Shown: one piece after another, positions 1-64,000 of the stretch | Layout: every line of letters begins with the position of its first letter | Numbering within the stretch: the stretch's first letter is position 1 | Source: Bacillota bacterium | GTDB lineage: Bacteria > Bacillota > Negativicutes > Sporomusales > Sporomusaceae | DNA: 64,000 nt | NCBI GenBank assembly: GCA_017889705.1 | Contig: JAGGAB010000007.1 | Location: 1 to 64,000, forward strand | Direction of reading: 5' to 3' | Position numbers and translations under genes: made by a program | The notes under the pieces: generated by a model | Told to the model about the DNA's origin: nothing | Databases searched by the model: none | What the model saw: only the letters and a program-made list of their open reading frames with translations

Positions 1-30
1 ACTGACACCGTATGAGAAACGGTGCCAGTG
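1..30. repeat. Short inverted repeat at window edge
   Basis: ACTGACACCG (1-10) and CGGTGCCAGT (21-30) can pair with one G-T wobble around a nine-base loop. It may be the end of a gene outside the window. No clear T-run follows, so a terminator call is not justified. Confidence 0.3.
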
Positions 31-84
31 TGCGTAATTTTGATTAATCCTACGCATAGGGTTTTTAATTTATCTTCCTGAACC

Positions 85-332
85 AGGGTTCACTTCAAAT
101 CCGGGCGGTATTCCGTTAAGAAATCCGTACTGTTTGAGCGAGTAGCGAGTTTACGGATTTTAGGAATATCGCCCGGATTTTCAGCTTTTGGAGGCTTCAG
201 GCCTAGACTTTTTGGTCCTTTTGTGTCGATGACAAAAGGACACCCGTCGACTTGGATTCAAATAAAGTATTCACTGGCGTAGATTGGAGTTTTCCCAAAA
301 AAAGAGCCATCGCCAGCGATAATATCACTGTT
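85..332 (-). repeat. Dispersed composite palindromic repeat, copy 1
   Basis: This gene-free stretch holds a composite repeat that recurs in inverted orientation at 41152-41471. It contains three parts. The first is a large hairpin with 18-bp arms at 97-114 and 163-180 and an inner 9-bp stem at 121-129/152-160. The second is the shared string GGAGGCTTCAGGCCTAGAC near 191-210. The third is a 10-bp hairpin GTCCTTTTGT/ACAAAAGGAC near 210-241. A terminator-like hairpin (about 306-345) followed on the minus strand by a T-run may end the minus-strand transporter gene. No protein is encoded here. Confidence 0.75.
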
Positions 333-354
333 GTGACAGCCTTGTATTATGTTA

Positions 355-1317
355 CTAGTTAGCGTCAACAGCCTGCTGCCGGCGAAAAAAGTAAGGAATA
401 ATAGCGGCAAACGGCTGCTGATATAAGATTGTCATCGTGACCGGTATGGCCACTTCGTGTGGAAAAAAAGTCAGGGCCAATACCACTCCAAAACTGGCGT
501 TGCGTAATCCGACACAATAAATCATAGCTAACGTAATTTCCCGGGAGCGGTTTTTAAAGACAAAGGAGCCCAGATAACCTAAAAAATATCCAGCGGCCAC
601 TATCAGCATGGTTACCAGGATTATCTTGAGTGTCGATAAATCCCAGGAGATATCAGGACCGACGATTGCCGCATTGATAAATATAACGATAAAGAAAGCC
701 ACTTTTGCGAGAAAATTACCGATCACTTTCAGGGGAGCAGGCAAGAAATCTTTTTTTCCATAGTCATGAATTAACATACCGGCAACACTGGGCAGGGTAA
801 TCATCATTAATAATTGAAACATCATTTGGAGATAATCAATTTGCAGTGACTGTCCGATAACAATTTTAAAGAAAAATGGCAGGATTACAGGTATAATGAG
901 TGTATCCAGTGTTACTGCAACCAAAGCGATTGTGACACTGCCGCCGGCGATTGCCGTCCAGATAACCGAAGTTACGCCAATAGGGGTTGAGGTGCCTACC
1001 AAATAGCCTAATTGTGTATAATGGTCACCACTAAACAGCAGCAACCCTGCCAGATAGGCAGTAAAAGGGGTAACAAGATGAATAAGCACAAGTATCCAGA
1101 GGGGAACAATAGGTTTTTTTAACACTCGTATAAATTCTTTTAAACTTGTGCCAAGTGCAGTAACAAAGGTCATATAGGCAAACGCGCCAATGGCTGTTGT
1201 CCGTAGCACCTGAGAATCGGGGATTGGTACTAAAAAGCCTAGTAAGAGACCGGCAAGCACAATATAGAACATATGCTGTCCCAGCCAAGAAGTAAATTTT
1301 GCTAGATAAGTAATCAC
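355..1317 (-). CDS. BASS-family sodium-dependent transporter (bile acid:Na+ symporter family)
   Basis: A 320-residue protein that is almost entirely hydrophobic, with about nine to ten membrane segments, matching the length and pattern of the bile acid/sodium symporter (BASS, PF01758-like) fold. Bacterial members move organic anions such as pantoate or ketopantoate with Na+. The substrate cannot be read from sequence. The start is GTG at 1317 with GGAGG seven bases upstream. The gene stands alone, divergent from minC, and a hairpin with a T-run on its strand lies just downstream at about 306-345. Confidence 0.8.
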   Translation of the reverse strand: MITYLAKFTSWLGQHMFYIVLAGLLLGFLVPIPDSQVLRTTAIGAFAYMTFVTALGTSLKEFIRVLKKPIVPLWILVLIHLVTPFTAYLAGLLLFSGDHYTQLGYLVGTSTPIGVTSVIWTAIAGGSVTIALVAVTLDTLIIPVILPFFFKIVIGQSLQIDYLQMMFQLLMMITLPSVAGMLIHDYGKKDFLPAPLKVIGNFLAKVAFFIVIFINAAIVGPDISWDLSTLKIILVTMLIVAAGYFLGYLGSFVFKNRSREITLAMIYCVGLRNASFGVVLALTFFPHEVAIPVTMTILYQQPFAAIIPYFFRRQQAVDAN

Positions 1318-1366
1318 ATTCTTGCCTCCAATATAGTCAACTAAAATAGTATATTCCGTATTCTAC

Positions 1367-1396
1367 TTGCAATACCTCTTTTGTCAATTATATAAT
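1367..1396 (+). promoter_or_regulatory. Possible sigma-A promoter for the min operon
   Basis: TTGCAA (1367-1372) is separated by 18 bases from TATAAT (1391-1396). A second, weaker candidate (TTGACG at 1443, TAAAAT at 1468) has a 19-base spacer. Either could drive minC. Confidence 0.4.
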
Positions 1397-1486
1397 TGGT
1401 ATTGTAACGCTGCAGGAAATTTTGCATATAAGGCGAATTTTGTTGACGTATAGTTAATTAATTATGGTAAAATTTAGGAGAAACAC

Positions 1487-2137
1487 ATGCGGGAGGATGT
1501 AGTATTTAAAGGTAGTAAAGGCGGTCTTGAACTGGTAATAAACCAGTCAGTTGATTTTGCGCTTATTTTGGAACAACTAAAGGAAAAGTTGGAATCGGCT
1601 GCTCAATTTTTTGCCGGCAGTACCGGGGTTAGAATCATATCTGGTACAAATAGGCTAAATGGAGATGAGCGGCACCAACTCATTAGCCTGCTCGCTGATT
1701 ACGGATTAACCTTGCAGGAATATCCTGAGATAGAACCTTCAACACCGGAATTTGAACAAGCGGCAGACCTACCTGCCGACGATATTCCTGTTGAACTCTG
1801 CCAGGAAGCGGAAGGTGGACGAACCTTACTTGTCTCAAGGGTGCTGCGTGGCGGGCAAAAAATAGTATTTCAAGGGTCGGTAATCATTAACGGGGATGTC
1901 AATCCTGGCGCAGAAGTGATTGCCAGTGGCAATATTACTGTGCAAGGCACCTGCCGCGGCATTGCCCATGCCGGTATTAACGGCGACAAAACAGCTAGCA
2001 TTACGGCTGATAAGTTAATGGCCAGTCAGCTAAGAATTGCCGGACTTATTGCTAGGGCTCCGGACAAGCAGGATGAGCCTACTTGTCGCGAGGTGGCCCG
2101 CATTGTAAATGGTTCTGTAATTATCGAACCAGCATGA
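1487..2137 (+). CDS. minC: Septum site-determining protein MinC
   Basis: A 216-residue inhibitor of FtsZ assembly that keeps the division septum away from the poles. The C-terminal half (about residues 110-210) shows the glycine-rich repeating beta-helix pattern of MinC_C (FQGSVIINGDVNPGAEV, then GINGD and ITADKL), which dimerises and binds MinD. The start ATG follows AGGAG at 1476-1480. It heads minC-minD-minE, the genes of the oscillating Min system, with gaps of about 22 bases, so co-transcription is likely. The N-terminal domain is less conserved but of normal length. Confidence 0.93.
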   Translation: MREDVVFKGSKGGLELVINQSVDFALILEQLKEKLESAAQFFAGSTGVRIISGTNRLNGDERHQLISLLADYGLTLQEYPEIEPSTPEFEQAADLPADDIPVELCQEAEGGRTLLVSRVLRGGQKIVFQGSVIINGDVNPGAEVIASGNITVQGTCRGIAHAGINGDKTASITADKLMASQLRIAGLIARAPDKQDEPTCREVARIVNGSVIIEPA

Positions 2138-2159
2138 TTCAAATATAGGAGGTACATGG

Positions 2160-2951
2160 ATGGGAGAAGTAATCGTCATTACGTCAGGTAAAGGCGGCGT
2201 TGGCAAGACAACGACAACTGCCAATCTTGGCACTGGTATTGCCCTGCAAGGCAAAAAGGTTGTGTTGGTTGATGCGGATATCGGACTTAGAAATCTTGAT
2301 GTTGTTATGGGGCTTGAGAACCGGATTGTATATGACTTGGTGGATGTTACCGAAGGAAATTGCCGCTTGAAGCAGGCGTTAATTCGAGATAAGCGCTATG
2401 AAACCCTGTATTTGCTGCCGGCAGCTCAGACACGTGATAAAAATGCAGTATCTCCTGACCAGATGCAGCAGCTATGTAAAGATTTGGCAGAGGAATTTGA
2501 CTATGTAATCATTGATTGTCCGGCCGGAATTGAACAAGGCTTTAAAAATGCCATTGCTGGGGCTGATCGGGCCATTATTGTTACTACACCAGAGGTATCG
2601 GCAGTTCGTGATGCCGACAGGATTATTGGTCTACTGGAATCTGAGGGAAAACATAATCCCAGACTTATCATCAATCGTATCCGGCCATTGATGGTCAAAA
2701 AGGGCGATATGATGGATATTGATGATATCATAGAAATTTTGGCTGTGGATTTAATCGGTATTATTCCGGAAGATGAATATATCGTTATCTCTACTAACCG
2801 AGGCGAACCTGCAGTTGCTAACAATTCGGCAATGGCCAGTACGGCTTACCGGAATATTGTGCGGCGGGTGATGGGTGAAAATGTTCCGCTTATGACATTT
2901 GAGACCAATGAAAGTTTGTGGGGGAAATTTAAAAAAGTGTTAGGCTTTTAA
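2160..2951 (+). CDS. minD: Septum site-determining ATPase MinD
   Basis: A 263-residue ParA/MinD-family ATPase that binds the membrane when ATP-bound, recruits MinC and is released by MinE. The deviant Walker A motif GKGGVGKT spans residues 10-17, followed by VLVDADIGLRNLD (switch I) and YVIIDCPAGIE (Walker B-like). The last residues (LWGKFKKVLGF) form the amphipathic membrane-targeting helix. An RBS (AGGAGG) lies just upstream of ATG 2160. Length and gene order are typical. Confidence 0.97.
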   Translation: MGEVIVITSGKGGVGKTTTTANLGTGIALQGKKVVLVDADIGLRNLDVVMGLENRIVYDLVDVTEGNCRLKQALIRDKRYETLYLLPAAQTRDKNAVSPDQMQQLCKDLAEEFDYVIIDCPAGIEQGFKNAIAGADRAIIVTTPEVSAVRDADRIIGLLESEGKHNPRLIINRIRPLMVKKGDMMDIDDIIEILAVDLIGIIPEDEYIVISTNRGEPAVANNSAMASTAYRNIVRRVMGENVPLMTFETNESLWGKFKKVLGF

Positions 2952-2974
2952 TTTGTGCCTGGGAGGGAAAACGC

Positions 2975-3253
2975 GTGTTTGAACTGATACAGAAATTATT
3001 TGGCAAAGAAGCGCAAGGTTCGAAAAATATTGCTAAAGAGCGTCTGCGGTTTGTACTGGTGCATGATCGTGTTAATGTATCGCCGCAATATATGGAAGCT
3101 ATTAAAGATGATATGATTAAAGTCATTTCAAACTATATGGATATTAATGAAAATGAGATGGAAGTAAATCTGACGAGAAGCAATACGCAGGTAGCTTTAG
3201 TAGCCAATATTCCGGTTAACCGCATGAAACGCACCAATCTGCCGAGTGAATAA
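2975..3253 (+). CDS. minE: Cell division topological specificity factor MinE
   Basis: A 92-residue protein starting with GTG at 2975 behind GGGAGGG (2961-2967). It has a basic MinD-interacting N-terminal helix and the dimerising segment with RSNTQVALVANIPV near the C-terminus. MinE stimulates MinD ATPase, giving pole-to-pole oscillation. Presence of MinE, rather than only DivIVA/MinJ, is usual for Negativicutes and many Clostridia and differs from Bacillus. Confidence 0.95.
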   Translation: MFELIQKLFGKEAQGSKNIAKERLRFVLVHDRVNVSPQYMEAIKDDMIKVISNYMDINENEMEVNLTRSNTQVALVANIPVNRMKRTNLPSE

Positions 3254-3323
3254 GTTAACTGGACGTGAGAGGGAAAAACTATTATAATAGTTAAGACATT
3301 GGTAGAGAGAAGGTTAGTCGGCT

Positions 3324-4430
3324 ATGCTTAACCAGCGCCTCTTGCGAAATTTGGATTTTGTACTTATTGGCATTACTGCATTGCTTGTAGTTATCAGTCT
3401 TGTTGTTATCGGCAGCGCCACCCATATTAATAATCCCAGCGAAGACCGTTACTGGTTTGTACAACGGCAAGGCTTATTTGCTTTGGCAAATATTCTTATA
3501 GTGTTTCTTATGCTAAATTTTGATTACAAATCACTGGAAAGATTTTCGGGATTTTTATATGTTTTAAATATGGTTATGCTGCTTGCCGTTATGTTTGTTG
3601 GGCAATCAGCCCTGGGCGCTCAGCGCTGGATACAAATTGGTCCTATTAGTTTGCAGCCATCTGAGTTTTCCAAGATTATTATGATCGTTGTCCTGGCTCA
3701 GATTTTGGATAAACGCATGGGAAAACTAAATACCTTTAAGGAAATAATTCCGGTATTTATTTATGTCGGAATACCGTTTGTCTTGGTCTTGAAACAGCCT
3801 GATTTGGGAACTTCGTTGGTGTTCTTGGCGATATTATTTGGGATGCTGTTTGTCGCTGGCATCAGTTTGCGGCATCTCGCGGTGATAGTTGGCGGCGGAC
3901 TTGCTTTTATGCCGATTTTTTGGCACTTCTTAAAAGATTATCAGAAAAAGCGCTTAACTGTGTTTATTGATCCTAATGTTGACCCATTAGGTTCTGGTTA
4001 TCATATTATTCAATCAAAAATTGCCATTGGTTCGGGGATGCTGTTTGGTAAAGGCCTGTTCAACGGCACACAGAGCCAGCTGAATTTTCTGCCGGAAAAT
4101 CACACTGACTTTATCTTTGCGGTTATCGGCGAAGAATTAGGATTTATTGGTGCCAGCATAATCTTATTGCTGTACCTTGTTTTACTGTATCGCGGCATAA
4201 AAATTGCCGGTGCGGCCCGGGATAATTTTGGTACACTACTGGCAACCGGTATTACCTCGATGATAGCTTTTCACCTATTGGTTAATGTCGGCATGACAGC
4301 GGGGATTATGCCGGTTACCGGTATTCCGCTGCCACTCATGAGTTATGGAGTCAGTGCTTTGACAACTAATCTTGTCAGTATCGGGATATTATTAAACATT
4401 TATATGCGACGACAAAAAATACTGTTTTAA
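3324..4430 (+). CDS. rodA: SEDS-family peptidoglycan polymerase RodA
   Basis: A 368-residue, ten-segment membrane protein of the SEDS family. RodA polymerises lipid II into glycan strands during cell elongation together with a class B PBP. The signature PENHTDFIFAVIGEELGF lies at about residues 254-271 and the late motif GIPLPLMSYG near the C-terminus. No partner PBP2 or mreBCD lies in the window. It follows the min genes in the same direction, and a hairpin with a T-run ends the group at about 4470. Confidence 0.93.
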   Translation: MLNQRLLRNLDFVLIGITALLVVISLVVIGSATHINNPSEDRYWFVQRQGLFALANILIVFLMLNFDYKSLERFSGFLYVLNMVMLLAVMFVGQSALGAQRWIQIGPISLQPSEFSKIIMIVVLAQILDKRMGKLNTFKEIIPVFIYVGIPFVLVLKQPDLGTSLVFLAILFGMLFVAGISLRHLAVIVGGGLAFMPIFWHFLKDYQKKRLTVFIDPNVDPLGSGYHIIQSKIAIGSGMLFGKGLFNGTQSQLNFLPENHTDFIFAVIGEELGFIGASIILLLYLVLLYRGIKIAGAARDNFGTLLATGITSMIAFHLLVNVGMTAGIMPVTGIPLPLMSYGVSALTTNLVSIGILLNIYMRRQKILF

Positions 4431-4435
4431 TTTTA

Positions 4436-4476
4436 AAAAGGTAAGGGCTTTTTATAGTCCTCACCTTTTGCTTTTT
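4436..4476 (+). terminator. Rho-independent terminator after rodA
   Basis: An 11-bp stem with one mismatch (AAAAGGTAAGG/CCTCACCTTTT) is followed by six T residues. Confidence 0.8.
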
Positions 4477-4614
4477 TAGCAGCTAATCCTAGTCGCTTTC
4501 CTGTATTGGTGAAATAAGAGTAGCAACCTTTAGGGAGTGGCTGGTTATAATTTTATAGTTTTGTCATATATATTCCGTAAGGATACTCTGGACCGGTATT
4601 GTGGAGGGCTTACG

Positions 4615-5364
4615 ATGACAAAGTTATGGAATTCTATAAAAAACGGCTGGCAGTTTACTAACCGCAGCAATGAAAAGACTTGGCAGTCTTATTATGAGGA
4701 TGAACCTGACTATACTTGGCTTAAAAAGACAATAGCGGCTATGGCGCTGTTTGCATTGGTATATGGCGCTCAGGTATCAAATACACAAGTTGGCCTGGAA
4801 CTGGCTGGCGGTGTTCGTCAAATGCTGGTTACGCAGACTGATTTTGCTTACTACACAATGCAAGCCATTGACTATGTTACTTCCCATTGGCCCAATGCCG
4901 CAAGTTCCCCGGTCATACCGGTTCTAAAACAGGTACAGACAACCATATCGCGGCCAGCAGATCCTTTGCGCTATATGATGAAACCGGTTGCTGGACAAAT
5001 AGTAACTCCCTATGGCTGGCAGACCAGTCAAGCGCCAAAACAGGCAATACTTCATGAAGGGATTGCTATTGCTGCTCCTGAAGGGAGTGGCGTGCAGGCG
5101 GCTGCTGCCGGTAAGGTAAAAGCTGTTACCGACAGTGTGCGGTTAGGCAGGATGCTGATTATTGAACATGGTCAGGGTATTGAAACTGTGTACGGATATT
5201 TAGGGGAAGTATTGGTTAAGGAAGGCGAGCCTGTGAGTCAGGGCCAGGTAATGGCTTATATTGGGAAAGGCGGACCGGCCATGGCTGAACTTTATTTTGA
5301 GTTGCGGGAAAATGGAAGAGCTGTTGATCCACTTTCCAGAATTAAAGAGGAGACCGTTAAATAG
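4615..5364 (+). CDS. SpoIVFA-like protein: membrane-anchored, degenerate M23/LytM domain
   Basis: A 249-residue protein starting at ATG 4615, chosen because GGAGGG lies just upstream (an earlier in-frame start at 4537 has no RBS). One membrane segment sits at about residues 39-53 and a LytM fold at about 140-245. The zinc and catalytic residues of M23 peptidases are mostly gone: HEGIAI at 147-152 lacks the usual Asp (Ala151), YGYL has Tyr195 in place of His, and the final HxH is replaced by E225-L-Y227. It precedes spoIVFB by 11 bases. In Bacillus, SpoIVFA anchors and inhibits SpoIVFB, and a regulatory rather than hydrolytic role is inferred here. Confidence 0.78.
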   Translation: MTKLWNSIKNGWQFTNRSNEKTWQSYYEDEPDYTWLKKTIAAMALFALVYGAQVSNTQVGLELAGGVRQMLVTQTDFAYYTMQAIDYVTSHWPNAASSPVIPVLKQVQTTISRPADPLRYMMKPVAGQIVTPYGWQTSQAPKQAILHEGIAIAAPEGSGVQAAAAGKVKAVTDSVRLGRMLIIEHGQGIETVYGYLGEVLVKEGEPVSQGQVMAYIGKGGPAMAELYFELRENGRAVDPLSRIKEETVK

Positions 5365-5375
5365 AGAGGTGATTT

Positions 5376-6251
5376 ATGCGGGCGGGAAAGGTAGCGGGGG
5401 TAGAACTGGTAATCAATAACTGGTTTATCGCAGTTGTTATCTTGTTTGCGGTGGCAGGCCTTGTGAACAAAGTATTGCTAATATTTAGTGCTGTTTTATG
5501 TCATGAACTGGCACATACGCTTATGGCCGCCGGTTTAGGTTATAAGGTTAGACAGGTGGAGCTCTTACCTTTTGGGGCTGTGGCCCGTATAGATAATCTT
5601 GCCGATGCGGGAGCGACAAGTGAAATATTGATAGCTGCCGCCGGGCCACTGGCAAGTATGGTCCTGGCGGTTTTATGTTATAGTATAATTAAGGAAGCCG
5701 GTAATTGGAAAGCTATAGTAGAATTCCTGGGGGAAGTAAATCTCATGCTAGCACTTTTCAACTTGTTGCCGGCTTTGCCGCTTGACGGCGGAAGAATTCT
5801 GCGGGCCTTATTGTGCTGCCGGCGTGAATATCGGGAAGCAACAGCCCTTGTCGTTACAATTAGTTATGGTATTGCCATCATGCTGGTTGTTTTTGCAGGT
5901 GCAGGGTATTGGCTGCATGCTACGATAAATGTAACGATAATAGTGGCGGCAGTGTTTTTGTTTTTTTCGGCCAGGAAAGAAAATGATCTGGCAGGGTTTA
6001 GGGCCATGCGTATTTTAGCAGCTAAAAAAACGGAACTTACCACTAGGCGCATTATGCCTACAAGCCACCTTACCGCTTTAGAAAGCACTGTGCTTAGCGA
6101 TGTAATCTGCCTGTTCGGTTCAGAAGCATACTATGTTGTGCACATTGTTGACCAGAATTTTCGGTTGTGTGGGACTTTGAGTGAAACAGAAATATGGGAT
6201 GGATTAATGCAAAGAGGGATAAAGTCTAAGTTAAAGGAATTTCTACAATGA
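5376..6251 (+). CDS. spoIVFB: SpoIVFB-type M50 site-2 protease
   Basis: A 291-residue intramembrane metalloprotease. HELAH at residues 43-47 supplies two zinc ligands, and NLLPALPLDGGRIL contains the third ligand Asp137. The C-terminal third resembles a CBS-like domain. In Bacillus the homologue cleaves pro-sigma-K in the mother cell after engulfment. It sits directly behind the SpoIVFA-like gene, the same pairing as in Bacillus, which strengthens the assignment over a generic M50 peptidase. It implies an endospore former. Confidence 0.85.
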   Translation: MRAGKVAGVELVINNWFIAVVILFAVAGLVNKVLLIFSAVLCHELAHTLMAAGLGYKVRQVELLPFGAVARIDNLADAGATSEILIAAAGPLASMVLAVLCYSIIKEAGNWKAIVEFLGEVNLMLALFNLLPALPLDGGRILRALLCCRREYREATALVVTISYGIAIMLVVFAGAGYWLHATINVTIIVAAVFLFFSARKENDLAGFRAMRILAAKKTELTTRRIMPTSHLTALESTVLSDVICLFGSEAYYVVHIVDQNFRLCGTLSETEIWDGLMQRGIKSKLKEFLQ

Positions 6252-6369
6252 CTAATTAAATTTTTGTTGAGGCTAGGTTTCAAATTAGCTGTAATTGGAA
6301 AAAATAACGCTTGCTATTTCCAAACAAAAAATACATAATGTTTTTTATAGCTATATATTGGAGGTACAT

Positions 6370-8229
6370 ATGCATCCTATAAATACTGTCAGTCCGGCAA
6401 TTTTGAGTAAGGTGCTGAAACCGGCCCGTTATACCGGACATGAATGGAACAGTGTAAATAAAGACGTTAACGCAGACTTGGTTAGTTTTGTTTTGGCTAT
6501 GCCTGATGTTTATGAGGTCGGCATGTCCAATCTGGGGCTTAAAATATTGTATCAGGTATTAAATAATCGGCCAGATACCTTTGCCGAGCGGGTATATGCT
6601 CCCTGGGTTGATATGGAAGCCGAAATGCGAGCTGCAAATATAAGACTATATACACTGGAAACCAAGCGCCCGGTTAGCTCATGTGATATCCTTGGGTTTT
6701 CGCTGCAGTACGAGCTTAGTTACAGTAATATCCTCAACATGCTTGATTTAGCCGCTATTCCGGTAGAATCAACCAAGCGTGATGAGAGTCATCCGCTGGT
6801 GGTATGTGGCGGGCCGTGTGCTTTTAATGCTGAGCCATTAGCTGATTTTGTTGATCTTTTCATTATTGGGGAAGCGGAAGAAGTAATTGGCGAAGTTGCC
6901 GGAGTTATTGCCGAATGGAAAAAAGCAGGCAAACCTGGCGGCAAAGCGCATGTGCTGCGCCAAGCTGCGCAGCTTCAGGGCATCTATGTCCCAAGTTTTT
7001 ATGAGGAAGAACACAATGCCGCCGGACGGCTAATTGCTTTGCGTCCCACTCAAAATGAAGCTAAACCGGTTATTGTTAAGCGCGTAATAAAAGACCTTGA
7101 TCAGGTAACCTTTGCGACAAAACCCATTGTGCCGTTTATCGAAATCGTGCATGACCGCATTATGCTGGAACTGTTCCGCGGCTGTACCCGAGGCTGTCGT
7201 TTCTGCCAGGCAGGAGTGCTTTACCGACCTGTACGGGAACGCAAGATGGACACTTTGGTTAATTATGTTCAGGAACTGGTGGATAATACAGGCTATAATG
7301 AAATCTCTCTGGTATCATTAAGTTCAGCTGATTATTCCTGTTTAAGTCCCTTAATTACAGAACTTATTACCCGCTTTAAACAGCAAGGGGTAAGTGTTTC
7401 GCTGCCTTCGCTCCGGGTGGACAGCTTTTCCATTGAACTGGCAAAACAAGTGCAACAAGTGCGAAAAAGCGGTTTAACTTTTGCGCCGGAAGCAGGTACC
7501 CAGCGGCTGCGTGATGTAATTAATAAAGGCGTTACTGAAGAAGATCTCACCCAGGCTGTAAGTGCTGCTTTTTCGGCTGGTTGGTCAACTATTAAGCTGT
7601 ATTTTATGATTGGACTGCCAACCGAAACAGACGAAGATATTGCCGGAATTGCTAGTCTAGCGCAGCGGGTGGCCGATTTATACAAACAGATAAAAGGGCG
7701 GCGGGGCGCCAAAGTAACTGTCAGTGTATCCTCCTTTGTTCCCAAACCGCACACTGCGTTTCAATGGTTTGGACAAAACTCGGTAGAAGAAATTGAACGT
7801 AAGCAAAAGCTGCTCAGGTCGCTGATTAAAGACCGCAGTATATCACTTAGCTGGCATGATGCCAGGACAAGCTTTCTTGAGGGCGCGTTTGCGCGGGGAG
7901 ACCGGAGCTTGGGCAAAGTTCTTCTCCGGGCTTGGCAGCAGGGCGTGAAATTTGACGGCTGGTCAGAACACTTTAAATATGATGCTTGGATGGAAGCTTT
8001 TGACGCTTGTGGAGTAGATCCGGAATTTTACGCCAGACGTCACCGCGAGACTGACGAGTTTTTGCCATGGGAGCATTTGTCAGCCGGGGTCAACAAGGCC
8101 TTTTTGGTGAAAGAGTGGCAGGCTGCTCAGCAGGAAACCTTTACTGCTGATTGCCGTCATGATTCATGCGGAGTCTGTGGTGTTTGTCAGGATCTTGATG
8201 TTGATATTGTGGATTGGGGGCAAAAGTAA
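6370..8229 (+). CDS. B12-binding-domain-type radical SAM protein (TIGR03960 family)
   Basis: A 619-residue protein starting at ATG 6370 behind GGAGGT. An N-terminal Rossmann-like domain (MPDVYEVGMSNLGLK) precedes the radical SAM core with the iron-sulfur motif C272-x3-C276-x2-C279 (GCTRGCRFCQAG). A Cys-rich tail (CGVCGVC) ends it. Its stop overlaps the start of the DUF2344 gene (TAATG), and the pair is regularly found next to rng and rplU in Clostridia and Negativicutes. The exact reaction is unknown, and a role in RNA or ribosome modification is only inferred from neighbours. Confidence 0.85.
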   Translation: MHPINTVSPAILSKVLKPARYTGHEWNSVNKDVNADLVSFVLAMPDVYEVGMSNLGLKILYQVLNNRPDTFAERVYAPWVDMEAEMRAANIRLYTLETKRPVSSCDILGFSLQYELSYSNILNMLDLAAIPVESTKRDESHPLVVCGGPCAFNAEPLADFVDLFIIGEAEEVIGEVAGVIAEWKKAGKPGGKAHVLRQAAQLQGIYVPSFYEEEHNAAGRLIALRPTQNEAKPVIVKRVIKDLDQVTFATKPIVPFIEIVHDRIMLELFRGCTRGCRFCQAGVLYRPVRERKMDTLVNYVQELVDNTGYNEISLVSLSSADYSCLSPLITELITRFKQQGVSVSLPSLRVDSFSIELAKQVQQVRKSGLTFAPEAGTQRLRDVINKGVTEEDLTQAVSAAFSAGWSTIKLYFMIGLPTETDEDIAGIASLAQRVADLYKQIKGRRGAKVTVSVSSFVPKPHTAFQWFGQNSVEEIERKQKLLRSLIKDRSISLSWHDARTSFLEGAFARGDRSLGKVLLRAWQQGVKFDGWSEHFKYDAWMEAFDACGVDPEFYARRHRETDEFLPWEHLSAGVNKAFLVKEWQAAQQETFTADCRHDSCGVCGVCQDLDVDIVDWGQK

Positions 8230-8939
8230 TGGCAAAATTGCGTTTGATGATAACTAAAGGCAATCCAATTCGCTATATTTCTCATTTAGATTTTGCCGGT
8301 ACACTCGAACGCGTTGTCCGGCGGGCTAAATTGCCGGCAGCTTATTCGGAAGGCTTTAACCCGCATATGAAAATGGCATTTGCCTCGGCTCTGGCAGTCG
8401 GGGTAACCAGCGAAGCCGAATATATGGATCTTGAACTTACTGAGGAACTGGAACTTGACCGGCTAAAAGAGCAGATTGTGTCACAACTGCCTGAAGGCAT
8501 TGAACTTAAAGCAGCTCAATATGTGCACCAGCCGAGCAAGGCATTAATGGCGCTTGTTAACCTGGCTGTCTATGAAATTGTTGTGCCGCTTCTTAATGAT
8601 GCCGCCTGGGATGTGATTGAGAACAGTGTGCAAAATTTTAATAGTGAAGTAGAAGTAATTTATACAAAGCAAACGCCTAAGGGACGTCGGGAATTGGATA
8701 TCAAAGAATATTTAGCCGAGCCGGCTGTGGCTAAACCGTTACAAGATAATCCGCACCAAGTAAGCATTAATCTTGCCATCAAAATCATGCCGAACGGCAG
8801 TATTAAACCGGTTGAGGTACTTGCTGCACTGATAGAAAACTTTGGGATGCCTGTTGATAAAAATGCAGCGCTGATTCACCGCAGCGGACTGTTTATAACT
8901 GACGGAAAAGTACGCCGGTCACCGCTTGAGGTACAGTAA
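8229..8939 (+). CDS. DUF2344 / TIGR03936 protein
   Basis: A 236-residue protein whose ATG at 8229 overlaps the previous stop. The N-terminal block (RYISHLDFAGTLERVVRRAKLPAAYSEGFNPHMKM, broken up here as RYISHLDF and SEGFNPHMKM) is typical of the family. It is the constant partner of the adjacent radical SAM protein, in some species fused to it, so the two probably act together. The biochemical function is not established. An earlier in-frame TTG at 8214 lies inside the previous gene and has no RBS. Confidence 0.85.
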   Translation: MAKLRLMITKGNPIRYISHLDFAGTLERVVRRAKLPAAYSEGFNPHMKMAFASALAVGVTSEAEYMDLELTEELELDRLKEQIVSQLPEGIELKAAQYVHQPSKALMALVNLAVYEIVVPLLNDAAWDVIENSVQNFNSEVEVIYTKQTPKGRRELDIKEYLAEPAVAKPLQDNPHQVSINLAIKIMPNGSIKPVEVLAALIENFGMPVDKNAALIHRSGLFITDGKVRRSPLEVQ

Positions 8940-8968
8940 CAACTGATTTTACACAAAGGAAAAAAGTC

Positions 8969-10405
8969 ATGAATAAAAGTATAATTGCTAATGTTATGCC
9001 GGAAGAAACCCGTGTGGCCCTTTTAGAAAATGGCCAGCTTATGGAGTTTTCGGTGGAACGTAGTGAGAGTGGACATTTGGTTGGCAACATTTATAAAGGC
9101 AAAGTTAAAAATGTTTTGCCAGGAATGCAAGCGGCTTTTGTTGATATCGGGCGCGAAAAAAATGCCTTCTTGTATATGGGGGATACCGGCAGACAGGCAT
9201 CTGCCAGGTATTTGACAGTTGGGCAAGACGTATTACTGCAGATTGCCAAAGATGCAATGGGTGATAAAGGACCGCGCGCTACACTGAGCCTGACCTTGCC
9301 AGGTCGGTACATTGTTTTGATGCCGACTGTTGACTATATTGGCATTTCACGTCGCATTGGAGATGAGACCGAACGTGAGCGCTTGCGCCAGATCGCTGAA
9401 AAAATTCGGCCTGCGGGCATGGGGGTTATTGTCAGAACCGTAGCGCTTGGCAAGAGTCAGGATGATTTGCTGCAGGACATGGCGTATCTGGCAAATATGT
9501 GGTCAACACTGAGTGCCAGAACCAAAAGAATTAATGCGCCGGCACTTATTTACAAAGATGCCGATCTTGTGGTGCGAATTGTTCGCGATTATCTCACCCA
9601 TGATGTAAGCGAGTTTATTATTGACAGCCGGGAAGCGTATAACCGGGTTATTGATTTACTGCGTTATATATCGCCCGAATTGATAGACTGTGTTAGTTTG
9701 TATGAGCCGACTGCGCACGAGAGTGATGTGTTTAGCCGGTTTAACCTTGAAACTAGTTTGGAAAGTTTGCGTGACCGGCGGGTCGATTTGAAAAACGGCG
9801 GTTATTTAGTCATTGACCATACAGAAGCACTAACTGTTATAGATGTGAATACCGGTAAATATGTCGGCAACACCAACTTGTCAGAAACTGTGTTTCAGAC
9901 CAATCTGGAGGCTGCTGCTGAAATCGCCAGACAGCTTAGGCTCCGGGATATTGGCGGTATTATTATTATTGATTTTATTGATATGGATAAAGCCGAACAG
10001 CGCTCTGCCGTATTGTCGGCCTTAGAAGCAGCTTTGAAAAATGACCGCACAAAATCCAATGTGCTGGGTATTACCAGTTTGGGTTTGGTAGAAATGACCC
10101 GAAAAAAAGCCAGACAGAACTTAAATGGTATGCTGCATAGCCCTTGTCCCTGCTGTATGGGAAAGGGCCGGATAAAGTCGGCGGAAACGGTAATAATTGA
10201 TATTAAGCGTGAGTTAAGGAATTTAAATAAACGATCCAGGTTTGGCGGAAGTCTGGTGCTGCAGGTACATCCGCAGCTAGCCGGATTTTTGGAGAAGCAG
10301 GGCGAGCTCAAACGGCTGGAACAAGAAACTTCCAGAACGCTTATGGTAGAAGGTGTTGCCACTATGAGCCCGGAGAATTTTGCGCTGTTGTGGAAACCAG
10401 ATTGA
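8969..10405 (+). CDS. rng: Ribonuclease G (RNase E/G family)
   Basis: A 478-residue endoribonuclease acting on single-stranded RNA and on 5' rRNA ends. An S1-like segment lies at about residues 38-120 (GNIYKGKVKNVLPGMQAAFVDIG, here as GNIYKGKV and AAFVDIG). The catalytic metal-binding Asp residues are in IDVNTGKYVG and IIIIDFIDM, and the zinc-link motif C393-P-C-C396 joins two subunits. The length fits RNase G, since no long RNase E scaffold follows. It precedes the L21 operon, a common order in this lineage. RBS AAAGGAAAAAAG lies upstream of the ATG. Confidence 0.93.
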   Translation: MNKSIIANVMPEETRVALLENGQLMEFSVERSESGHLVGNIYKGKVKNVLPGMQAAFVDIGREKNAFLYMGDTGRQASARYLTVGQDVLLQIAKDAMGDKGPRATLSLTLPGRYIVLMPTVDYIGISRRIGDETERERLRQIAEKIRPAGMGVIVRTVALGKSQDDLLQDMAYLANMWSTLSARTKRINAPALIYKDADLVVRIVRDYLTHDVSEFIIDSREAYNRVIDLLRYISPELIDCVSLYEPTAHESDVFSRFNLETSLESLRDRRVDLKNGGYLVIDHTEALTVIDVNTGKYVGNTNLSETVFQTNLEAAAEIARQLRLRDIGGIIIIDFIDMDKAEQRSAVLSALEAALKNDRTKSNVLGITSLGLVEMTRKKARQNLNGMLHSPCPCCMGKGRIKSAETVIIDIKRELRNLNKRSRFGGSLVLQVHPQLAGFLEKQGELKRLEQETSRTLMVEGVATMSPENFALLWKPD

Positions 10406-10430
10406 CAAAGTATTTCCAGTATGATAAAAT
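10402..10430 (+). promoter_or_regulatory. Sigma-A promoter for rplU-prp-rpmA
   Basis: TTGACA (10402-10407), a 17-base spacer and TAAAAT (10425-10430) overlap the end of rng. This is one of the best matches to the consensus in the window. Confidence 0.8.
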
Positions 10431-10436
10431 TTCATG

Positions 10437-10548
10437 ATGTAGGCGATTGTCTACTCTAACCGCACGGAGAGGTTCTTTTAAACAGACAGGCATGTATATG
10501 CTCTACTGTACCGAATCTGGCGAGTCCTAATAGAGGGGGAGGTGCAAG
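10437..10548 (+). ncRNA. Probable L21 (rplU) autoregulatory leader
   Basis: About 110 bases separate the promoter from the rplU start and can fold locally (for example CCGCACGGAGAGG and the AGGCATGTATATGC region). Position and size match the ribosomal L21 leader known in Firmicutes, where L21 represses its own operon. The assignment rests on position, not on a covariance-model match. Confidence 0.5.
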
Positions 10549-10553
10549 TTATA

Positions 10554-10865
10554 ATGTACGCAATTATTGAAACAGGTGGCAAACAGTACCGCGTTACCGA
10601 AGGTGATGTTCTCACTATTGAGAAGCTTGAAGTAGCTGAAGGACAAACTGTTGATTTTGACCGCGTTTTGACTGTTGTAAAAGAAGGCGATGTAGTTATC
10701 GGCAAACCGCTGGTGGCTAACGCGAAAGTTACTGCTGAGGTAGTAGCTCATGGCAAAGGTAAAAAGATTCTGGTTTTCAAATACAAAGCCAAATCCAATT
10801 ATCGTCGTCGTCAAGGTCATCGTCAACCATTCACTAAAGTCCGCATTGAAAAGATTCATGCGTAA
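10554..10865 (+). CDS. rplU: Large-subunit ribosomal protein bL21
   Basis: A 103-residue protein starting at ATG 10554 after AGGGGGAGG; a GTG four codons earlier overlaps the RBS and is rejected. It shows [14 protein letters not shown] at the start, the [15 protein letters not shown] rRNA-binding region and the KVRIEKI end typical of L21. First gene of rplU-prp-rpmA, all encoding products of the large subunit or its maturation. Confidence 0.97.
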
Positions 10866-10874
10866 GAACAAACC

Positions 10875-11195
10875 ATGATTACGGTTACCTTAACACAAGA
10901 AAACAATAAGGCAATTACTGGTTTTGCTGTCAGTGGGCATGCCAAAGCTGGGGCGCATGGTATGGACATAGTTTGTGCCGGCGTATCTGCACTTGTGCAG
11001 TCGGCTATTATGGGAATTGAACGTCATCTTGGACGGGAGATTGACCTTGAGCAAAACAATGATGGGTTAATTATGAACCTCATTGGACAGCCGGACAGTT
11101 TGACAGAAGCAATTCTGGCAACCATGCTGCTGGGCCTAACCGAAATTGCCAAACTATATCCTAAGAGTGTTCGTATAATTGAGCACAGGAGGTGA
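10875..11195 (+). CDS. prp: Ribosomal-processing cysteine protease Prp
   Basis: A 106-residue homologue of YsxB/Prp, the protease that removes the N-terminal extension of L27. The catalytic pair is visible at His22 (SGHAKAG) and Cys34 ([13 protein letters not shown]), the same spacing as in the characterised Staphylococcus aureus enzyme. It lies between rplU and rpmA, and its substrate L27, encoded immediately downstream, carries a matching cleavage site. It should be essential here because the extension would block the peptidyl transferase region. Confidence 0.92.
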
Positions 11196-11202
11196 AAGCA
11201 AG

Positions 11203-11511
11203 ATGGAAAACTTTAAACTGAATTCTTTTGACTTACAGTTATTCGCTCATAAAAAGGGTGTAGGTAGCACTCGTAACGGTCGCGATAGCGAAGCTAAGCG
11301 CCTAGGCGTTAAACGTCATGCTGGTGAAGTTGTTACCGCTGGCAGTATTTTAGTACGTCAGCGTGGTACCCATTTCCATCCCGGTAATAATGTCGGTATT
11401 GGCAAAGACGACACCTTATTTGCCATGATACCTGGCCAGGTGGCTTTCGAGCGCAAAGGCCGTTATGACCGCCAAATCAGTGTGTATCCTGCAGCTGAAA
11501 AAGCTATCTAA
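11203..11511 (+). CDS. rpmA: Large-subunit ribosomal protein bL27 with cleavable N-terminal extension
   Basis: A 102-residue precursor starting at ATG 11203 behind AGGAGGTGAAAG. Residues 1-14 end in FDLQLF directly before [12 protein letters not shown], the start of mature L27. This matches the Firmicutes extension cut by Prp between Phe and Ala. Mature L27 reaches into the peptidyl transferase centre. The gene ends the operon, with a strong terminator 78 bases downstream. Confidence 0.96.
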
Positions 11512-11589
11512 TTTGCAAGTCGTTGACAAAAGCAAAAAGCGATAGTAAGCTTGTTTCTAAGAAAGTAAACCTTTCGCTGGGATGAGTCA

Positions 11590-11622
11590 AACCTGCGGCC
11601 CATAAAGCCGCAGGTTTTTTAG
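11590..11622 (+). terminator. Rho-independent terminator after rpmA
   Basis: A perfect 10-bp stem AACCTGCGGC/GCCGCAGGTT is followed by a T6 run. The remaining 180 bases before the Spo0B-like gene are AT-rich with no recognised element. Confidence 0.92.
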
Positions 11623-11800
11623 CATCATGTGGAAAGTCTTTTTAGCGTTATAAGTAAAAAATATACTTTCAACTATTAATTTGTTCATATGGTAACGTAT
11701 TTTTCAAGCAATTTTTACTAATATTTCAAACTCCAACAGGTATTTAGAGCGATGGGGGCGAAAGATATACCATTCTGCAACATATTGGAAGGATGATGGT

Positions 11801-12010
11801 ATGTCAAGTCGAGTCTGTTCTAAAGTTGCAACATGTGTTGATGCAAATAATCTGCTGCGCATCCAGCGGCATGATTTTTTAAATCATCTACAGGTTATTC
11901 ATGCTATGATTCAATTGGGGCGTAGCGAAAAAGCGCTTGAATATATTGAGAAATTAGCGCATGATCCTGAAATGATTTCAAATGTGTTGGCAACATACCA
12001 AAAAGAGTAG
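11801..12010 (+). CDS. Short Spo0B-like phosphotransferase (alpha-hairpin domain only)
   Basis: A 69-residue protein holding the four-helix-bundle half of Spo0B: LLRIQRHDFLNHLQVIHAM with the presumed phospho-acceptor His24, then LGRSEKALEYIEKL. Bacillus Spo0B is about 190 residues with a second, ATPase-like domain, which is absent here. Position between rpmA and obgE is exactly that of spo0B in Bacillus, so orthology is likely. It may relay phosphate toward Spo0A or only dimerise with a sensor kinase; the sequence cannot decide. The start ATG has GGAAGGATG upstream. Confidence 0.72.
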   Translation: MSSRVCSKVATCVDANNLLRIQRHDFLNHLQVIHAMIQLGRSEKALEYIEKLAHDPEMISNVLATYQKE

Positions 12011-12098
12011 CTACAACTAACTTTAAGAGATTTGCAATTTGTAGGCTAAAAATGAGCGCGAAAGCGCATATTACATATAAAAATGCAAGGGGATTGCT

Positions 12099-13370
12099 AT
12101 GTTTATTGACAGAGCTAAAATTACTGTTAAAGCTGGTGGTGGCGGTAATGGTATGTCCGGTTTCCGCCGGGAAAAATATGTTCCTAAGGGCGGACCCAGC
12201 GGTGGCGACGGCGGTCGTGGAGCCAATGTAGTACTGATTGGGGATGCAAATCTTAATACCCTCGTTGATTTTCGCTATAAACGTCTATTTAAGGCCGATA
12301 GTGGTGGCAATGGCCAGATGAAAAATATGCATGGTCAAGGCGCTGATGATCTTCTGATTAAAGTTCCACCAGGCACCATTATTAAAGATGAAGCTACCGG
12401 GCAAGTACTTGGAGATATTACTGAGATTGGTCAAACAATTGTAGTAGCCAAAGGTGGACGTGGTGGACGTGGCAATGCACGTTTTGTTAACAGCGTTCAC
12501 AGAGCGCCGACGTTTGCAGAACTGGGTGAACCAGGGGAGGAACGTTCGTTAGTGCTAGAGCTTAAGCTGCTTGCCGATGTCGGTCTTTTAGGTTATCCTA
12601 GTGTAGGAAAATCAAGTATTTTATCGATGGTATCGGCGGCTAAGCCTGATATTGCGGCTTACCATTTTACTACATTATCACCAGTACTCGGCGTTGTCAG
12701 CATTGGTGAAGGGAATAATTTTGTGTTGGCCGATATTCCCGGACTTATTGAGGGCGCCCATGAGGGGGTTGGCCTTGGGCATGATTTCCTGCGGCATATT
12801 GAACGTACCAAAGTACTTATCCATGTGCTTGATGTGTCAGGCATGGAAGGCCGGGATCCCATTGAGGATTTCCATAAAATTAACAATGAGCTTAAGTTAT
12901 ATAATGAAAAACTGTTCAAAAGACCGCAGATTATTGCTGCCAACAAAATGGATCTGGCAGAAGCGCGGGAAAACTACGAACGGGTAGCTAAGGCTATGAC
13001 TGAATTGGGTCATGAAATTTATCCTATTTCCGCTGCTACCGGTGAGGGCTTAACACCTTTAATGCAGCGGGCAGCTCGGCTCTTGGCGGAATATGTGGAA
13101 GAGCCGGAAGAAATCGAAGAAGCCAAGGTATATGAAGCAAAACCTGAAGATGAGTTTTCTGTCAGTAGAGATGAAGATGGTGCCTTTGTTGTGGAAGGTG
13201 CCGCTATTGAAAAACTGGTGGCCATGACGCGCTTTTATGATGAGGAAGGACTACGCCGTTTTCAGGCTATCTGGCGACGTCTTGGAATTGATGATGAATT
13301 GCGGGCACGCGGCATACAGGAAGGCGATACCGTTCGTATTCGTGATATGGAATTCGAGTTCAGGCCATAG
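12099..13370 (+). CDS. obgE: GTPase ObgE/CgtA
   Basis: A 423-residue GTPase involved in 50S assembly and growth control. The glycine-rich Obg domain occupies residues 1-158. The G domain follows with GYPSVGKSS (G1), DIPGLIEGA (G3) and NKMD (G4). An OCT domain makes up the last 85 residues, including RFYDEEGLRRFQAIWRRLG. A small GCGC-GAAA-GCGC hairpin sits at 12055-12066, just upstream. RBS AAGGGG precedes the ATG. Placement beside spo0B and L27 is typical of Firmicutes. Confidence 0.96.
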   Translation: MFIDRAKITVKAGGGGNGMSGFRREKYVPKGGPSGGDGGRGANVVLIGDANLNTLVDFRYKRLFKADSGGNGQMKNMHGQGADDLLIKVPPGTIIKDEATGQVLGDITEIGQTIVVAKGGRGGRGNARFVNSVHRAPTFAELGEPGEERSLVLELKLLADVGLLGYPSVGKSSILSMVSAAKPDIAAYHFTTLSPVLGVVSIGEGNNFVLADIPGLIEGAHEGVGLGHDFLRHIERTKVLIHVLDVSGMEGRDPIEDFHKINNELKLYNEKLFKRPQIIAANKMDLAEARENYERVAKAMTELGHEIYPISAATGEGLTPLMQRAARLLAEYVEEPEEIEEAKVYEAKPEDEFSVSRDEDGAFVVEGAAIEKLVAMTRFYDEEGLRRFQAIWRRLGIDDELRARGIQEGDTVRIRDMEFEFRP

Positions 13371-13378
13371 GAGGCACT

Positions 13379-13690
13379 ATGTTAGAAACAAATGAAATTA
13401 CATTAACAGGTAAACAGAAACGGTTTTTACGGGCATTGGGTAGTAACCTTGACCCAGTTGTCCAAGTTGGTAAAGGTGGCATAATCGACACTGTTATTGA
13501 GAGCGCCGGTCAAGCGCTCGCTGCCCGGGAACTTATCAAAGTCCGGGTGTTACAAAACAGCCCGGAAGAACCCAAAAACGCGATTGCCGCATTGGCAACA
13601 GCCACTGGTGCCCAGTTAGTTCAGGTGATTGGCCGGAACGGTTTATTATATAAGAAGAACGAGGAAAAATCAAAGATCGAATTGCCTTAA
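13379..13690 (+). CDS. yhbY: YhbY-family RNA-binding protein (CRM domain)
   Basis: A 103-residue CRM-domain protein. LTGKQKRFLRALGSNLDPVVQVGKGG and the GxxG-type loop near VIGRNGLLYKK are the family marks. YhbY associates with pre-50S particles. It starts eight bases after obgE with its RBS (AGGAGG) overlapping the obgE end, so the two are co-translated, in keeping with a joint role in ribosome assembly. Confidence 0.92.
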   Translation: MLETNEITLTGKQKRFLRALGSNLDPVVQVGKGGIIDTVIESAGQALAARELIKVRVLQNSPEEPKNAIAALATATGAQLVQVIGRNGLLYKKNEEKSKIELP

Positions 13691-13709
13691 GTTTGGGGGA
13701 GTTAGTAGT

Positions 13710-14837
13710 ATGCTTACCAGAGAAAATCTTAACAATGCCAGCCGCATTGTCATTAAGGTCGGCACAAGCACATTAACGCATGCCACAGGCAAACTAAATC
13801 TCTTACGTATTGAAAGACTGGCTCGCGAATTGTCTGATTTTGCCAATCAAGGCAAGCAAATTATCCTGGTGAGTTCAGGGGCAGTTGGCGCCGGCATGGA
13901 TCGGCTGGGACTTAAGGAAAAGCCCAAAACTATCCCGGAAAAGCAAGCTGCCGCTGCTGTTGGCCAAGGGATTTTGCTGCATATCTACGAAAAAATGTTT
14001 GGTGAATATGGGCAGATTGTTGCACAGGTTTTATTGACCCGCGCCGATTCGGTTAATCGCAAGCGTTATACCAACTCCCGCAACACACTCATGGCGCTCT
14101 TAAACCAGGGCGTCATTCCCATTATTAATGAAAACGACGCAGTGGCAATTGACGAACTAAAAATTGGCGACAATGATACGCTCTCGGCAATGGTTGCCAG
14201 CATTGTTGATGCGGATTTGCTAATTATTCTTTCTGATATTGAGGGGGTCTACACTGCCAATCCGCAACAGGACAAAAATGCCACACTGATAAGTGAGATT
14301 AGTGAGATTACTCCTGAGGTGGAAGCGCTGGCTGGCGGACCGGGAACTTTGCAGGGGACTGGCGGCATGTATACTAAGATTCAAGCTGCTAAAATTGCCG
14401 TTAACTCAGGGGTGACCATGGTCATTGCCTCTGGCGGCCAGGACGGTATCATTCGTGAAATTATTCAAGGAAACCAAGTGGGGACAATCTTTGTTTCCCG
14501 GGAAAACCGCCTGCAGATTCGCAAACGCTGGCTGGCTTTTGGCGCAGGCGTAAGCGGCAAAGTCATTGTAGATAAAGGCTGTGAACAAGCGCTTGTAAAA
14601 GACGGGTCAAGTCTGTTGGCGGCCGGCATTATAACAGTTGAAGGTGAATTTGAGTTAGGTAATACTATCAGCATTATGAGTGGCTGCGGCCGGGAACTGG
14701 CACGCGGCATTACCAACTATAATGCTGATGATTTACATAAAATCAAAGGTGCCCACACACAGGAAATAACTGCTATATTGGGGTGTAAACCATATGATGA
14801 GGTTGTGCACCGCGATAATTTGGTAGTGCTAATTTGA
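13710..14837 (+). CDS. proB: Glutamate 5-kinase
   Basis: A 375-residue enzyme for the first step of proline synthesis (glutamate plus ATP to glutamyl-5-phosphate). The amino acid kinase domain (IVIKVGTSTLTH, LVSSGAVGAGMDRLG, INENDAVA, GDNDTLSAMVA) spans about residues 8-260, and a PUA domain follows. The start ATG 13710 has GGGGGAG upstream; the longer frame from 13629 overlaps yhbY and is rejected. proA follows directly. No proline T-box is visible. Confidence 0.96.
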   Translation: MLTRENLNNASRIVIKVGTSTLTHATGKLNLLRIERLARELSDFANQGKQIILVSSGAVGAGMDRLGLKEKPKTIPEKQAAAAVGQGILLHIYEKMFGEYGQIVAQVLLTRADSVNRKRYTNSRNTLMALLNQGVIPIINENDAVAIDELKIGDNDTLSAMVASIVDADLLIILSDIEGVYTANPQQDKNATLISEISEITPEVEALAGGPGTLQGTGGMYTKIQAAKIAVNSGVTMVIASGGQDGIIREIIQGNQVGTIFVSRENRLQIRKRWLAFGAGVSGKVIVDKGCEQALVKDGSSLLAAGIITVEGEFELGNTISIMSGCGRELARGITNYNADDLHKIKGAHTQEITAILGCKPYDEVVHRDNLVVLI

Positions 14838-14851
14838 TGGGAGGCTGTGAC

Positions 14852-16108
14852 ATGGATTACGTAACCGAGTTAACAGAAAAAGGTAAGGCTGCCAAACAAG
14901 CTGCCCGGAAACTGGCGACTATGTCAACAGCTCTAAAAAATCAAGCGCTAATGGCTATGGCCGCTGCGCTTGAGGCAAAGCAAGCTGCAATTATTGCCGC
15001 CAATTGCAAGGATATTGAAAGAGCCGAGGCCAACGGGATGCCTAAGCCGCTTGTTGACCGTTTGCTCTTAAATAAAGCAAGAATACAAGGTATGGCTGAA
15101 GGTCTGCGGCAGGTTGCAGCCCTGCCTGATCCCATTGGTGAAACAATCGGCGGATGGCTAAGGCCTAACGGGCTTGCCATAAATAAAATACGTGTGCCGC
15201 TTGGGGTTATTGGCATTATTTACGAAGCACGTCCTAATGTTACGGTAGATGCCGCCGGCTTGTGTCTGAAGGCAGGTAATGCCGTTATTTTGCGTGGCGG
15301 TTCGGAAGCTATCGAGTCTAATAAGGCTGTTACCACAATTATTTCTGAAGCCGCGCAGGCTGTTGGCGTGCCGGCAGGGGCGATTGCGCTTGTTGAGACA
15401 ACAGACAGGCAGGCTGTAACGACGATGCTGAAACTTAATCAGTATTTAGATGTAATTATCCCCCGGGGGGGAGCCGGACTCATCAGAACTGTTGTGGAAA
15501 ATAGCACAGTGCCGGTTATTGAAACCGGCACCGGTGTTTGCCATACTTTTGTTGATGCGACTGCTGATTTGGGAATGGCTCAGGATATTGCCTTCAATGC
15601 CAAGGTTTCCCGTCCGGGAGTATGTAACGCTATGGAAACGCTGCTTGTTCATGAAGTGGTTGCAGCTCAGTTTTTGCCTGATATGCTTGCGCGTTATCAC
15701 CAAGCCGGCGTTGATCTCAGAGGCTGTGAACAAACCCAGAAATATCACAATGCGGTTAAGCCTGCCACAGAAGAAGATTGGGCAGCGGAGTTTCACGATC
15801 TTATTTTGGCAGTGAAAGTAGTACCTGGTTTGGAGGCCGCAATTGAGCATATAGCCGCATATAGCACCAAACATTCGGAGGCCATCATTACCCGCGATTA
15901 TGAAAATGCTAAACGGTTCCAGCAGGAAGTGGACGCGGCTGTTGTCTATGTTAATGCCTCAACCCGGTTTACCGATGGCTTTGAATTTGGTTTTGGCGCA
16001 GAAATCGGCATTAGTACCCAAAAGCTTCATGCCCGCGGACCGATGGGCTTGCCTGAGCTTACCAGCATTAAATATGTTATTAATGGCAATGGACAAATAA
16101 GGAATTAA
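14852..16108 (+). CDS. proA: Glutamate-5-semialdehyde dehydrogenase (gamma-glutamyl phosphate reductase)
   Basis: A 418-residue NADPH-dependent reductase, the second step of proline synthesis. The catalytic Cys lies in KVSRPGVCNAMETLLVH, and RPNVTVDAAGLCLKAGNAVILRGGSEA is the cofactor-side segment (abbreviated here as GNAVILRGGSEA). ATG 14852 follows GGGAGGC. Two earlier in-frame starts overlap proB and lack spacing. The TAA stop overlaps the start of a small membrane protein gene. Confidence 0.96.
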   Translation: MDYVTELTEKGKAAKQAARKLATMSTALKNQALMAMAAALEAKQAAIIAANCKDIERAEANGMPKPLVDRLLLNKARIQGMAEGLRQVAALPDPIGETIGGWLRPNGLAINKIRVPLGVIGIIYEARPNVTVDAAGLCLKAGNAVILRGGSEAIESNKAVTTIISEAAQAVGVPAGAIALVETTDRQAVTTMLKLNQYLDVIIPRGGAGLIRTVVENSTVPVIETGTGVCHTFVDATADLGMAQDIAFNAKVSRPGVCNAMETLLVHEVVAAQFLPDMLARYHQAGVDLRGCEQTQKYHNAVKPATEEDWAAEFHDLILAVKVVPGLEAAIEHIAAYSTKHSEAIITRDYENAKRFQQEVDAAVVYVNASTRFTDGFEFGFGAEIGISTQKLHARGPMGLPELTSIKYVINGNGQIRN

Positions 16109-16272
16109 TGAGTACCAAAAAGCACTGGCGGGGTTACTATTACGCTGTCCGCAATTACTTGAATACCCCCAAAGGGCGGCATGATGTTATTGACTATACC
16201 CGCGCAGCCGTAATTATTTTAGGGATTGCTGTATTACTCAGATGGGTGATTCAGTGGTGGTATACTATGTAA
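16108..16272 (+). CDS. Small single-pass membrane protein of unknown function
   Basis: A 54-residue frame begins with ATG overlapping the proA stop (TAATG) and ends at TAA 16270-16272. A charged, Tyr-rich N-terminus (STKKHWRGYYYAVRNYLNTP) is followed by one membrane segment (AAVIILGIAVLLRWVI) and an aromatic end (QWWYTM). The translational overlap with proA and reasonable codon use support a real gene. No family is recognised. A role in proline metabolism is not implied. Confidence 0.55.
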   Translation: MSTKKHWRGYYYAVRNYLNTPKGRHDVIDYTRAAVIILGIAVLLRWVIQWWYTM

Positions 16273-16278
16273 CTCTTT

Positions 16279-16307
16279 TCACATTGGCTTGTATTTGCTA
16301 TAATAGA
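16279..16307 (+). promoter_or_regulatory. Promoter for nadD
   Basis: TTTTCA, a 17-base spacer and a perfect extended -10 element (TGCTATAAT) end about 45 bases before the nadD ATG. The -35 is weak, but the extended -10 may compensate. Confidence 0.6.
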
Positions 16308-16346
16308 ATTAATTAGAAATTTTTGGATATTTGAAAGGCAGATAGT

Positions 16347-16961
16347 ATGTTACAGGCAAAAACTAAGATAGGGGTTATGGGCGGTACGTTCGATCCTATT
16401 CATGTTGGTCATTTGGTAACCGCTGAAGCTGTCCGAATTGAGTACAATCTTGATAAGGTTTTGTTTATTCCTGCCAGCAACCCGCCACATAAGCAGGATT
16501 CAATGGTTACGCCGGCTATTCACCGGTACATCATGACGGTTATGGCTACTTATTCCAATCCGCATTTTTTTGTATCAGGTATTGAACTTGAGCGGTCAGG
16601 ATTATCGTACACCATTGATACAATAAAAGCGTTAATTGACTGTTATGGCGCCAGTACGGAGTTTTACTTTATTACCGGTGCCGATGCGGTGAAGGATTTA
16701 CCGAGCTGGCAGGAAATTGATCAACTGCTGGATTTATGTTATTTTGTTGCAACTACCCGGCCTGGCTGTATTAGCTATATTGACCAGGTAATTAAACAAT
16801 TTGGAGCTAAAGGCCGCCGCAGTATTCAACGATTGGCGACGCCCGAACTTGAGATATCTTCCACCGATATTCGGGAACGGGTAAGAAAAGGCCGTTCGAT
16901 CAAATATATTGTGCCGGAAAGCGTGGAAGATTATATTTATAAAGAAGGTTTATACCGATAA
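16347..16961 (+). CDS. nadD: Nicotinate-nucleotide adenylyltransferase
   Basis: A 204-residue nucleotidyltransferase making deaminated NAD from NaMN and ATP. GGTFDPIHVGHL (residues 11-22) holds the HxGH motif, and EISSTDIRERVRKGRSIKYIVP near the end holds the ISSTxIR motif (here ISSTDIRERV). Normal length. In many Firmicutes nadD, yqeK and rsfS are neighbours; here an RRM protein and an LCP protein are inserted in that series. Confidence 0.95.
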   Translation: MLQAKTKIGVMGGTFDPIHVGHLVTAEAVRIEYNLDKVLFIPASNPPHKQDSMVTPAIHRYIMTVMATYSNPHFFVSGIELERSGLSYTIDTIKALIDCYGASTEFYFITGADAVKDLPSWQEIDQLLDLCYFVATTRPGCISYIDQVIKQFGAKGRRSIQRLATPELEISSTDIRERVRKGRSIKYIVPESVEDYIYKEGLYR

Positions 16962-17077
16962 CCATTGTTGTTGTGTGCCAAATAAAGGCAATGTCACTCA
17001 GGCATAAATCTTGCATTTTTGCAGATAATGTTAACGTAAAACTTTAAGTATCCTGAGGTGACGGAGGTGATTTTCTT

Positions 17078-17329
17078 TTGGCAAAGACGCTTTATGTAGG
17101 TAATCTGCCATGGAGTACTACAGATACTGTTCTTGCTGACGCTTTTCGGCCGCACGGCGCGGTTATTTCGAGTAGAATCATTACAGATAAAGAAACCGGG
17201 CGTTCCCGGGGATTTGGCTTTGTAGAAGTGGAAGATGATGATGCGGACAAAATAGTTGAGGCCATGAATGGAGCGCAGGTTGCTGGCCGGCAGATTGTTG
17301 TTAATGAAGCTAAACCACGAGAAGCTTAA
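17078..17329 (+). CDS. RRM-domain RNA-binding protein
   Basis: An 83-residue protein consisting of one RNA recognition motif. RNP2 is LYVGNL (residues 4-9) and RNP1 is RGFGFVEV. Bacterial RRM proteins of this size occur in cyanobacteria and scattered anaerobes, with suggested roles in cold response or mRNA handling. The start is TTG at 17078 behind a strong GGAGGTGA. It is monocistronic with its own terminator, so high expression is plausible. Confidence 0.88.
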   Translation: MAKTLYVGNLPWSTTDTVLADAFRPHGAVISSRIITDKETGRSRGFGFVEVEDDDADKIVEAMNGAQVAGRQIVVNEAKPREA

Positions 17330-17376
17330 TCTTGAGTATATAGTAATTTGTTGATTTTTGATATGTATGGTATTTG

Positions 17377-17402
17377 CCTCCTGTTTATAGGAGGTTTTTT
17401 TA
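17377..17402 (+). terminator. Terminator after the RRM gene
   Basis: CCTCCT (17377-17382) pairs with AGGAGG (17389-17394), followed by seven T residues. The next 150 bases before yqeK hold one small hairpin (GCGTG/CACGC near 17440-17455) and no gene. Confidence 0.75.
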
Positions 17403-17554
17403 TTGTTGTGCAGGTGTGGAAAAAAATAACTCTATGTAGAGCGTGGCAAACACGCGCTTTAGCTTGCGACTGATTTGCGCCTGAATTCCTGGAAAAGAGG
17501 GTTTTTGCAGGAAACTGGCGAATTTTAGTATTGGAAAATAGGTGGTGTAGAATT

Positions 17555-18124
17555 ATGGATTATAATCAAATCGCAGAGAAATTATCACATGTCCTGAAAC
17601 CCAAACGATTTAAGCATTCTTTGGGTGTTAGCCAGAGTGCGGCAGAACTTGCTGCTAGGTTTGGTGAGGATGTGGATAAAGCCAAGCTGACCGGGTTGTT
17701 GCATGATTGTGCCCGGAGCTTACCCAACAATAACCTATTGCAAATGGCAGAAGCCTTTGCTATAGTGATGAATGATGTCGAACTTCGCCAACCGATACTG
17801 CTACATGCGCCAATTGGTGCCTATTTGGCTAAAAATGAATATGGCATCAGTGATCCGCAGATTCTTAACGCCATAGCGCTTCATACTACTGGTGGGCGTG
17901 ATATGGGGATGTTAGATAAAATTATTTACTTGGCTGATTGCATAGAACCAAGCCGGGATTTCCCCGGAATAGACAAGCTTCGCAGTTTGGCTTTTAAAGA
18001 TCTGGACACAGCTATGCTTGTCGCATTTGATCAATCCCTTCACTATGTTATTGAGCGAAGTTTACTGATTCATCCGGCTACTATTGAAGGACGTAATTAT
18101 TTATTACTAAAGCAAAGTACGTAA
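17555..18124 (+). CDS. yqeK: YqeK-type HD-domain phosphohydrolase (diadenosine tetraphosphatase)
   Basis: A 189-residue HD-domain protein. FKHSLGVSQSAAELA supplies the first His, LLHDCAR the HD pair, and LHAPIGAYLAKNEYGI and LADCIEPSRDFPGI the later metal ligands typical of YqeK, which cleaves Ap4A symmetrically into two ADP. ATG 17555 is preferred to a TTG at 17531 because AGGTGGTG sits just before it. It lies between nadD and rsfS, as in Bacillus. Confidence 0.88.
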   Translation: MDYNQIAEKLSHVLKPKRFKHSLGVSQSAAELAARFGEDVDKAKLTGLLHDCARSLPNNNLLQMAEAFAIVMNDVELRQPILLHAPIGAYLAKNEYGISDPQILNAIALHTTGGRDMGMLDKIIYLADCIEPSRDFPGIDKLRSLAFKDLDTAMLVAFDQSLHYVIERSLLIHPATIEGRNYLLLKQST

Positions 18125-18165
18125 TGAAGTGAAGGGTGTTGTCTTTGTAGAGAGGAGATAATACC

Positions 18166-19188
18166 ATGGAAAATAGAGAAAATAGAATGGAACGACAAAG
18201 ACGAAAAATTCGCTGGGACAGAGTTTTTCTCATACTGCTTCTCCTGCTGAGTACAATAGTGGCAATAACAGGTGCTACTGTTTATGCTTATCTCAGTATT
18301 ATGCAAACACCTACTAGCGCGCCGGTAGCAAAGACTAAGGAGCGGGCGCCGGAGGTGTTAACCAACAAGGTAAATATTCTGCTGCTAGGGGTTGACGATA
18401 AGGATCGGGAAAATCCCGGCGACAACACGCGGCGTTCTGATACTATGATGGTTGCCAGCATAAGCCCGCAAGACGGTACTATTAGTTTGCTGTCGCTGCC
18501 GCGTGACACTAAAGTAAATATTCCCGGACGCAAAGGCTATGATAAGCTTAATCATGCCTACGCATATGGTGGGCCGCAGCTTGCCCAAACTACTGTCGAA
18601 CAGTTTTTGCAGATTCCTATCAATTACTATGTGGTCATTGACTGGCAAGCCTTTATCAAAGTGATTGACACCCTTGGTGGTGTTGATCTCTATGTGGAAA
18701 ATGACATGCATTATCGCGATCCCTATGCAGATCTTGATATTGAAATTAACAAAGGGTATCAGCATTTAGACGGGGAAAAGGCCGGTCAGTATGTGCGTTT
18801 TCGCAGCGATGAGCTTGGTGATATCGGCCGGGTGCAGCGCCAGCAGCGCTTTTTAAAAGCGTTGGCTAAAGAAATAATGCAAGTGGGCACTATTTTTAAG
18901 GTGCCGGCAATCGTAAATACGGTTAATCAGTATGTTGACACCAATATGTCGGCAATGACTATGATTAAAGTGGGAAATAGTCTTAAAAGCTTTAACGCCA
19001 GTAATCTTACGGCTGAGATGCTGCCGGGAACCTTTGCGACAATTGACGGGTTAAGCTACTGGGTTCCTGATAGCGAACAGACACAGCAACTAGTGCAGAC
19101 TATGTTTTTATCTATGCCTGTTAAAGAAACAGGCATATCTCAGGGGAAAACCAGCACTTCCGGCACTACCAACAACAGGAAAAATTAG
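18166..19188 (+). CDS. LytR-CpsA-Psr (LCP) family cell-wall glycopolymer ligase
   Basis: A 340-residue protein with a cytoplasmic basic N-terminus, one membrane segment at about residues 19-45 and an extracytoplasmic LCP domain at about 65-225. Key Arg/Asp positions are visible in NILLLGVDDKD, TRRSDTMMVAS, SLPRDTKV and the GQYVRFRSDELGDIGRVQRQQ block (shown partly as RFRSDELGDIGR). LCP enzymes move polyprenyl-linked glycopolymers onto peptidoglycan or protein. The start ATG follows GAGAGGAG. It sits between yqeK and rsfS. Confidence 0.88.
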   Translation: MENRENRMERQRRKIRWDRVFLILLLLLSTIVAITGATVYAYLSIMQTPTSAPVAKTKERAPEVLTNKVNILLLGVDDKDRENPGDNTRRSDTMMVASISPQDGTISLLSLPRDTKVNIPGRKGYDKLNHAYAYGGPQLAQTTVEQFLQIPINYYVVIDWQAFIKVIDTLGGVDLYVENDMHYRDPYADLDIEINKGYQHLDGEKAGQYVRFRSDELGDIGRVQRQQRFLKALAKEIMQVGTIFKVPAIVNTVNQYVDTNMSAMTMIKVGNSLKSFNASNLTAEMLPGTFATIDGLSYWVPDSEQTQQLVQTMFLSMPVKETGISQGKTSTSGTTNNRKN

Positions 19189-19315
19189 CAACCAGGGCGA
19201 TAATCTTTTATGTGTTTCTGCTTATCTGCAGGAAACTTGCTTTCTCAGTCCGAATAAAATAAAATTAGAAAGAAAAAGCTATAACGAAGAGTTTCCAGGA
19301 GGTATTTGTTAATTG

Positions 19316-19666
19316 ATGACTGATAATGACAGCAAAATGGCTGAGTTGGTGGCCAAGGCCGCTAGTGACAAAAAAGCACGTGATATTATTATTATGGATT
19401 TGGTAGGCATTTCACCGGTAACTGACCATTTTGTGATTTGCAGTGCTAATTCGACTACTCAGGTTAAAGCCATTGCCGATCATATAGAAGAACAGCTTGC
19501 CGAGCAGAGGATTACCCTGCTACACAAAGAAGGCTACCGGGAAGCGCGCTGGGTACTAATGGATTATGGCAACTGTGTGGCACATATTTTTGTTGAAGAG
19601 GATCGCCAATTCTACAATCTTGAACGCCTGTGGGGCGATGCCAAACAAGTGTCATATCAAGGATAG
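19316..19666 (+). CDS. rsfS: Ribosomal silencing factor RsfS
   Basis: A protein of about 116 residues that binds L14 and blocks subunit joining when nutrients are scarce. DIIIMDLVGISPVTDHFVI and HKEGYREARWVLMDYGNCVAHIF (partly quoted) are family landmarks. AGGAGG at 19297-19302 lies 13 bases from ATG 19316 and ten from TTG 19313, so the start is ambiguous by one codon. Last member of the nadD/yqeK/rsfS group. Confidence 0.93.
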   Translation: MTDNDSKMAELVAKAASDKKARDIIIMDLVGISPVTDHFVICSANSTTQVKAIADHIEEQLAEQRITLLHKEGYREARWVLMDYGNCVAHIFVEEDRQFYNLERLWGDAKQVSYQG

Positions 19667-19674
19667 GTGTAATT

Positions 19675-20550
19675 ATGGATAAGCATAACTACAGGCCTGG
19701 CGATGTAGTAGAGTTAACGGCTGTCAGAAAAAGTGACTTAGGTATTTTTTTGGATGCCGGCACCGGCAATACCAGTGATGATATTTTGCTGCATAAAGCG
19801 CAGCAAACTGAAGAGATTGCTGTTGGTCAGGCTGTCAAAGTATATCTTTATAAAGATCCTAAAGGCCGGCTGACTGCCAGTATGCGTTTGCCACAAATGC
19901 AAGAAGGACAGGTAGCCAGAGTTGAGGTTATCAATACAACGCGTGACGGTGCTTTTGTTAATATTGGTGCAGAACGCGGGGTATTTATGCCCCATGCCGG
20001 CAGACGGGGTTTGCCAAAGGTCGGTGAAAAAGTCTGGGTCAAACTATATCGTGACAAATCAGGCCGCCCGGCGGTTACCATGGAAGTAGAAGATGAGCTG
20101 AGACGAGCCTCTCGCCCGGCAGAGGGTGTAAAAATCGGTGATACAATCACTGGTTCTGTATATAATTTTAATGAGCAAGGAGCCTTTCTTTTTACCAAAG
20201 AGCGGTTTATTGCTTTTTTGCATAATGATGAAATTCTGGAAAGGCCTCGTGTTGGAGCTGAAGTTACTGCCCGGATTACCTTTATTCGGGAGGATGGACG
20301 GCTTAATATATCGATGAGGCCTATAAAAGAAAATGCGATGGATACCGATGCTGAAAAAATTCTTAACGTCCTTAGCAGCAGAGGCGGTCAAATGCCCTAC
20401 AGCGATGCTTCACCACCGGAAATTATCAAGGAAAAGTTTAATATTAGTAAGGCAGCTTTTAAACGGGCAATGGGACGATTGCTCAAAGACAATCTTGTGG
20501 AACAAAGAGAAGGCTGGACTTATTTAAAAAATAACGAAGGTGGCGAGTGA
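19675..20550 (+). CDS. cvfB: S1-domain RNA-binding protein, CvfB family
   Basis: A 291-residue protein with three S1-like beta-barrels in tandem (about residues 5-60, 70-135 and 150-215) and a C-terminal winged-helix domain (about 225-285, PPEIIKEKFNISKAAFKRA). This is the CvfB layout; Staphylococcus CvfB affects virulence gene expression through RNA binding. ATG 19675 has GGATAGGTG upstream, and a longer frame from 19630 overlaps rsfS. Its stop codon lies in the loop of its terminator hairpin. Confidence 0.85.
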   Translation: MDKHNYRPGDVVELTAVRKSDLGIFLDAGTGNTSDDILLHKAQQTEEIAVGQAVKVYLYKDPKGRLTASMRLPQMQEGQVARVEVINTTRDGAFVNIGAERGVFMPHAGRRGLPKVGEKVWVKLYRDKSGRPAVTMEVEDELRRASRPAEGVKIGDTITGSVYNFNEQGAFLFTKERFIAFLHNDEILERPRVGAEVTARITFIREDGRLNISMRPIKENAMDTDAEKILNVLSSRGGQMPYSDASPPEIIKEKFNISKAAFKRAMGRLLKDNLVEQREGWTYLKNNEGGE

Positions 20551-20571
20551 GCCGCCTTCGTTATTCTTTTG
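20530..20571 (+). terminator. Terminator overlapping the end of cvfB
   Basis: A 14-bp stem (ATAACGAAGGTGGC/GCCGCCTTCGTTAT, one wobble) around the TGA stop is followed by TTCTTTT. Confidence 0.9.
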
Positions 20572-20587
20572 GCAAGAAACATTACCA

Positions 20588-20722
20588 TTACGTTGGCAGT
20601 GAATTTTTGCAGGGCATATGCTTTTTTTGATCAGCATTGTTCGCACTATTTGGTTTTTGCATAGTTGAGGCTGGTTTGCCATTCTTGGCATTATCTGAAT
20701 CTAATAAGTCTTTTGCAGCCAT
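20588..20722 (-). CDS. Small hydrophilic protein, unknown function
   Basis: A 44-residue frame starting at ATG 20722 with AAGGAGGGA (20727-20735 complement) five bases upstream. The sequence starts MAAKDLLDSDNAKNGKPAS and is rich in Lys, Asn and Ser with no hydrophobic core, ending CKNSLPT. The strong RBS is the main support. It lies 59 bases downstream of another small frame with a strong RBS, so the two look like a pair. No family recognised. The composition resembles small disordered spore or stress proteins, which is only a guess. Confidence 0.55.
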   Translation of the reverse strand: MAAKDLLDSDNAKNGKPASTMQKPNSANNADQKKHMPCKNSLPT

Positions 20723-20781
20723 AGTATCCCTCCTTAAGAGTTTTGGTTTTGCTAATAAGCAACTGCTTATTTGTGTGGAGG

Positions 20782-20982
20782 TCAGCCACCGGCTTCTTTT
20801 TGATTTGTTGATGAGTGGGCAGAAGGTTGAAGATCATCAGCAGAAACAGTATCATTGCTTACCTGATATTTTGATTGCGTAGGACTGGTGCGTGAACCTT
20901 CACTAATGAGGCTCTTTGTACCTACCTGTGTTTGGTCTGCTACATTTTTTCCATTCCAAAAAGCTGTTTTTGTATCTGTCAA
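20782..20982 (-). CDS. Small hydrophilic protein, unknown function
   Basis: A 66-residue frame read from TTG 20982, placed eight bases after a perfect AGGAGG (20991-20996 complement). A GTG three codons earlier overlaps the RBS. The protein (start MTDTKTAFWNGKNVADQTQ, end NQKEAGG) is rich in Ser, Thr, Gln and Asn and predicted disordered. With the frame at 20588-20722 it forms a tandem of tiny minus-strand genes between cvfB and a Spo0E-like gene. Function unknown. Confidence 0.58.
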   Translation of the reverse strand: MTDTKTAFWNGKNVADQTQVGTKSLISEGSRTSPTQSKYQVSNDTVSADDLQPSAHSSTNQKEAGG

Positions 20983-21130
20983 AATGTTCACCTCCTATAC
21001 TGTATTTATAGTAGTTTTCCCAAATGAAAAATTCGCATGAGCGACAATGATTTCTAGCCGCAAGCAATACTGATACATGTTTTTTGTTCTATCGGAGAAA
21101 CTAATTAAAACAGAAACAGAGGTGTGTTAT

Positions 21131-21319
21131 ATGGATCAACAAATGCAGACAATATCATTACAGATCAAAGCACTTAGGCAGCAGCTTAACCAGCTTATGC
21201 AGAACTCTAACACCGCAGACGCTGAAATCGTAACAGCCAGCAGCATTTTGGATACCCAACTGGAAGACTATGCCCACACAATACAGGAAAAGCGTTATCC
21301 CTCAATGCGGACATTTTGA
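21131..21319 (+). CDS. Spo0E-like aspartyl-phosphate phosphatase
   Basis: A 62-residue two-helix protein. IKALRQQLNQLMQ, a short polar linker and IVTASSILDTQLEDYAH follow the Spo0E pattern, in which the SxxLD motif (here SSILD) inserts into the active site of phosphorylated Spo0A and removes phosphate, delaying sporulation. ATG 21131 has GAGGTG eight bases upstream; the upstream extension from 21077 lacks an RBS. Together with the Spo0B-like gene it points to a working sporulation phosphorelay or a simplified one. Confidence 0.75.
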   Translation: MDQQMQTISLQIKALRQQLNQLMQNSNTADAEIVTASSILDTQLEDYAHTIQEKRYPSMRTF

Positions 21320-21347
21320 GCCACCACCAAGGTGGCTTTATTTATTG
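21319..21347 (+). terminator. Terminator after the Spo0E-like gene
   Basis: AGCCACC (21319-21325) pairs with GGTGGCT (21331-21337), followed by TTATTTATT. Confidence 0.75.
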
Positions 21348-21385
21348 CTTAGTAGAAGCCGGTTATGGCTGGTTATAAATAAAAA

Positions 21386-21419
21386 GTAAAAACCCCCGCA
21401 ATATTTCAGGCGGAGGTTT
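21386..21419 (-). terminator. Terminator of the CorC/CNNM gene
   Basis: On the minus strand a 9-bp stem with one mismatch (AACCTCCGC/GCGGGGGTT) is followed by TTTACTTTTT. Confidence 0.75.
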
Positions 21420-21434
21420 AGAGAAATTAGATTT

Positions 21435-22793
21435 TTACTCAAAGGAATGATCGCCATCTAGTGGCGGCAAATTGCGGGTAATAAGGACTTTGTCAACCCG
21501 GGCTTTATCCATGTCAAGGATTTCAAAGTTGTAGCCGCTCCAATCAAACTTGTCGGCGGTGCTGGGGATATGGCCAAGATAGGAAACAATAAAACCGCCA
21601 AGGGTCTGAAAGTAACCTCGTTCTTCGCCGGGAAAATGGTCAACATCTAAGAGTTCTTTGAGTTCTTCCGATGGCAGCATGCCATCTACCAGCCAAGAGC
21701 CGTCTTCGCGGAGAATAATATCAGGGTCTTCGTCTTCGCCAAGATAAGGCATTTCGCCAACAATGTGTTCGGCAATATCATACAGACTGATTAGGCCGGA
21801 CATACCGCCATACTCGTCAACAACCAGAGCAACATAAATTCCTGTTTCCTTAAAGCTTTCCAGAACTTTGAGCGCCGGCGTATTTTTAGGAATATACAGC
21901 GGTTGACGGGCGGCTCCTTCTAATGCCAGTGGTCGGCCAGGAGTATAATTGGCTAGGACTTCATTGGAATAAATAACACCCACGATGTCATCTAAGCTGC
22001 CACGGCCAACCGGGAAAAATAAATGGTTGGAATTGCGAATGACACGAAGATTATATTGATCATTATCTTCAAGATCCAGCCACTTAATCTGGGTGCGGGG
22101 TGTCATCAGCGCCCCTACGCGCATATCGCCTAAAATAAAGATTTTTTCCAGCATTTCGCGTTCGGCTTTTTCAAAAACCCCATGCTGAGTGCCCTGGCCG
22201 ATAAGGACTCGCACCTCTTCTTCCGTCACCGGCGGCTCTGCCGGCGGTTTGGTACCCAAAAGGCGCATTACCAAAGCGGTTGAAACACTCAACAAGTGAA
22301 CTAAAGGACGATTGAGGCGTACAAAGGCCGACATTGGTCTGGCAATAGCAGCGGCAATGGGCTCAGGATTATTAAGAGCCAGTTTTTTTGGCACCAGTTC
22401 TCCAACAATAAGTGATAGATAGGTAATAATGCCTACGACAATTGCAAGGCTGAGGCCTTCGCTATAACTCTTAAGAAAAGCAAAGTTGTTTAGGAAGGAG
22501 GCCAAATAGTGAGCTATTTTTGCTCCGCCAAAAGCGCCGGTAAGTATTCCAATAAGGGTAATGCCGATTTGTACGGCAGACAACAACGCAGTAGGTTCTT
22601 CGGCCAGTTTTAGTGCAGAGTAAGCTCCTTTATTGCCGGTTGCCGCCATATTTTCCAAGCGGGTTTTGCGTGAGGATATAATTGACATTTCAGTCAGCGC
22701 AAATAGTCCATTTGCAAGAATTAATATTAATATTACTATAATTTCAGTACCAATTGAACCTGTGTCCAAAGTTGAGATAACACACTCCTTCAA
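21435..22793 (-). CDS. CNNM/CorC-family membrane protein with CBS pair (hemolysin-family)
   Basis: Up to 452 residues: an N-terminal DUF21/CNNM transmembrane domain (about 15-200), two CBS domains (about 215-340, with MTPRTQIKWLD and VVDEYGGMSGLISLYDI) and a C-terminal CorC/HlyC domain (about 360-435). Such proteins are linked to Mg2+/Co2+ efflux or homeostasis. The start is uncertain: the TTG at 22793 sits before the AAGGAG at 22785-22790, so translation may begin at TTG 22769 (MDTGSIGTEI). No neighbour suggests a special role. Confidence 0.85.
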   Translation of the reverse strand: MKECVISTLDTGSIGTEIIVILILILANGLFALTEMSIISSRKTRLENMAATGNKGAYSALKLAEEPTALLSAVQIGITLIGILTGAFGGAKIAHYLASFLNNFAFLKSYSEGLSLAIVVGIITYLSLIVGELVPKKLALNNPEPIAAAIARPMSAFVRLNRPLVHLLSVSTALVMRLLGTKPPAEPPVTEEEVRVLIGQGTQHGVFEKAEREMLEKIFILGDMRVGALMTPRTQIKWLDLEDNDQYNLRVIRNSNHLFFPVGRGSLDDIVGVIYSNEVLANYTPGRPLALEGAARQPLYIPKNTPALKVLESFKETGIYVALVVDEYGGMSGLISLYDIAEHIVGEMPYLGEDEDPDIILREDGSWLVDGMLPSEELKELLDVDHFPGEERGYFQTLGGFIVSYLGHIPSTADKFDWSGYNFEILDMDKARVDKVLITRNLPPLDGDHSFE

Positions 22794-22938
22794 ATAGTTT
22801 ATGCAGTCATATCATATCCGTTTATTGTACTGCTCAAACGCACCGCAGTAGATATTTGACAAACCGATAGCGTTAGCAACAGATATAACTATAGTAAAGT
22901 ACCCGCCGACGAAATGCAGCGGGCAGTAGCTTGCTTGA

Positions 22939-23523
22939 TTATAATTCCTCCATGGCAGTGTCCGTTTTTTTGCCGCGTTTTAGAACATAAGCAAGAATAG
23001 CCAGAGCTATGACTAAACCCGAAACAATAATCATATCATCCTTGTTTTGGGAAATCATCTCCATGGCTTGCGGACCAAAGTAGTAAATAAGCACGCCTTC
23101 AAGCAAGAAACGCTTGCCACGTCCCAGCAGAGAGACAAACAGGAAAGCTGGCATATTGATCTTCAAAGCTCCTGCCGTAATACTGACAAATTTATAAGGA
23201 ATTGGCGATAAAGATGCTATAAATATAGCCCACAGGGCGTTTTGCTGCACGGTAATGTGTATCTTTTCAAGATATTTGGGCGGGATAAATTTGCGGGTAG
23301 CCGGCAGGCCAAGCTTTAGCCCGATAAGATAACCGACCAAGCCGCCCAGAATAGATACCGCAGTAGCGGCCAAGCCATAGTAAATGGCGTTTTGTGGATT
23401 TGCTATGGCCAGTGGTATAAGCAGCAGATCAGGTAATATTGGCGAAATAAAGGATTCGGTGAAAGCGGCAATTAAGAGGCCGGGAAGACCCCATTCCAAA
23501 AGCATCGCCAGCAATACATCCAT
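22939..23523 (-). CDS. DedA/VTT-domain membrane protein (YqaA type)
   Basis: A 194-residue protein with four to five membrane segments. The VTT signature region is seen in GGLVGYLIGLKLG and SLSPIPYKFVSITAGALKI (partly quoted). DedA-family members flip or transport lipid carriers such as undecaprenyl phosphate or phospholipids. ATG 23523 has AAGGAG upstream. It is followed on the same strand by the CorC-like gene, with 145 bases between them. Confidence 0.82.
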   Translation of the reverse strand: MDVLLAMLLEWGLPGLLIAAFTESFISPILPDLLLIPLAIANPQNAIYYGLAATAVSILGGLVGYLIGLKLGLPATRKFIPPKYLEKIHITVQQNALWAIFIASLSPIPYKFVSITAGALKINMPAFLFVSLLGRGKRFLLEGVLIYYFGPQAMEMISQNKDDMIIVSGLVIALAILAYVLKRGKKTDTAMEEL

Positions 23524-23640
23524 TGTAAAGTACTCCTTTTTAGAGTGTAATTATTAAGATATAATAATAGTTTATCGCACAAACCACAGTTCAGTCAAGG
23601 ATTAATACATGGGAAACAGGTGAACCCTGTGCTTGGGCGA

Positions 23641-23698
23641 TAAAGTAGACTTATCTTCAGGTAGGGGGAACCTCATCTGAAGATAAGTCTCAGGATAA
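23641..23698. repeat. Type-A hairpin repeat, copy 1
   Basis: A perfect 14-bp stem AGACTTATCTTCAG (23647-23660) / CTGAAGATAAGTCT (23677-23690), flanked by ATAAAGT and CAGGATAAT. The same flanks and stem layout, with changed but still paired bases, recur at 31465-31524, 31639-31770 and 49872-49960. It lies in the 420-base gap between the DedA gene and the amidohydrolase gene. Confidence 0.8.
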
Positions 23699-23699
23699 T

Positions 23700-23727
23700 A
23701 AAATAGCCTGCGATTATAGTCGCAGGC
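23700..23727 (-). terminator. Terminator of tRNA-Ala
   Basis: A perfect 8-bp stem GCCTGCGA/TCGCAGGC (23706-23727), followed on the minus strand by TATTTTATTAT. Confidence 0.82.
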
Positions 23728-23733
23728 ATACGG

Positions 23734-23809
23734 TGGTGGAGATAAGCGGGATCGAACCGCTGGCCTCTTGAATGCCATTCAAGCGCTCTCCCAGCTGAGC
23801 TATATCCCC
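23734..23809 (-). tRNA. tRNA-Ala (anticodon GGC)
   Basis: On the minus strand a full cloverleaf can be drawn: acceptor GGGGATA paired with TATCTCC (one G-T), D-arm AGCTCAGCTGGGAGAGC, anticodon stem-loop with GGC in TTGAATGGCATTCAA, and T-arm GCGGTTCGATCCCGC. The 3' CCA is encoded. It is isolated, with its own terminator. Confidence 0.97.
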
Positions 23810-23945
23810 GAATAATTATTAAAATAAATTATACTTATACCAAATAAAAATGTCAAGAATTTTGCGTAAGTTCAAATATTTGGCAGGTACTTAAGCTTGG
23901 CATGCAGAATACTTTGAGATTAGCATAGGGAAGAAGGAACTTGGG

Positions 23946-25139
23946 ATGCAATTGTTAAAGACAGGCCTACTAATTGATGGAACAGGCCGCGCACCGCAAG
24001 AAGCATGCTATTTGGCATTGGAAAACGGATATATTACCGGTGTGGGTAAAGCCGACGATTTTGCCGCTGCGCAGGTGGAAGCTGCAGTTGATTATTCACA
24101 GTATACGGTTATGCCGGGACTTATTGATCCTCATGTGCATTTGTTTTTGGAGGGAATAGCTGATGTAAAAGCGCGTACGCTACGCTGGCGGGAAGATAAG
24201 GAGACAACATTGCTGCGGGCTGTTAACAATCTGGATAGAACCCTGCGGCAAGGCGTCACCACTGTGCGTGACTTAGGTGGTCCCTTCGGTATCAATGTGT
24301 TTTTAAAAAAGGCTGTAAAACAAGGAATAATTAACGGTCCGCAGGTACTAACCGCCTGCCAGGCTATTTCGATCACCGGCGGCCATTTTCATTATGCAGG
24401 TGGGAGAGAAGCAGACGGGCCGGACGAAATGGTTAAGGCCGTGCGGGAGCAAGCCAGGAATAATGCCGATTGCATAAAAATTATGATGACAGGCTGTGTT
24501 AACTTCATTCGTCAAGATGCAGGTATTGTTGAACTTTCACTAGCAGAAACGCAGGCGGCTGTTGACGAGTCGCGTCATCTGAAAAAGACGGTAGCAGTGC
24601 ATGCCAATGGTATAGCCGGCGTATGCCAGGCCATTGATGCCGGTGTTACTACAATAGAACATGGGGCGCTGATAGATGAAGCCACTGCTGATATAATTGC
24701 TGGCAGTGGTGTATATTGGATACCTACACTAGTTCCGTTTGAACGCATGTGGGCTTACGGACGTATCCACAAAACCAAGACACTGCCGGCGCATGGCATT
24801 GAAGCTGTTTACCTGAGGCATCAAGCTATGGTTAAGAGAGCATATCAAAATGGGGCCAGGATTGTTGCCGGTACAGATGCCGGAGCCTTGGGAGTGGGAC
24901 ATGGCGATATGTGGCGTGAGGCCGCTTTGTTAGTCGAATGTGGTTTGCCTGCGGTTGCCGCCATTCATGCGGCGACCGGACTTAGTGCGCAGGCAATCGG
25001 AATGGAGCAGGAGCTTGGGACTGTGGCGGCAGGCAAGAAGGCGGATTTGCTGGTGCTGGACGGAAATCCGCTTGCAAAGATTAGCTGCCTAAAAAATGTA
25101 GTGCAAGTATTTAAAGCTGGGAAGGAGCAGCTTCTATGA
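23946..25139 (+). CDS. Metal-dependent amidohydrolase (imidazolonepropionase-like)
   Basis: A 397-residue amidohydrolase-superfamily enzyme. Metal-site motifs in order: DPHVHLFLEG (HxH), CIKIMMTG (carbamylated Lys candidate), AVHANG, TIEHGALID and AGTDAGALG. The C-terminal GKKADLLVLDGNPL closes the composite beta-sandwich. It belongs to the group that includes Xaa-Pro and Xaa-Arg dipeptidases and imidazolonepropionase-like enzymes; the substrate cannot be assigned. It heads a tight four-gene set with overlapping ends that includes SemiSWEET, MoxR and VWA genes. Confidence 0.85.
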   Translation: MQLLKTGLLIDGTGRAPQEACYLALENGYITGVGKADDFAAAQVEAAVDYSQYTVMPGLIDPHVHLFLEGIADVKARTLRWREDKETTLLRAVNNLDRTLRQGVTTVRDLGGPFGINVFLKKAVKQGIINGPQVLTACQAISITGGHFHYAGGREADGPDEMVKAVREQARNNADCIKIMMTGCVNFIRQDAGIVELSLAETQAAVDESRHLKKTVAVHANGIAGVCQAIDAGVTTIEHGALIDEATADIIAGSGVYWIPTLVPFERMWAYGRIHKTKTLPAHGIEAVYLRHQAMVKRAYQNGARIVAGTDAGALGVGHGDMWREAALLVECGLPAVAAIHAATGLSAQAIGMEQELGTVAAGKKADLLVLDGNPLAKISCLKNVVQVFKAGKEQLL

Positions 25140-25405
25140 GTGAATGGATTGGCAGTTTGGCCGGAATTCTTACAACTATATCTTTTTTCCCACAGGTTGC
25201 AAAAACAATCAAGAGTAAGTCGGCCGCTGATTTTTCAACTGCCTGGATAGTAATGATGACGCTCGGGGTTTTCTTTTGGATGATATACGGATATTACATA
25301 AACAGTATGCCGGTATTTATTGCAAACCTTGTAACCTTGGGTTGTATGGCTGTACTTACCTGGATAAAATTTTTTGGAAGTAAAACTGCGATAGAAACAA
25401 AGTGA
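25136..25405 (+). CDS. SemiSWEET-type transporter
   Basis: An 89-residue three-helix membrane protein. ILTTISFFPQVAKTIKSKS contains the PQ-loop motif, followed by two more membrane segments. SemiSWEETs dimerise to form a small sugar uniporter, though some PQ-loop proteins carry other solutes. Its ATG overlaps the end of the amidohydrolase by four bases, so the two are probably translated together and may handle related compounds. Confidence 0.87.
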   Translation: MSEWIGSLAGILTTISFFPQVAKTIKSKSAADFSTAWIVMMTLGVFFWMIYGYYINSMPVFIANLVTLGCMAVLTWIKFFGSKTAIETK

Positions 25406-25417
25406 CGGAGTGGTACT

Positions 25418-26281
25418 ATGTTAGAAGCAATTGAAGAGCTTAAGACAAAGCTTGGAGAGCACGGTTACCTTACTGATGATAATTTGGCGTCTGCGCTTTA
25501 CTTGGCGGAAAAACTGGAAAAACCGCTGCTTTTAGAAGGACCGGCCGGTGTTGGTAAAACGGAATTGGCAAAGGCCTGGTCACGGCTGCGCAATCGCCGG
25601 CTTATCCGTCTGCAATGCTATGAAGGCCTTGATGAAAGTAAAGCATTGTATGAATGGAATTATCAAAAGCAGTTATTGTATATTCAGATTGCTGCCTTAA
25701 CAGAAAAAGGCTGGGAAACCGGACGAAAACAAATCTTTGATCAGGAATTTTTACTAAAGCGCCCGATGTTAACAGCCCTCACCAGTGTGGAACCGGTGGT
25801 GCTTTTGATTGATGAGATTGACAAAAGTGATCAGGAGTTTGAAAGCTTTCTCTTAGAAGCACTATCAGATTGGCAGGTTACCATTCCCGAGCTAGGTACA
25901 ATCCATTCGGTTAATCGACCTTATGTTGTCCTGACTTCAAACAGCACCAGAGAACTTGGCGATGCGCTAAGGCGTCGATGTTTACACTTTCATATCGACT
26001 ATCCGGAACTTGAACGGGAATTAGCTATTGTTGAACTTAACGCACCAGATATTGATCATAAGTTTGCCTGTCAGCTGATTGAATTTGTTCAAAATGTTCG
26101 CAAACAGCCTCTTAAAAAACCACCCAGTGTTACCGAGAGTATTGACTGGGTATTATCAATGCAGTTTTTAGGTGGTGAGCTGACAACAGACAATGTGCGG
26201 GCAACGCTGAGCGCCTTGCTAAAATACACGAAAGACCGTGACCTGATAACTGAGAAACTGCCATTTTTACTAAAGCCATGA
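25418..26281 (+). CDS. MoxR-type AAA+ ATPase
   Basis: A 287-residue AAA+ protein. Walker A is EGPAGVGKTELAKA (about residues 39-52), Walker B VVLLIDEIDKSD, and the sensor/arginine-finger region VLTSNSTRELGDALRRRC. MoxR ATPases work with VWA-domain partners as chaperones that mature or insert metal cofactors into enzymes. The next gene, overlapping by four bases, encodes such a partner (CoxE-like). The client enzyme is not obvious in this operon. Confidence 0.9.
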   Translation: MLEAIEELKTKLGEHGYLTDDNLASALYLAEKLEKPLLLEGPAGVGKTELAKAWSRLRNRRLIRLQCYEGLDESKALYEWNYQKQLLYIQIAALTEKGWETGRKQIFDQEFLLKRPMLTALTSVEPVVLLIDEIDKSDQEFESFLLEALSDWQVTIPELGTIHSVNRPYVVLTSNSTRELGDALRRRCLHFHIDYPELERELAIVELNAPDIDHKFACQLIEFVQNVRKQPLKKPPSVTESIDWVLSMQFLGGELTTDNVRATLSALLKYTKDRDLITEKLPFLLKP

Positions 26282-27654
26282 AACAGGTAATTGTTGATTT
26301 TGTCCGCTTGTTAAGGCAAGCAGGGCTGACAGTAACCACTATGGAAGCCATAGATGCGCTTAAGGCGGCTGAACTTACTGGGTTTGCTCCGGACTTACTG
26401 CGCGGGGTGCTGGAAACTACACTTGTAAAAAGTACTTGGGAACGGCCGGTTTTTGCTGCGTTATTTGAGTTGTATTTTGAGTTTGACTGTGAGCCGCTGC
26501 GGATGCACCCTAAATCCCAATCTCCGACGCTTGCCATTAAAGGGGCTACTGCTGACGGCAGTGGCCGCAGTTCGGCCGGTGCAGGCGGCGATGCCGAAGG
26601 GCTTTTGGAAACCATTGATAATCAGCCTGCTGCCATCTTAGAGGAATTGGCAAGGCAATTTACCGCCAATATTTCACTTTCTAGTGCCGAACCAGGAGAA
26701 ATTTCGCAAAAACTGCGCGAAACCCAGGTGAACTTACGTTGGTTTGAAGCCGTCAACAAAGTGGAACGTAGATATGTTACCGGTCAGCTGATGGAGACGG
26801 CTTTTCAAAAATGGCAAAAGACGTTTGCTCAGCTTGAGGCTTGTTTGCGCCGGGAACTGGAACGAAAAGCCGTTAAGCAGTTTGGCCGGCAGCATATTCT
26901 TAAATTGGTAGAATACGCAAATATCCGCCGGCGGGATTTTGATTGTCTGGCCGCAAACGAAGTGGTTGCGGTTGAACAGGAAATTGGTAAATTAGCAAAA
27001 AAATTGGCTGAAAGACCGGGAATCCGGCTGCGGCGGGCAAAACGCGGAACTGTCGATATTCGCCGCACTTTTCAGGAAGTAGTGCGCACCGGTGGCTGTC
27101 CGGTGAATTTAAAATACCGGGATAAAATAAAAAGCAAAGTGGATTTGTGGCTATTATGTGATGTTTCTAATTCAGTGGAACGGTTTAGCCGGTTTATGCT
27201 GCTTTTGGTGCAGGCGGCGCAGCGACGGTATGCCAATATCCGCTCCTTTGTGTTTATTGATGAAGTGGTTGAAGTCACAGAGTGGTTCAAGACTCAGGAT
27301 GTTAACGCTTTTTTGCAGGCCAGACATCTCCGGGATCGCTTTAACCGGCGTGTGGGGTTATCACGGTATGACCTGGTTTTTGAACAAATAGCCCGGTATG
27401 AGCTGCCGGCGGTTAATGCCCGGACTAAGCTGATTATTTTAGGTGACGGACGTAATAATTGGCACCCAGGCGGGGCTGACGAATTAGCTAAGATAGCGGA
27501 ACGGGCGCAGGCTATCTATTGGCTTAACCCGCTGCCGACAGAGGAATGGCTTGACGGTGACTGCCTAATGAAAGAATACCAAATGTATTGCCGGCAAATA
27601 TTTGAATGCCGCAATTTGGAACAATTAACAAATGTAGCCAACCGTATTTTGTGA
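26278..27654 (+). CDS. VWA-domain protein, CoxE-like
   Basis: A 458-residue protein with an alpha-helical N-terminal half and a von Willebrand factor A domain at about residues 285-450. The MIDAS motif DVSNS is at about 297-301 and a later Asp lies in LILGDGRNNWHPGG. It is the standard partner of the MoxR ATPase encoded just upstream. CoxE/CoxD-type pairs assist Mo-Cu CO dehydrogenase maturation, but no such target is seen here, so the pair may act on the amidohydrolase or on something elsewhere. The stop lies inside the terminator hairpin. Confidence 0.85.
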   Translation: MKQVIVDFVRLLRQAGLTVTTMEAIDALKAAELTGFAPDLLRGVLETTLVKSTWERPVFAALFELYFEFDCEPLRMHPKSQSPTLAIKGATADGSGRSSAGAGGDAEGLLETIDNQPAAILEELARQFTANISLSSAEPGEISQKLRETQVNLRWFEAVNKVERRYVTGQLMETAFQKWQKTFAQLEACLRRELERKAVKQFGRQHILKLVEYANIRRRDFDCLAANEVVAVEQEIGKLAKKLAERPGIRLRRAKRGTVDIRRTFQEVVRTGGCPVNLKYRDKIKSKVDLWLLCDVSNSVERFSRFMLLLVQAAQRRYANIRSFVFIDEVVEVTEWFKTQDVNAFLQARHLRDRFNRRVGLSRYDLVFEQIARYELPAVNARTKLIILGDGRNNWHPGGADELAKIAERAQAIYWLNPLPTEEWLDGDCLMKEYQMYCRQIFECRNLEQLTNVANRIL

Positions 27655-27676
27655 ATACGGTTGGCTATTTTTGTTA
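27635..27676 (+). terminator. Terminator of the amidohydrolase-VWA operon
   Basis: A perfect 14-bp stem TAGCCAACCGTATT/AATACGGTTGGCTA around the VWA stop codon, then TTTTTGTT. Confidence 0.92.
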
Positions 27677-27745
27677 GGGGAATAATATCATGAGCTGGCA
27701 ATACTAATGGTGCGGTTATTATCGCAATAGCCAGGAGGTGAATTT

Positions 27746-28411
27746 GTGGAATTTGCAGTAGCGCTAATGAGTATTATTACAGTTAATTTGCTGTTAAGCG
27801 GCGATAATGCGTTGGTAATAGCGTTGGCCAGCAGGAAGCTGCCGCCCGAACAGCAAAAAAAGGCCATCTTCTGGGGAGGAGCAGGTGCAATTGGTCTTAG
27901 AATTATACTTACCTTTGCCGCCATAGTATTGCTCCAGATTCCTTATTTACAGCTTATTGGCGGTTTAGCTTTGCTATGGATTGCTGTAAAGTTGTTGGTT
28001 GGTGAGGAAGATAACCATGAACTGGAGGCTAATAGCAACTTATGGGGAGCGATTAAGACAATTGTTGTCGCAGATTTGGTTATGAGTGTTGATAATGTGA
28101 TTGCTATTGCCGGTGTAGCCAAAGGTAATGTGATGTTACTGATTATTGGCCTTGCCATTAGCATTCCGATTATTATTTGGGGTAGCAAGATGATTAATAT
28201 GCTTATGGAGCGCTGGCCGATTATCATTACGATTGGTGCAGCTTTTCTAGGCTGGACTGCCGGCGAAATGGCAACTGCCGATAAAAAAATTGCCCCGTTA
28301 TTAAATCCATATCCTTGGACGCATTGGGTTATTCCGCTGTTTTTTGCAGTCATTGTCGTTTTGCTGGGGGGCTTGCTTGCTGGACGCAAGCAGCCGCAAG
28401 CGCAGCGCTAG
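27746..28411 (+). CDS. TerC-family membrane protein (YjbE type), paralogue 1
   Basis: A 221-residue protein with about seven membrane segments. The metal-site motifs are LSGDNALVIALA near the start and VMSVDNVIAIAGVA in the middle. TerC/YjbE/MeeF-type proteins export Mn2+, partly to metallate secreted enzymes. The start is GTG 27746 behind AGGAGGTG. A close paralogue is at 30703-31374. No riboswitch is visible upstream here, unlike the second copy. It ends two bases from the converging barrel gene. Confidence 0.87.
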   Translation: MEFAVALMSIITVNLLLSGDNALVIALASRKLPPEQQKKAIFWGGAGAIGLRIILTFAAIVLLQIPYLQLIGGLALLWIAVKLLVGEEDNHELEANSNLWGAIKTIVVADLVMSVDNVIAIAGVAKGNVMLLIIGLAISIPIIIWGSKMINMLMERWPIIITIGAAFLGWTAGEMATADKKIAPLLNPYPWTHWVIPLFFAVIVVLLGGLLAGRKQPQAQR

Positions 28412-28413
28412 TA

Positions 28414-29310
28414 CTAAAAACTGAATTCTCCTCCCATATACCAGCCGTGTTGCAGTTTAGTAGCTTTTGTCCAAGTTATCTGATTGCTGGTATTTTCCGA
28501 ACCGGTATACAGACTATAATATTGATAACGATAGCCCAAAATAAGTGCATTATCCCGGCGGCCTGCTATAGCGTAATGCAGGGCGATTTTTCCGTCCAGC
28601 ATTTGACCTGTACCAAAATGCCGAAAATCCAGATTGCGTAAATTCCATATGCCGTGCCCTTGAACCAAAACAAGAGGTGAATATGAAAAACTGCCAACTA
28701 GCGCCAGTTTAGGTGCTAGTTGTTTTGTACCGGTTAGGCCGACATGGGGACCATGATAAGCAATTGAATAAGTAGAGTGCAGCGTGGGCAGGGGAAGGTC
28801 TACCGCTGCATAATCCAAAACAGAATAATAGCCTTGAGTCATGACATATTGGCTGTTGGAATAGCCATATCCATAAAAAAACTCAGTATTATTTGCAAGC
28901 ATATGTTTAAAATCAAGATTTATAAAAGTGCTGGTGCCGTCTGTCTGGAACGTGCCATAATGCCATAATTCTTTAGAACGGGAGTAATCCCAGTCAGAAT
29001 CAGTACCGGTTGCTGATGAAAATGCCCCCAGCGTTCCTGCATCCAAGCTTATTTTATGTGAAGACGAGAGCGGAATATCATAAGTTACACTCGCATAAGT
29101 ACCAGATTGCGGATAAGTGAGTTCGGAGACACCAAGGTCAGTCTTTTGGTTGGCAGGCATTGCATTGTTATAGCCGGGAAAGTTAATACGCCACATTTGG
29201 GAACCATTGGCATGCCAATTGCTGAGTGCCAGGGTTGAAGCTGAGGCTGGCCGGATAAGCATAACTGTAGCCAGCAGCAGTGTGAAAACTAAACTTATGC
29301 GTTTAGGCAC
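28414..29310 (-). CDS. Predicted outer-membrane beta-barrel protein
   Basis: A 298-residue protein with a signal peptide (residues 1-24, PKRISLVFTLLLATVMLIRP then ASA). The mature part alternates polar and hydrophobic residues with many Tyr/Trp, short turns and a final strand ending GGEFSF, the terminal Phe being the usual Bam recognition mark. The spacing of aromatic strands and segments such as DSDWDYSR and YHGPHVGL recall omptin-like barrels, but catalytic residues could not be matched. An outer-membrane protein fits a Negativicutes host. GTG start at 29310 with AAGGAG upstream. Confidence 0.7.
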   Translation of the reverse strand: MPKRISLVFTLLLATVMLIRPASASTLALSNWHANGSQMWRINFPGYNNAMPANQKTDLGVSELTYPQSGTYASVTYDIPLSSSHKISLDAGTLGAFSSATGTDSDWDYSRSKELWHYGTFQTDGTSTFINLDFKHMLANNTEFFYGYGYSNSQYVMTQGYYSVLDYAAVDLPLPTLHSTYSIAYHGPHVGLTGTKQLAPKLALVGSFSYSPLVLVQGHGIWNLRNLDFRHFGTGQMLDGKIALHYAIAGRRDNALILGYRYQYYSLYTGSENTSNQITWTKATKLQHGWYMGGEFSF

Positions 29311-29334
29311 TATGCCACTCCTTTACTGTTAAAA

Positions 29335-30282
29335 TTAGCAAGGTACTTTTATTACGCGGCCAGAGGTCTTGATATAGGAGTCACAGGGGCTTTCGTTAGC
29401 ATTAAACATAATTGTGGCACTATGCAGAAAATCCTGATTGAGAAAATAGCGTAAATCGTAAATGGTAACAAATTTATTGTTTTGTTCTGTGTCTTGATAT
29501 TCGGTAAAATAGCTAAAGGGTGTAAAGGTTGAAAAGAATTTGCCGATAACGGTGTTATGGGCTGCTAAGGTAGCCGGAGAAGCGGTCTGTTTGCTAAGTT
29601 CGGTATAAATGGTTAACGTCTGCCTAAAAAAACCTATTTGTCCCACATAGTACTTATCGTGCGTTTCCAGAACAAAATCCCACCGGAAGATGCTTTTAAG
29701 TGACGGCATTACCAGCAGGCGCTCAACGGTGTCATTAGTAAATTGCTGCTGAAGGCGCAGGATATTTTGCTGTTTGAGAAGGTATCTTATGGCAATGTAG
29801 AGAATAATTAATAAGAAGAAGAGCAGCGAAGTTGTATATGCAGACAGTTGTAGGCAATATACAGCTACCATAGCGGTTAAGAGTAGCGGATCAAACACGT
29901 TTAACAGGCTAAAGCTTTGGCGTTTCCGGCTAAGCGGCCATAACACGGCGGCGCCATGGGCGTTAAAAAAATCTAATAAGATATGTGATAAACCGCCCAA
30001 AAAAGACCAAAGAAAAATTTCGCTGGCTACTGTTTCCTGGGATACTAAGAAGAAGCCGCAGGTTATCAAAGCCGACCATATGGCAATACCGGGGAGAGAA
30101 TGAGAGAATGCCCGGTGCTGCCTAAGAAAAGCAAAGTTGCCGCGCAATATGGCAATGATATCAAAATCCGGGGCTTGAGCACCAATTACGCTGGCTAAGT
30201 AAATGGGATCATGGATGCTTAGTGGATGGCCGGATAAACCGGCAACAGCTACACCAAGCAAGGCATGGGATAGTGCGTCCAT
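29335..30282 (-). CDS. YdjM-like membrane-bound metal-dependent hydrolase (DUF457 family)
   Basis: A 315-residue protein. MDALSHALLGVAVAG with its early His, APDFDII and HRAFSHSLPG in the first 110 residues, and LSHILLDFFNAHG are the metal-binding motifs of the YdjM/PF04307 family. About five membrane segments are followed by a soluble C-terminal region. Members are often LexA-controlled in enterics; no LexA box is seen here. The substrate is unknown. ATG 30282 has AAGGAGG upstream. Confidence 0.82.
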   Translation of the reverse strand: MDALSHALLGVAVAGLSGHPLSIHDPIYLASVIGAQAPDFDIIAILRGNFAFLRQHRAFSHSLPGIAIWSALITCGFFLVSQETVASEIFLWSFLGGLSHILLDFFNAHGAAVLWPLSRKRQSFSLLNVFDPLLLTAMVAVYCLQLSAYTTSLLFFLLIILYIAIRYLLKQQNILRLQQQFTNDTVERLLVMPSLKSIFRWDFVLETHDKYYVGQIGFFRQTLTIYTELSKQTASPATLAAHNTVIGKFFSTFTPFSYFTEYQDTEQNNKFVTIYDLRYFLNQDFLHSATIMFNANESPCDSYIKTSGRVIKVPC

Positions 30283-30389
30283 TGCAAAAATGACCTCCTT
30301 AAGCTAGGTGACATAAAACAAAAATACTTGCTAATTATATCACGATTAGTAGGGAGGCCGTCTAATGGTAAGTGGTGGAGAAAACTATC

Positions 30390-30418
30390 TTGACGTGAGT
30401 CGGTTTTTGTATTATTAT
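30390..30418 (+). promoter_or_regulatory. Promoter for the Mn2+ riboswitch transcript
   Basis: TTGACG (30390-30395), a 17-base spacer and TATTAT (30413-30418) lie about 22 bases before the aptamer. Confidence 0.72.
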
Positions 30419-30439
30419 GAGTACTGTAAAGTGAATACC

Positions 30440-30528
30440 CTAAAGGGGAGTAACTGGCAGACACAATCAACAATTCTGCAGAAGTGCATGGTTGTGTCGT
30501 TGGAGTAGTCCAATAGTGAGACCTTTAG
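30440..30528 (+). ncRNA. yybP-ykoY (Mn2+) riboswitch aptamer
   Basis: P1 is formed by CTAAAGG (30440-30446) and CCTTTAG (30522-30528). The conserved AAAGGGGAGTA follows P1, a long stem starts GACACAA and closes TTGTGTC, and the 3' junction reads GTGAGACCTTTAG, as in known yybP-ykoY RNAs. The downstream gene is a TerC-family Mn exporter, the standard target. These RNAs turn expression on when Mn2+ binds. Confidence 0.92.
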
Positions 30529-30555
30529 TATATTATTATTAAATATATACTAGTG

Positions 30556-30618
30556 TAAGGTCTTGTTGGTGTATTTAAGAAGGACCTTACCGTACTGGCG
30601 GCTAGGTCCTTTTTTGTT
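30556..30618 (+). terminator. Riboswitch expression platform: antiterminator and terminator
   Basis: AAGGACCT (30580-30587) pairs with AGGTCCTT (30604-30611), followed by a T-run: the terminator. TAAGGTC (30556-30562) can instead pair with GACCTTA (30583-30589), disrupting it. AAGGTCT at 30557-30563 can also pair with AGACCTT inside the 3' strand of P1, so aptamer folding should free the antiterminator. This predicts Mn-dependent read-through. Confidence 0.8.
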
Positions 30619-30702
30619 TATTACGCAGGGGGTGAATATAAAGAGCAACTAGTGCAATCATAGATAAAATATAAAAAAATAAAATGTTGAGGGGGTATTT
30701 TG

Positions 30703-31374
30703 ATGGAACTATTGGTAGCGTTAGGCAGTATTACATTGATTAATCTAATACTTAGCGGAGATAACGCTGTTGTCATAGCTCTGGCGAGTAGAAATTTACC
30801 TCATGATCAGCGGAAAAAAGCTGTGTTGTGGGGTAGTGCCGGTGCTGTGGTTTTAAGAATTGTGCTTACATTGGTTGCGGCATATTTGCTTAAAATTCCA
30901 TATGTACAATTCGTGGGTGGTCTTGCCTTAGTATATATTGCAATAAACTTGTTAGGCGACAAACATGATGAAGTGGCCTGCGAAAGTGCAAGCAGCTTTG
31001 GAGAAGCAATTAAGGTCATTATCTTTGCTGATTTAATTATGAGTCTTGATAATGTGTTGGCAATTGCCGGTGTAGCTGATGGACATTTTGGTCTTTTAAT
31101 ATTTGGTTTGGCTATGAGTGTACCGCTAGTTGTGTTTGGCAGTCAGATGTTGATGAAGCTAATGGATAGGTATCCTATTATCATCTACTTGGGGGCGGCA
31201 ATCCTTGGCTGGACGGCTGCTAAGATGATGATAGCTGATGAGGTGCTGGGGGCATGGCTTGAGCCATATGCGCTTATACTGGAAGTTGGCGTTATGCTAG
31301 GTGTACTGGCTGTCGGCTATTTGCGTAAAAAACGCGGCGGGGATATTGAAAAGAAAGAGACCCATGAAGCGTAA
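30703..31374 (+). CDS. TerC-family Mn2+ exporter (YjbE type), paralogue 2
   Basis: A 223-residue protein similar along its whole length to the gene at 27746, with ILSGDNAVVIALASRNLP near the start and IMSLDNVLAIAGVADGH in the middle as metal-site motifs and about seven membrane segments. ATG 30703 follows GAGGGGG; a TTG one codon earlier is possible. The Mn2+ riboswitch directly upstream makes Mn export the likely function. A charged tail (RKKRGGDIEKKETHEA) ends the protein. Confidence 0.9.
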   Translation: MELLVALGSITLINLILSGDNAVVIALASRNLPHDQRKKAVLWGSAGAVVLRIVLTLVAAYLLKIPYVQFVGGLALVYIAINLLGDKHDEVACESASSFGEAIKVIIFADLIMSLDNVLAIAGVADGHFGLLIFGLAMSVPLVVFGSQMLMKLMDRYPIIIYLGAAILGWTAAKMMIADEVLGAWLEPYALILEVGVMLGVLAVGYLRKKRGGDIEKKETHEA

Positions 31375-31392
31375 ATAATCTCTTTATACACC

Positions 31393-31446
31393 AGACCAAC
31401 CTTCTTGCAGGGAGATTTAATCCTGAAGAGGTTGGTCTTTTACTTT
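31393..31446 (+). terminator. Terminator of the riboswitch-controlled TerC gene
   Basis: AGACCAACC (31393-31401) pairs with GGTTGGTCT (31430-31438), followed by TTTACTTTTT. Confidence 0.75.
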
Positions 31447-31464
31447 TTGCTGCTACAACTGACA

Positions 31465-31524
31465 GTTTATCCTGAGACTAACCTTCAGAGGGGGGGGGGC
31501 CACCTGAAGGTTAGTCTGCTTTAT
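31465..31524. repeat. Type-A hairpin repeat, copy 2 (with a run of ten G)
   Basis: Stem AGACTAACCTTCAG (31475-31488) / CTGAAGGTTAGTCT (31504-31517), perfect over 14 bp, loop beginning AGGGG and containing about ten consecutive G. Flanks TTTATCCTG and CTTTAT match the other copies. Relative to the copy at 23641, stem bases differ in both arms together, keeping pairing. Confidence 0.8.
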
Positions 31525-31534
31525 GCATTCCCAG

Positions 31535-31597
31535 ATGTAGAAAAACCTGGCTCACATGTAGAAAATTGCAGCTCAAATGTAGAAAAATGCATAAATG
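31535..31597 (+). repeat. Three 21-bp direct repeats ahead of the hyf operon
   Basis: ATGTAGAAAA starts at 31535, 31556 and 31577, an exact period of 21 bases, with the last two preceded by CTCAC or CTCAA. The spacing equals two helical turns, as in arrays of protein-binding sites. They lie about 210-270 bases upstream of the first hydrogenase gene. Confidence 0.7.
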
Positions 31598-31638
31598 TAT
31601 ATTTTTACAATACACATAGCTCTAAAAGTATGATACAA

Positions 31639-31770
31639 TTTATCCTGAGATTAAGCCGCTCTAAGACTCCTGCTTCTTCAAGTGGGAGTCTTAGAGCGGC
31701 TAAGTCCCTGGATGAGGGCGACTAACCTTCGGATGGGATTAAACCCCACCTGAAGATAAGTCTACTTTAT
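31639..31770. repeat. Composite type-A/type-B hairpin repeat, copy 3
   Basis: TTTATCCTGAG is followed by hairpin B, a perfect 17-bp stem (31654-31670 and 31685-31701, starting AGCCGCTCTAAG). A linker (TAAGTCCCTGGATGAGGG) and hairpin A (GACTAACCTTCGGATGGG to ACCTGAAGATAAGTC) come next, ending TACTTTAT. The same A+B composite lies reversed at 49872-50043. Together with the repeats at 31465 and 31535 it fills the 430-base gap before the hyf genes. Confidence 0.8.
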
Positions 31771-31806
31771 AGATGTTATCATACCAATATACCGGAGGCG
31801 AGTAGT

Positions 31807-33837
31807 TTGATTGTCGAGTTTTTACTGTATTCTTTGGTGTTTTTCTTCATCACAGGAGTACTGTCACCATTTTTCATACGCAATAATAAGCTAATAAATT
31901 ATATTGCACACGGAATGGCAGCGCTGGGAAGTTTGGCGGCCGTACTGTGTGCAATTATTGTTTTTAGCACCGGGAAGCTTCAAATACTAACATCTCTGGT
32001 TATGTTTGGAGAGGCTGTCTATGTCCGAGTGGATTATTTAGCAGCTTATTTTTTGTTGACGGTGGGAATCGTAGGCTGTATTGTTAGTGTTTACGCGATA
32101 GGTTACAGCCGGGAATACCTTGGGGATACCTGCCGGTACCGGGTTATGGCAGCACTGTACAATGCGTTTTTATTATCCATGATTTTAGTAGTTTGTGTCA
32201 GTCATATAGTGGCCTTTATTATTGTGTGGGAAATCATGGCACTGACTTCTTTTCTCCTAGTAAATTATGAACACGAGAAGCTGGAAACAAGCAGAGCTGC
32301 TTTTATTTACATTGTGATGACCCATGTAGGGACAGCCTTTATTATTACTGCGTTTTTTCTCTTGGCAAATAAGGCCGGCGGCTTGGCCTTTTTACGCTTA
32401 ATTGAGGCGGCAGGCAGTCTTGATGTTTGGACAAAAAATGCAGTGTTTTTATGTGCGCTTATCGGTTTTGGTGCTAAAGCCGGGATTGTTCCCCTGCATA
32501 TTTGGCTGCCACGGGCTCATCCGGCAGCACCTAGCCATGTGTCGGCGCTGATGTCTGGTGTTATGTTGAAAACCGCGATCTATGGCTTGTGCCGCTTTTA
32601 TCTTGATTTTTTAGGCACAAGTTTTGCATGGTGGGGCGCACTGGTTCTTGTCTTGGCAGTTGTTACCGCAGTATTAGGCGTGTTATATGCGCTGATGGAA
32701 CATGATGTAAAACGCTTACTGGCCTATTCCAGTGTAGAGAATATCGGGATAATTCTCTTAGGGATGGGTGCGGGTCTACTGTTTTCAGCAAAAGGAAATG
32801 GCACTCTGGCCGCGCTGGCTTGGGCGGCAGCGCTATACCATGTACTTAATCATGCGATATTTAAGTCGCTGCTATTTATGGGCGCAGGAGCAATACTTCA
32901 AGCCGCTCATACCAAAGACATGGAGCATTTGGGCGGTCTTATAAAAAGAATGCCGTACACGGCTGTGTGGTTTTTAGCAGGTGCTGCCGCGATTTCGGCT
33001 TTGCCGCCGTTTAATGGTTTTGTCAGCGAATGGCTGACTTTCCAGGCGTTGTTTTATTTGCCGCAGAGCCTGGCGGGAGTTACCGGCAAGCTGTTTAGTG
33101 CTTTTTTGTTAGCTATGCTGGGGCTTACAGGGGCATTGGCCGCAGCCTGTTTTATTAAAGCATTTGGCATCATCTTTTTGGCAAAACCGCGGAGCAGTAA
33201 AGCGGCAGAGGCCGAGGAAGCCAATAAGCCGATGCTTGTTTCTATGGCCTTGCTTGCGTCACTATGCTTGGTTCTTGGTATCTGGCCTGAGTATCTGCTG
33301 CAGATTATTAGCAAGGTTTTAACAGGAATAAACGGGATTAATGCAGGACTGGCGTTTGCGGGAACAACCTGGCAGGCAGCAGAGGTTCATGCCGGTACTA
33401 CCGGCGGGAGTTTGCAAATGCCTGTAGTTGCTGCTCTTTTCCTTGTAGGCGCAATTGTTGCCTGGGGTTTATTCCGAGTGTATGGCAGAGAGCAAGTGCA
33501 TAAAGGAGAAACCTGGACCTGTGGCATTGTGCCTACTGCCAGGATGGAATATACGGCTATTGGTTTTTCCAAGCCGATTAGGTTGGCGTTTAAGTCAATA
33601 TTGCGACCACAGCATGAAACAGTTGTAGATCTGTCGCCAAATCGCTACTTTGGCCGCCGCTTGAGCTATCATGTGAGTATTGTCGATATCTTCAGTGCCA
33701 CATACCGGCCCATTAATGCCGGAATAATTCGTATCGCCCAGCTTATGAAACCTATCCAGGCGGGTAGTGTGCAGCTTTATATCGGCTATATAACGGCAAT
33801 TACTGTAGTTGCCCTTATTTTGAGTACTTGGTGGTGA
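31807..33837 (+). CDS. hyfB: Hyf-like hydrogenase, large antiporter-type membrane subunit (HyfB)
   Basis: A 676-residue membrane protein of the NuoL/NuoM/MrpA-like family. The conserved Glu of the ion path is in IIVWEIMALTSFLLVNYEH (partly quoted), Lys/His in GFGAKAGIVPLHIWLPRAHPAAP (partly as GAKAGIVPLHIWLP), and LLAYSSVENIG follows. A C-terminal extension with further segments matches HyfB/HycC. It should move H+ or Na+ coupled to H2 chemistry. The start is TTG 31807 behind GGAGGCG. It is the first gene of hyfBCEFG-HI. Confidence 0.88.
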   Translation: MIVEFLLYSLVFFFITGVLSPFFIRNNKLINYIAHGMAALGSLAAVLCAIIVFSTGKLQILTSLVMFGEAVYVRVDYLAAYFLLTVGIVGCIVSVYAIGYSREYLGDTCRYRVMAALYNAFLLSMILVVCVSHIVAFIIVWEIMALTSFLLVNYEHEKLETSRAAFIYIVMTHVGTAFIITAFFLLANKAGGLAFLRLIEAAGSLDVWTKNAVFLCALIGFGAKAGIVPLHIWLPRAHPAAPSHVSALMSGVMLKTAIYGLCRFYLDFLGTSFAWWGALVLVLAVVTAVLGVLYALMEHDVKRLLAYSSVENIGIILLGMGAGLLFSAKGNGTLAALAWAAALYHVLNHAIFKSLLFMGAGAILQAAHTKDMEHLGGLIKRMPYTAVWFLAGAAAISALPPFNGFVSEWLTFQALFYLPQSLAGVTGKLFSAFLLAMLGLTGALAAACFIKAFGIIFLAKPRSSKAAEAEEANKPMLVSMALLASLCLVLGIWPEYLLQIISKVLTGINGINAGLAFAGTTWQAAEVHAGTTGGSLQMPVVAALFLVGAIVAWGLFRVYGREQVHKGETWTCGIVPTARMEYTAIGFSKPIRLAFKSILRPQHETVVDLSPNRYFGRRLSYHVSIVDIFSATYRPINAGIIRIAQLMKPIQAGSVQLYIGYITAITVVALILSTWW

Positions 33838-33842
33838 ATGGT

Positions 33843-34730
33843 ATGGAAGAAATAACTATAGTAATAACGTCAATTGCATATGCAGTTGTGCTCATAATAA
33901 CTGCGCCGTTAGTGGCGGCAATTATTAAAATCAGTAAAGCAAGAATGCAAAACCGCCGCGGGCCGGGATTGCTGCAGGTATACTATGACTTGTTTAAACT
34001 GCTGCAAAAAGACAGTATGGTATCACCGACTGCTTCCTGGATTTTTGCTGTAGCACCTTTTGTCTATTTTTCAGGTGCTTTTGGTGCGGCAACACTGCTG
34101 TCAGGCGGTGATTTGTTTGCGCTATTGTATCTGTTGGCGGCAGGGCGTTTTTTCCTGGCTCTGGCTTCGCTTGATACCGGCAGCACCTTTGGCGGTATGG
34201 GTGGTTCGCGTGAACTGTATATTAGTGTCCTGGTTGAGCCGGTATTATTGTTAACCATGCTTACTGTTGCGGCTAGAGCAGGTTCGACTAAACTGGCAGC
34301 TATGTCGGCAGTTGCTGCAATTACGCCATTTTCTTTGCCGTATCTTTTGGCCGCGATGGCTTTCTTAATTATTTTGGTAACCGAGACCGGTAGAATCCCG
34401 GTGGATAATCCTGATACACATCTGGAGCTGACCATGATCCATGAGGCCATGGTGCTTGAATACTCAGGCCGGAGGTTAGGTTTGATATTCTTAGCTTCGG
34501 CCTGTAAGCAACTGGTTTTTATCCTGTTATTTGTAGTACTGTTTCTACCCTGGCAGCCTGGTGAATTATCGCCGGTCATGGCAGCCGTTTGGCTAAGTGC
34601 CAAAGTCTTAATTACGGCAGTGGCTCTTGCGGCTATTGAAACCAGTACCAATAAAATGCGCCTGTTTAAAGTTCCCGGATTTATGGGGCTGGCAGGCATG
34701 CTGGCATTACTTGCGCTAGTGGCGCAGTAG
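33843..34730 (+). CDS. hyfC: Hyf-like hydrogenase, NuoH-type membrane subunit (HyfC)
   Basis: A 295-residue membrane protein of the NuoH/HycD family, which links the hydrophilic hydrogenase arm to the ion-pumping arm. RRGPGLLQVYYDLFKLLQKDS and VTETGRIPVDNPDTHLELTMIHE (partly quoted; ETGRIPVDNPDTH is the key stretch) are highly conserved. ATG 33843 is chosen because GGTGGTG lies just before it; a GTG at 33828 overlaps hyfB. Tightly spaced within the operon. Confidence 0.92.
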   Translation: MEEITIVITSIAYAVVLIITAPLVAAIIKISKARMQNRRGPGLLQVYYDLFKLLQKDSMVSPTASWIFAVAPFVYFSGAFGAATLLSGGDLFALLYLLAAGRFFLALASLDTGSTFGGMGGSRELYISVLVEPVLLLTMLTVAARAGSTKLAAMSAVAAITPFSLPYLLAAMAFLIILVTETGRIPVDNPDTHLELTMIHEAMVLEYSGRRLGLIFLASACKQLVFILLFVVLFLPWQPGELSPVMAAVWLSAKVLITAVALAAIETSTNKMRLFKVPGFMGLAGMLALLALVAQ

Positions 34731-34747
34731 AAGGGGGGGCAGTAAAT

Positions 34748-35368
34748 ATGCTTATTATCATTTTATTGTTTTTAGCAATTTTATTAAGTCGGGTCACCAG
34801 CCTTAAAACAGCTGTGAATATTTTGCTGTTTCAATCAGTATTGGTGGCGCTGGCCTGTGCGTTTGTTGCGGCAGAAACCGGTGAAATGCATACCTATATC
34901 GCGGCGGCGCTTACTCTGATTATCAAAGCTGGGCTTATTCCCTATGCACTTTTTCGTATTGTCAGGATGCTGCGCCGGGAACGGGAAGCAAATCCGATTA
35001 TCAGCCCTAACCATTCAGTTATGGTTGCCGGTATTATGGTTGTTTTGGCTTATAGTCTGATCGACAAAGCTCTGCCTGGTATTGTCAGTCGGGATGCACT
35101 GGCTGCGGCGGTGGCAATGATGTTAATCGGTTTGACTTTGATTATGACTAGGCGGCAGGCGGTACTCCAGATTGTTGGTTTGATTACCATGGAAAACGGC
35201 TTATATTTAGTAGGTCTTTCAGTAACAAAAGGTTTGCCGCTTATTATCGAACTAGGTGTTTTTCTGGATGTGTTAGTTGCGGTAGTGGTACTAGTTATTT
35301 TGACCTATCGGCTTAAACGCTCCTTTTTGTCTACAGATACGAGCATGTTAAAAAAGTTAAAGGGATGA
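34748..35368 (+). CDS. hyfE: Hyf-like hydrogenase, HyfE/NuoK-type membrane subunit
   Basis: A 206-residue protein with six to seven membrane segments, including AALTLIIKAGLIPYALFRI and LQIVGLITMENGLYLVGLS (Glu in the membrane, the NuoK-like residue). HyfE fits by length and position between hyfC and hyfF. The RBS AAGGGGGGG lies upstream. Confidence 0.85.
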   Translation: MLIIILLFLAILLSRVTSLKTAVNILLFQSVLVALACAFVAAETGEMHTYIAAALTLIIKAGLIPYALFRIVRMLRREREANPIISPNHSVMVAGIMVVLAYSLIDKALPGIVSRDALAAAVAMMLIGLTLIMTRRQAVLQIVGLITMENGLYLVGLSVTKGLPLIIELGVFLDVLVAVVVLVILTYRLKRSFLSTDTSMLKKLKG

Positions 35369-35372
35369 TATT

Positions 35373-36848
35373 ATGGGGCATTTGATAATTTTAGCGCTTG
35401 TTCTGCCGCTGCTTGCTGGTGTATTCACCATGATCCAGTCCAGGCAAAAACCAATCCGGTTTATTAATTTGCTTGGCAGTTTATTGTTAAGTGCTGTCTT
35501 GTTAAGCCTTGTGCAGCAGGTAGCAAAAAACGGAACAATTCATGTCGGTCAGTTTTATATTGATGCTTTAAGTGCCATTTTGCTCTTAGTGGTAGCTGTT
35601 CTTACCTGTACTGCCAATTTGTTTTCGCTGTCATATATGCAAAAGGAAATTACTGACGGGCATATTTCCTTGACAATGCTAAAACGTTACTATGGGCTGT
35701 TGAATCTGTTTGTATTTACTATGCTGTGTGTGCCGCTTGTGGAAAATATGGGGATATTATGGGTGGCTGTTGAAGCTACTACCCTCAGTTCGGCATTGCT
35801 GGTGGCTTTTTATTTTGATCGTGCGGCCTTAGAGGCTGCATGGAAATATGTTATGGTATGTACAGTGGGTATCTGTTTGGCGCTGTTAGGTACGATTCTT
35901 TTATATTATGCACAGGTTAATGCCGATCTTGGCGGCGAGGGGCAGGCTTTAAGCTGGCTGGCCATGCAGGCAGTCAGTGAACAGCTCGATCCAGGCATGA
36001 TTAAGCTGGCGTTTGTATTTATTCTAATTGGCTATGGAACAAAGGCAGGTTTGGCACCGATGCATACCTGGCTGCCAGATGCGCACAGTCAAGCTCCGTC
36101 GCCGGTTAGCGGTCTCTTGTCAGGCGCGCTCTTAAGTTGCGCTTTATATGGCATTATCCGCATGGTGATCATTGTAAAAGGGGCGGTAGGCCCGGCTTTT
36201 CCTGAACAGTTTTTGATCGGCTTTGGTTTACTGTCCATTTTTATTGCTGTGCCGTTTATTTTAGTGCAGCATGATTTAAAACGCCTGCTCGCATATTCGA
36301 GCATTGAACATATGGGACTTATTACGTTGGGCCTTGGGCTGGGGACGCCGCTGGCGTTATATGGTGCTTTGCTTCATATTGTTAATCATGCGGTAACTAA
36401 GTCGGCGTTATTTTATCTGGCAGGAGCAATTATTCAGCATTACGGAACAAAGCATATTTTGCGGATACGGGGTCTGGTAAGCGCCATGCCAGTTATGGGG
36501 ACAATGTTTGTTGCCGCCATACTGGCGATTGCCGGGTTGCCGCCGTTTAGTATATTTTACAGTAAGTTAGCCATTGTGTGGGCTGCTTTTCAATCAAGCA
36601 ATTATTTATTGGGAGCATTAATCTTGCTCTTAATGGCGGCTGTTTTTGCCGGGATGATTTATTACACTTTAAAACTTGGCTTTGGCAAGGTGCCAGGCAA
36701 AGTACATGATAACTACCAACTGGGAAAACCGGCGATGACAGCAGTCTCGTTTTCGATGCTGCTCATGGTTGCCGGCGGAATTTACTTGCCGTCCTGGCTT
36801 GATACGCTGCTTATTCAGGCCGCGGCAATAATAGGAGGGGTACAATGA
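35373..36848 (+). CDS. hyfF: Hyf-like hydrogenase, second antiporter-type subunit (HyfF)
   Basis: A 491-residue NuoM/NuoN-like membrane protein. Landmarks are LWVAVEATTLSSALLVAFYF (Glu), GTKAGLAPMHTWLPDAHSQAP (partly; TKAGLAPMHTWLPDAH) with Lys and His, and LLAYSSIEHMG. It provides a second ion path besides HyfB. It starts four bases after hyfE and overlaps hyfG by four bases, so translation is coupled. Confidence 0.9.
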   Translation: MGHLIILALVLPLLAGVFTMIQSRQKPIRFINLLGSLLLSAVLLSLVQQVAKNGTIHVGQFYIDALSAILLLVVAVLTCTANLFSLSYMQKEITDGHISLTMLKRYYGLLNLFVFTMLCVPLVENMGILWVAVEATTLSSALLVAFYFDRAALEAAWKYVMVCTVGICLALLGTILLYYAQVNADLGGEGQALSWLAMQAVSEQLDPGMIKLAFVFILIGYGTKAGLAPMHTWLPDAHSQAPSPVSGLLSGALLSCALYGIIRMVIIVKGAVGPAFPEQFLIGFGLLSIFIAVPFILVQHDLKRLLAYSSIEHMGLITLGLGLGTPLALYGALLHIVNHAVTKSALFYLAGAIIQHYGTKHILRIRGLVSAMPVMGTMFVAAILAIAGLPPFSIFYSKLAIVWAAFQSSNYLLGALILLLMAAVFAGMIYYTLKLGFGKVPGKVHDNYQLGKPAMTAVSFSMLLMVAGGIYLPSWLDTLLIQAAAIIGGVQ

Positions 36849-38353
36849 TAAGTGCAGTACAGGTAATTCCGGCATCAACCCTCAGAGCCGCTGTTACGGC
36901 GCTCAGCCATGGCGGACGCTATCGGTTGACCGCTATGTTTGCCAATGATGAACGCAGTATAAACGCCAGCTTTGCTGTGTATGCAATATTTTTTAGCAAA
37001 GAAGAAGCCGAGTTTAAGACAATTAAAGCCCTGATTAAACAGGATGAGCCGCTGGAATTTCCGTCAATTACGCCAATTATGGCGGCTGCTGCCTGGTATG
37101 AACGGGAAATTAATGATTTATTTGGTTTAACACCGCTGGGTCATCCGGATTTGAGGCCGCTGGTGTTGCACGAAAATTGGCCACAGGGAAACTATCCTTT
37201 TAGAAAAGATTTTGATCTTGGGAGTATGGCTGGTGCTAGTACGGAATATCTGGTGCCGCCTGTTCAGGGCGAAGGCGTATTTGAGGTGCCTGTTGGCCCT
37301 ATTCATGCCGGTATCATTGAACCCGGACATTTCCGCTTTAGCCAGGCCGGTGAGAATATTATTAATATTGAGGCCAAATTATTTTTTACCCATCGAGGTA
37401 TTGAAAAAGCGGTAGAAGCTCTTTCCCTTGACGAAGCCTTATTTCAGGCTGAACGTATTTGCGGAGCCTGTTCAATAGCAAATACACTTTCCTATGTGCA
37501 GGCAGTTGAAAACCTTGCTGCAGCCGAGATTTCACCAAGAGCTAAGTATCTACGGGTACTGGCTGCCGAGCTGGAACGGCTATACAATCATGTTGGCGAT
37601 ATTGGCAATTTGTGTGCAGGCTTGGGCTTTGCGCCAGGGATTAGTCATGGTGCCAGACTTAAAGAGCAGTTAATGCGGCTTAATGAGCGGCTGACAGGCA
37701 ACCGGTTCTTGCGTGGCTGGATTACCTTGGGCGGGGTTACCATGGATATAACGCGGGAGCTGACAGGAGACATTTCGCAGACACTTACCTGTTTAAGAAA
37801 AGAGCTTGATGGTCTGCTTAGTCTTTTGCGTGACAATGATGCATTTTTAGACCGGGTTAATAATACGGGGATTTTACCGCAGCAAGCCGCGCTTGATTTG
37901 GGTGTTGTCGGTGTTGCCGCCAGAGCCTCAGGTGTTGATACTGATATACGCAGGGATTTTCCTTATGCGGCCTATCGCAGTTTTAGTTTTCAGGTGCCGG
38001 TATATACGGAAGGCGACGTGGCTGCCCGTTTATGGATGCGAGCCGATGAGGCAATTCAGTCTTTGGGCATTATTAGTCAACTGCTTAGAGGACTTCCCAG
38101 TGGCAAGTTAATAACGCAACTGCGTCCTGTTGAACCATACAAGTCTGATTTTAGCGTGACAGAATCACCACGTGGCTCTAATCTGCACTGGATTATGACT
38201 GGCGAGAATAATACCATTTATCGCTATTTTGTCCGTTCGGCCTCCTATCCAAATTGGCCGGCACTTACGGTTGCCGTCCCGGGGAATATTATTCCGGATT
38301 TCCCCTTAATTAATAAAAGCTTTGAATTATGCTATGCGTGCCTTGATCGATAA
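36845..38353 (+). CDS. hyfG: Hyf-like [NiFe] hydrogenase large subunit, NuoC-NuoD fusion (HyfG)
   Basis: A 502-residue fusion: a NuoC-like domain (about 1-140, AAAWYEREINDLFGLTPLGHP) and a NuoD-like catalytic domain (about 150-502). The Ni ligands are kept: C206 and C209 in RICGACS, and C496 and C499 in the last residues ELCYACLDR. This separates it from complex I, which lacks these Cys. The frame stops right after the Arg that follows the last ligand, so there is no C-terminal extension to remove and no maturation protease gene in this operon. Confidence 0.88.
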   Translation: MISAVQVIPASTLRAAVTALSHGGRYRLTAMFANDERSINASFAVYAIFFSKEEAEFKTIKALIKQDEPLEFPSITPIMAAAAWYEREINDLFGLTPLGHPDLRPLVLHENWPQGNYPFRKDFDLGSMAGASTEYLVPPVQGEGVFEVPVGPIHAGIIEPGHFRFSQAGENIINIEAKLFFTHRGIEKAVEALSLDEALFQAERICGACSIANTLSYVQAVENLAAAEISPRAKYLRVLAAELERLYNHVGDIGNLCAGLGFAPGISHGARLKEQLMRLNERLTGNRFLRGWITLGGVTMDITRELTGDISQTLTCLRKELDGLLSLLRDNDAFLDRVNNTGILPQQAALDLGVVGVAARASGVDTDIRRDFPYAAYRSFSFQVPVYTEGDVAARLWMRADEAIQSLGIISQLLRGLPSGKLITQLRPVEPYKSDFSVTESPRGSNLHWIMTGENNTIYRYFVRSASYPNWPALTVAVPGNIIPDFPLINKSFELCYACLDR

Positions 38354-38364
38354 GGGGGGATACT

Positions 38365-39084
38365 ATGCTTAACCTTCTAAGGAAAATGATAAAAACAGGT
38401 TGTGTTACCGAAGCTTATGATGGCGGCAGTGTGCCGCCGCGTTTCCGTGGAGAACTGGCCTGGCAGGAAACAACATGTCAGCATTGCCGGCAGTGTCTTG
38501 CGGCATGTCCGGCAGGAGCAATTGCTTTTAGTGGCGAACGGTTAATAGTAGACCATTCTGCCTGCATTTTTTGTGGACGTTGTGTTGCGGTATGTGAGCA
38601 GCAGGCCCTAACCCATACCGGTGAATACCGGTTGTCAGAGCTGCAGAACCAATTATCGGGAAAAATCAGGTCAATGTTTAAGCGTTCGCTGCATATCAGA
38701 CATGTTGATGCCGGTTCCTGCAATGCTTGTGACTGGGAAATGACAGCGCTGAATAATCCAATTTACGATTTGCAGCAATACGGGATTGATTTTGTGGCAT
38801 CTCCTCGTCATGCGGACATGTTGATGATTACCGGTGTTGTGACTCGTAACTTAACCCAGGCGCTTGCTATGACTTATGAAGCAACACCGTCTCCCAAAAT
38901 AGTAATGGCAGTTGGTGCATGTGCCGCCAGTGGCAAGGTTTATGGCAATAGCTATGCAATCTGTGGTGCGGCTGATACCGTCGTTCCTGTCGACATCTAT
39001 GTGCCGGGCTGCCCGCCGCGGCCGGCAGCGCTTATTTATGGGCTGTTATTGGCGCTTGATCGCTTAGAAGAGAGGCGAAACTAA
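38365..39084 (+). CDS. Hyf-like hydrogenase: ferredoxin-like plus NuoB-like fusion (HyfH-HyfI)
   Basis: A 239-residue protein. The first ~90 residues carry two [4Fe-4S] motifs (CQHCRQCLAACPAGA and CIFCGRCVAVCEQQA), corresponding to HyfH/NuoI. The rest is the NuoB-like small subunit with CNACDWEM, VGACAASGK and PGCPPRP as ligands of the proximal cluster. In E. coli hyf these are two genes (hyfH, hyfI), so this is a natural fusion or a simplified electron-entry module. Last gene of the set, joined to sdaAB by a one-base overlap (TAATG). Confidence 0.85.
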   Translation: MLNLLRKMIKTGCVTEAYDGGSVPPRFRGELAWQETTCQHCRQCLAACPAGAIAFSGERLIVDHSACIFCGRCVAVCEQQALTHTGEYRLSELQNQLSGKIRSMFKRSLHIRHVDAGSCNACDWEMTALNNPIYDLQQYGIDFVASPRHADMLMITGVVTRNLTQALAMTYEATPSPKIVMAVGACAASGKVYGNSYAICGAADTVVPVDIYVPGCPPRPAALIYGLLLALDRLEERRN

Positions 39085-39752
39085 TGAATATTTTTGACAT
39101 TATTGGGCCGGTTATGGTTGGCCCGTCCAGTTCCCATACTGCTGGGGCTGTACGCTTAGGCAATGCGGCCTTGGCGATTTTGGGAGAATCAGTGGCTGAA
39201 GCCGAGATTGGGCTGCATGGCTCCTTTGCGCAAACCGGCCGGGGGCATGGTACGGATCTGGCGCTCTTGTCCGGTCTTATGGGCTGGGCTACTGATGATC
39301 TGCGAATTCCAGAGGCTCATAATTATGCTAAAGAAATGGGGCTGCATTATTCTTTTATCAATATAAATGCCGGTGATGCCGCTCATCCCAATTATGTCAA
39401 AATTGAGTTGAAAGGCCGCAGTGGCCGTACTAGTGTTGTAGCCGGTGCATCGATTGGCGGCGGCCGGGTGATTATTAGCGAGGTAGATGGCTTTGCTCTG
39501 GAGTTTACCGGAGATTTTCCAACTATCCTGACCTTGCATGAAGATCGGCCAGGTGCAGTAGCCGAAGTAACAGGCATTTTATCCAAACGCGGCGTAAATA
39601 TTGCGCAAATGCGGGTATTTCGCAGAAATAAAGGCGGGCTGGCAAGCATGGTGCTTGAGACTGATCAGTCGGTAGATGCTTCTGATATTGCCGCGTTGAA
39701 GGGCTTGGCAATGATCCGATCAGTGCGGTTCATTAATGCGATAGGCGGATAG
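39084..39752 (+). CDS. sdaAB: L-serine dehydratase, beta subunit (iron-sulfur type)
   Basis: A 222-residue subunit with the SDH beta domain (GPVMVGPSSSHTAGAVRLG at the start) and a C-terminal ACT domain (ILTLHEDRPGAVAEVTGIL region, about residues 147-220) that probably senses serine. With the alpha subunit encoded next it deaminates L-serine to pyruvate and ammonia. Its start overlaps the hydrogenase operon, which suggests, but does not prove, co-transcription with hyf. Confidence 0.95.
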   Translation: MNIFDIIGPVMVGPSSSHTAGAVRLGNAALAILGESVAEAEIGLHGSFAQTGRGHGTDLALLSGLMGWATDDLRIPEAHNYAKEMGLHYSFININAGDAAHPNYVKIELKGRSGRTSVVAGASIGGGRVIISEVDGFALEFTGDFPTILTLHEDRPGAVAEVTGILSKRGVNIAQMRVFRRNKGGLASMVLETDQSVDASDIAALKGLAMIRSVRFINAIGG

Positions 39753-39762
39753 GGGTGGCAGT

Positions 39763-40650
39763 ATGGCGTTAACTAAATTATCACTAGAGGAATGGCTGGC
39801 GGCAGCGGCAGAGCAATCGGTTTCATTTGCCGACTTTTGTGTAGAGCTGCAAAGCCGGGAGATGGAAAGATCGTCAGAAGACGTAATTGCCAAAATGGAA
39901 GCTATGCTGGCCGTGATGGAACAGTCGATTGCAGACGGGCTCAAAGGGTTGCGGTCTAAGGGCGGTTTGGTTGGCGGGGATGGCCAAAGATTGCAGCAAT
40001 GCCTGATGGGTAGTAAGCAAAATTTGCTGGGGAATTTTGCCGGCAAAGCAGTGACTTATGCTCTGGCAGTTGGTGAAGCCAATGCTGCCATGGGGCGGAT
40101 TGTGGCTGCGCCAACTGCGGGTTCAAGTGGAGTATTGCCGGCTGTCTTATTTACGTTGAAAGAAGAGTATGGTTTTCAGTCGCGCGAGCTGGCTAAAGGC
40201 TTAATTGTGGCAGGAGTCATTGGTATGGTCATTGCTTCACGGGCTTCACTTTCCGGGGCTGCCGGCGGCTGTCAGGCAGAATGCGGTTCGGCCGGAGCTA
40301 TGGCTGCTGGAGTTATGGTGGTTTTGCTAGGCGGAACACCTGAACAAGTTGGACATGCGGTGGCAATTACTCTTAAAAATATGCTGGGACTGGTATGTGA
40401 TCCGGTTGCCGGCCTAGTGGAAGTTCCGTGTGTAAAACGTAATGCGGGGGCAGTAGCGCAAGCGCTTGTTGGGGCTCAAATGGCACTTGCCGGCATAAAA
40501 AGTGTTATCCCGGTAGATGAAGTCATTGATGCCATGGATTCAATCGGGAATTCCATGCATTGCTCCCTAAAAGAAACAGCGCAGGGTGGTTTAGCGATAA
40601 CCCCAACTGCACTAGAATTAACCGAAAAAATATTCGAAAAAAATATCTAA
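39763..40650 (+). CDS. sdaAA: L-serine dehydratase, alpha subunit (iron-sulfur type)
   Basis: A 295-residue catalytic subunit holding an oxygen-sensitive [4Fe-4S] cluster. Cys ligands are visible in GGCQAECGSAGAMAAG and GLVCDPVAGLVEVPC, and the substrate loop in APTAGSSGVLPAVLF. Normal length for the two-subunit enzyme. It lies ten bases after sdaAB. Aminoacrylate formed by this reaction is the substrate of RidA, encoded downstream. Confidence 0.95.
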   Translation: MALTKLSLEEWLAAAAEQSVSFADFCVELQSREMERSSEDVIAKMEAMLAVMEQSIADGLKGLRSKGGLVGGDGQRLQQCLMGSKQNLLGNFAGKAVTYALAVGEANAAMGRIVAAPTAGSSGVLPAVLFTLKEEYGFQSRELAKGLIVAGVIGMVIASRASLSGAAGGCQAECGSAGAMAAGVMVVLLGGTPEQVGHAVAITLKNMLGLVCDPVAGLVEVPCVKRNAGAVAQALVGAQMALAGIKSVIPVDEVIDAMDSIGNSMHCSLKETAQGGLAITPTALELTEKIFEKNI

Positions 40651-40764
40651 GTCGATATTGTTAAATTTGTATAAAATTAGTAGATATATTATATGGAAAA
40701 GCAGGGTTTTTTTAGCAAATGGAGAATGACCAAAACAAGAATACATAATTTGGAGGAATGCAGC

Positions 40765-41145
40765 ATGAAAACAGTTGTTTCTTCTGATCGTGCCCCTCAG
40801 GCTATTGGTCCGTATTCGCAGGCCATTAAGGCTAATGGTTTTTTATTTGTGTCAGGGCAGATTCCCCTTGACCCGATTACCGGACAAATTGTCTATGGTG
40901 GTATAGAAGCACAAACACATCAAGTACTTGCTAATCTTCAGGCAATCTTAGAAAAAGAAGGTCTGGGTTTTGACAATGTTGTAAAAACAACAGTATTTTT
41001 AAAGAACATGGATGACTTTGCGGTAATGAATAAAATCTACAGTCAGCATTTTGTGGAAGAACCGCCGGCACGGGCCTGCGTGCAGGCAGCCAAGCTGCCA
41101 CGTGATGTTTATGTGGAAATTGAATTGATAGCCGTGTATCCATAA
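40765..41145 (+). CDS. ridA: RidA family 2-iminobutanoate/2-iminopropanoate deaminase
   Basis: A 126-residue YjgF/RidA protein. Conserved stretches are APQAIGPYSQAIKANGFLF, SGQIPLDP, FLKNMDDFAVMN and PPARACVQAAKLP with the key Arg. It hydrolyses reactive enamines/imines released by PLP enzymes or serine dehydratases. ATG 40765 follows GGAGG; the longer frame from 40693 has no RBS. The position just after sdaAA is functionally sensible. Confidence 0.95.
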   Translation: MKTVVSSDRAPQAIGPYSQAIKANGFLFVSGQIPLDPITGQIVYGGIEAQTHQVLANLQAILEKEGLGFDNVVKTTVFLKNMDDFAVMNKIYSQHFVEEPPARACVQAAKLPRDVYVEIELIAVYP

Positions 41146-41151
41146 AGACGA

Positions 41152-41471
41152 GAAGGGCCGTTGCAAGAGCGATATATTATCGCTGGCGATGGCCTCTTTT
41201 TTTCTTTTTATGAAAAATCCAGTTTGTGTCGTTAATAAAATCTAGGAAACAAGGGGTACGTGTTACTTTTGGCATTGCCCCCAAAGTAACCAAAAGGTCT
41301 AGGCCTGAAGCCTCCACGCTAACCTGTTCCACTAGAGATTTGCTTTCATAGCTATATGATAGAGTCTCCATTTCAATGCGCGGACCTGAAAATCCGGGCG
41401 ATATTCCTACAATCCGTAAACTCGCTGCGCTCAAACAGTACGGATTGCTTAACGGAATACCGCCCGGATTT
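41152..41471 (+). repeat. Dispersed composite palindromic repeat, copy 2
   Basis: Inverted relative to 85-332. In order: a terminator-like hairpin ending GGCGATGGCCTC plus T7 (about 41152-41208, serving ridA); GTTACTTTTGG/CCCAAAGTAAC hairpin (about 41261-41291), which pairs although its sequence differs from the matching hairpin in copy 1; the string GGTCTAGGCCTGAAGCCTCC; and the large hairpin with 18-bp arms AAATCCGGGCGATATTCC (41390-41407) and GGAATACCGCCCGGATTT (41454-41471). Open frames across this 540-base gap are judged non-coding. Confidence 0.78.
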
Positions 41472-41639
41472 TCTCCTGCGGAGCGCTTTTTCCGGCAAAG
41501 GCCGAAGGGTTACGGAGTTACGAGTCGTGCCGGGGCACTACCTTATAGGTCAAAATTTCTCAAAGGCAAATATGTGGTATACTCCTTGGTTTATAAAGAT
41601 TCCTTGATTACGGATACTTATATGCTCTAATTGTAAAAA

Positions 41640-41672
41640 AGCCAACGCACTAGTACTAGTGTGATGGCTCAT
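41640..41672 (-). terminator. Terminator of lgt
   Basis: A near-palindrome AGCCATCACACTAGT/ACTAGTGCGTTGGCT on the minus strand, followed by TTTTTT. Confidence 0.8.
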
Positions 41673-41684
41673 TTAATCATACGG

Positions 41685-42479
41685 TTAATTTTTTTTGTCG
41701 GTTAATCCGATGCGTTCGGCGTGGTAACCCTGCCAGATAAAGAACGCAATTCCCACCAGGATGACTGCCAGGCTGGTGAGTTGTGCTGATTTTAGGCCGA
41801 ACAGCAGTGTGCCGTAGTCGCCCCGGAGAAATTCCAAGAAGAAGCGGGCTGTTGAATACAGGATAGCATAGAGGATGAAGACTTGGCCTTTGGCGTGATT
41901 GGTTGTGCGGAATAGTAATAACAGGACAAAAATTACAATATCGATCTGTCCTTCCCAAACCTCAGCCGGCCATAACGGTTTATCGCCATAAACCTGATAA
42001 GCCAAGGTTGTTGAGGGATAAATAATGCCAAAACTGCTGCCGGTGGGATGACCAAAAGCATCACCATTCATTAAGTTAGCCATCCGGCCGATGGCCTGTC
42101 CCATAATGACTGCCGGTGCAGCTACAATATCGGCAAATGCCCAGGTATCAATTTTATGAATCTTGGTGTAGATAATCCCGGCAATAGCGCCTAACAGCAC
42201 ACCGCCCTGAATGGCCATGCCGCCTTGCCAGACAAAGGGAATCTCGAGCAAATGGTGTTGATAATACTCCCAGTCAAAAAAGAAAACATCCCAGAGGCGG
42301 GCGCCGACAATACCGGCTAAGCCGCAGTAAATACCCATATCAGGCACATGATGATGCCAGCGGCCATCTTGTTTGGCCAAAAAATAGGCAGTACCGGTGG
42401 CTAGGATAATACTCAAACTTAAAATTAAACCATAGGCACGGATCGGGAAATCGCCAATAAAAAAGAGGTACTGATGCAT
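41685..42479 (-). CDS. lgt: Prolipoprotein diacylglyceryl transferase
   Basis: A 264-residue, seven-segment membrane enzyme that moves diacylglycerol from phosphatidylglycerol to the lipobox Cys of prelipoproteins. The Lgt signature GQAIGRMANLMNGDAFGHPT is present, together with YGLILSLSI near the N-terminus and the catalytic Arg region AVIMGQAIGR. ATG 42479 with GGAGG 13 bases upstream. Divergent from the TlpA gene. Confidence 0.95.
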   Translation of the reverse strand: MHQYLFFIGDFPIRAYGLILSLSIILATGTAYFLAKQDGRWHHHVPDMGIYCGLAGIVGARLWDVFFFDWEYYQHHLLEIPFVWQGGMAIQGGVLLGAIAGIIYTKIHKIDTWAFADIVAAPAVIMGQAIGRMANLMNGDAFGHPTGSSFGIIYPSTTLAYQVYGDKPLWPAEVWEGQIDIVIFVLLLLFRTTNHAKGQVFILYAILYSTARFFLEFLRGDYGTLLFGLKSAQLTSLAVILVGIAFFIWQGYHAERIGLTDKKN

Positions 42480-42565
42480 AGTCTGTTGAAACCTCCATTA
42501 TCAATTAAATAGTAGTAACTATAGGGCGCAAAACATATATTTGTTATAGTGGAGAGTGGTTAGTT

Positions 42566-43171
42566 ATGCCAAAACAACTAGTTGTTTTAGTTATAATAGT
42601 CATTATTGTGGGTGCTATTATTGGATTTATTGCCATGAAGCCTGAGCGCTTTACGGGAAGTGACGGCAACAAACCGGCGACTATCGAGAAAATACCTGAA
42701 AAAGTCGGCAGCAGCCAGCCTAATAATGAAGCTAGTGGTAACAGCCTTGCAGCCGAAGCTGGGGTTACTGTCGGCAAACGGCTGCCGGAATTTATGCTGG
42801 GTACTCTACAGGGCAAAGAAATCAAAGTTGCTGCAGGCGGGCAGCCCATGATACTTAATTTCTGGGCAACTTGGTGTCCTCCCTGCCGTCAGGAGATGCC
42901 TGAACTTGAAAAGTTTTCCCGCAAGTATAGCGGCAAGGTAACCTTTTATGCGATTAATATTCAAGAATCAGGAGACAAAATAACTGAATTTATGACCCAG
43001 AATCAATACTCTATGGAGGTACTTATCGACAAAGACGGTGCAGTGGCGAGAAGCTTTCGCGTAAACGCCATTCCGACAACCTTGGTTATTGATAAGCTGG
43101 GAATTATAAAATACCGCAAAGCAGGGGCGGTTACACTGACTGAACTGGAAGGGGTGCTGAATGGATTATAG
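42566..43171 (+). CDS. Membrane-anchored TlpA/ResA-like thioredoxin
   Basis: A 201-residue protein: an N-terminal anchor (LVVLVIIVIIVGAIIGFIA), a polar linker and a thioredoxin fold with the redox motif WATWCPPCRQEMPE. TlpA/ResA proteins reduce extracytoplasmic disulfides, for example in cytochrome c or spore cortex maturation. ccdA overlaps its end by 11 bases, giving the usual electron donor-acceptor pair. A separate cytosolic trxA is at 49553. Confidence 0.9.
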   Translation: MPKQLVVLVIIVIIVGAIIGFIAMKPERFTGSDGNKPATIEKIPEKVGSSQPNNEASGNSLAAEAGVTVGKRLPEFMLGTLQGKEIKVAAGGQPMILNFWATWCPPCRQEMPELEKFSRKYSGKVTFYAINIQESGDKITEFMTQNQYSMEVLIDKDGAVARSFRVNAIPTTLVIDKLGIIKYRKAGAVTLTELEGVLNGL

Positions 43172-43862
43172 CGTTACGCTAATAACAGTATTTGGGGCAG
43201 GTATAGTCTCATTTCTATCTCCTTGTGTGCTGCCTATGCTGCCGACATATACGGCGCTCTTGGCCGGGACGGGAACTCGGGAGCACTCGGGTGAACGCTG
43301 GCGCTTTTTAATAAATGCCGTAAGTTTTTTGAGTGGTTTTACTCTCTGCTTTGTTGCCATGGGAGCAACCGCCTCCTATATTGGTGAACTGCTTTTTAAT
43401 TATCAGGAGGTTATCCGTAAAGTGGGCGCTGCTTTCATGGTAATTATGGGGCTGCAGGTGCTTGGGGTGTTAAAACTTCCCGGTCTTGGATGCGAATATC
43501 GCCCTTGGCTACAAGGGGCATTTGCCGGGCCTGGCGGAGCGTTTATGCTTGGCCTGGCATTTACTGCTGGGTGGACACCCTGTACTGGCCCGATTTTAGC
43601 TACGATACTGATGTATGCCGGTACTGCCGCTACTGTTGCACAGGGGGCGTTTTTGCTGTTTGTTTATGCAATGGGCTTCTGTCTGCCGTTTTTGCTTGCG
43701 GCAGTTGTGATAAATCGTTATGTAAATAAAATACAAAGACTATATAAGTGGCTGCCGGTTATTCAGCAGGCGGCCGGAATTATTCTTATTGTCGCAGGTA
43801 TTATGATGTATTTTGATTTAATGCAAAAAGCAGTGGGAATAATTTCAGGTTTTCTTTTATAA
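43161..43862 (+). CDS. ccdA: Cytochrome c biogenesis/thiol transfer protein CcdA
   Basis: A 233-residue membrane protein with six segments and the two reactive Cys in LSPCVLPMLPTY (segment 1) and GWTPCTGPIL (segment 4). It carries electrons from cytosolic thioredoxin across the membrane to the TlpA-like partner whose gene overlaps its start. Confidence 0.93.
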   Translation: MDYSVTLITVFGAGIVSFLSPCVLPMLPTYTALLAGTGTREHSGERWRFLINAVSFLSGFTLCFVAMGATASYIGELLFNYQEVIRKVGAAFMVIMGLQVLGVLKLPGLGCEYRPWLQGAFAGPGGAFMLGLAFTAGWTPCTGPILATILMYAGTAATVAQGAFLLFVYAMGFCLPFLLAAVVINRYVNKIQRLYKWLPVIQQAAGIILIVAGIMMYFDLMQKAVGIISGFLL

Positions 43863-43871
43863 TTGCGCAGC

Positions 43872-44567
43872 TTAAAAAAGCTGCTTTACTGAAAAATTCA
43901 AAGCATCACAGGACACCAGATGGTAAGTGGTAGCGCCTATTAAACCGGTAGCTGCCGTTTTTATTGCCGACTCGCTATGCAGATGACCATAAATACAGGT
44001 CTGTACCTGGTAACTGTTAATTAGACTGGTAAAGCCGGTTGTTATTTGATGGTTATAGAACGGGGGAAAGTGAAGCATAAGAATGATCTGAGAAAAACCT
44101 GCCGTGCGGGCGGCGGAGAGGGAGGCTTCCACCCGTAACAGTTCGCGGGCAAAGATAGCCTGATCTTTGGACTTAAACAGCGGATCTCCCGGGCATATCC
44201 AGCCCCGGCTGCCGCAAATAGCCCACTCGCCGGCAGCGGTAAAACTATTGTTAAGAAACTCAAACTGGCCTTGGGTAGCTTGTACCATTTTGCTGACCGT
44301 CTGCCACCAATAGTCATGATTGCCGCGAACCATAATTTTTCTTCCAGGTAATTCGGCAATGGCGCTTAAATCGACAAGCGCATCCGGTAACTTCATAGCC
44401 CAGGAAATATCGCCGGCAAGCAGGACAACATCTTCAGGGGATACCTGATTTTGCCAGCTGGTTTTGATTTTTTCCCAATGCCCATCCCAGTGGCTGCCGA
44501 AAATGTTCATGGGTTTAGCTGGCGGTTGGCCGGATAAGTGTGTATCGCCAATGGCAAATATCTTCAT
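43872..44567 (-). CDS. Calcineurin-like metallophosphoesterase
   Basis: A 231-residue protein with all metal-site motifs in order: GDTHLSG, LLAGDISWAM, VRGNHDYWW, MLHFPP and YGHLHSE. The substrate is unknown. ATG 44567 (MKIFAIGDTH) is preferred; the ATG four codons earlier is directly abutted by GAAGG and cannot use it as an RBS. It converges with ccdA. Confidence 0.85.
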   Translation of the reverse strand: MKIFAIGDTHLSGQPPAKPMNIFGSHWDGHWEKIKTSWQNQVSPEDVVLLAGDISWAMKLPDALVDLSAIAELPGRKIMVRGNHDYWWQTVSKMVQATQGQFEFLNNSFTAAGEWAICGSRGWICPGDPLFKSKDQAIFARELLRVEASLSAARTAGFSQIILMLHFPPFYNHQITTGFTSLINSYQVQTCIYGHLHSESAIKTAATGLIGATTYHLVSCDALNFSVKQLF

Positions 44568-44801
44568 AAATGAAAGCATCCTTCATTTGATTTTGGAGGC
44601 AGTGCCTGGAATCTATTGTAGCGAACATTACGCTGAATAGCAAATAAATACAGCAGTGCAAAACAGATATGTCAATTGATTTTAGTAGTATCTTACTACG
44701 ATATAGGTGAAAATCCTGCAGGATACTCCCAATGTATTGTTTTTCAGCATACATTATAACAACATATGTAGTGCTCGAAAAAATAAAAGCGGGGGTAAAA
44801 C

Positions 44802-46169
44802 ATGAGCTGTAGAAAGCCGGATATCTATTTGCGGAACTTAGTAGCTGGAACAGAAACCAAGGTAGCACTTGCAAATGGCAAGTATGTTACGGCCATTAAC
44901 TTCGACAATGCGGCTACTACGCCGCCCTTCTGTTCTGTTCTTAAAGAAATTGACCAATTTTCTCCATGGTATGCCTCTGTGCATCGTGGCAAAGGCTACA
45001 AATCAATTCTTTGCTCTGAACAGTATGAGTATAGCCGGGAAGTGGTAAGAAAGTTTGTTAATGCCGATAACCGGGATGCTATAATTTTTACTAAGAACAC
45101 AACCGAATCTATCAACCTGGCAGCTTATGCGCTTGCTGCAACAAGCGGGAAGCAGGTTGTTTTGTCCAGTGATATGGAACATTTAGCCAATGATTTGCCA
45201 TGGCGTGATAAATTCATCACTGATTATATAGCCTTAACAAAGTCAGGACGTTTGTCAATAAAAGACCTGGAGGAAAAACTTAAGAAATATCAGGGCAAGG
45301 TTGTGCTGGTAACTGTAACCGGGGCATCGAATGTTACCGGTTATATTAATCCAATAAATAAAATTGCGCGCTTGGCTCATCAGTATGGAGCCAAAATTCT
45401 GGTAGATGGTGCACAATGGGTTCCTCATATGCCTGTTGATATGAAACCGTATAACTCACCGGAACACATTGATTATTTAGCCTTTTCGGCACATAAAATG
45501 TATGCGCCTTTTGGTACAGGAGTACTCATCGGGCCAAGGGAAATCTTTAACAATGCTGTGCCGGTATATCAAGGCGGCGGGGCTGTCGGTCTAGTATCCC
45601 ATCAGTTGATTGAATGGGATGATCCACCGGCCAAGTACGAAGCCGGGACACCGAATATGATGGGAATAGTGGCTCTTACTGCGGCAATAAGGACACTTAA
45701 TGAGCTGCAGCTCTGCCAGGTTTATCAACATGAGCGGCAACTGATTGGTTATGTTATAAACGGCCTAGCGGCAATTAATGGTATTAAGTTATATAGCGGT
45801 GGACAGGACGGAGAAGAGCGCGTAAGCCTGATATCGTTTGCCCTGGAAGGCCTGCATCATAGCCAACTTGCGGAAATATTGTCGCAAGAGGCCGGTATTG
45901 CTGTTCGCGACGGTTTATTCTGTGCCCATCCGTATGTAACGAAGCTGTTAAACATAAGTGCTGAAGAAATTGAATATTACCAAACGCATGATGATAAAAC
46001 TATTCCCGGCTTGACCAGAATCAGCCTAGGGATTTACAATAATTGCAAAGAAATAGATGTTTTTCTGGAGCTTATGGAACATATCGCTCAATATCGCCAA
46101 TATTATGCCAAAAAATATGAATATGTACTGGCAAATGACCGGCAGATAAGAGATTACCCTTATTGTTAG
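44802..46169 (+). CDS. Aminotransferase class V / cysteine desulfurase-like PLP enzyme
   Basis: A 455-residue PLP enzyme. INFDNAATTPP opens the fold, FTKNTTESINLAAYAL is the cofactor-phosphate region, ILVDGAQWVPHMPVD contains the PLP-binding Asp and AFSAHKMYAPFGTGVLIG the PLP Lys. The layout is SufS/CsdA-like, but there is no sulfur-acceptor gene nearby and the length exceeds that of IscS. The reaction (desulfurase, lyase or aminotransferase) is open. The 220 bases upstream have no recognised element beyond GGGGGT as an RBS. Confidence 0.82.
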   Translation: MSCRKPDIYLRNLVAGTETKVALANGKYVTAINFDNAATTPPFCSVLKEIDQFSPWYASVHRGKGYKSILCSEQYEYSREVVRKFVNADNRDAIIFTKNTTESINLAAYALAATSGKQVVLSSDMEHLANDLPWRDKFITDYIALTKSGRLSIKDLEEKLKKYQGKVVLVTVTGASNVTGYINPINKIARLAHQYGAKILVDGAQWVPHMPVDMKPYNSPEHIDYLAFSAHKMYAPFGTGVLIGPREIFNNAVPVYQGGGAVGLVSHQLIEWDDPPAKYEAGTPNMMGIVALTAAIRTLNELQLCQVYQHERQLIGYVINGLAAINGIKLYSGGQDGEERVSLISFALEGLHHSQLAEILSQEAGIAVRDGLFCAHPYVTKLLNISAEEIEYYQTHDDKTIPGLTRISLGIYNNCKEIDVFLELMEHIAQYRQYYAKKYEYVLANDRQIRDYPYC

Positions 46170-46185
46170 GCATATACACAAACAA

Positions 46186-46228
46186 ACCCGCCCAGATTCC
46201 GCATAATGGATTTCTGGGTGGGCTTGCG
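46186..46228. terminator. Hairpin between convergent genes
   Basis: An imperfect stem (ACCCGCCCAGATTCC with GGATTTCTGGGTGGGCT) lies between a plus-strand and a minus-strand gene end. The T-richer side suggests it mainly serves the minus-strand gene. Confidence 0.55.
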
Positions 46229-46252
46229 TTTGGTTAAATAAAGCTGCGTTCA

Positions 46253-46657
46253 TTAGTTGGTAGAACTGTTAGATTTAATCCACTCCTCTAACTTGGACAA
46301 TACTTCTGTGCGGGCGGTTTCAACCTCTACGCCTCGCCATTCTTGTCCGGTATCACTGTCAAACCACGAATCTTTTTGATAAAAAGTTCCGGATGGATAC
46401 AGTTTTTCTTTGGTGGCATCTAAGATGCCGTCGATCATGCTTTGTTTGATGGTCTTGCGGATCATTCGGCACCCAGCCTTTTCGGTGGTAGCAACTTCTA
46501 TGCCGTCCGGACCGGCGCTAAGCTCAACATGAGAAAGCAGTTTGCCCTGTTGGCCGGCAGCCGAAATAGCCTGTTTGGCATAAGCGGCGGCCTGCTCCCG
46601 CTTAATACTGTCATCATCAACAGTCACTCTTACATTGCCGATAATAAGCTTATACAT
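46253..46657 (-). CDS. Conserved-looking hypothetical protein
   Basis: A 134-residue soluble protein with AAGGAGGTG before ATG 46657. The N-terminus looks like a short beta segment (MYKLIIGNVRVTVDDDSI), the middle is helical (REQAAAYAKQAISAAGQQGK) and the end acidic-helical (ARTEVLSKLEEWIK). No signal peptide, membrane segment or metal motif. I do not recognise the family. Confidence 0.65.
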   Translation of the reverse strand: MYKLIIGNVRVTVDDDSIKREQAAAYAKQAISAAGQQGKLLSHVELSAGPDGIEVATTEKAGCRMIRKTIKQSMIDGILDATKEKLYPSGTFYQKDSWFDSDTGQEWRGVEVETARTEVLSKLEEWIKSNSSTN

Positions 46658-46730
46658 GACGCACCTCCTTATAAGTAATTGTATGACTGTTTGCTTGATA
46701 TAGAACCGCTTTTGACAGATTGCTTATAAG

Positions 46731-46759
46731 TTGACTTTTTTACAGTCGTGCTATATAAT
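46731..46759 (+). promoter_or_regulatory. Sigma-A promoter for the leuS T-box transcript
   Basis: TTGACT (46731-46736), a 17-base spacer and TATAAT (46754-46759). Confidence 0.85.
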
Positions 46760-46771
46760 GGAATATACAAA

Positions 46772-46996
46772 TCTGAAGAGGCAGAATAGTAAGCTTACTA
46801 TGACAGTTCAGAAAGTTGGCGGGTGTTGCGAGCCAATCTGGAAGATAGCTGAACTCACTGCTGAGGAGTAACTGCGAAATGGCAGTAGCAGTTGACGCAT
46901 GCCTGCGTTATTGGCAAAAAGTGGATGACTGTTGTCATCAAACAGGGTGGTACCGCGAGCATCTCGTCCCTGGCGTCAGCCACGGGACTTTTTTAG
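46772..46996 (+). ncRNA. T-box leader (leucine), with terminator
   Basis: The T-box sequence AGGGTGGTACCGCG is at 46944-46957. Upstream, the AGTA element of stem I (ATAGTAAGC near 46790) and GAACTC with the specifier codon CTC (46854-46856, Leu) can be placed. A terminator hairpin GTCCCTGGCGTCAGCC/ACGGGAC plus T6 is at 46966-46996. Uncharged tRNA-Leu should stabilise the antiterminator and allow leuS expression. Confidence 0.93.
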
Positions 46997-47033
46997 TCAT
47001 TTTTTGAACTATTTATCCGAGGGGGATTACTCG

Positions 47034-49511
47034 ATGAACGAGAAGTACATGCCGCATGAAATTGAGACCAAATGGCAAAAAATCTGGAGTGAAACCAACG
47101 CTTTTTGCACAACTATTAACCGCCAGCGGCCAGAGTACTATGTTTTAGAAATGTTCCCATATCCGTCCGGAAATTTACATATGGGTCATGTACGCAATTA
47201 CTCGATTGGTGATGTTATTGCCAGATTTAAAGTAATGCAGGGCTATAATGTATTGCACCCCATGGGCTGGGATGCTTTTGGTATGCCTGCCGAAAATGCC
47301 GCCATTAAAAATGGCATTCATCCTTCGGCCTGGACCTGGGATAATATTGCAAATATGCGCCGGCAGCAGCAAGAGCTGGGTTTATCCTATGACTGGGACT
47401 GTGAGGTAGCTACCTGCCATCCCAACTACTACCACTGGACTCAGTGGCTGTTTTTGCTGTTTTATGAACGCGGTCTGGCCTATAAAAAGAAGGCGGCTGT
47501 AAATTGGTGTAATGACTGTAATACCGTACTGGCCAACGAGCAAGTAGTGGACGGTAAGTGCTGGCGCTGTGACTCGGTTATTGTAAAAAAGGATTTGGAG
47601 CAATGGTTCCTTAAAATAACAGATTATGCTGATAGGCTTTTAGCTGACTTAAATGAGCTAAAAGGCTGGCCTGATCGGGTTAAGACCATGCAGGAAAACT
47701 GGATTGGCCGCAGTGAGGGTGCCGAGTTCAGCTTTAATGTGCCAGAGATTAATGATAAGATTTCCGTATATACCACTCGCCATGATACTGTATTCGGTGT
47801 TAGTTATATCGTATTGGCTCCGGAACATGTGCTTGTGGACAGGCTTATTGCCGACAAACCGGAAGAAGCGGCTGTTAGGGCATTTATCGAACGTGTTCGC
47901 AATCAAAGCGATATTGCTCGGACTTCTAATGAAACCGAAAAAGAAGGGATCTTTACCGGCGCGTATGCTGTTCATCCCTTTACCGGTGAACAGGTGCCAA
48001 TCTGGATTGCCAATTATGTCTTGGTTGAATATGGTACAGGGGCAGTCATGGGCGTACCTGCGCATGATCAACGCGACTGGGAATTTGCCGGTAAATATGG
48101 ACTCAATAAAAAAGTTGTAATTCAGCCTGCAAACAAAGAACTTACTATTGCCGATATGACCGGAGCCTATGACGGTCAGGGTATTATGATTAATTCCGGA
48201 GAATTCAGCGGTCTGGATAATGAAGCAGGCAAGGTGAAAATTGCGGAGTGGTTTGAACAGCAGAGTATTGGCAAACGGCGGGTTAACTACCGTTTGCGCG
48301 ATTGGCTCATATCCCGCCAGCGGTATTGGGGAGCTCCGATACCTATTGTATATTGTCCAGAGTGTGGCACTGTGCCTGTGCCGAAAGAACAGCTGCCTGT
48401 TCTCTTGCCTCAAAATGTAGATTTTGCCAGTGGCTCTGTTTCGCCGCTAGCTAAAGCCGATGATTTTATTAATTGCACCTGTCCTAAGTGCGGTGGCAAG
48501 GCGCGGCGCGAAACCGATACTATGGATACCTTTATCTGTTCATCCTGGTATTACTTCCGCTATACAAGCCCGCACAGCGAAGAAGAACCTTTTGATCCTG
48601 ATAAAGCAAATTACTGGATGCCTGTTGACCAATATATTGGCGGTATTGAGCATGCCATATTACATCTTTTATATTCGCGGTTCTTCACAAAAGTCCTAAA
48701 AGATGCCGGTTTAGTCAATGTCAACGAGCCGTTTAAAAACCTGTTGACTCAGGGCATGGTTATCAAAGACGGTTCTAAAATGTCGAAATCCAAAGGCAAT
48801 GTGGTTTCGCCGGAAGAGATTATTGGCAAATACGGTGCCGATACGGCTAGATTGTTTATTCTATTTGCCGCTCCGCCTGAGCGCGATCTGGAATGGAGTG
48901 ACCAGGGCGTCGAGGGGGCCTATCGTTTCTTAGGCCGTTTGTGGCGGATTATTGAGCATTATGTGCCGCTTATTAAAGCACCGGCAAGTGATGAGGCTAA
49001 CGAATTATCTAAGGCTGAAAAAGAACTTCGCCGCGTGTTGCATGTTACGATTAAACGTGTTACCGAAGACATTAGTCAGCGGTTCAACTTCAATACAGCC
49101 ATTAGTGCCATTATGGAATTGGTTAATGCCATGTATGCGATTAAAGAGCAGGGAGTAACACCGAATGCAGTGCTAGCGCGGGAGGTTGTTGCCGGCTTAT
49201 TAAAAATGATCGCGCCATTTGCGCCGCATGTTGCCGAAGAACTTTGGCAGGAAACCATTGCCGAAGGCAGTGTTCATAAGCAATTTTGGCCTACGTTTGA
49301 TGCAGCAGCGCTCGAAGTGGACGAAGTTGAGATTGTTCTGCAGATTAATGGCAAGGTTCGGGACAAAGTGGTTGTTCCTGTTGGACTCACTGCTAAAGAA
49401 CTTGAAGATACTGCCCTTGCGCAGCAAAAAGTTCAGGCGCTTATTGACGGCAAAACAGTGGTCAAAGTTATATCGGTGCCGCAGAAACTGGTTAACATTG
49501 TTATCAAATAG
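47034..49511 (+). CDS. leuS: Leucyl-tRNA synthetase
   Basis: An 825-residue class I synthetase. HIGH-type motif [15 protein letters not shown], the editing domain in the middle with [19 protein letters not shown] (abbreviated TTRHDTVFG), and the KMSKS motif MSKSKGNVV are all visible, and the C-terminal tRNA-binding domain is complete. ATG 47034 with GAGGGGG upstream is the start; the frame continues upstream to 46932 only because it runs through the T-box. Confidence 0.97.
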
Positions 49512-49552
49512 GGATAATAGAATCATTAATATGAGGAGGCGAACAGATAAGT

Positions 49553-49870
49553 ATGCTTACTATTGCAAATGTAAATGAGTTTAATGAGGCTGTACTTAAG
49601 TCGGATAAACCTGCTCTAGTTGATTTTTGGGCACCTTGGTGCGGACCTTGCAAAATGGTTGCACCGGAAGTTGAGGCTGTAGCCAAAAACTTCGAGGGAC
49701 GGGCAGTGGTAGCTAAGGTTAATGTCGATGATAATCAAGACCTGGCCAGCCACTACAATGTTATGAGTATTCCTACGCTGATTATTTTCAAAGGCGGCAA
49801 TGAAGTCGGTCGCATTACCGGATATCGTCCGCAAAAAGATATTAACGACATGCTTGAAAAAGTACTATAA
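49553..49870 (+). CDS. trxA: Thioredoxin
   Basis: A 105-residue cytosolic thioredoxin with the active site FWAPWCGPCKMVAPEVE (partly WCGPC), the cis-Pro loop MSIPTLIIFKGG and normal length. It could supply electrons to the CcdA-TlpA system. It follows leuS by 41 bases, with its own RBS (GAGGAGG). Confidence 0.95.
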   Translation: MLTIANVNEFNEAVLKSDKPALVDFWAPWCGPCKMVAPEVEAVAKNFEGRAVVAKVNVDDNQDLASHYNVMSIPTLIIFKGGNEVGRITGYRPQKDINDMLEKVL

Positions 49871-49871
49871 A

Positions 49872-50043
49872 TGAGACTTGCTTCAGATGGGGTTTTAACC
49901 CCACCTGAAGTTTAGTCGAATTATCCAGGGACTTAGCCGTTCTTTACTCCCGCCTACAGAGGTCGGGAGTTCTAGAACGGGTTAGTCATCGGATAAAAAC
50001 AGGAACTCCCGAAAAAATCGGGAGTTCTGTTTTTTATCCGATG
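49872..50043. repeat. Composite hairpin repeat, copy 4, with terminator and 26-bp palindrome
   Basis: Hairpin A (GACTTGCTTCAGATGGGG / CCCCACCTGAAGTTTAGTC, 49874-49917), a linker TTATCCAGGGACTTAGCCG, and hairpin B (ACTCCCG / CGGGAGT core) reproduce the composite at 31639-31770 in the opposite orientation. A third hairpin follows with 26-base arms at 49987-50012 and 50018-50043 and a T6 run inside the 3' arm, which should terminate trxA. This accounts for the 235-base gap. Confidence 0.8.
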
Positions 50044-50105
50044 ACGCTTGTATTTATTTGGTGATATGTCATAATTAAAACTATCGGGGAAAGGAGAGAG
50101 AAAAT

Positions 50106-51671
50106 TTGGTATTTACTAAAAAAATAAGTGTATTTATTGCTGCTGTATGTATTGCAATGGCATGTTTGGGGTCGGTAACTTTGGCAGCGGAAGCTGCAAC
50201 AGAGCAAGAAAGGATTGACATCTTTAGTGTGAATGATTTTCATGGAGCATTATCGGAAAATGGAAAAAATCCCGGCATGCCCAAATTAGCAGGCTTTTTA
50301 CGGGAAGAAATAGCCAAAAATCCGGCAGGGACTATTCTCGTAAGTGCCGGTGATATGTTCCAGGGAACGCCTGAATCCAACTTGCTTTATGGCAAGCCGG
50401 TAGTTGAAACAATGAATGAACTTGGATTTGCGGCAATGGCGCTTGGCAATCATGAGTTTGATTGGGGCATCCCGGTTTTACAAGAACGTATTGCTCAGTC
50501 GAAATTTCCATATCTTGCTGCCAACATTATTGATAAAGCAACCGGTAAATCAGCAAACTTTGTTAAACCATATAGTATTACCGAGAGAAAAGGCATCAAA
50601 ATTGCGATAATTGGCTTAGCTACTCCGGAAACCGCCACTAAAACCAATCCCAAGTATAGTAAAAACTATGTGTTTTCTGATCCGGTCAAGACAGTAAACC
50701 GTCTTGTGCCTGAACTAAAGCAGCAGGGCGCTAATATAATTATCATCTTGTCGCACCTGGGCAGCGAAATGGATGAAGCCCAGAAAATTACTGGTGAGGC
50801 TGCAGACTTAGTGCGGCAGGTTACAGGAATCAGCGCGGTTGTTTCCGGTCATACGCACCGGAAGGTGGCAGGCACTGTTAATTCTATACCCATTGTTCAG
50901 GCGGCATACAACGGGCGGGCTGTAGGAAAAATTTCTTTATATTTTTCTAAAAGCAACAAAGAAGTTATAAATACAGAGTATAAGGTAGTTGAGTTATCAC
51001 CAAACAACCTGGTTCCTGATAAAGCGGTTCAGGCGATTGTTGATAAGGTTCAGCAGGAAGTGGCACCTGTGAAAAACAAGGTGCTTGGCAATACAACATC
51101 TGGATTGGAACATGAGAAGTTCACTCATTCGGTATTAGGACAATGGGTAGCAGATACTATGCGGCATCAAGCGAAGGCTGATATTGCTTTTGAAAATGGC
51201 GGAGGACTTAGAACTGGTATACCTGCCGGTACAATTACCCTGGGAACCCTGTACCAGGTAGTGCCGTTTGACAACACGCTGGTTACTGTTGAACTTACAG
51301 GCCAACAAGTCGTCGAGGTACTTGCACACGGAATTTACAATAAACAAATCGGGATGGTGCAATTTTCGGGCATCCAAGTGGAATATGATATATCGTTGCC
51401 AGCTGCTAAGAAAATAGTTAAAGTAACCTTGCCTGACGGCAGTAACTTGAACCTGACGAAAACGTATAAGGTCGTAACCAATGACTTCATGGCTCAGGGG
51501 GGAGATGGATTTACTATGTTTAGCCAAGGGCAGCATCTGCTGGATACCCAGATCCCTTTGCGTGATTGCTTGGTAGAAACTATTGTCAGGGATAAACAAA
51601 TAAATCACACTCTGGATCAGCGGTTTAGGGAAGTTGTGCCCGCAACCGCTATACATCAACCGGCGGCCTAA
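50106..51671 (+). CDS. Secreted 5'-nucleotidase / 2',3'-cyclic phosphodiesterase family
   Basis: A 521-residue exported enzyme with a signal peptide (residues 1-30, ISVFIAAVCIAMACLGSVTLA). The metallophosphatase domain carries VNDFHGAL, AGDMFQG, GNHEFDWG and SGHTHRKV, and the 5'-nucleotidase C-terminal domain GGGLRTGIPAG and NDFMAQGGDGFTMF. It probably salvages extracellular nucleotides. The start is TTG 50106 behind AAAGGAGAG. Confidence 0.9.
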   Translation: MVFTKKISVFIAAVCIAMACLGSVTLAAEAATEQERIDIFSVNDFHGALSENGKNPGMPKLAGFLREEIAKNPAGTILVSAGDMFQGTPESNLLYGKPVVETMNELGFAAMALGNHEFDWGIPVLQERIAQSKFPYLAANIIDKATGKSANFVKPYSITERKGIKIAIIGLATPETATKTNPKYSKNYVFSDPVKTVNRLVPELKQQGANIIIILSHLGSEMDEAQKITGEAADLVRQVTGISAVVSGHTHRKVAGTVNSIPIVQAAYNGRAVGKISLYFSKSNKEVINTEYKVVELSPNNLVPDKAVQAIVDKVQQEVAPVKNKVLGNTTSGLEHEKFTHSVLGQWVADTMRHQAKADIAFENGGGLRTGIPAGTITLGTLYQVVPFDNTLVTVELTGQQVVEVLAHGIYNKQIGMVQFSGIQVEYDISLPAAKKIVKVTLPDGSNLNLTKTYKVVTNDFMAQGGDGFTMFSQGQHLLDTQIPLRDCLVETIVRDKQINHTLDQRFREVVPATAIHQPAA

Positions 51672-51686
51672 ACTGGCTGAAGGAAT

Positions 51687-51718
51687 TCTGCCGGACAGGC
51701 AGTGATTTTATTATTGCT
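51687..51718 (+). terminator. Possible terminator after the 5'-nucleotidase gene
   Basis: CTGCC (51688-51692) pairs with GGCAG (51698-51702), followed by TGATTTTATTATTGC. The short stem makes this tentative. Confidence 0.4.
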
Positions 51719-51851
51719 TTTACACAAACAGGCTGCTGCTGGCGTTTTACTATTGCACCAGACAAGGAAAGTTTGGTAAGCCGGCAGGGAAGAGCTTGAA
51801 ACATGTCGAAATAATTTTAAAAACTTAAATCTGAAGGAGACAGAAATAACG

Positions 51852-53024
51852 ATGATAGGTTGCACTAAATTACTTTGTGGCACGGCTACAGTATCGGACA
51901 TAGTAAAGTATGGTCGCAGCTCACAGCATTTGCCGCCTCAGATGCTTCAATTTTCCTCTGATGCCACTCCCATTGTCGTATGGAACTCGACCAACCGCTG
52001 TAATTTGAGCTGTCAGCACTGTTACATTAATGCTGAAGACCATGAATATGCAGGCGAGTTTACCACCACCGAAGCCAAGGCGTTTATTGATGATCTGGCC
52101 AGCATGAAAGTGCCTGTACTTTTATTCTCAGGCGGCGAACCGCTTGTTCGCCATGATTTATTTGAATTGGGCGCGTATACCATCGAAAAAGGTATTCGGC
52201 CGGTGATTTCAACAAATGGCACGCTGATTACGCCAGATATGGCCAAGCGCATCAAAGCCACCGGTTTTCAGTATGTTGGTGTTAGTCTTGACGGCACTGA
52301 AGAAGTGCATGATTATTTCCGCGGCAAAAAAGGAGCCTTTCAAGAAACGCTTGCTGGTATTCGCAACTCTATTGCTGCAGGCAATAAGACCGGTATTCGC
52401 TTTACGGTAAACAAATTAAACTATCATACTTTATCAGATATTCTTGATATTGTTGAACGTGAAAAAATTCCCCGGTTTTGTATGTATCATCTGGTATATG
52501 CCGGACGGGGCAGGGAAATGGCAGAGCTTGATACTACGCCAGAACAAAAGCGCCAAACTATCGAACTATTGATTGAGCGGACATTGGATTTCCATAAACG
52601 GGGCGTTGAAGTTGAAATTTTGACTACCGACAATCATGCTGACGGCATTCATATTTTGCAATATTTTGAGCGTACTCAGCCTGAACGTGTGCCTGAGATT
52701 AAAGAGCTTTTGTCAATGCATGGCGGCTGCTCTGCCGGGCAAAAAATGGCTAATGTCGACCCGCAGGGTAATGTACATGCCTGTCAGTTCTGGGGGCATA
52801 AAACTCTGGGCAATGTGCGCAAACAACCGCTTAGCCAGATCTGGCATAATAATCAGGATGAATTTTTGGGTAAGTTGCGGGATAAAGCGAGCCATATTAC
52901 TGGTCGCTGTGGTGAGTGCCGGTATAAGGCTTTTTGCGGCGGATGCCGGATAAGGGCAGAGGCCATGTCAGGCGACCTGTGGGGAGAAGATCCGGCCTGT
53001 TATCTTACTGATTACAAGGAGTAA
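51852..53024 (+). CDS. nirJ1: Radical SAM protein NirJ1 type (heme d1 / alternative heme pathway)
   Basis: A 390-residue radical SAM/SPASM enzyme. NRCNLSCQHCY gives the SAM cluster (CxxxCxxC) and the Cys-rich tail (CGECRYKAFCGGCRI) the auxiliary cluster. SGGEPLVRHDLFELG and STNGTLI are typical of the NirJ/AhbD group. It resembles NirJ1 of Heliobacteria and Desulfitobacteria by length and by its tandem arrangement with a shorter NirJ2. These act on siroheme-derived tetrapyrroles; the exact step of NirJ1 is not settled. ATG start with GAAGGAGA upstream. Confidence 0.8.
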   Translation: MIGCTKLLCGTATVSDIVKYGRSSQHLPPQMLQFSSDATPIVVWNSTNRCNLSCQHCYINAEDHEYAGEFTTTEAKAFIDDLASMKVPVLLFSGGEPLVRHDLFELGAYTIEKGIRPVISTNGTLITPDMAKRIKATGFQYVGVSLDGTEEVHDYFRGKKGAFQETLAGIRNSIAAGNKTGIRFTVNKLNYHTLSDILDIVEREKIPRFCMYHLVYAGRGREMAELDTTPEQKRQTIELLIERTLDFHKRGVEVEILTTDNHADGIHILQYFERTQPERVPEIKELLSMHGGCSAGQKMANVDPQGNVHACQFWGHKTLGNVRKQPLSQIWHNNQDEFLGKLRDKASHITGRCGECRYKAFCGGCRIRAEAMSGDLWGEDPACYLTDYKE

Positions 53025-53028
53025 CTGA

Positions 53029-54018
53029 ATGATAATTTCATGGAATACCACCCAGCAGTGCAATATCAATTGTATCCATTGTTATCGTGATGCCGGTGCC
53101 AAACAAGCCGACGAGTTAAGTACTGCCGAAGGAAAGAAACTGCTTAGTGAGATTGCCAAAGCCGGTTTTAAGATTATGATATTAAGCGGCGGCGAGCCGC
53201 TGCTGCGACCGGATATTTATGAGCTTATAGCTCATGCCGCATCAGTAGGCTTGCGACCGGTGCTTGGCACTAACGGCATCTTATTTACTGAGGATGTGCC
53301 GGCACGATTAAAAGCAGCAGGACTGATGTGTGCCGGTATAAGCTTAGATAGCTGTGATGCTGACCGGCATGATAATTTCCGGGGTGTAAGAGGGGCTTGG
53401 CAGCAAACCATGGCTGGAATTAAAGCCTGTAGAGAAGCCGGGTTGCCGTTTCAGATTCATACAACTGTCACCACCTGGAATGAACAGGAAGTGACTGCTA
53501 TTACTGATTTGGCAGTTGAACTTGGTGCTGTTGCCCACCATATATTTTTCCTGGTGCCTGCAGGGCGAGGGAAAGATATTGAAGCAACAACACTAAAGAC
53601 CAGTCAATATGAAGAGTTATTGAATCGGATTATTGATAAGCAGGCAGTTGTTCCTATTGAGATTAAACCAACCTGTGCGCCGCAGTTTATGAGGATTGCC
53701 AAAGAAAGAGGAATACCTATGCGGTATACCCGCGGCTGTCTGGCCGGAACCTCATATTGTGTAATCCTGCCTAATGGTGATGTGCAGCCTTGTCCATATC
53801 TGCCGCTCAAAATCGGTAACGTAAGAGAAAAAAGTTTTGATGTTCTCTGGTCAGATAGCGAAGTGTTTAACAAGCTCCGTCACGAACCGCTTAAAGGCGG
53901 CTGCGGATCTTGTGGTTTTGACAGCTTATGCGGCGGCTGCCGTGCCAGAGCATACTATTATTCTGATGGCGATTATCTTGCGGAAGAACCCTGGTGTAAC
54001 CGGGGAAATCGAAAATAG
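53029..54018 (+). CDS. nirJ2: Radical SAM protein NirJ2 type
   Basis: A 329-residue radical SAM/SPASM enzyme starting five bases after NirJ1. The cluster motif is QCNINCIHCYRDAG, followed by SGGEPLLRPDIYELI, LGTNGILF and the C-terminal Cys set (CGSCGFDSLCGGCRARAYY, partly quoted). Tandem NirJ1/NirJ2 with siroheme decarboxylases make heme or d1-like products in other anaerobes. No ahbA/ahbB lies in this window. A terminator follows, before the hydrogenase genes. Confidence 0.8.
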   Translation: MIISWNTTQQCNINCIHCYRDAGAKQADELSTAEGKKLLSEIAKAGFKIMILSGGEPLLRPDIYELIAHAASVGLRPVLGTNGILFTEDVPARLKAAGLMCAGISLDSCDADRHDNFRGVRGAWQQTMAGIKACREAGLPFQIHTTVTTWNEQEVTAITDLAVELGAVAHHIFFLVPAGRGKDIEATTLKTSQYEELLNRIIDKQAVVPIEIKPTCAPQFMRIAKERGIPMRYTRGCLAGTSYCVILPNGDVQPCPYLPLKIGNVREKSFDVLWSDSEVFNKLRHEPLKGGCGSCGFDSLCGGCRARAYYYSDGDYLAEEPWCNRGNRK

Positions 54019-54030
54019 AATTAGTTGAGA

Positions 54031-54070
54031 AGAGGGAATGGGTGTTAAACCAGTATTCCCTCTTTTTTTT
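54031..54070 (+). terminator. Terminator after nirJ2
   Basis: AGAGGGAAT (54031-54039) pairs with ATTCCCTCT (54055-54063), followed by eight T. Confidence 0.88.
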
Positions 54071-54143
54071 CCTAAGAACAGGATAGTGACACCATTGCTT
54101 TGCGCTTATCTTAAAGCTCGGTGTAAGGCGTAGTTTCTTTATA
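54071..54143 (+). repeat. Leader-type repeat family 2, copy 1 (shortened)
   Basis: CCTAAGAACAGGATAGTGACACC, then AAAGCTCGGTGTAAGGCGTAGTTTCTTTATA, follow the consensus of copies 2-4 (CAGGATAAGGGCAACATCG; AAGCTCGGTGCAAGCC; GTTTTCTTTATA) but without the AGAAAGT hairpin. It lies upstream of the hydrogenase operon. Confidence 0.6.
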
Positions 54144-54186
54144 GGCATAATCCTTTAAAAGAATGGCAATCTAATAGGAGGATCTT

Positions 54187-54285
54187 TTGGAAACGTCTGG
54201 GAGTCATAATAATTATTTTTACATTTCAGAAAAATCCAAGAGGAAAGTAATAAAAAAAACAGAATACCAGATTAAGGATTATTAA
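54187..54285 (+). CDS. Possible 32-residue small ORF in the hydrogenase leader
   Basis: TTG 54187 sits five bases after a perfect AGGAGG (54176-54181) and opens a 32-codon frame ending TAA 54283-54285, 28 bases before the hydrogenase ATG. The peptide is basic and polar (start METSGSHNNYFYISEK, end YQIKDY). The RBS is the only support. It could be a regulatory leader peptide or a relic. Confidence 0.35.
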   Translation: METSGSHNNYFYISEKSKRKVIKKTEYQIKDY

Positions 54286-54313
54286 ACAGTAGTTACTTTT
54301 AAGGGGGGCGACT

Positions 54314-55441
54314 ATGGAAAAGCGGGATACTCTTTGGGAGTTGTTTCAGAAAAAGAATATCAGTAGGCGTGATTTTCTCAAAACATGTGTAGCTTTGACC
54401 AGTATTATGGGTTTATCTACAGACCTATTACCGCAAGTCATAGAAGCGGCTGAGAAAAAGCCGCTGCTACCGGTAATTTGGCTGCATGGTCATGAGTGTA
54501 CTGGCTGTGACGAAAGCTTTATCCGGTCCCAGTCACCGTTAACTTCAGACCTAGTACTCAATATGATTGCTCTTGAATATATGGATGTGCTGGCTGCCGC
54601 CGCCGGTGAGCCGTTAGAACACCATCTGGAAGAGACTATAGCCAAATATAACGGGCAGTATCTTCTTATTTTTGAAGGTGCTGTTCCGGAAGCGGAAAAC
54701 GGCATTTACTGTATGGTGGGCGGTAAGCCCATTATCGAGACCTTAAAACATGTGGCTAAGGGTGCAGCCGCCATTATTGAAAACGGATCTTGCGCTGCCT
54801 GGGGAGGAATTCAGGCTGCCAGGCCCAACCCTACCAAGTCTGTGTCTGTTAGCGAAATAATCAGCGGTAAGCCTATTATCAAAGTTCCTGGGTGTCCACC
54901 CATTCCCGAAGTACTGACAGGGACAGTTATGCATTATGTTTTATTTGGACAATTGCCGCCTGTCGACAACCAAGGGCGGCCCAAGCAGTTTTTTGGAAAT
55001 CGTATCCATGATACTTGTTATCGGCGGCCTTTCTTCGATTCCGGTATGTTTGTTGAAAAATTTGATGATATGGGCAGTAAAGCAGGCTGGTGCCTGTATA
55101 AAGTAGGCTGCCGGGGGCCGGAAGCCTATAACTCCTGTGGCAATATGCGCTGGTGGAATGGCATGAGTTATCCCATCCAGTCAGGAGCGCCCTGTGTGGC
55201 TTGTGCCAGTAAAAACTTCTGGGATAATGATCCGTTCTATGAACGTCTGCCTAATATTCCGGTGCCGAACACCATTGCCGATGCCGACAAAGTCGGAGCT
55301 GTTCTGGCTGGTGTAACTACGGCCGGAGTAGTTGCTCATGGCATTGCATCCTATGTTCAGCACAAAATGCATCAGTCAAAGGCGGAAAAAGAGTTGGCAG
55401 ACTCTGATGAACACAAGCCTGAGCCTGGGCAAAATGAATAG
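54314..55441 (+). CDS. hyaA: Membrane-bound uptake [NiFe] hydrogenase small subunit
   Basis: A 375-residue iron-sulfur subunit. The twin-arginine signal is SRRDFLKTC at residues 17-25, so the folded dimer is exported by Tat. Cluster ligands: HECTGCDESFIR (proximal), GSCAAWGG, PGCPPIPEV, and the late set CYRRPFF, GWCLYKVGC, CGNMRWW and GAPCVACAS. A C-terminal anchor (about 330-355, VGAVLAGVTTAGVVAHGI) holds it to the membrane near cytochrome b. First gene of hyaABCD; GGGGGG precedes the ATG. Confidence 0.93.
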   Translation: MEKRDTLWELFQKKNISRRDFLKTCVALTSIMGLSTDLLPQVIEAAEKKPLLPVIWLHGHECTGCDESFIRSQSPLTSDLVLNMIALEYMDVLAAAAGEPLEHHLEETIAKYNGQYLLIFEGAVPEAENGIYCMVGGKPIIETLKHVAKGAAAIIENGSCAAWGGIQAARPNPTKSVSVSEIISGKPIIKVPGCPPIPEVLTGTVMHYVLFGQLPPVDNQGRPKQFFGNRIHDTCYRRPFFDSGMFVEKFDDMGSKAGWCLYKVGCRGPEAYNSCGNMRWWNGMSYPIQSGAPCVACASKNFWDNDPFYERLPNIPVPNTIADADKVGAVLAGVTTAGVVAHGIASYVQHKMHQSKAEKELADSDEHKPEPGQNE

Positions 55442-55462
55442 TGGATGAGGAGGACGGCATAG

Positions 55463-57355
55463 ATGAAACGAATTGTTGTTGACCCAATCAATCGAATTGA
55501 GGGCCATCTGCGGGTTGAAATCAAAGTTGATGAAGCAACCGGTAAAGTCGAAGATGCGTTATCAAGCGGCACTGCCTGGCGAGGTATTGAGTTAGTATTA
55601 AAAGATCGTGATCCGCGGGATGCATGGATGTTTGCCCAACGCATTTGCGGAGTGTGCACAACTGTGCATGCATTAGGTTGTCTGCGCGCTGTCGAAGATG
55701 CACTGGGTATTGAAATTCCTAAGAATGCCAATTATATTCGCAATATAATTGCTGCGTCCCAAGCGGTTCATGACCATACTGTGCATTTTTATCATCTGCA
55801 TGCCTTAGACTGGGTAAGCCCGGTGGCTGCGCTTAAAGCCGACCCGGCGGCGACTGCTGCGCTTCAAAATACCGTACTGGAAAAATACAGTCTTAAGTTT
55901 GAAGGGCCTATTGGCTTTGCGACCAGTGCTTATCCCAAAGAGTTTCCTAAGGCGACTACCGCTTATTTCAGAGAAATCCAAAATAAAGTAAAGGCTATTG
56001 TGGAAAGTGGGCAGCTTGGCATATTTGCCGGTCATTACTGGGATCATCCTGATTATAATGTATTGCCGCCAGAAGCTCATCTTATGGCTGTATCGCATTA
56101 TTTGAATATGCTTGACCGCCAGCGCGAAATAGTTATTCCACATGTAATTTTTGGTGGAAAAAATCCGCATCCGCATTATATAGTGGGCGGCATGCCCTGC
56201 TCTATCTCGATGAATGATATGAATGCGCCGATTAATACTGAACGCTTGGCGCTTGTAGACACTTCCGTAAACTTAAGTATTGATCTTGTTAATAATTTTT
56301 ATATTCCCGACCTGCTGGTTATTGGTGATTTGTTTGTCAAGGCCGGTTATGTTGACGGCGGCGGCTTAGCCGGTCAACGGGTATTGTCTTTTGGTGATTT
56401 CCCTGAAGACAAATACAGCGGAACTTCCAATGGCGATTATTTTAAAAATTTATTGATCCGTTCTAACGGTGTGGTTGAAAACTTTGCCGGCGGCGTTGAT
56501 AAAGCTAAGTTTTATCCGCTAGAAGGCAAAGATTTAAGTGATCCTAATGTTTTGGCCGAAGGTGTTGATCATGCCTGGTATACTTACACCGAAAAAGGCA
56601 AGGATCTTCACCCGTGGAGTGGTGTAACTAATCCTCAGTATACTGAGCCTAAGGAAGGCACTAAAACTAACTGGAAATACCTTAATGAGGACGGCAAGTA
56701 TTCCTGGGTTAAAACACCTAAGCATAACGGCAAGATGGCTGAAGTCGGGCCTTTGGCAAAATATATTATTGTTTACACTAAGGTGAAACAAGGTATTATA
56801 GGGCAGCCTACCTGGGCGGAAAAAATGATTGTCGACCAAATCGATGCTGTATCCAAATTGCTGAATTTGCCGCCGGAAAAATGGCTTTTATCTACGGTTG
56901 GTCGTACCGCAGCACGGGCGTTAGACGCACAACTGCACGCTTATATCAGTAAATATTTTCTGGATAAACTGATTAACAGTATTAAAGCTGGCGACACAAC
57001 AGTAGCCAATACGGCTTACTGGAATCCATCAAGTTGGCCTAAGGAGGCCAAAGGCGTTGGGTTACACGAAGCACCGCGTGGCGGACTTAGTCATTGGGTA
57101 ACAATTAAAAATGGCAAGATTGATAACTATCAGGCCATAGTACCTTCTACCTGGAATGCTTGTCCGCGGGACGATAAAGCCGGGCATGGAGCTTATGAAG
57201 CCAGCATGATTGAGACAAAGGTGAAGATTGCTGAAAAACCACTTGAGATACTCAGGGTGATTCATTCTTTCGATCCATGTCTTGCCTGTGCTACACATTT
57301 ATATGACAGTACTGGCAAAGAAATTGCGATAGTCCGCACAGACCCGTATTTATAG
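55463..57355 (+). CDS. hyaB: Uptake [NiFe] hydrogenase large subunit
   Basis: A 630-residue catalytic subunit. N-terminal Ni ligands are C62 and C65 (RICGVCTTVH) and C-terminal ones C606 and C609 in DPCLACATH. Maturation should cut after His612, removing 18 residues (start LYDSTGKEIA); the protease is encoded two genes downstream. INRIEGHLRVE near the start is also typical. With the Tat-exported small subunit it oxidises H2 outside the cytoplasmic membrane. Confidence 0.95.
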   Translation: MKRIVVDPINRIEGHLRVEIKVDEATGKVEDALSSGTAWRGIELVLKDRDPRDAWMFAQRICGVCTTVHALGCLRAVEDALGIEIPKNANYIRNIIAASQAVHDHTVHFYHLHALDWVSPVAALKADPAATAALQNTVLEKYSLKFEGPIGFATSAYPKEFPKATTAYFREIQNKVKAIVESGQLGIFAGHYWDHPDYNVLPPEAHLMAVSHYLNMLDRQREIVIPHVIFGGKNPHPHYIVGGMPCSISMNDMNAPINTERLALVDTSVNLSIDLVNNFYIPDLLVIGDLFVKAGYVDGGGLAGQRVLSFGDFPEDKYSGTSNGDYFKNLLIRSNGVVENFAGGVDKAKFYPLEGKDLSDPNVLAEGVDHAWYTYTEKGKDLHPWSGVTNPQYTEPKEGTKTNWKYLNEDGKYSWVKTPKHNGKMAEVGPLAKYIIVYTKVKQGIIGQPTWAEKMIVDQIDAVSKLLNLPPEKWLLSTVGRTAARALDAQLHAYISKYFLDKLINSIKAGDTTVANTAYWNPSSWPKEAKGVGLHEAPRGGLSHWVTIKNGKIDNYQAIVPSTWNACPRDDKAGHGAYEASMIETKVKIAEKPLEILRVIHSFDPCLACATHLYDSTGKEIAIVRTDPYL

Positions 57356-57375
57356 AGAAAAGGAGGATACCGGTC

Positions 57376-58098
57376 ATGCGTCAAGGAGCAATGAAACCAT
57401 ATTACGTCTTTAGCCCATGGATACGGGTTTTCCACTGGGTTATGGTAATATGTGTATTTACCTTATTTATTACCGGGCTATATATCGGTAACCCCTTTTT
57501 CCTGGGTACGCAGGGAGTAGAGCCTACATTTGCAGTTAATCATGTTTTTTCAATGGAGACCATCCGCTATATCCATTTTATTGCTGCGTATATATTGGTT
57601 ATTTCCTTTATCCCGCGTATTTACGGTTTTTTAATTAATCCAGGAGACAGGCTGCTGCCAAAAGTCTGGACAAAGCTGTATTGGACAGGGATTATGGATA
57701 CCCAGCTGCATTACATGTTTTTGCGTGGAAAACATCGTCCCTATTTGCGAAACTCACTGGCCAGATCAGGATATCTGGCGGTATATTTCATGTTCTTAAT
57801 TGAAATCATAACGGGTTTTGCCATGTACTATATGGTTGAGCCTAACCGAACATTAGCGCATATATTTGGCCCCTTTAACAACTGGCTGATCAACGAATAT
57901 GTCGTGCACCTGATTCATCATTTTGTTGCCTGGTTTATTATCTTGTTTGTTATTGTGCACATATATATGGCGATTAGAGCTGATTTTACGGAAAAAGGCG
58001 GCGAAATATCGGCTATGTTCTCTGGCGTCAAATATATGGAGGAAGACCCCGATGATTTGGGGGATATAATCGATACTAAGAAGTGTAAGGTGAAATAG
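57376..58098 (+). CDS. hyaC: Hydrogenase cytochrome b subunit (Ni/Fe-hydrogenase b-type)
   Basis: A 240-residue membrane protein with four segments and His residues in VFHWVMVICVF, IHFIAAYIL, VHLIHHFVAWF and FVIVHIYMAIRADF, consistent with two b hemes. It takes electrons from the small subunit to the quinone pool. ATG 57376 with GGAGG, 20 bases after hyaB. It creates a need for heme, of interest given NirJ1/NirJ2 upstream. Confidence 0.92.
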   Translation: MRQGAMKPYYVFSPWIRVFHWVMVICVFTLFITGLYIGNPFFLGTQGVEPTFAVNHVFSMETIRYIHFIAAYILVISFIPRIYGFLINPGDRLLPKVWTKLYWTGIMDTQLHYMFLRGKHRPYLRNSLARSGYLAVYFMFLIEIITGFAMYYMVEPNRTLAHIFGPFNNWLINEYVVHLIHHFVAWFIILFVIVHIYMAIRADFTEKGGEISAMFSGVKYMEEDPDDLGDIIDTKKCKVK

Positions 58099-58108
58099 GA
58101 GATTATAC

Positions 58109-58600
58109 ATGGAAAAGGTTGTTGTTCTTGGTGTCGGCAATATCTTAATGCAGGATGAAGGCTTTGGTGTCCGGACTATTGAAGAACTTAGCCGGCGCTA
58201 TGTGTTTCCTGACAATGTAGAGGTGCTTGATGGCGGTACACTGGGAATGGAGCTACTGCGTTTTATTGACGGGGCAGATCGGTTGCTGATAATTGACGCT
58301 GTCAATGGAGATGGGCAGCCCGGGACCTGTTATCAGTTTAGCAATGAAGAGGTTAAATCTTACTTTAAGAAAAAAGTGTCGATGCATGAATTAGGCATTC
58401 AGGATGTGCTGACAGCCCTGGAACTGTTGGAAAAGCCGGTAAATGATGTTGTTATTTTGGGGGTTCAGCCGGCTGTTATTGATGTTGGCCTTGAACTAAG
58501 TCCGGTTGTTCAGGCAACTGTGCCGCCCACCGTGGAAAGCGTTATTGACGTTTTGGATTCCTGGGGAATAAAGGGAGACTTAAATCAGACGGCGTTTTAA
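58109..58600 (+). CDS. hyaD: Hydrogenase maturation protease (HyaD/HybD family)
   Basis: A 163-residue endopeptidase that removes the C-terminal extension of HyaB after Ni insertion. GVGNILMQDEGFGVRTIEEL holds the first metal-sensing acidic residue, DAVNGDGQPGTCYQF the second, and SMHELGIQDVLTALELL the His. ATG 58109 with AGGAG. Last gene of the operon. Its substrate extension is present in HyaB and absent in HyfG. Confidence 0.93.
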   Translation: MEKVVVLGVGNILMQDEGFGVRTIEELSRRYVFPDNVEVLDGGTLGMELLRFIDGADRLLIIDAVNGDGQPGTCYQFSNEEVKSYFKKKVSMHELGIQDVLTALELLEKPVNDVVILGVQPAVIDVGLELSPVVQATVPPTVESVIDVLDSWGIKGDLNQTAF

Positions 58601-58696
58601 CGCCGTCTGATTTGTAGGCGGAATTCTTCAATAGATTAACCGCTCCTCTGGCCGCGCAGGGGGAGTTAACAGATAAACTACTTACCGCATACGTTA

Positions 58697-58860
58697 TCCT
58701 AACAGAAAGTATAACTTTCTTAAAAACAGGATAAGGGCAACATCGGCTTGTGCTTTCTTTAGTCTACCAGAATTTATAACAAAATTCTGTTGACATAAGA
58801 ACGACTAGGGATTCTGCCGGCGTCCTGAGGGACTTGGCACAAGCCAAGTCTTTTCTTATA
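58697..58860 (+). repeat. Leader-type repeat family 2, copy 2 (long form)
   Basis: AGAAAGT/ACTTTCT hairpin, CAGGATAAGGGCAACATCG and GGCTTGTGC are followed about 80 bases later by the exactly complementary GCACAAGCC and TTTTCTTATA. The intervening part has its own hairpin (CAGAATTT/AAATTCTG). It ends 17 bases before the next gene, so it overlaps that gene's leader. Confidence 0.72.
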
Positions 58861-58877
58861 ATGCGGGAGGTGGGGGA

Positions 58878-59180
58878 ATGAATTACCATGTTTTGGGCGT
58901 TATCCTTACCCTGAATGAAGAGCCAGAAGTATTTGTGGCTGAAGATTACCGGTATAATCAGGAGAAAGCCTGTCATGAGTTATTAATTACGATTTTTGGC
59001 CAAAAACTTTGGGTTGACACTAGATGTGTGAAGCTAAAAAAAATAACAGGCGCTGCCTTTTGCTGGAAAGAATATGAGCAAGGACAATATATAGAACTCA
59101 ACCAAGGCGACGTTGTCTGTTCCGAATGCGGGTGGTGGAGTTGCCATGTTTGTCATTCGTGTCAGTGCAACAAACCATGA
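58878..59180 (+). CDS. Cys-rich small protein, probable metal binder, unknown family
   Basis: A 100-residue protein starting at ATG 58878 after GGGAGGTGGGGG. The first 80 residues look like a small alpha/beta domain (VILTLNEEPEVFVAEDY, LLITIFGQKLWVD). The tail has Cys at 81, 84, 89, 92, 95 and 97 (CSECGWWSCHVCHSCQC), suitable for zinc or an iron-sulfur cluster. It follows the hydrogenase operon but is separated by a repeat, so a link to hydrogenase is only suggested by position. No family recognised. Confidence 0.65.
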   Translation: MNYHVLGVILTLNEEPEVFVAEDYRYNQEKACHELLITIFGQKLWVDTRCVKLKKITGAAFCWKEYEQGQYIELNQGDVVCSECGWWSCHVCHSCQCNKP

Positions 59181-59206
59181 AATGTAATAGTGATAATGGC
59201 AAACAA

Positions 59207-59235
59207 TTTACAATGTCAGCAGGAAAAAACATAAT
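59207..59235 (+). promoter_or_regulatory. Possible promoter for aroH
   Basis: TTTACA (59207-59212), a 17-base spacer and CATAAT (59230-59235). Confidence 0.45.
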
Positions 59236-59290
59236 TTGTGCGTATATTGTATACTGAAGCTTGATTAATTCTTTCTCGGGAGTGATGATT

Positions 59291-59650
59291 ATGCTACGCG
59301 GTATTCGCGGCGCAACAACTGTTACAGCTAATAATCGTGAGGAAATTTTTACACGCGTAGCAGAGCTGCTAGAAATAATAGAGCGGGAAAATGGGCTAAA
59401 TACCGAGGAGATTGGTGCGGTCATATTTAGTTCAACGCCTGATTTAAACGCAGCTTTTCCGGCGGCCGGTGCAAGACAGGTAGGCTGGACGTATGTGCCG
59501 CTATTTGGGACGCAGGAAATAGAATGTCCTGAGGCGCCACCGCTTTGTATTCGGGTGCTGATTTTATGGAATACCGATTTAGGACAGCAGGATATCAAAC
59601 ATGTTTATTTGCATGATGCAGTTGTTTTGCGTCAGGATATTAAGCTATAG
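59291..59650 (+). CDS. aroH: Chorismate mutase, AroH type
   Basis: A 119-residue monofunctional chorismate mutase converting chorismate to prephenate for Phe/Tyr synthesis. LRGIRGATTVTANNREEIF starts it with the active-site Arg, and VPLFGTQEIECPE and CIRVLILWNT cover the other conserved residues. ATG 59291 has CGGGAGTGA upstream; an in-frame start at 59261 lacks one. It is monocistronic, away from other aromatic genes. Confidence 0.92.
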   Translation: MLRGIRGATTVTANNREEIFTRVAELLEIIERENGLNTEEIGAVIFSSTPDLNAAFPAAGARQVGWTYVPLFGTQEIECPEAPPLCIRVLILWNTDLGQQDIKHVYLHDAVVLRQDIKL

Positions 59651-59679
59651 AGTGCTGAAATGCTGGTTTTCGGTAAACT

Positions 59680-59713
59680 AAAGTCTGCTTTGCAGGTTTG
59701 CAAAGTAGACTTT
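59680..59713. repeat. 15-bp hairpin after aroH
   Basis: AAAGTCTGCTTTGCA (59680-59694) can pair with the complement at 59699-59713 with one wobble. Its AAAGTAGACTTT core recalls the AGTCTACTTT end of the type-A repeats. It may serve as a weak terminator. Confidence 0.55.
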
Positions 59714-59737
59714 GCTATTGGGGGATACTTATTTTTG

Positions 59738-59836
59738 TCCTAATAGAAAGTATAACTTTCTTAAAAGCAGGATAAGGGCAACATCGACTTGCACTGTCGC
59801 TGAAAAGCTCGGTGCAAGCCGTGTTTTCTTTATAGA
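59738..59836 (+). repeat. Leader-type repeat family 2, copy 3
   Basis: CCTAATAGAAAGTATAACTT with the AGAAAGT/ACTTTCT hairpin, CAGGATAAGGGCAACATCG, ACTTGCAC, AAGCTCG, GTGCAAGCC and GTTTTCTTTATA. The stem CTTGCAC/GTGCAAG corresponds to GGCTTGTGC/GCACAAGCC in copy 2, with paired changes. It ends 63 bases before the glycosyltransferase start. Confidence 0.75.
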
Positions 59837-59899
59837 AATATTTGCAATAACCTTTTGGTAATGTAATAATTATAGAGATGAAAGGAGGACGAGTACTAG

Positions 59900-60859
59900 A
59901 TGGGGCTTGAAAAGCAGCTGGTATCTATTGTTGTGCCAGTATACAATGAGCAAGAAAATATTGACAGCTTTTATCAGGAAGTTGTTAAGCATATGGAGCC
60001 AATGAAATATGATTTTGAACTTATTTTTGTCGACGATGGTTCAAAGGATGCTACTCCGCTGATTTTAGAACGCTTGGCTCATAGCGATAAACGGGTGAGG
60101 GCACTTATCTTGGCTCGCAACTTTGGTCATCAGATAGCTTTGACCTGCGGGCTGGATCATGCTGAGGGGCATGCTGTAATTACCATGGATGGCGATATGC
60201 AGCACCCGCCTGAGATGCTTCCGGCATTAATTGCCCGATGGGAAGCGGGTTTTCAAGTTGTCCAGACTGTTAGAATTAATACCGAAGGTGTATCTTGGTT
60301 TAAAAGTTTTACATCAGGTATGTTTTATAAACTAATGAATGCTATGTCAAATATTGAGGTTGCTGAGGGCGGTTCTGATTTTAGGCTGCTGGACAAGCAG
60401 GTAGTGGATAGTTTCCGGCGTTTTCGGGAACGGGCCAGATTTATTCGCGGAATGATTAGTGCGATTGGTTACAGGCAGACTAAGCTTGAATTTATTGCGC
60501 CCAAGCGCTTTGCCGGACATTCCAAGTTCTCTTTAAAAAGGATGTTGCATTTTGCGCTTGATGGCATTACTGCCTATTCTAAACTGCCACTTCGTTTTGC
60601 CTTTTACCTGGGAATTATTTTGGGTTTTGGCAGCATTGGTCTGACATTGCATGTTCTCTATATAAAATTTTTGACTTCGGAAGCTGTTCCCGGCTGGGCC
60701 ACAATAACTGCAAGTATTTTGCTGCTTGGCGGGATGCAATTGGCGGGAATTGGCATTATCGGTGAATATGTGGGGCGGATATTTGAGGAAGTAAAACAGC
60801 GTCCGCTGTATTGGTTAGCAGCTGAAATCAGCCAACAGAAAGAGCGAAATAAAATGTGA
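59900..60859 (+). CDS. GtrB/ArnC-like family 2 glycosyltransferase
   Basis: A 319-residue membrane enzyme. The catalytic domain (1-225) has VPVYNEQENID, IFVDDGSKDATP and TMDGDMQHPPE with the DxD-type site, and LARNFGHQIALT. Two membrane segments follow (about 230-255 and 270-295). Such enzymes charge undecaprenyl phosphate with a sugar for later transfer outside. No acceptor or flippase genes adjoin it. ATG behind AAAGGAGGA. Confidence 0.88.
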   Translation: MGLEKQLVSIVVPVYNEQENIDSFYQEVVKHMEPMKYDFELIFVDDGSKDATPLILERLAHSDKRVRALILARNFGHQIALTCGLDHAEGHAVITMDGDMQHPPEMLPALIARWEAGFQVVQTVRINTEGVSWFKSFTSGMFYKLMNAMSNIEVAEGGSDFRLLDKQVVDSFRRFRERARFIRGMISAIGYRQTKLEFIAPKRFAGHSKFSLKRMLHFALDGITAYSKLPLRFAFYLGIILGFGSIGLTLHVLYIKFLTSEAVPGWATITASILLLGGMQLAGIGIIGEYVGRIFEEVKQRPLYWLAAEISQQKERNKM

Positions 60860-60952
60860 TTTTCTGTTCTAATAGAGAACTCTGCTTAATCAATGTAAAA
60901 AAAACGCGAGTTTAGGGAGGATTTTTGCTAATTAGGCAGAATAAGTAAAGTT

Positions 60953-61082
60953 GAGCGTTGTAGAAAGCCGAATCCAGCTCAGGTACGGGGGAACCAATTT
61001 ATAGGGGTGAAATTTGGAAAACGCAAGTTTTTTGAGTAGGGTGCCTGCAACCCTAACCCGTCAGCTAACCTCGGAGGCCAGT
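60953..61082 (+). ncRNA. c-di-AMP riboswitch (ydaO/yuaA type)
   Basis: Conserved blocks in order: AGCCGAATCC, GGTACGGGGGAACCAATTT, AGGGGTGAAAT, TAGGGTGCCTGCAACCCTA, CCCGTCAGCTAACCTCGG and AGGC. These match the ydaO consensus, and the next gene is an NlpC/P60 wall hydrolase, a frequent target. The aptamer ends right at the RBS, with no terminator in between, which suggests control of translation initiation. Binding of c-di-AMP normally turns expression off. Confidence 0.92.
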
Positions 61083-61098
61083 GAGAGGAGAAACCAAT

Positions 61099-61764
61099 TT
61101 GCATAAGTTTTTCGGGTTTGTTGTCGCTCTATGCCTCTTTTGCGGAACTGCTGCTTCAGTTCAGGCAGCTACATATGAGGCAGGCGATCGGGGCGAAGAT
61201 GTGGCCGCTATTCAAGCCCAGCTTAATAATCTGGGTTTTAATGCCGGTGCAGCCGATGGGGTTTTTGGAAATGCAACAGCAGATGCTGTTAAATCTTTTC
61301 AAAAATCGCGCGGCCTTGAATCTGATGGTGTGATTGGAACCGAAACCTATCGTGCGCTGATGGGCAGGGATATTCCAGCAAGCCGGGATTCTTCCACAGC
61401 TTCAGTTCGACGTATTGTTCAAACGGCCCTGAGGTACACTGGTGTACCGTACGTTTTTGGTGGGACAAGCCCAGGCGGCTTTGATTGCTCCGGTTATACC
61501 CGGTATGTTTTTGCTCAGAGCGGCATTTATTTACCGCGTATGGCTGACGAGCAATTTGAAGTTGGACGGCATGTGTCCTACGGTAATCTTCAGCCTGGAG
61601 ATTTGGTGTTTTTTAGCACTTATACTTCAGGGGCATCACACAGCGGTATCTATATTGGAGATGGTAGATTTATCAGTGCTACATCTAGTAGCGGTGTAAG
61701 AGTCGATAGTCTGGATAGTGGCTACTGGGGTCCACGCTACATTGGCGCTCGCCGGGTGATGTAA
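61099..61764 (+). CDS. Secreted peptidoglycan hydrolase: PG-binding domain plus NlpC/P60
   Basis: A 221-residue exported protein, start TTG 61099 because GAGAGGAG (61083-61090) stands eight bases before it; a GTG at 61081 would lie in the riboswitch and ahead of the RBS. Signal peptide about 1-23, peptidoglycan-binding domain about 25-85 (GDRGEDVAAIQAQLNNLGF, partly), and NlpC/P60 domain about 100-221 with catalytic Cys in FDCSGYT and His in ASHSGIYIGDG. It probably cuts stem peptides (D-Glu to diamino acid). Regulated by c-di-AMP, linking wall turnover to osmotic state. Confidence 0.92.
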   Translation: MHKFFGFVVALCLFCGTAASVQAATYEAGDRGEDVAAIQAQLNNLGFNAGAADGVFGNATADAVKSFQKSRGLESDGVIGTETYRALMGRDIPASRDSSTASVRRIVQTALRYTGVPYVFGGTSPGGFDCSGYTRYVFAQSGIYLPRMADEQFEVGRHVSYGNLQPGDLVFFSTYTSGASHSGIYIGDGRFISATSSSGVRVDSLDSGYWGPRYIGARRVM

Positions 61765-61772
61765 ACTAAGAG

Positions 61773-61801
61773 GGGAAGGCGTTTTGCCTTCCCGTTTTTA
61801 T
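61773..61801 (+). terminator. Terminator after the NlpC/P60 gene
   Basis: A perfect 8-bp stem GGGAAGGC/GCCTTCCC followed by GTTTTTATTT. Confidence 0.92.
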
Positions 61802-61803
61802 TT

Positions 61804-61900
61804 CCTTAACAGAAAGTAAAACTTTCTTAAAAGCAGGATACGGGTAACAGCGGCTTCCGTCATTACCCAAAATACCGGCATAAGTCGAGCTTTTTTATAC
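61804..61900 (+). repeat. Leader-type repeat family 2, copy 4
   Basis: CCTTAACAGAAAGTAAAACT with the AGAAAGT/ACTTTCT hairpin, GCAGGATACGGGTAACAGCG, GGCTTCCG, and the end CGGCATAAGTCGAGCTTTTTTA follow the other copies, more diverged in the second stem. The rest of the gap to 62053 shows no further element. Confidence 0.68.
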
Positions 61901-62052
61901 TTTCCGCCTACCTTGTAATGGTACCAGGCTGTACCTAAAAAGAAGCAGAGTTTTGTCATGGTGAAGCAGCGTAAAGGGCTTGTATTTTATCAGGATAACT
62001 GAGACAATAGAAGAGATTGAGTTAAGCCGAATTGTAGTGGAGATAGTATTTT

Positions 62053-63792
62053 ATGTTTAGTTTTTATTGGCAAAAATTTATAATTCCATTTTGGCTACTG
62101 GCATTAACAGCAATAGTGTGTTTTATTATTGCAAGTTTAGCCGGTCTGGCGGCACCGTTGGTAGTTAAGTTGCTGATTGATGATGCCCTGGGCGCAAACA
62201 GCATGAAGTTTCTACATTTTATTACTGCCAGTATTGCAATTCTATATCTTTTCCGAGGAGTATTCTCCTATTTCTATGGCTACTGTATGGCTAAAGCCGG
62301 TAATAAAATGCTGGCCAAACTCCGTCAGGACATGTTCAGTAAGCTGCAGTCATTAGATTATGCTTATTTTATGAAGACTCCATCAGGTGAGCTGATCTCG
62401 CTGTTTACTAATGATTTGCTGTTTATTCAGCAGGCTGTTACTGTTGGTATTCCTGATGTTATCGTGGAATCCATAAACCTGTTGGCAATTATGGCAATCA
62501 TGATTTATTTTGACTGGCGGCTGGCTATGGTTACTTTTGCTACCTTGCCGTTCATTATTGTTGCTATCAGTTTTTTTAACAGCAAAATTGGGGCATTAGG
62601 AGTGCTTGTGGATCATGCGCTAGCCAAAGTAACGGCTATTATTCAACAATCCTTGGTTTCTGTTATTGTTGTGCAGAGTTATGTCCGTGAAGACTATGAA
62701 TACAAAAAATTTAGCGACAAGATTCAGCAGGCTGCCAATGATTTGTTAAAAGCGCAGCGCTTAAGTGCCATTTTGGTGTCTTTGGTGGAGTTTTTAGCTG
62801 CTGTGGGGTTAACCATAATTATATGGTACGGCGGTCGGGAGGTTATCAATGGTCACCTGAGTATCGGCGGGATGTTTGCTTTTCTTATTTATATTATTAA
62901 TGTACCAATGCCTATACGTAAAATCAGCCAGGCTTTGACTCATTTAAAACTTGGTGTGGTAGCCTGGGGACGTATCAATAGTTTGCTTAATGAACAAACA
63001 CCGACTGTTGTAGAGGGTGATTTACAACTGCCTCATACTGACGGTGTAGTAGAGTTTAAAGATGTGTCCTTTGCATACTGGCAAGGCAAGCCGGTGCTGG
63101 AGGCTATTAATATTCTTGCGCGGCCAAATGAGATTATCGCTATTGTTGGTCCGAGCGGGGCAGGGAAATCCTCCTTTGCTAATTTGCTATTACGCTTTTA
63201 TGATCCGGATACCGGGGCTATATATTTGGACGGTCTGGATATCAGGCGCCTTAAGATTGCTGAGCTGCGGCAGCATATAGGCTTTATTCAACAAGAGCCG
63301 ATTTTGTTTAATACTACCGTTTTGGAAAATATTCGTTATGGCAGGCCTGATGCTACTAAAGACCAGATTGAACAAGCTGCTCGCCTGGCTGATGCCTATG
63401 ATTTCATTATGAATTTGCCGCAAGGATTTGACACTATAGTAGGAGAATTAGGAGGGAAGTTGTCTGGTGGACAAAGGCAACGCATTGCTGTTGCCAGGGC
63501 TATTATTACTGAGCCGGCTATATTGCTGCTGGACGAACCAACTGCTGCGCTGGATGCGCAGACGGAAAAACAGGTGATGGCAGCCATTAGACAAGCCGGA
63601 ACAGGCAGAACTACTTTTATTATTACACATCGAATGTCGACGATTATGGCCTCTGATCGGGTTGTGTATTTGACAGAGGGGCGAGTGGCTGAGATGGGCA
63701 CCCACCAGGAACTTATCGATAAAGGCGGGTTATATGCCCAGGCAGTCCGCTTTAGTGAAATTGAGATGAGTATAGACACAAATCATCTATAA
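62053..63792 (+). CDS. ABC exporter, fused membrane and ATPase domains (MsbA-like)
   Basis: A 579-residue half-transporter: six membrane segments in residues 1-300 and an ATPase domain in about 335-570. Walker A is GPSGAGKSSF, signature LSGGQRQR, Walker B ILLLDEPTAALD, and the H-loop ITHRMST. It forms a homodimer exporting lipids, drugs or lipid-linked compounds. In a diderm host a lipid A or glycolipid substrate is possible but not shown. ATG 62053 has a weak RBS (GTGGAGATAG). Confidence 0.9.
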   Translation: MFSFYWQKFIIPFWLLALTAIVCFIIASLAGLAAPLVVKLLIDDALGANSMKFLHFITASIAILYLFRGVFSYFYGYCMAKAGNKMLAKLRQDMFSKLQSLDYAYFMKTPSGELISLFTNDLLFIQQAVTVGIPDVIVESINLLAIMAIMIYFDWRLAMVTFATLPFIIVAISFFNSKIGALGVLVDHALAKVTAIIQQSLVSVIVVQSYVREDYEYKKFSDKIQQAANDLLKAQRLSAILVSLVEFLAAVGLTIIIWYGGREVINGHLSIGGMFAFLIYIINVPMPIRKISQALTHLKLGVVAWGRINSLLNEQTPTVVEGDLQLPHTDGVVEFKDVSFAYWQGKPVLEAINILARPNEIIAIVGPSGAGKSSFANLLLRFYDPDTGAIYLDGLDIRRLKIAELRQHIGFIQQEPILFNTTVLENIRYGRPDATKDQIEQAARLADAYDFIMNLPQGFDTIVGELGGKLSGGQRQRIAVARAIITEPAILLLDEPTAALDAQTEKQVMAAIRQAGTGRTTFIITHRMSTIMASDRVVYLTEGRVAEMGTHQELIDKGGLYAQAVRFSEIEMSIDTNHL

Positions 63793-63800
63793 GTGAAGAA

Positions 63801-63843
63801 ATAGGTGTAACAGCAAAAGCCGGCTGTTACACCTATTGTATAT
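63801..63843 (+). terminator. Terminator-like hairpin after the ABC exporter
   Basis: A perfect 14-bp stem ATAGGTGTAACAGC/GCTGTTACACCTAT, then TGTATATTT. Confidence 0.78.
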
Positions 63844-63868
63844 TTGGGGTTAGGAATGTATACATAAT

Positions 63869-63897
63869 TTGGAGATTGGTGTAAAATTTGGTACAAT
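63869..63897 (+). promoter_or_regulatory. Promoter for the last gene
   Basis: TTGGAG (63869-63874), a 17-base spacer and TACAAT (63892-63897), 34 bases before the ATG. Confidence 0.6.
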
Positions 63898-63931
63898 TAA
63901 ATAATTACCATACATAAGCAGGAGGTTTATT

Positions 63932-64000
63932 ATGAACAAGGGTAGACAGCAAGCTTGGGCACTATTACGTGAACATGTTCAAAGTGAAGTATTATTAAAA
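63932..64000 (+). CDS. Start of a gene cut by the window end
   Basis: ATG 63932 behind AGGAGG opens a frame of 23 codons to the edge (start MNKGRQQAWALLREHVQS). The helical start resembles small HD-domain phosphohydrolases of this lineage, but too little is visible for a call. Confidence 0.6.
   Translation, partial: MNKGRQQAWALLREHVQSEVLLK

Follow-up and report, generated by a model that had tools for sequence, protein, structure and literature searches.

Four copies of a hairpin-forming repeat lie within 8 kb of the window, a 64,000-nt stretch of a Sporomusaceae genome (contig JAGGAB010000007.1), each on the plus strand and each ahead of a gene, raising the question of whether they are leader RNAs of those genes or copies of something that moves. 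The analysis indicates that the repeat is a miniature mobile element, located mostly behind transcription terminators, and not a leader RNA; we hold its mobility and its association with terminators to be nearly certain.

Architecture of the repeat and its copies in the window

The repeat unit is approximately 93 nt long and consists, in order, of YCCYRACAG, hairpin 1, TAAGGGCAAC, hairpin 2 and TTTTCTTTA. The two hairpins are unlike and their order is fixed, the two ends differ in sequence, and the element contains no gene. Hairpin 1 begins at the very terminus with no guide ahead of it. The tetranucleotide TAAG, which follows hairpin 1 directly and precedes hairpin 2, is invariant in a cross-species alignment of 21 copies (A4), which omits diverged copies (e.g. 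L071-L073 and L075-L079), two of which, L075 and L078, carry TAAC and TAAT instead. At the right end, hairpin 2 plus TTTTCTTTA looks terminator-like. A family B unit (GTCTACC...ATAAGAACGAC...CTTTTCTTA) is related to the family A unit just described, and family C carries TTGA or TGGA in place of TAAG. Elements of one family, or of related families, also occur joined head to tail; in one case a fresh copy lay behind an older copy's right end. Truncated copies have no hairpin 1 (window copy 1, L192 and L308).

Direct reading of the sequence, a covariance model and nhmmer all recovered the four related plus-strand copies reported by the first-pass annotation, and the features ascribed to them were confirmed: an AGAAAGT/ACTTTCT hairpin in three of the four, a shared linker CAGGATAAGGGCAAC, of which copies 1 and 4 carry variants, and a right end of the TTTCTTTA type. 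Copy 1 (54070..54141, plus strand), as read from the sequence, has lost hairpin 1 by internal deletion; the covariance model matched 54058-54141 (50.6 bits) and nhmmer 54068-54141, and the copy adjoins the terminator T-tract of an upstream radical-SAM gene (hairpin and T-tract at roughly 54031-54069, by eye). Copy 2 (58697..58761, plus strand; covariance model 74.2 bits, and nhmmer) is a family A element with the right arm of hairpin 2 deleted, its left flank is GTTA, and a terminator directly upstream is absent. Joined to it head-to-tail is a second element, of family B (58762..58858, plus strand), a stretch with many matching places in congeners at up to 98% identity. Copy 3 (59738..59832, plus strand; 111.3 bits with the covariance model) is a complete family A element, located ~20 nt past a terminator-like palindrome and behind TTATTTTTG; its proposed guide is the TAAG at 59773..59776 (plus strand), designated on the basis of invariance in A4 and of pairing tests. 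Copy 4 (61804..61897, plus strand; covariance model match 61804-61898, 82.5 bits) is diverged and lies directly behind the terminator of an NlpC/P60-like gene (about 61770-61803, by eye). Within the window, copies 1 and 4 are thus the only ones directly behind a terminator T-tract. The genes downstream of the window copies are unrelated to one another, gene names here being labels read from open reading frames and not from homology search. Four copies in 8 kb would be a few-percent event by rough arithmetic, given 82 copies in 5.0 Mb.

The 82 copies are covariance-model matches in the genome containing the window (E<=0.1, best 1e-21), a repetition beyond chance. Each of eight congeners gave 7-104 matches, and matches at E<=0.001 were present in 21 of 41 genomes, the window genome included, the carriers compared being mostly congeners. 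Genome G005 held at least 147 matches at E<=1e-4 among the best 150 candidates scored, and G031, a single-contig genome with a related family, at least 40 copies scored among 131 candidates. With 82 copies in one genome and at least 147 in another, the element is a high-copy intergenic hairpin repeat in the sense used to define REPs and REPINs.

Hairpin pairs changed on both sides were seen between species but not within the window genome. An alignment of 32 rows (30 loci of the window genome and two window copies) contained no predicted pair changed on both sides, whereas 11 of 26 hairpin pairs in A4 had both-side changes against a shuffle mean of 4.1, on a sequence-based alignment scored against a structure of our own specification; the outer stem of hairpin 1 was paired in only 59% of cells. 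The stem previously thought to have changed on both sides proved to be an artefact: in copy 2, GGCTTGTGC/GCACAAGCC joins arms of two different elements in tandem and is therefore no evidence of covariation. Hairpin pairing is conserved between lineages, which is expected of a transposition substrate too.

Insertion sites, terminators and gene context

An element at the same position and in the same orientation was found in none of 30 orthologous gaps of congeners. The copy 1 gap lacked it in all seven congeners with both flanking genes in hand, the copy 3 gap in 8/8, and in the copy 4 gap the terminator was kept and the element absent in 7/7. The copy 2 gap lacked it in seven of eight congeners, the eighth (G005) bearing an inverted, independent insertion in the hyaD gap. 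For S. silvacetica, 10 of 13 queried insertions had clean empty counterparts in close relatives, and these ten resolved sites revealed exact insertion with neither duplication nor deletion of the target (with a single ambiguous base at L147). The presence of copies varies between close relatives, and copies also decay in place (L158 and L159). These exact empty sites support the view, raised in the first-pass annotation, that the repeat is a mobile palindromic element.

The commonest feature shared by the copies is a terminator on their 5' side. In the window genome 48 of 67 copies were directly behind a terminator-like hairpin with a T-tract. Control positions gave 2, 3 and 10 of 67, the other strand of the same 50-nt stretches 22 of 67, and shuffled sequences a mean of 8.95. 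For the related family of G031 the figure was 25/27, with 0-1 in the controls. The data show exact insertion in a single orientation, immediately 3' of T-tracts that in most cases belong to terminator-like hairpins. Copies are mostly in trailers, behind terminators, contrary to the suggestion that the element tolerates only leaders.

This distribution bears directly on the reading preferred by the first-pass annotation, in which the repeat is a cis-regulatory leader RNA of the genes that follow. Consistent with a leader, a plus-strand gene follows all four window copies, and hairpin pairing is conserved between lineages. However, position was conserved in none of the 30 orthologous gaps, the downstream genes in the window are unrelated, no pair changed on both sides in the 32-row alignment, and no Rfam family matched the window copies at gathering score. 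The rule that the repeat always precedes a plus-strand gene also turned out to be local. Among 73 copies examined in the window genome with our own crude gene caller, the downstream gene was co-oriented in 55 of the 70 with a gene called but opposed in the other 15, and 7 of the 73 copies lay between convergent genes; in genomes G006 and G004, antisense copies lie inside the hydrogenase operon. Leader RNA is ruled out as the main explanation by the empty orthologous gaps and the gene context, and we regard it as exceedingly improbable.

Placement ahead of genes is for the most part a by-product. When sites behind both a terminator and a co-oriented gene were compared, the next gene was co-oriented at 34 of 40 element sites and at 33 of 48 control terminators (p=0.085). 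In G003, 51 of 66 copies were co-oriented with the replication fork (10 weakest of 76 rows left out, origin assumed near 0, and GC skew placing the replication turn at 2.25-2.30 Mb); gene-strand bias is not separated in this count, hence it was not used as evidence.

A mobile origin could also have been followed by retention, the host keeping copies as backup terminators or 3'-end stabilisers. Hairpin 2 plus TTTTCTTTA would suit such a role, as would the median distance of 73.5 nt from the stop codon of a co-oriented upstream gene to the start of the copy (50 copies), but variable presence between close relatives and decay in place at L158 and L159 make this unlikely. Insertion behind terminators is probably near-neutral and would then permit high copy number; landing there would explain a hundred or more copies at little cost.

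Guide-like pairing and a proposed route of movement

TAAG has two potential pairing partners, the TTTR that lies left of the insertion point and the TTTA at which the element itself ends. In G031, the left-flank tetramer paired with TAAG at all four bases in 25 of 27 copies, falling to 0-2 when the register was slid; in the window genome full pairing was found in 26 of 60, against 0-15 when slid. TAAG itself was read in 51 of 67 copies of the window genome (the rest being variant or unread), and in 25 of the 67 base -1 is a T, which TAAG does not pair. One copy in G019 has TAAC with a GTTTA end. Pairing with the AA is partly expected within a T-tract. The guide-like pairing resembles, by analogy, the guides of IS200/IS605 and REP systems.

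Taken as a whole, the explanation that we favour, with somewhat better than even confidence, is a terminator-seated element moved in trans as single-stranded DNA. Movement would rely on HUH/Y1 chemistry of the IS200/IS605 or RAYT type, and TAAG would specify both points of cleavage through base pairing, to TTTR across hairpin 1 on the left and to TTTA across hairpin 2 on the right. The excised circle, with TTTA^YCCY at its joint, would go on to insert at another TTTR site, one exposed next to a terminator hairpin. The right end (hairpin plus TTTTCTTTA) may itself be a target as it mimics a terminator, and this would fit the head-to-tail arrangement of tandems. The guided single-strand mechanism, as a part of this account, we place slightly below an even chance.

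According to PMC6006769 and PMC8266576, Y1 enzymes use hairpins and guide pairing, and IS200/IS605 elements have a guide 5' of each hairpin; the terminal hairpin 1 of the present element, with none ahead of it, departs from that plan. The best enzyme candidate would be an orphan group-1-like RAYT of the TnpA-Y1 subclass 2.1 type. In PMC6006769, this subclass is reported in 14.9% of strains surveyed, neither automatic nor manual search found REP-like sequences near its genes, and it is linked (there and in PMC3733652) to enzymes associated with terminal inverted repeats. A RAYT-size Y1 frame was present in all 12 genomes with at least 7 copies versus at least 11 of the 29 others, as judged by eye among the matches listed (p=0.00027, kinship uncorrected). 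In G031 there is a single Y1 match and no reverse transcriptase (RT) match; the RAYT of this genome shares 50% identity with one in the window genome. RAYT-like Y1 frames lie at L119:1159-1917 in the window genome and at L126:2013-2774 in G031. The number of Y1 matches does not follow copy number (2 matches and 75 copies in the window genome, 8 and 7 in G007). A group-1-like RAYT is a tentative candidate for the mover, at odds below even.

Neither nhmmer nor a motif scan found a family A/B element at any of 11 loci with RAYT-size Y1 genes, and the motif scan found none at 12 further Y1 loci; the motif finds 24 of 30 known element loci in the window genome and 22 of 22 in G031. The REPtron arrangement was accordingly rejected, as copies flank none of the 11 RAYT-size gene loci. 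Left-end and right-end patterns recognised no gene-bearing long version in the window genome, G003 and G011. In these three genomes, a full-length model match was lacking (by eye) for two of the 114 left ends and for 13 of the 129 right ends. The 13 right ends look truncated or internally deleted (130-160 nt upstream read; genes read at L200). Of the two left ends, L310 is a partial remnant and L309 matches weakly.

A different enzyme could be responsible for moving this same element: a circle-acting tyrosine or serine recombinase, an integron-like system, or something else. Any circle-type site-specific recombination would be compatible with exact, duplication-free insertion, with the fixed orientation and with tandems joined head to tail; copies flank no examined Y1 gene, and no Y1 match was found in three genomes of 87-88% completeness (G018, G026 and G027) whose R1 matches are weak (best E 3e-6 to 4.4e-4). 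Guide-like pairing together with two hairpins is nevertheless what Y1 enzymes use, and we rate a different enzyme as fairly unlikely.

Alternatively, the element could be a retro-mobile, SINE-like RNA, whose transcript would end at the element's terminator and be inserted by an RT with a preference for terminators, such as that of a group II intron. It ends like a terminator transcript, truncated copies without hairpin 1 exist (window copy 1, L192, L308), and group IIC introns insert just behind intrinsic terminators. Yet a family A/B element was found at none of 30 RT loci, G007 has 15 RT matches and only 7 copies, and G031 combines its at least 40 copies (scored, of 131 candidates) with no RT match. 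In the window no group II intron matched at gathering scores, and the Rfam group II intron models gave no match over 53950-62100 at E<=10. An RT is disfavoured as the mover by its element-free loci and by the abundance of copies in RT-match-free G031, leaving this possibility quite unlikely.

Comparison with known systems

With REP/REPIN and RAYT systems the element shares high-copy intergenic hairpin repeats without a transposase of their own, a tetranucleotide by the hairpin, probable mobilisation in trans, and RAYT-size Y1 genes in the main carriers. REPs have a GT[AG]G motif and form inverted pairs, whereas here the motif is TAAG and two unlike hairpins are arranged head-to-tail behind terminators. 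In a REPtron the RAYT gene is flanked by REPs, unlike the 11 RAYT loci described above. IS200/IS605 elements likewise insert exactly, without duplication, 3' of a short T-rich site, and have hairpins at both ends and a guide tetranucleotide, for which TAAG is a candidate here. The present element differs in being ~93 nt, with no transposase-bearing version recognised in the three genomes searched, a terminal hairpin 1, one proposed guide for both ends and a terminator preference. It can be likened to PATEs, as non-autonomous IS200/IS605 derivatives are named. Group IIC introns share insertion behind intrinsic terminators, whereas the element is ~93 nt, has no ribozyme match and is abundant in a genome with no RT match. 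MITEs and BOX/RUP/EFAR-type repeats are short, non-coding, multicopy and intergenic, as the element is, but its two ends differ in sequence, and, in contrast to MITEs as derivatives of DDE transposons, there was no target duplication at the 10 resolved sites (of 13). The terminal inverted repeats of TIRYTs, compared by their description in PMC3733652, are likewise tied to REP-less tyrosine transposases, but flank the transposase gene as inverted pairs, while the element does not flank the genes examined.

In the open-licence literature searched, no description of a terminator-seated repeat in Negativicutes was found. Short mobile repeats are common in bacteria, but reports of their homing to a functional signal are, to our knowledge, few. 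The carriers hold subclass 2.1-like proteins, so that the substrate of the REP-less RAYT group becomes testable. It is conceivable, if somewhat doubtful, that a superfamily of guide-bearing mini-elements moved by orphan group-1 RAYTs treats terminators as its own right end; if true, the terminator would be a general attachment site for single-strand transposition, and a large RAYT group with no known REP partners would gain a substrate. The copies add hairpins to the 3' ends of many genes, and in annotation they should not be mistaken for riboswitches.

Four window copies and neighbouring repeats

Four related copies of the two-hairpin element (family A), noticed in the first-pass annotation, were recovered on the plus strand at 54070-54141, 58697-58761, 59738-59832 and 61804-61897. 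The third copy is complete, the first has lost hairpin 1 through an internal deletion, and the second lacks the right arm of hairpin 2. A different but related family B element (58762-58858) lies directly behind copy 2 without a gap, and therefore the stem GGCTTGTGC/GCACAAGCC, previously read as a stem changed on both sides relative to another copy, joins arms from two elements. RNA folding z-scores with flanks were -3.4, -4.0 and -2.8 for copies 2, 3 and 4 and -0.3 for copy 1, and Rfam gave no match to the window copies at gathering scores.

Separate from these copies, a c-di-AMP riboswitch (RF00379, 86 bits, 60956-61094) was found before an NlpC/P60-like gene (61081-61764), and a T-box leader (RF00230, 140.9 bits) at 46767-46974. 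A larger two-hairpin repeat family with the pattern TCC...GGA (31467-31770, 23640-23698, 49870-50045) carries the linker TGAGGGCGAC or similar, a hairpin with CCACCTGAAGATAAGTC and the right end CTACTTTA or CTCATTTA; judged by eye, it looks like part of the same superfamily as the element. Its 49870-50045 copy, on the minus strand, seems to sit behind a terminator and TTTTTA. Long inverted repeats (97-325 and 41174-41471; arms of 44, 41 and 29 nt, 90-98% complementary) lie 41 kb apart.

Spread, pairing and mobility of the element

Copy 3 matched 43 places in its own genome by BLAST, and 30 own-genome copies had a mean identity of 91%. The covariance-model search proposed at first pass, using a model built from 32 aligned copies, gave 82 own-genome matches at E<=0.1, and matches at E<=0.001 in 21/41 genomes, own included. 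All nine genomes of the genus were among these (own 75; congeners, under stricter filters, 7 to 104), and at E<=1e-4 the congener G005 had at least 147 matches among the best 150 candidates scored. G011, from the same family, had 17 matches, and more distant genomes had 34 (G031), 14 (G033) or 1-4. A pattern scan of named genomes matched Sporomusa silvacetica DSM 10669, S. malonica DSM 5090 and one Bacillota MAG, which places the window in Sporomusa or a close relative. One genome of another family (G021) contained a single closely similar, Sporomusa-type copy (L063, 106.9 bits) behind an apparent IMP dehydrogenase gene, possibly through horizontal transfer; the Y1 matches listed for this genome are two short fragments, one with a stop.

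The check for covariation proposed at first pass covered 21 diverse copies, in which both hairpins stay paired and 11/26 pairs changed on both sides (shuffle mean 4.1, 0/500 shuffles as high; slid versions 2-8). Pairing was kept in 94% of cells for the inner stem of hairpin 1, 88% for hairpin 2 and only 59% for the outer hairpin 1 stem. Both G011 (L064) and S. malonica carry a perfectly palindromic hairpin 1, each with its own sequence.

Synteny of the hydrogenase region extends to eight congeners, in which the larger aligned segments are about 72-83% identical. Thirty orthologous gaps were compared (rSAM-hyaA in 7 congeners, hyaD-Cys-rich in 8, aroH-glycosyltransferase in 8, P60-ABC in 7; gene names such as hyaA and hyaD are labels taken from window ORFs), and in 0/30 was the element present at the same place and in the same orientation. 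Some gaps were occupied by other, different repeats, the hyaD gap of G005 held an independent, inverted insertion, and nhmmer detected no family A or B element at locus L111 of the congener G003, which includes a long gap read at its ends. Minus-strand elements were also observed inside the hydrogenase operon, between the hyaA/hyaD orthologues, of G006 (families A and B, L114:4501-4687) and G004 (family B, L112:4493-4606).

To examine junctions, the right flanks of 13 S. silvacetica insertions were searched for in two close relatives, G001 and G007; all but one (L156) were located (12/13). For ten loci (L130, L133, L144, L146a, L148a, L149, L147, L131, L161, L159) one or both relatives showed a clean empty site, at which YCCYRACAG...TTTTCT(T/A)TA had been inserted with no bases duplicated or lost, except one ambiguous base at L147. 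At L159 G007 retains a decayed remnant, at L136 the left side differs in S. silvacetica, and at L158 both relatives have an old decayed copy, while in S. silvacetica a fresh copy lies immediately behind such an old one. The element is a miniature mobile repeat of an ordinary kind, apparently non-autonomous, and no description of it was recognised in the literature searched.

Insertion behind terminators

Flanks were available for 78/82 own-genome matches; 67 scoring 60 bits or more were used and 11 weaker ones dropped. A hairpin and T-tract ended at the insertion point in 48/67 copies, compared with 2/67 at 150 nt upstream, 10/67 downstream, 3/67 for the right flank read backwards and a mean of 8.95/67 when the hairpin region was shuffled. 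Read on the other strand, the same 50-nt stretch scored in 22/67, as expected of bidirectional hairpins. By eye, the 19 misses included several longer-loop terminator-like or tandem copies, and others that clearly are not terminators. T was found at -3 in 62/67 left flanks and at -2 in 61/67. For a related family in G031 (40 scored matches of 131 candidates), a terminator-like hairpin preceded 25/27 unique left ends read from the best matches (controls 0-1).

Tandem copies occur in the own genome (C3, three copies in 93-nt steps), S. silvacetica (L131) and G031 (L304), and elements of families A, B and C follow one another in S. silvacetica chains, all oriented alike. Our reading is that the right end, hairpin 2 and TTTTCTTTA, itself acts as a terminator-like target. 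Exact insertion behind terminators combined with self-chaining is a well-supported and unusual habit. At L191 (G003) and at L137 and L142 (S. silvacetica), the hairpin 2 loop has an extra stretch containing GATGGCATAGCAATTCGGCC, apparently a further nested repeat.

The four window copies do each precede a plus-strand gene, but the claim that this is always so failed genome-wide, where only 55/70 downstream genes were co-oriented (simple codon-usage gene caller, 73 copies scoring 44 bits or more). The upstream gene was co-oriented in 56/71, the element then starting a median of 73.5 nt behind its stop codon (50 copies). Among sites preceded by both a terminator and a co-oriented gene, the following gene was co-oriented at 34/40 element sites versus 33/48 terminators at large (p=0.085), the latter drawn from the window plus eight stretches of G003. 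The apparent link to the downstream gene thus arises mostly because elements sit behind the upstream gene; a weak preference beyond this effect is still conceivable.

The TAAG motif and a candidate mover

TAAG lies between the two hairpins. Hairpin 1 stands immediately before it and has its other foot at the insertion point; hairpin 2 comes after it, and its other foot leads to the TTTA right end. TAAG was invariant among the 21 diverse copies; of 67 own-genome copies, 51 were read as TAAG, 9 had a variant and 7 were unreadable there. With G-T pairs counted, TAAG pairs with the whole tetranucleotide preceding the insertion point in 25/27 G031 copies; sliding the comparison to six other positions gave 0-2 each, and base -1 is A or G in 27/27. 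The own genome shows full pairing in 26/60 (slid 0-15), with T at base -1 in 25/67. One G019 copy has TAAC with GTTTA rather than CTTTA at its right end, a suggestive double change in a single case. Family C has TTGA or TGGA in this position, a poor fit to guide pairing. A guide role for TAAG is plausible and testable.

As outlined in PMC6006769 and PMC8266576, IS200/IS605 elements pick the cleavage site on single-stranded DNA by means of a four-nucleotide guide lying 5' of a hairpin, and a GTAG motif has a like role in one REP system. The layout of the hairpin 2 end matches this guide-hairpin arrangement, and exact insertion without duplication fits IS200/IS605-type chemistry.

A RAYT is only a candidate for the mover. 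RAYT-size Y1 genes are present in the main carrier genomes, among the matches listed (counted by eye). Against a RAYT as mover, no element copy was found at the 11 RAYT loci examined, and Y1 gene number does not track element copy number across genomes. G031 has a single Y1 match and no RT match. Its Y1 protein is 50% identical to one of the own genome; both match Y1_Tnp, score 70-75 bits against the NCBI REP transposase model (below its cut-off of 80), and contain HVH/HIH and YxxxNP motifs. Pfam scored no helix-turn-helix domain in either. According to PMC6006769, Y---NP is the class 2 signature, and subclass 2.1, with a C-terminal helix-turn-helix extension and no REP-like sequences reported near its genes, probably corresponds to enzymes associated with terminal inverted repeats. 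By length and tail, the G031 and own-genome proteins would belong to subclass 2.1.
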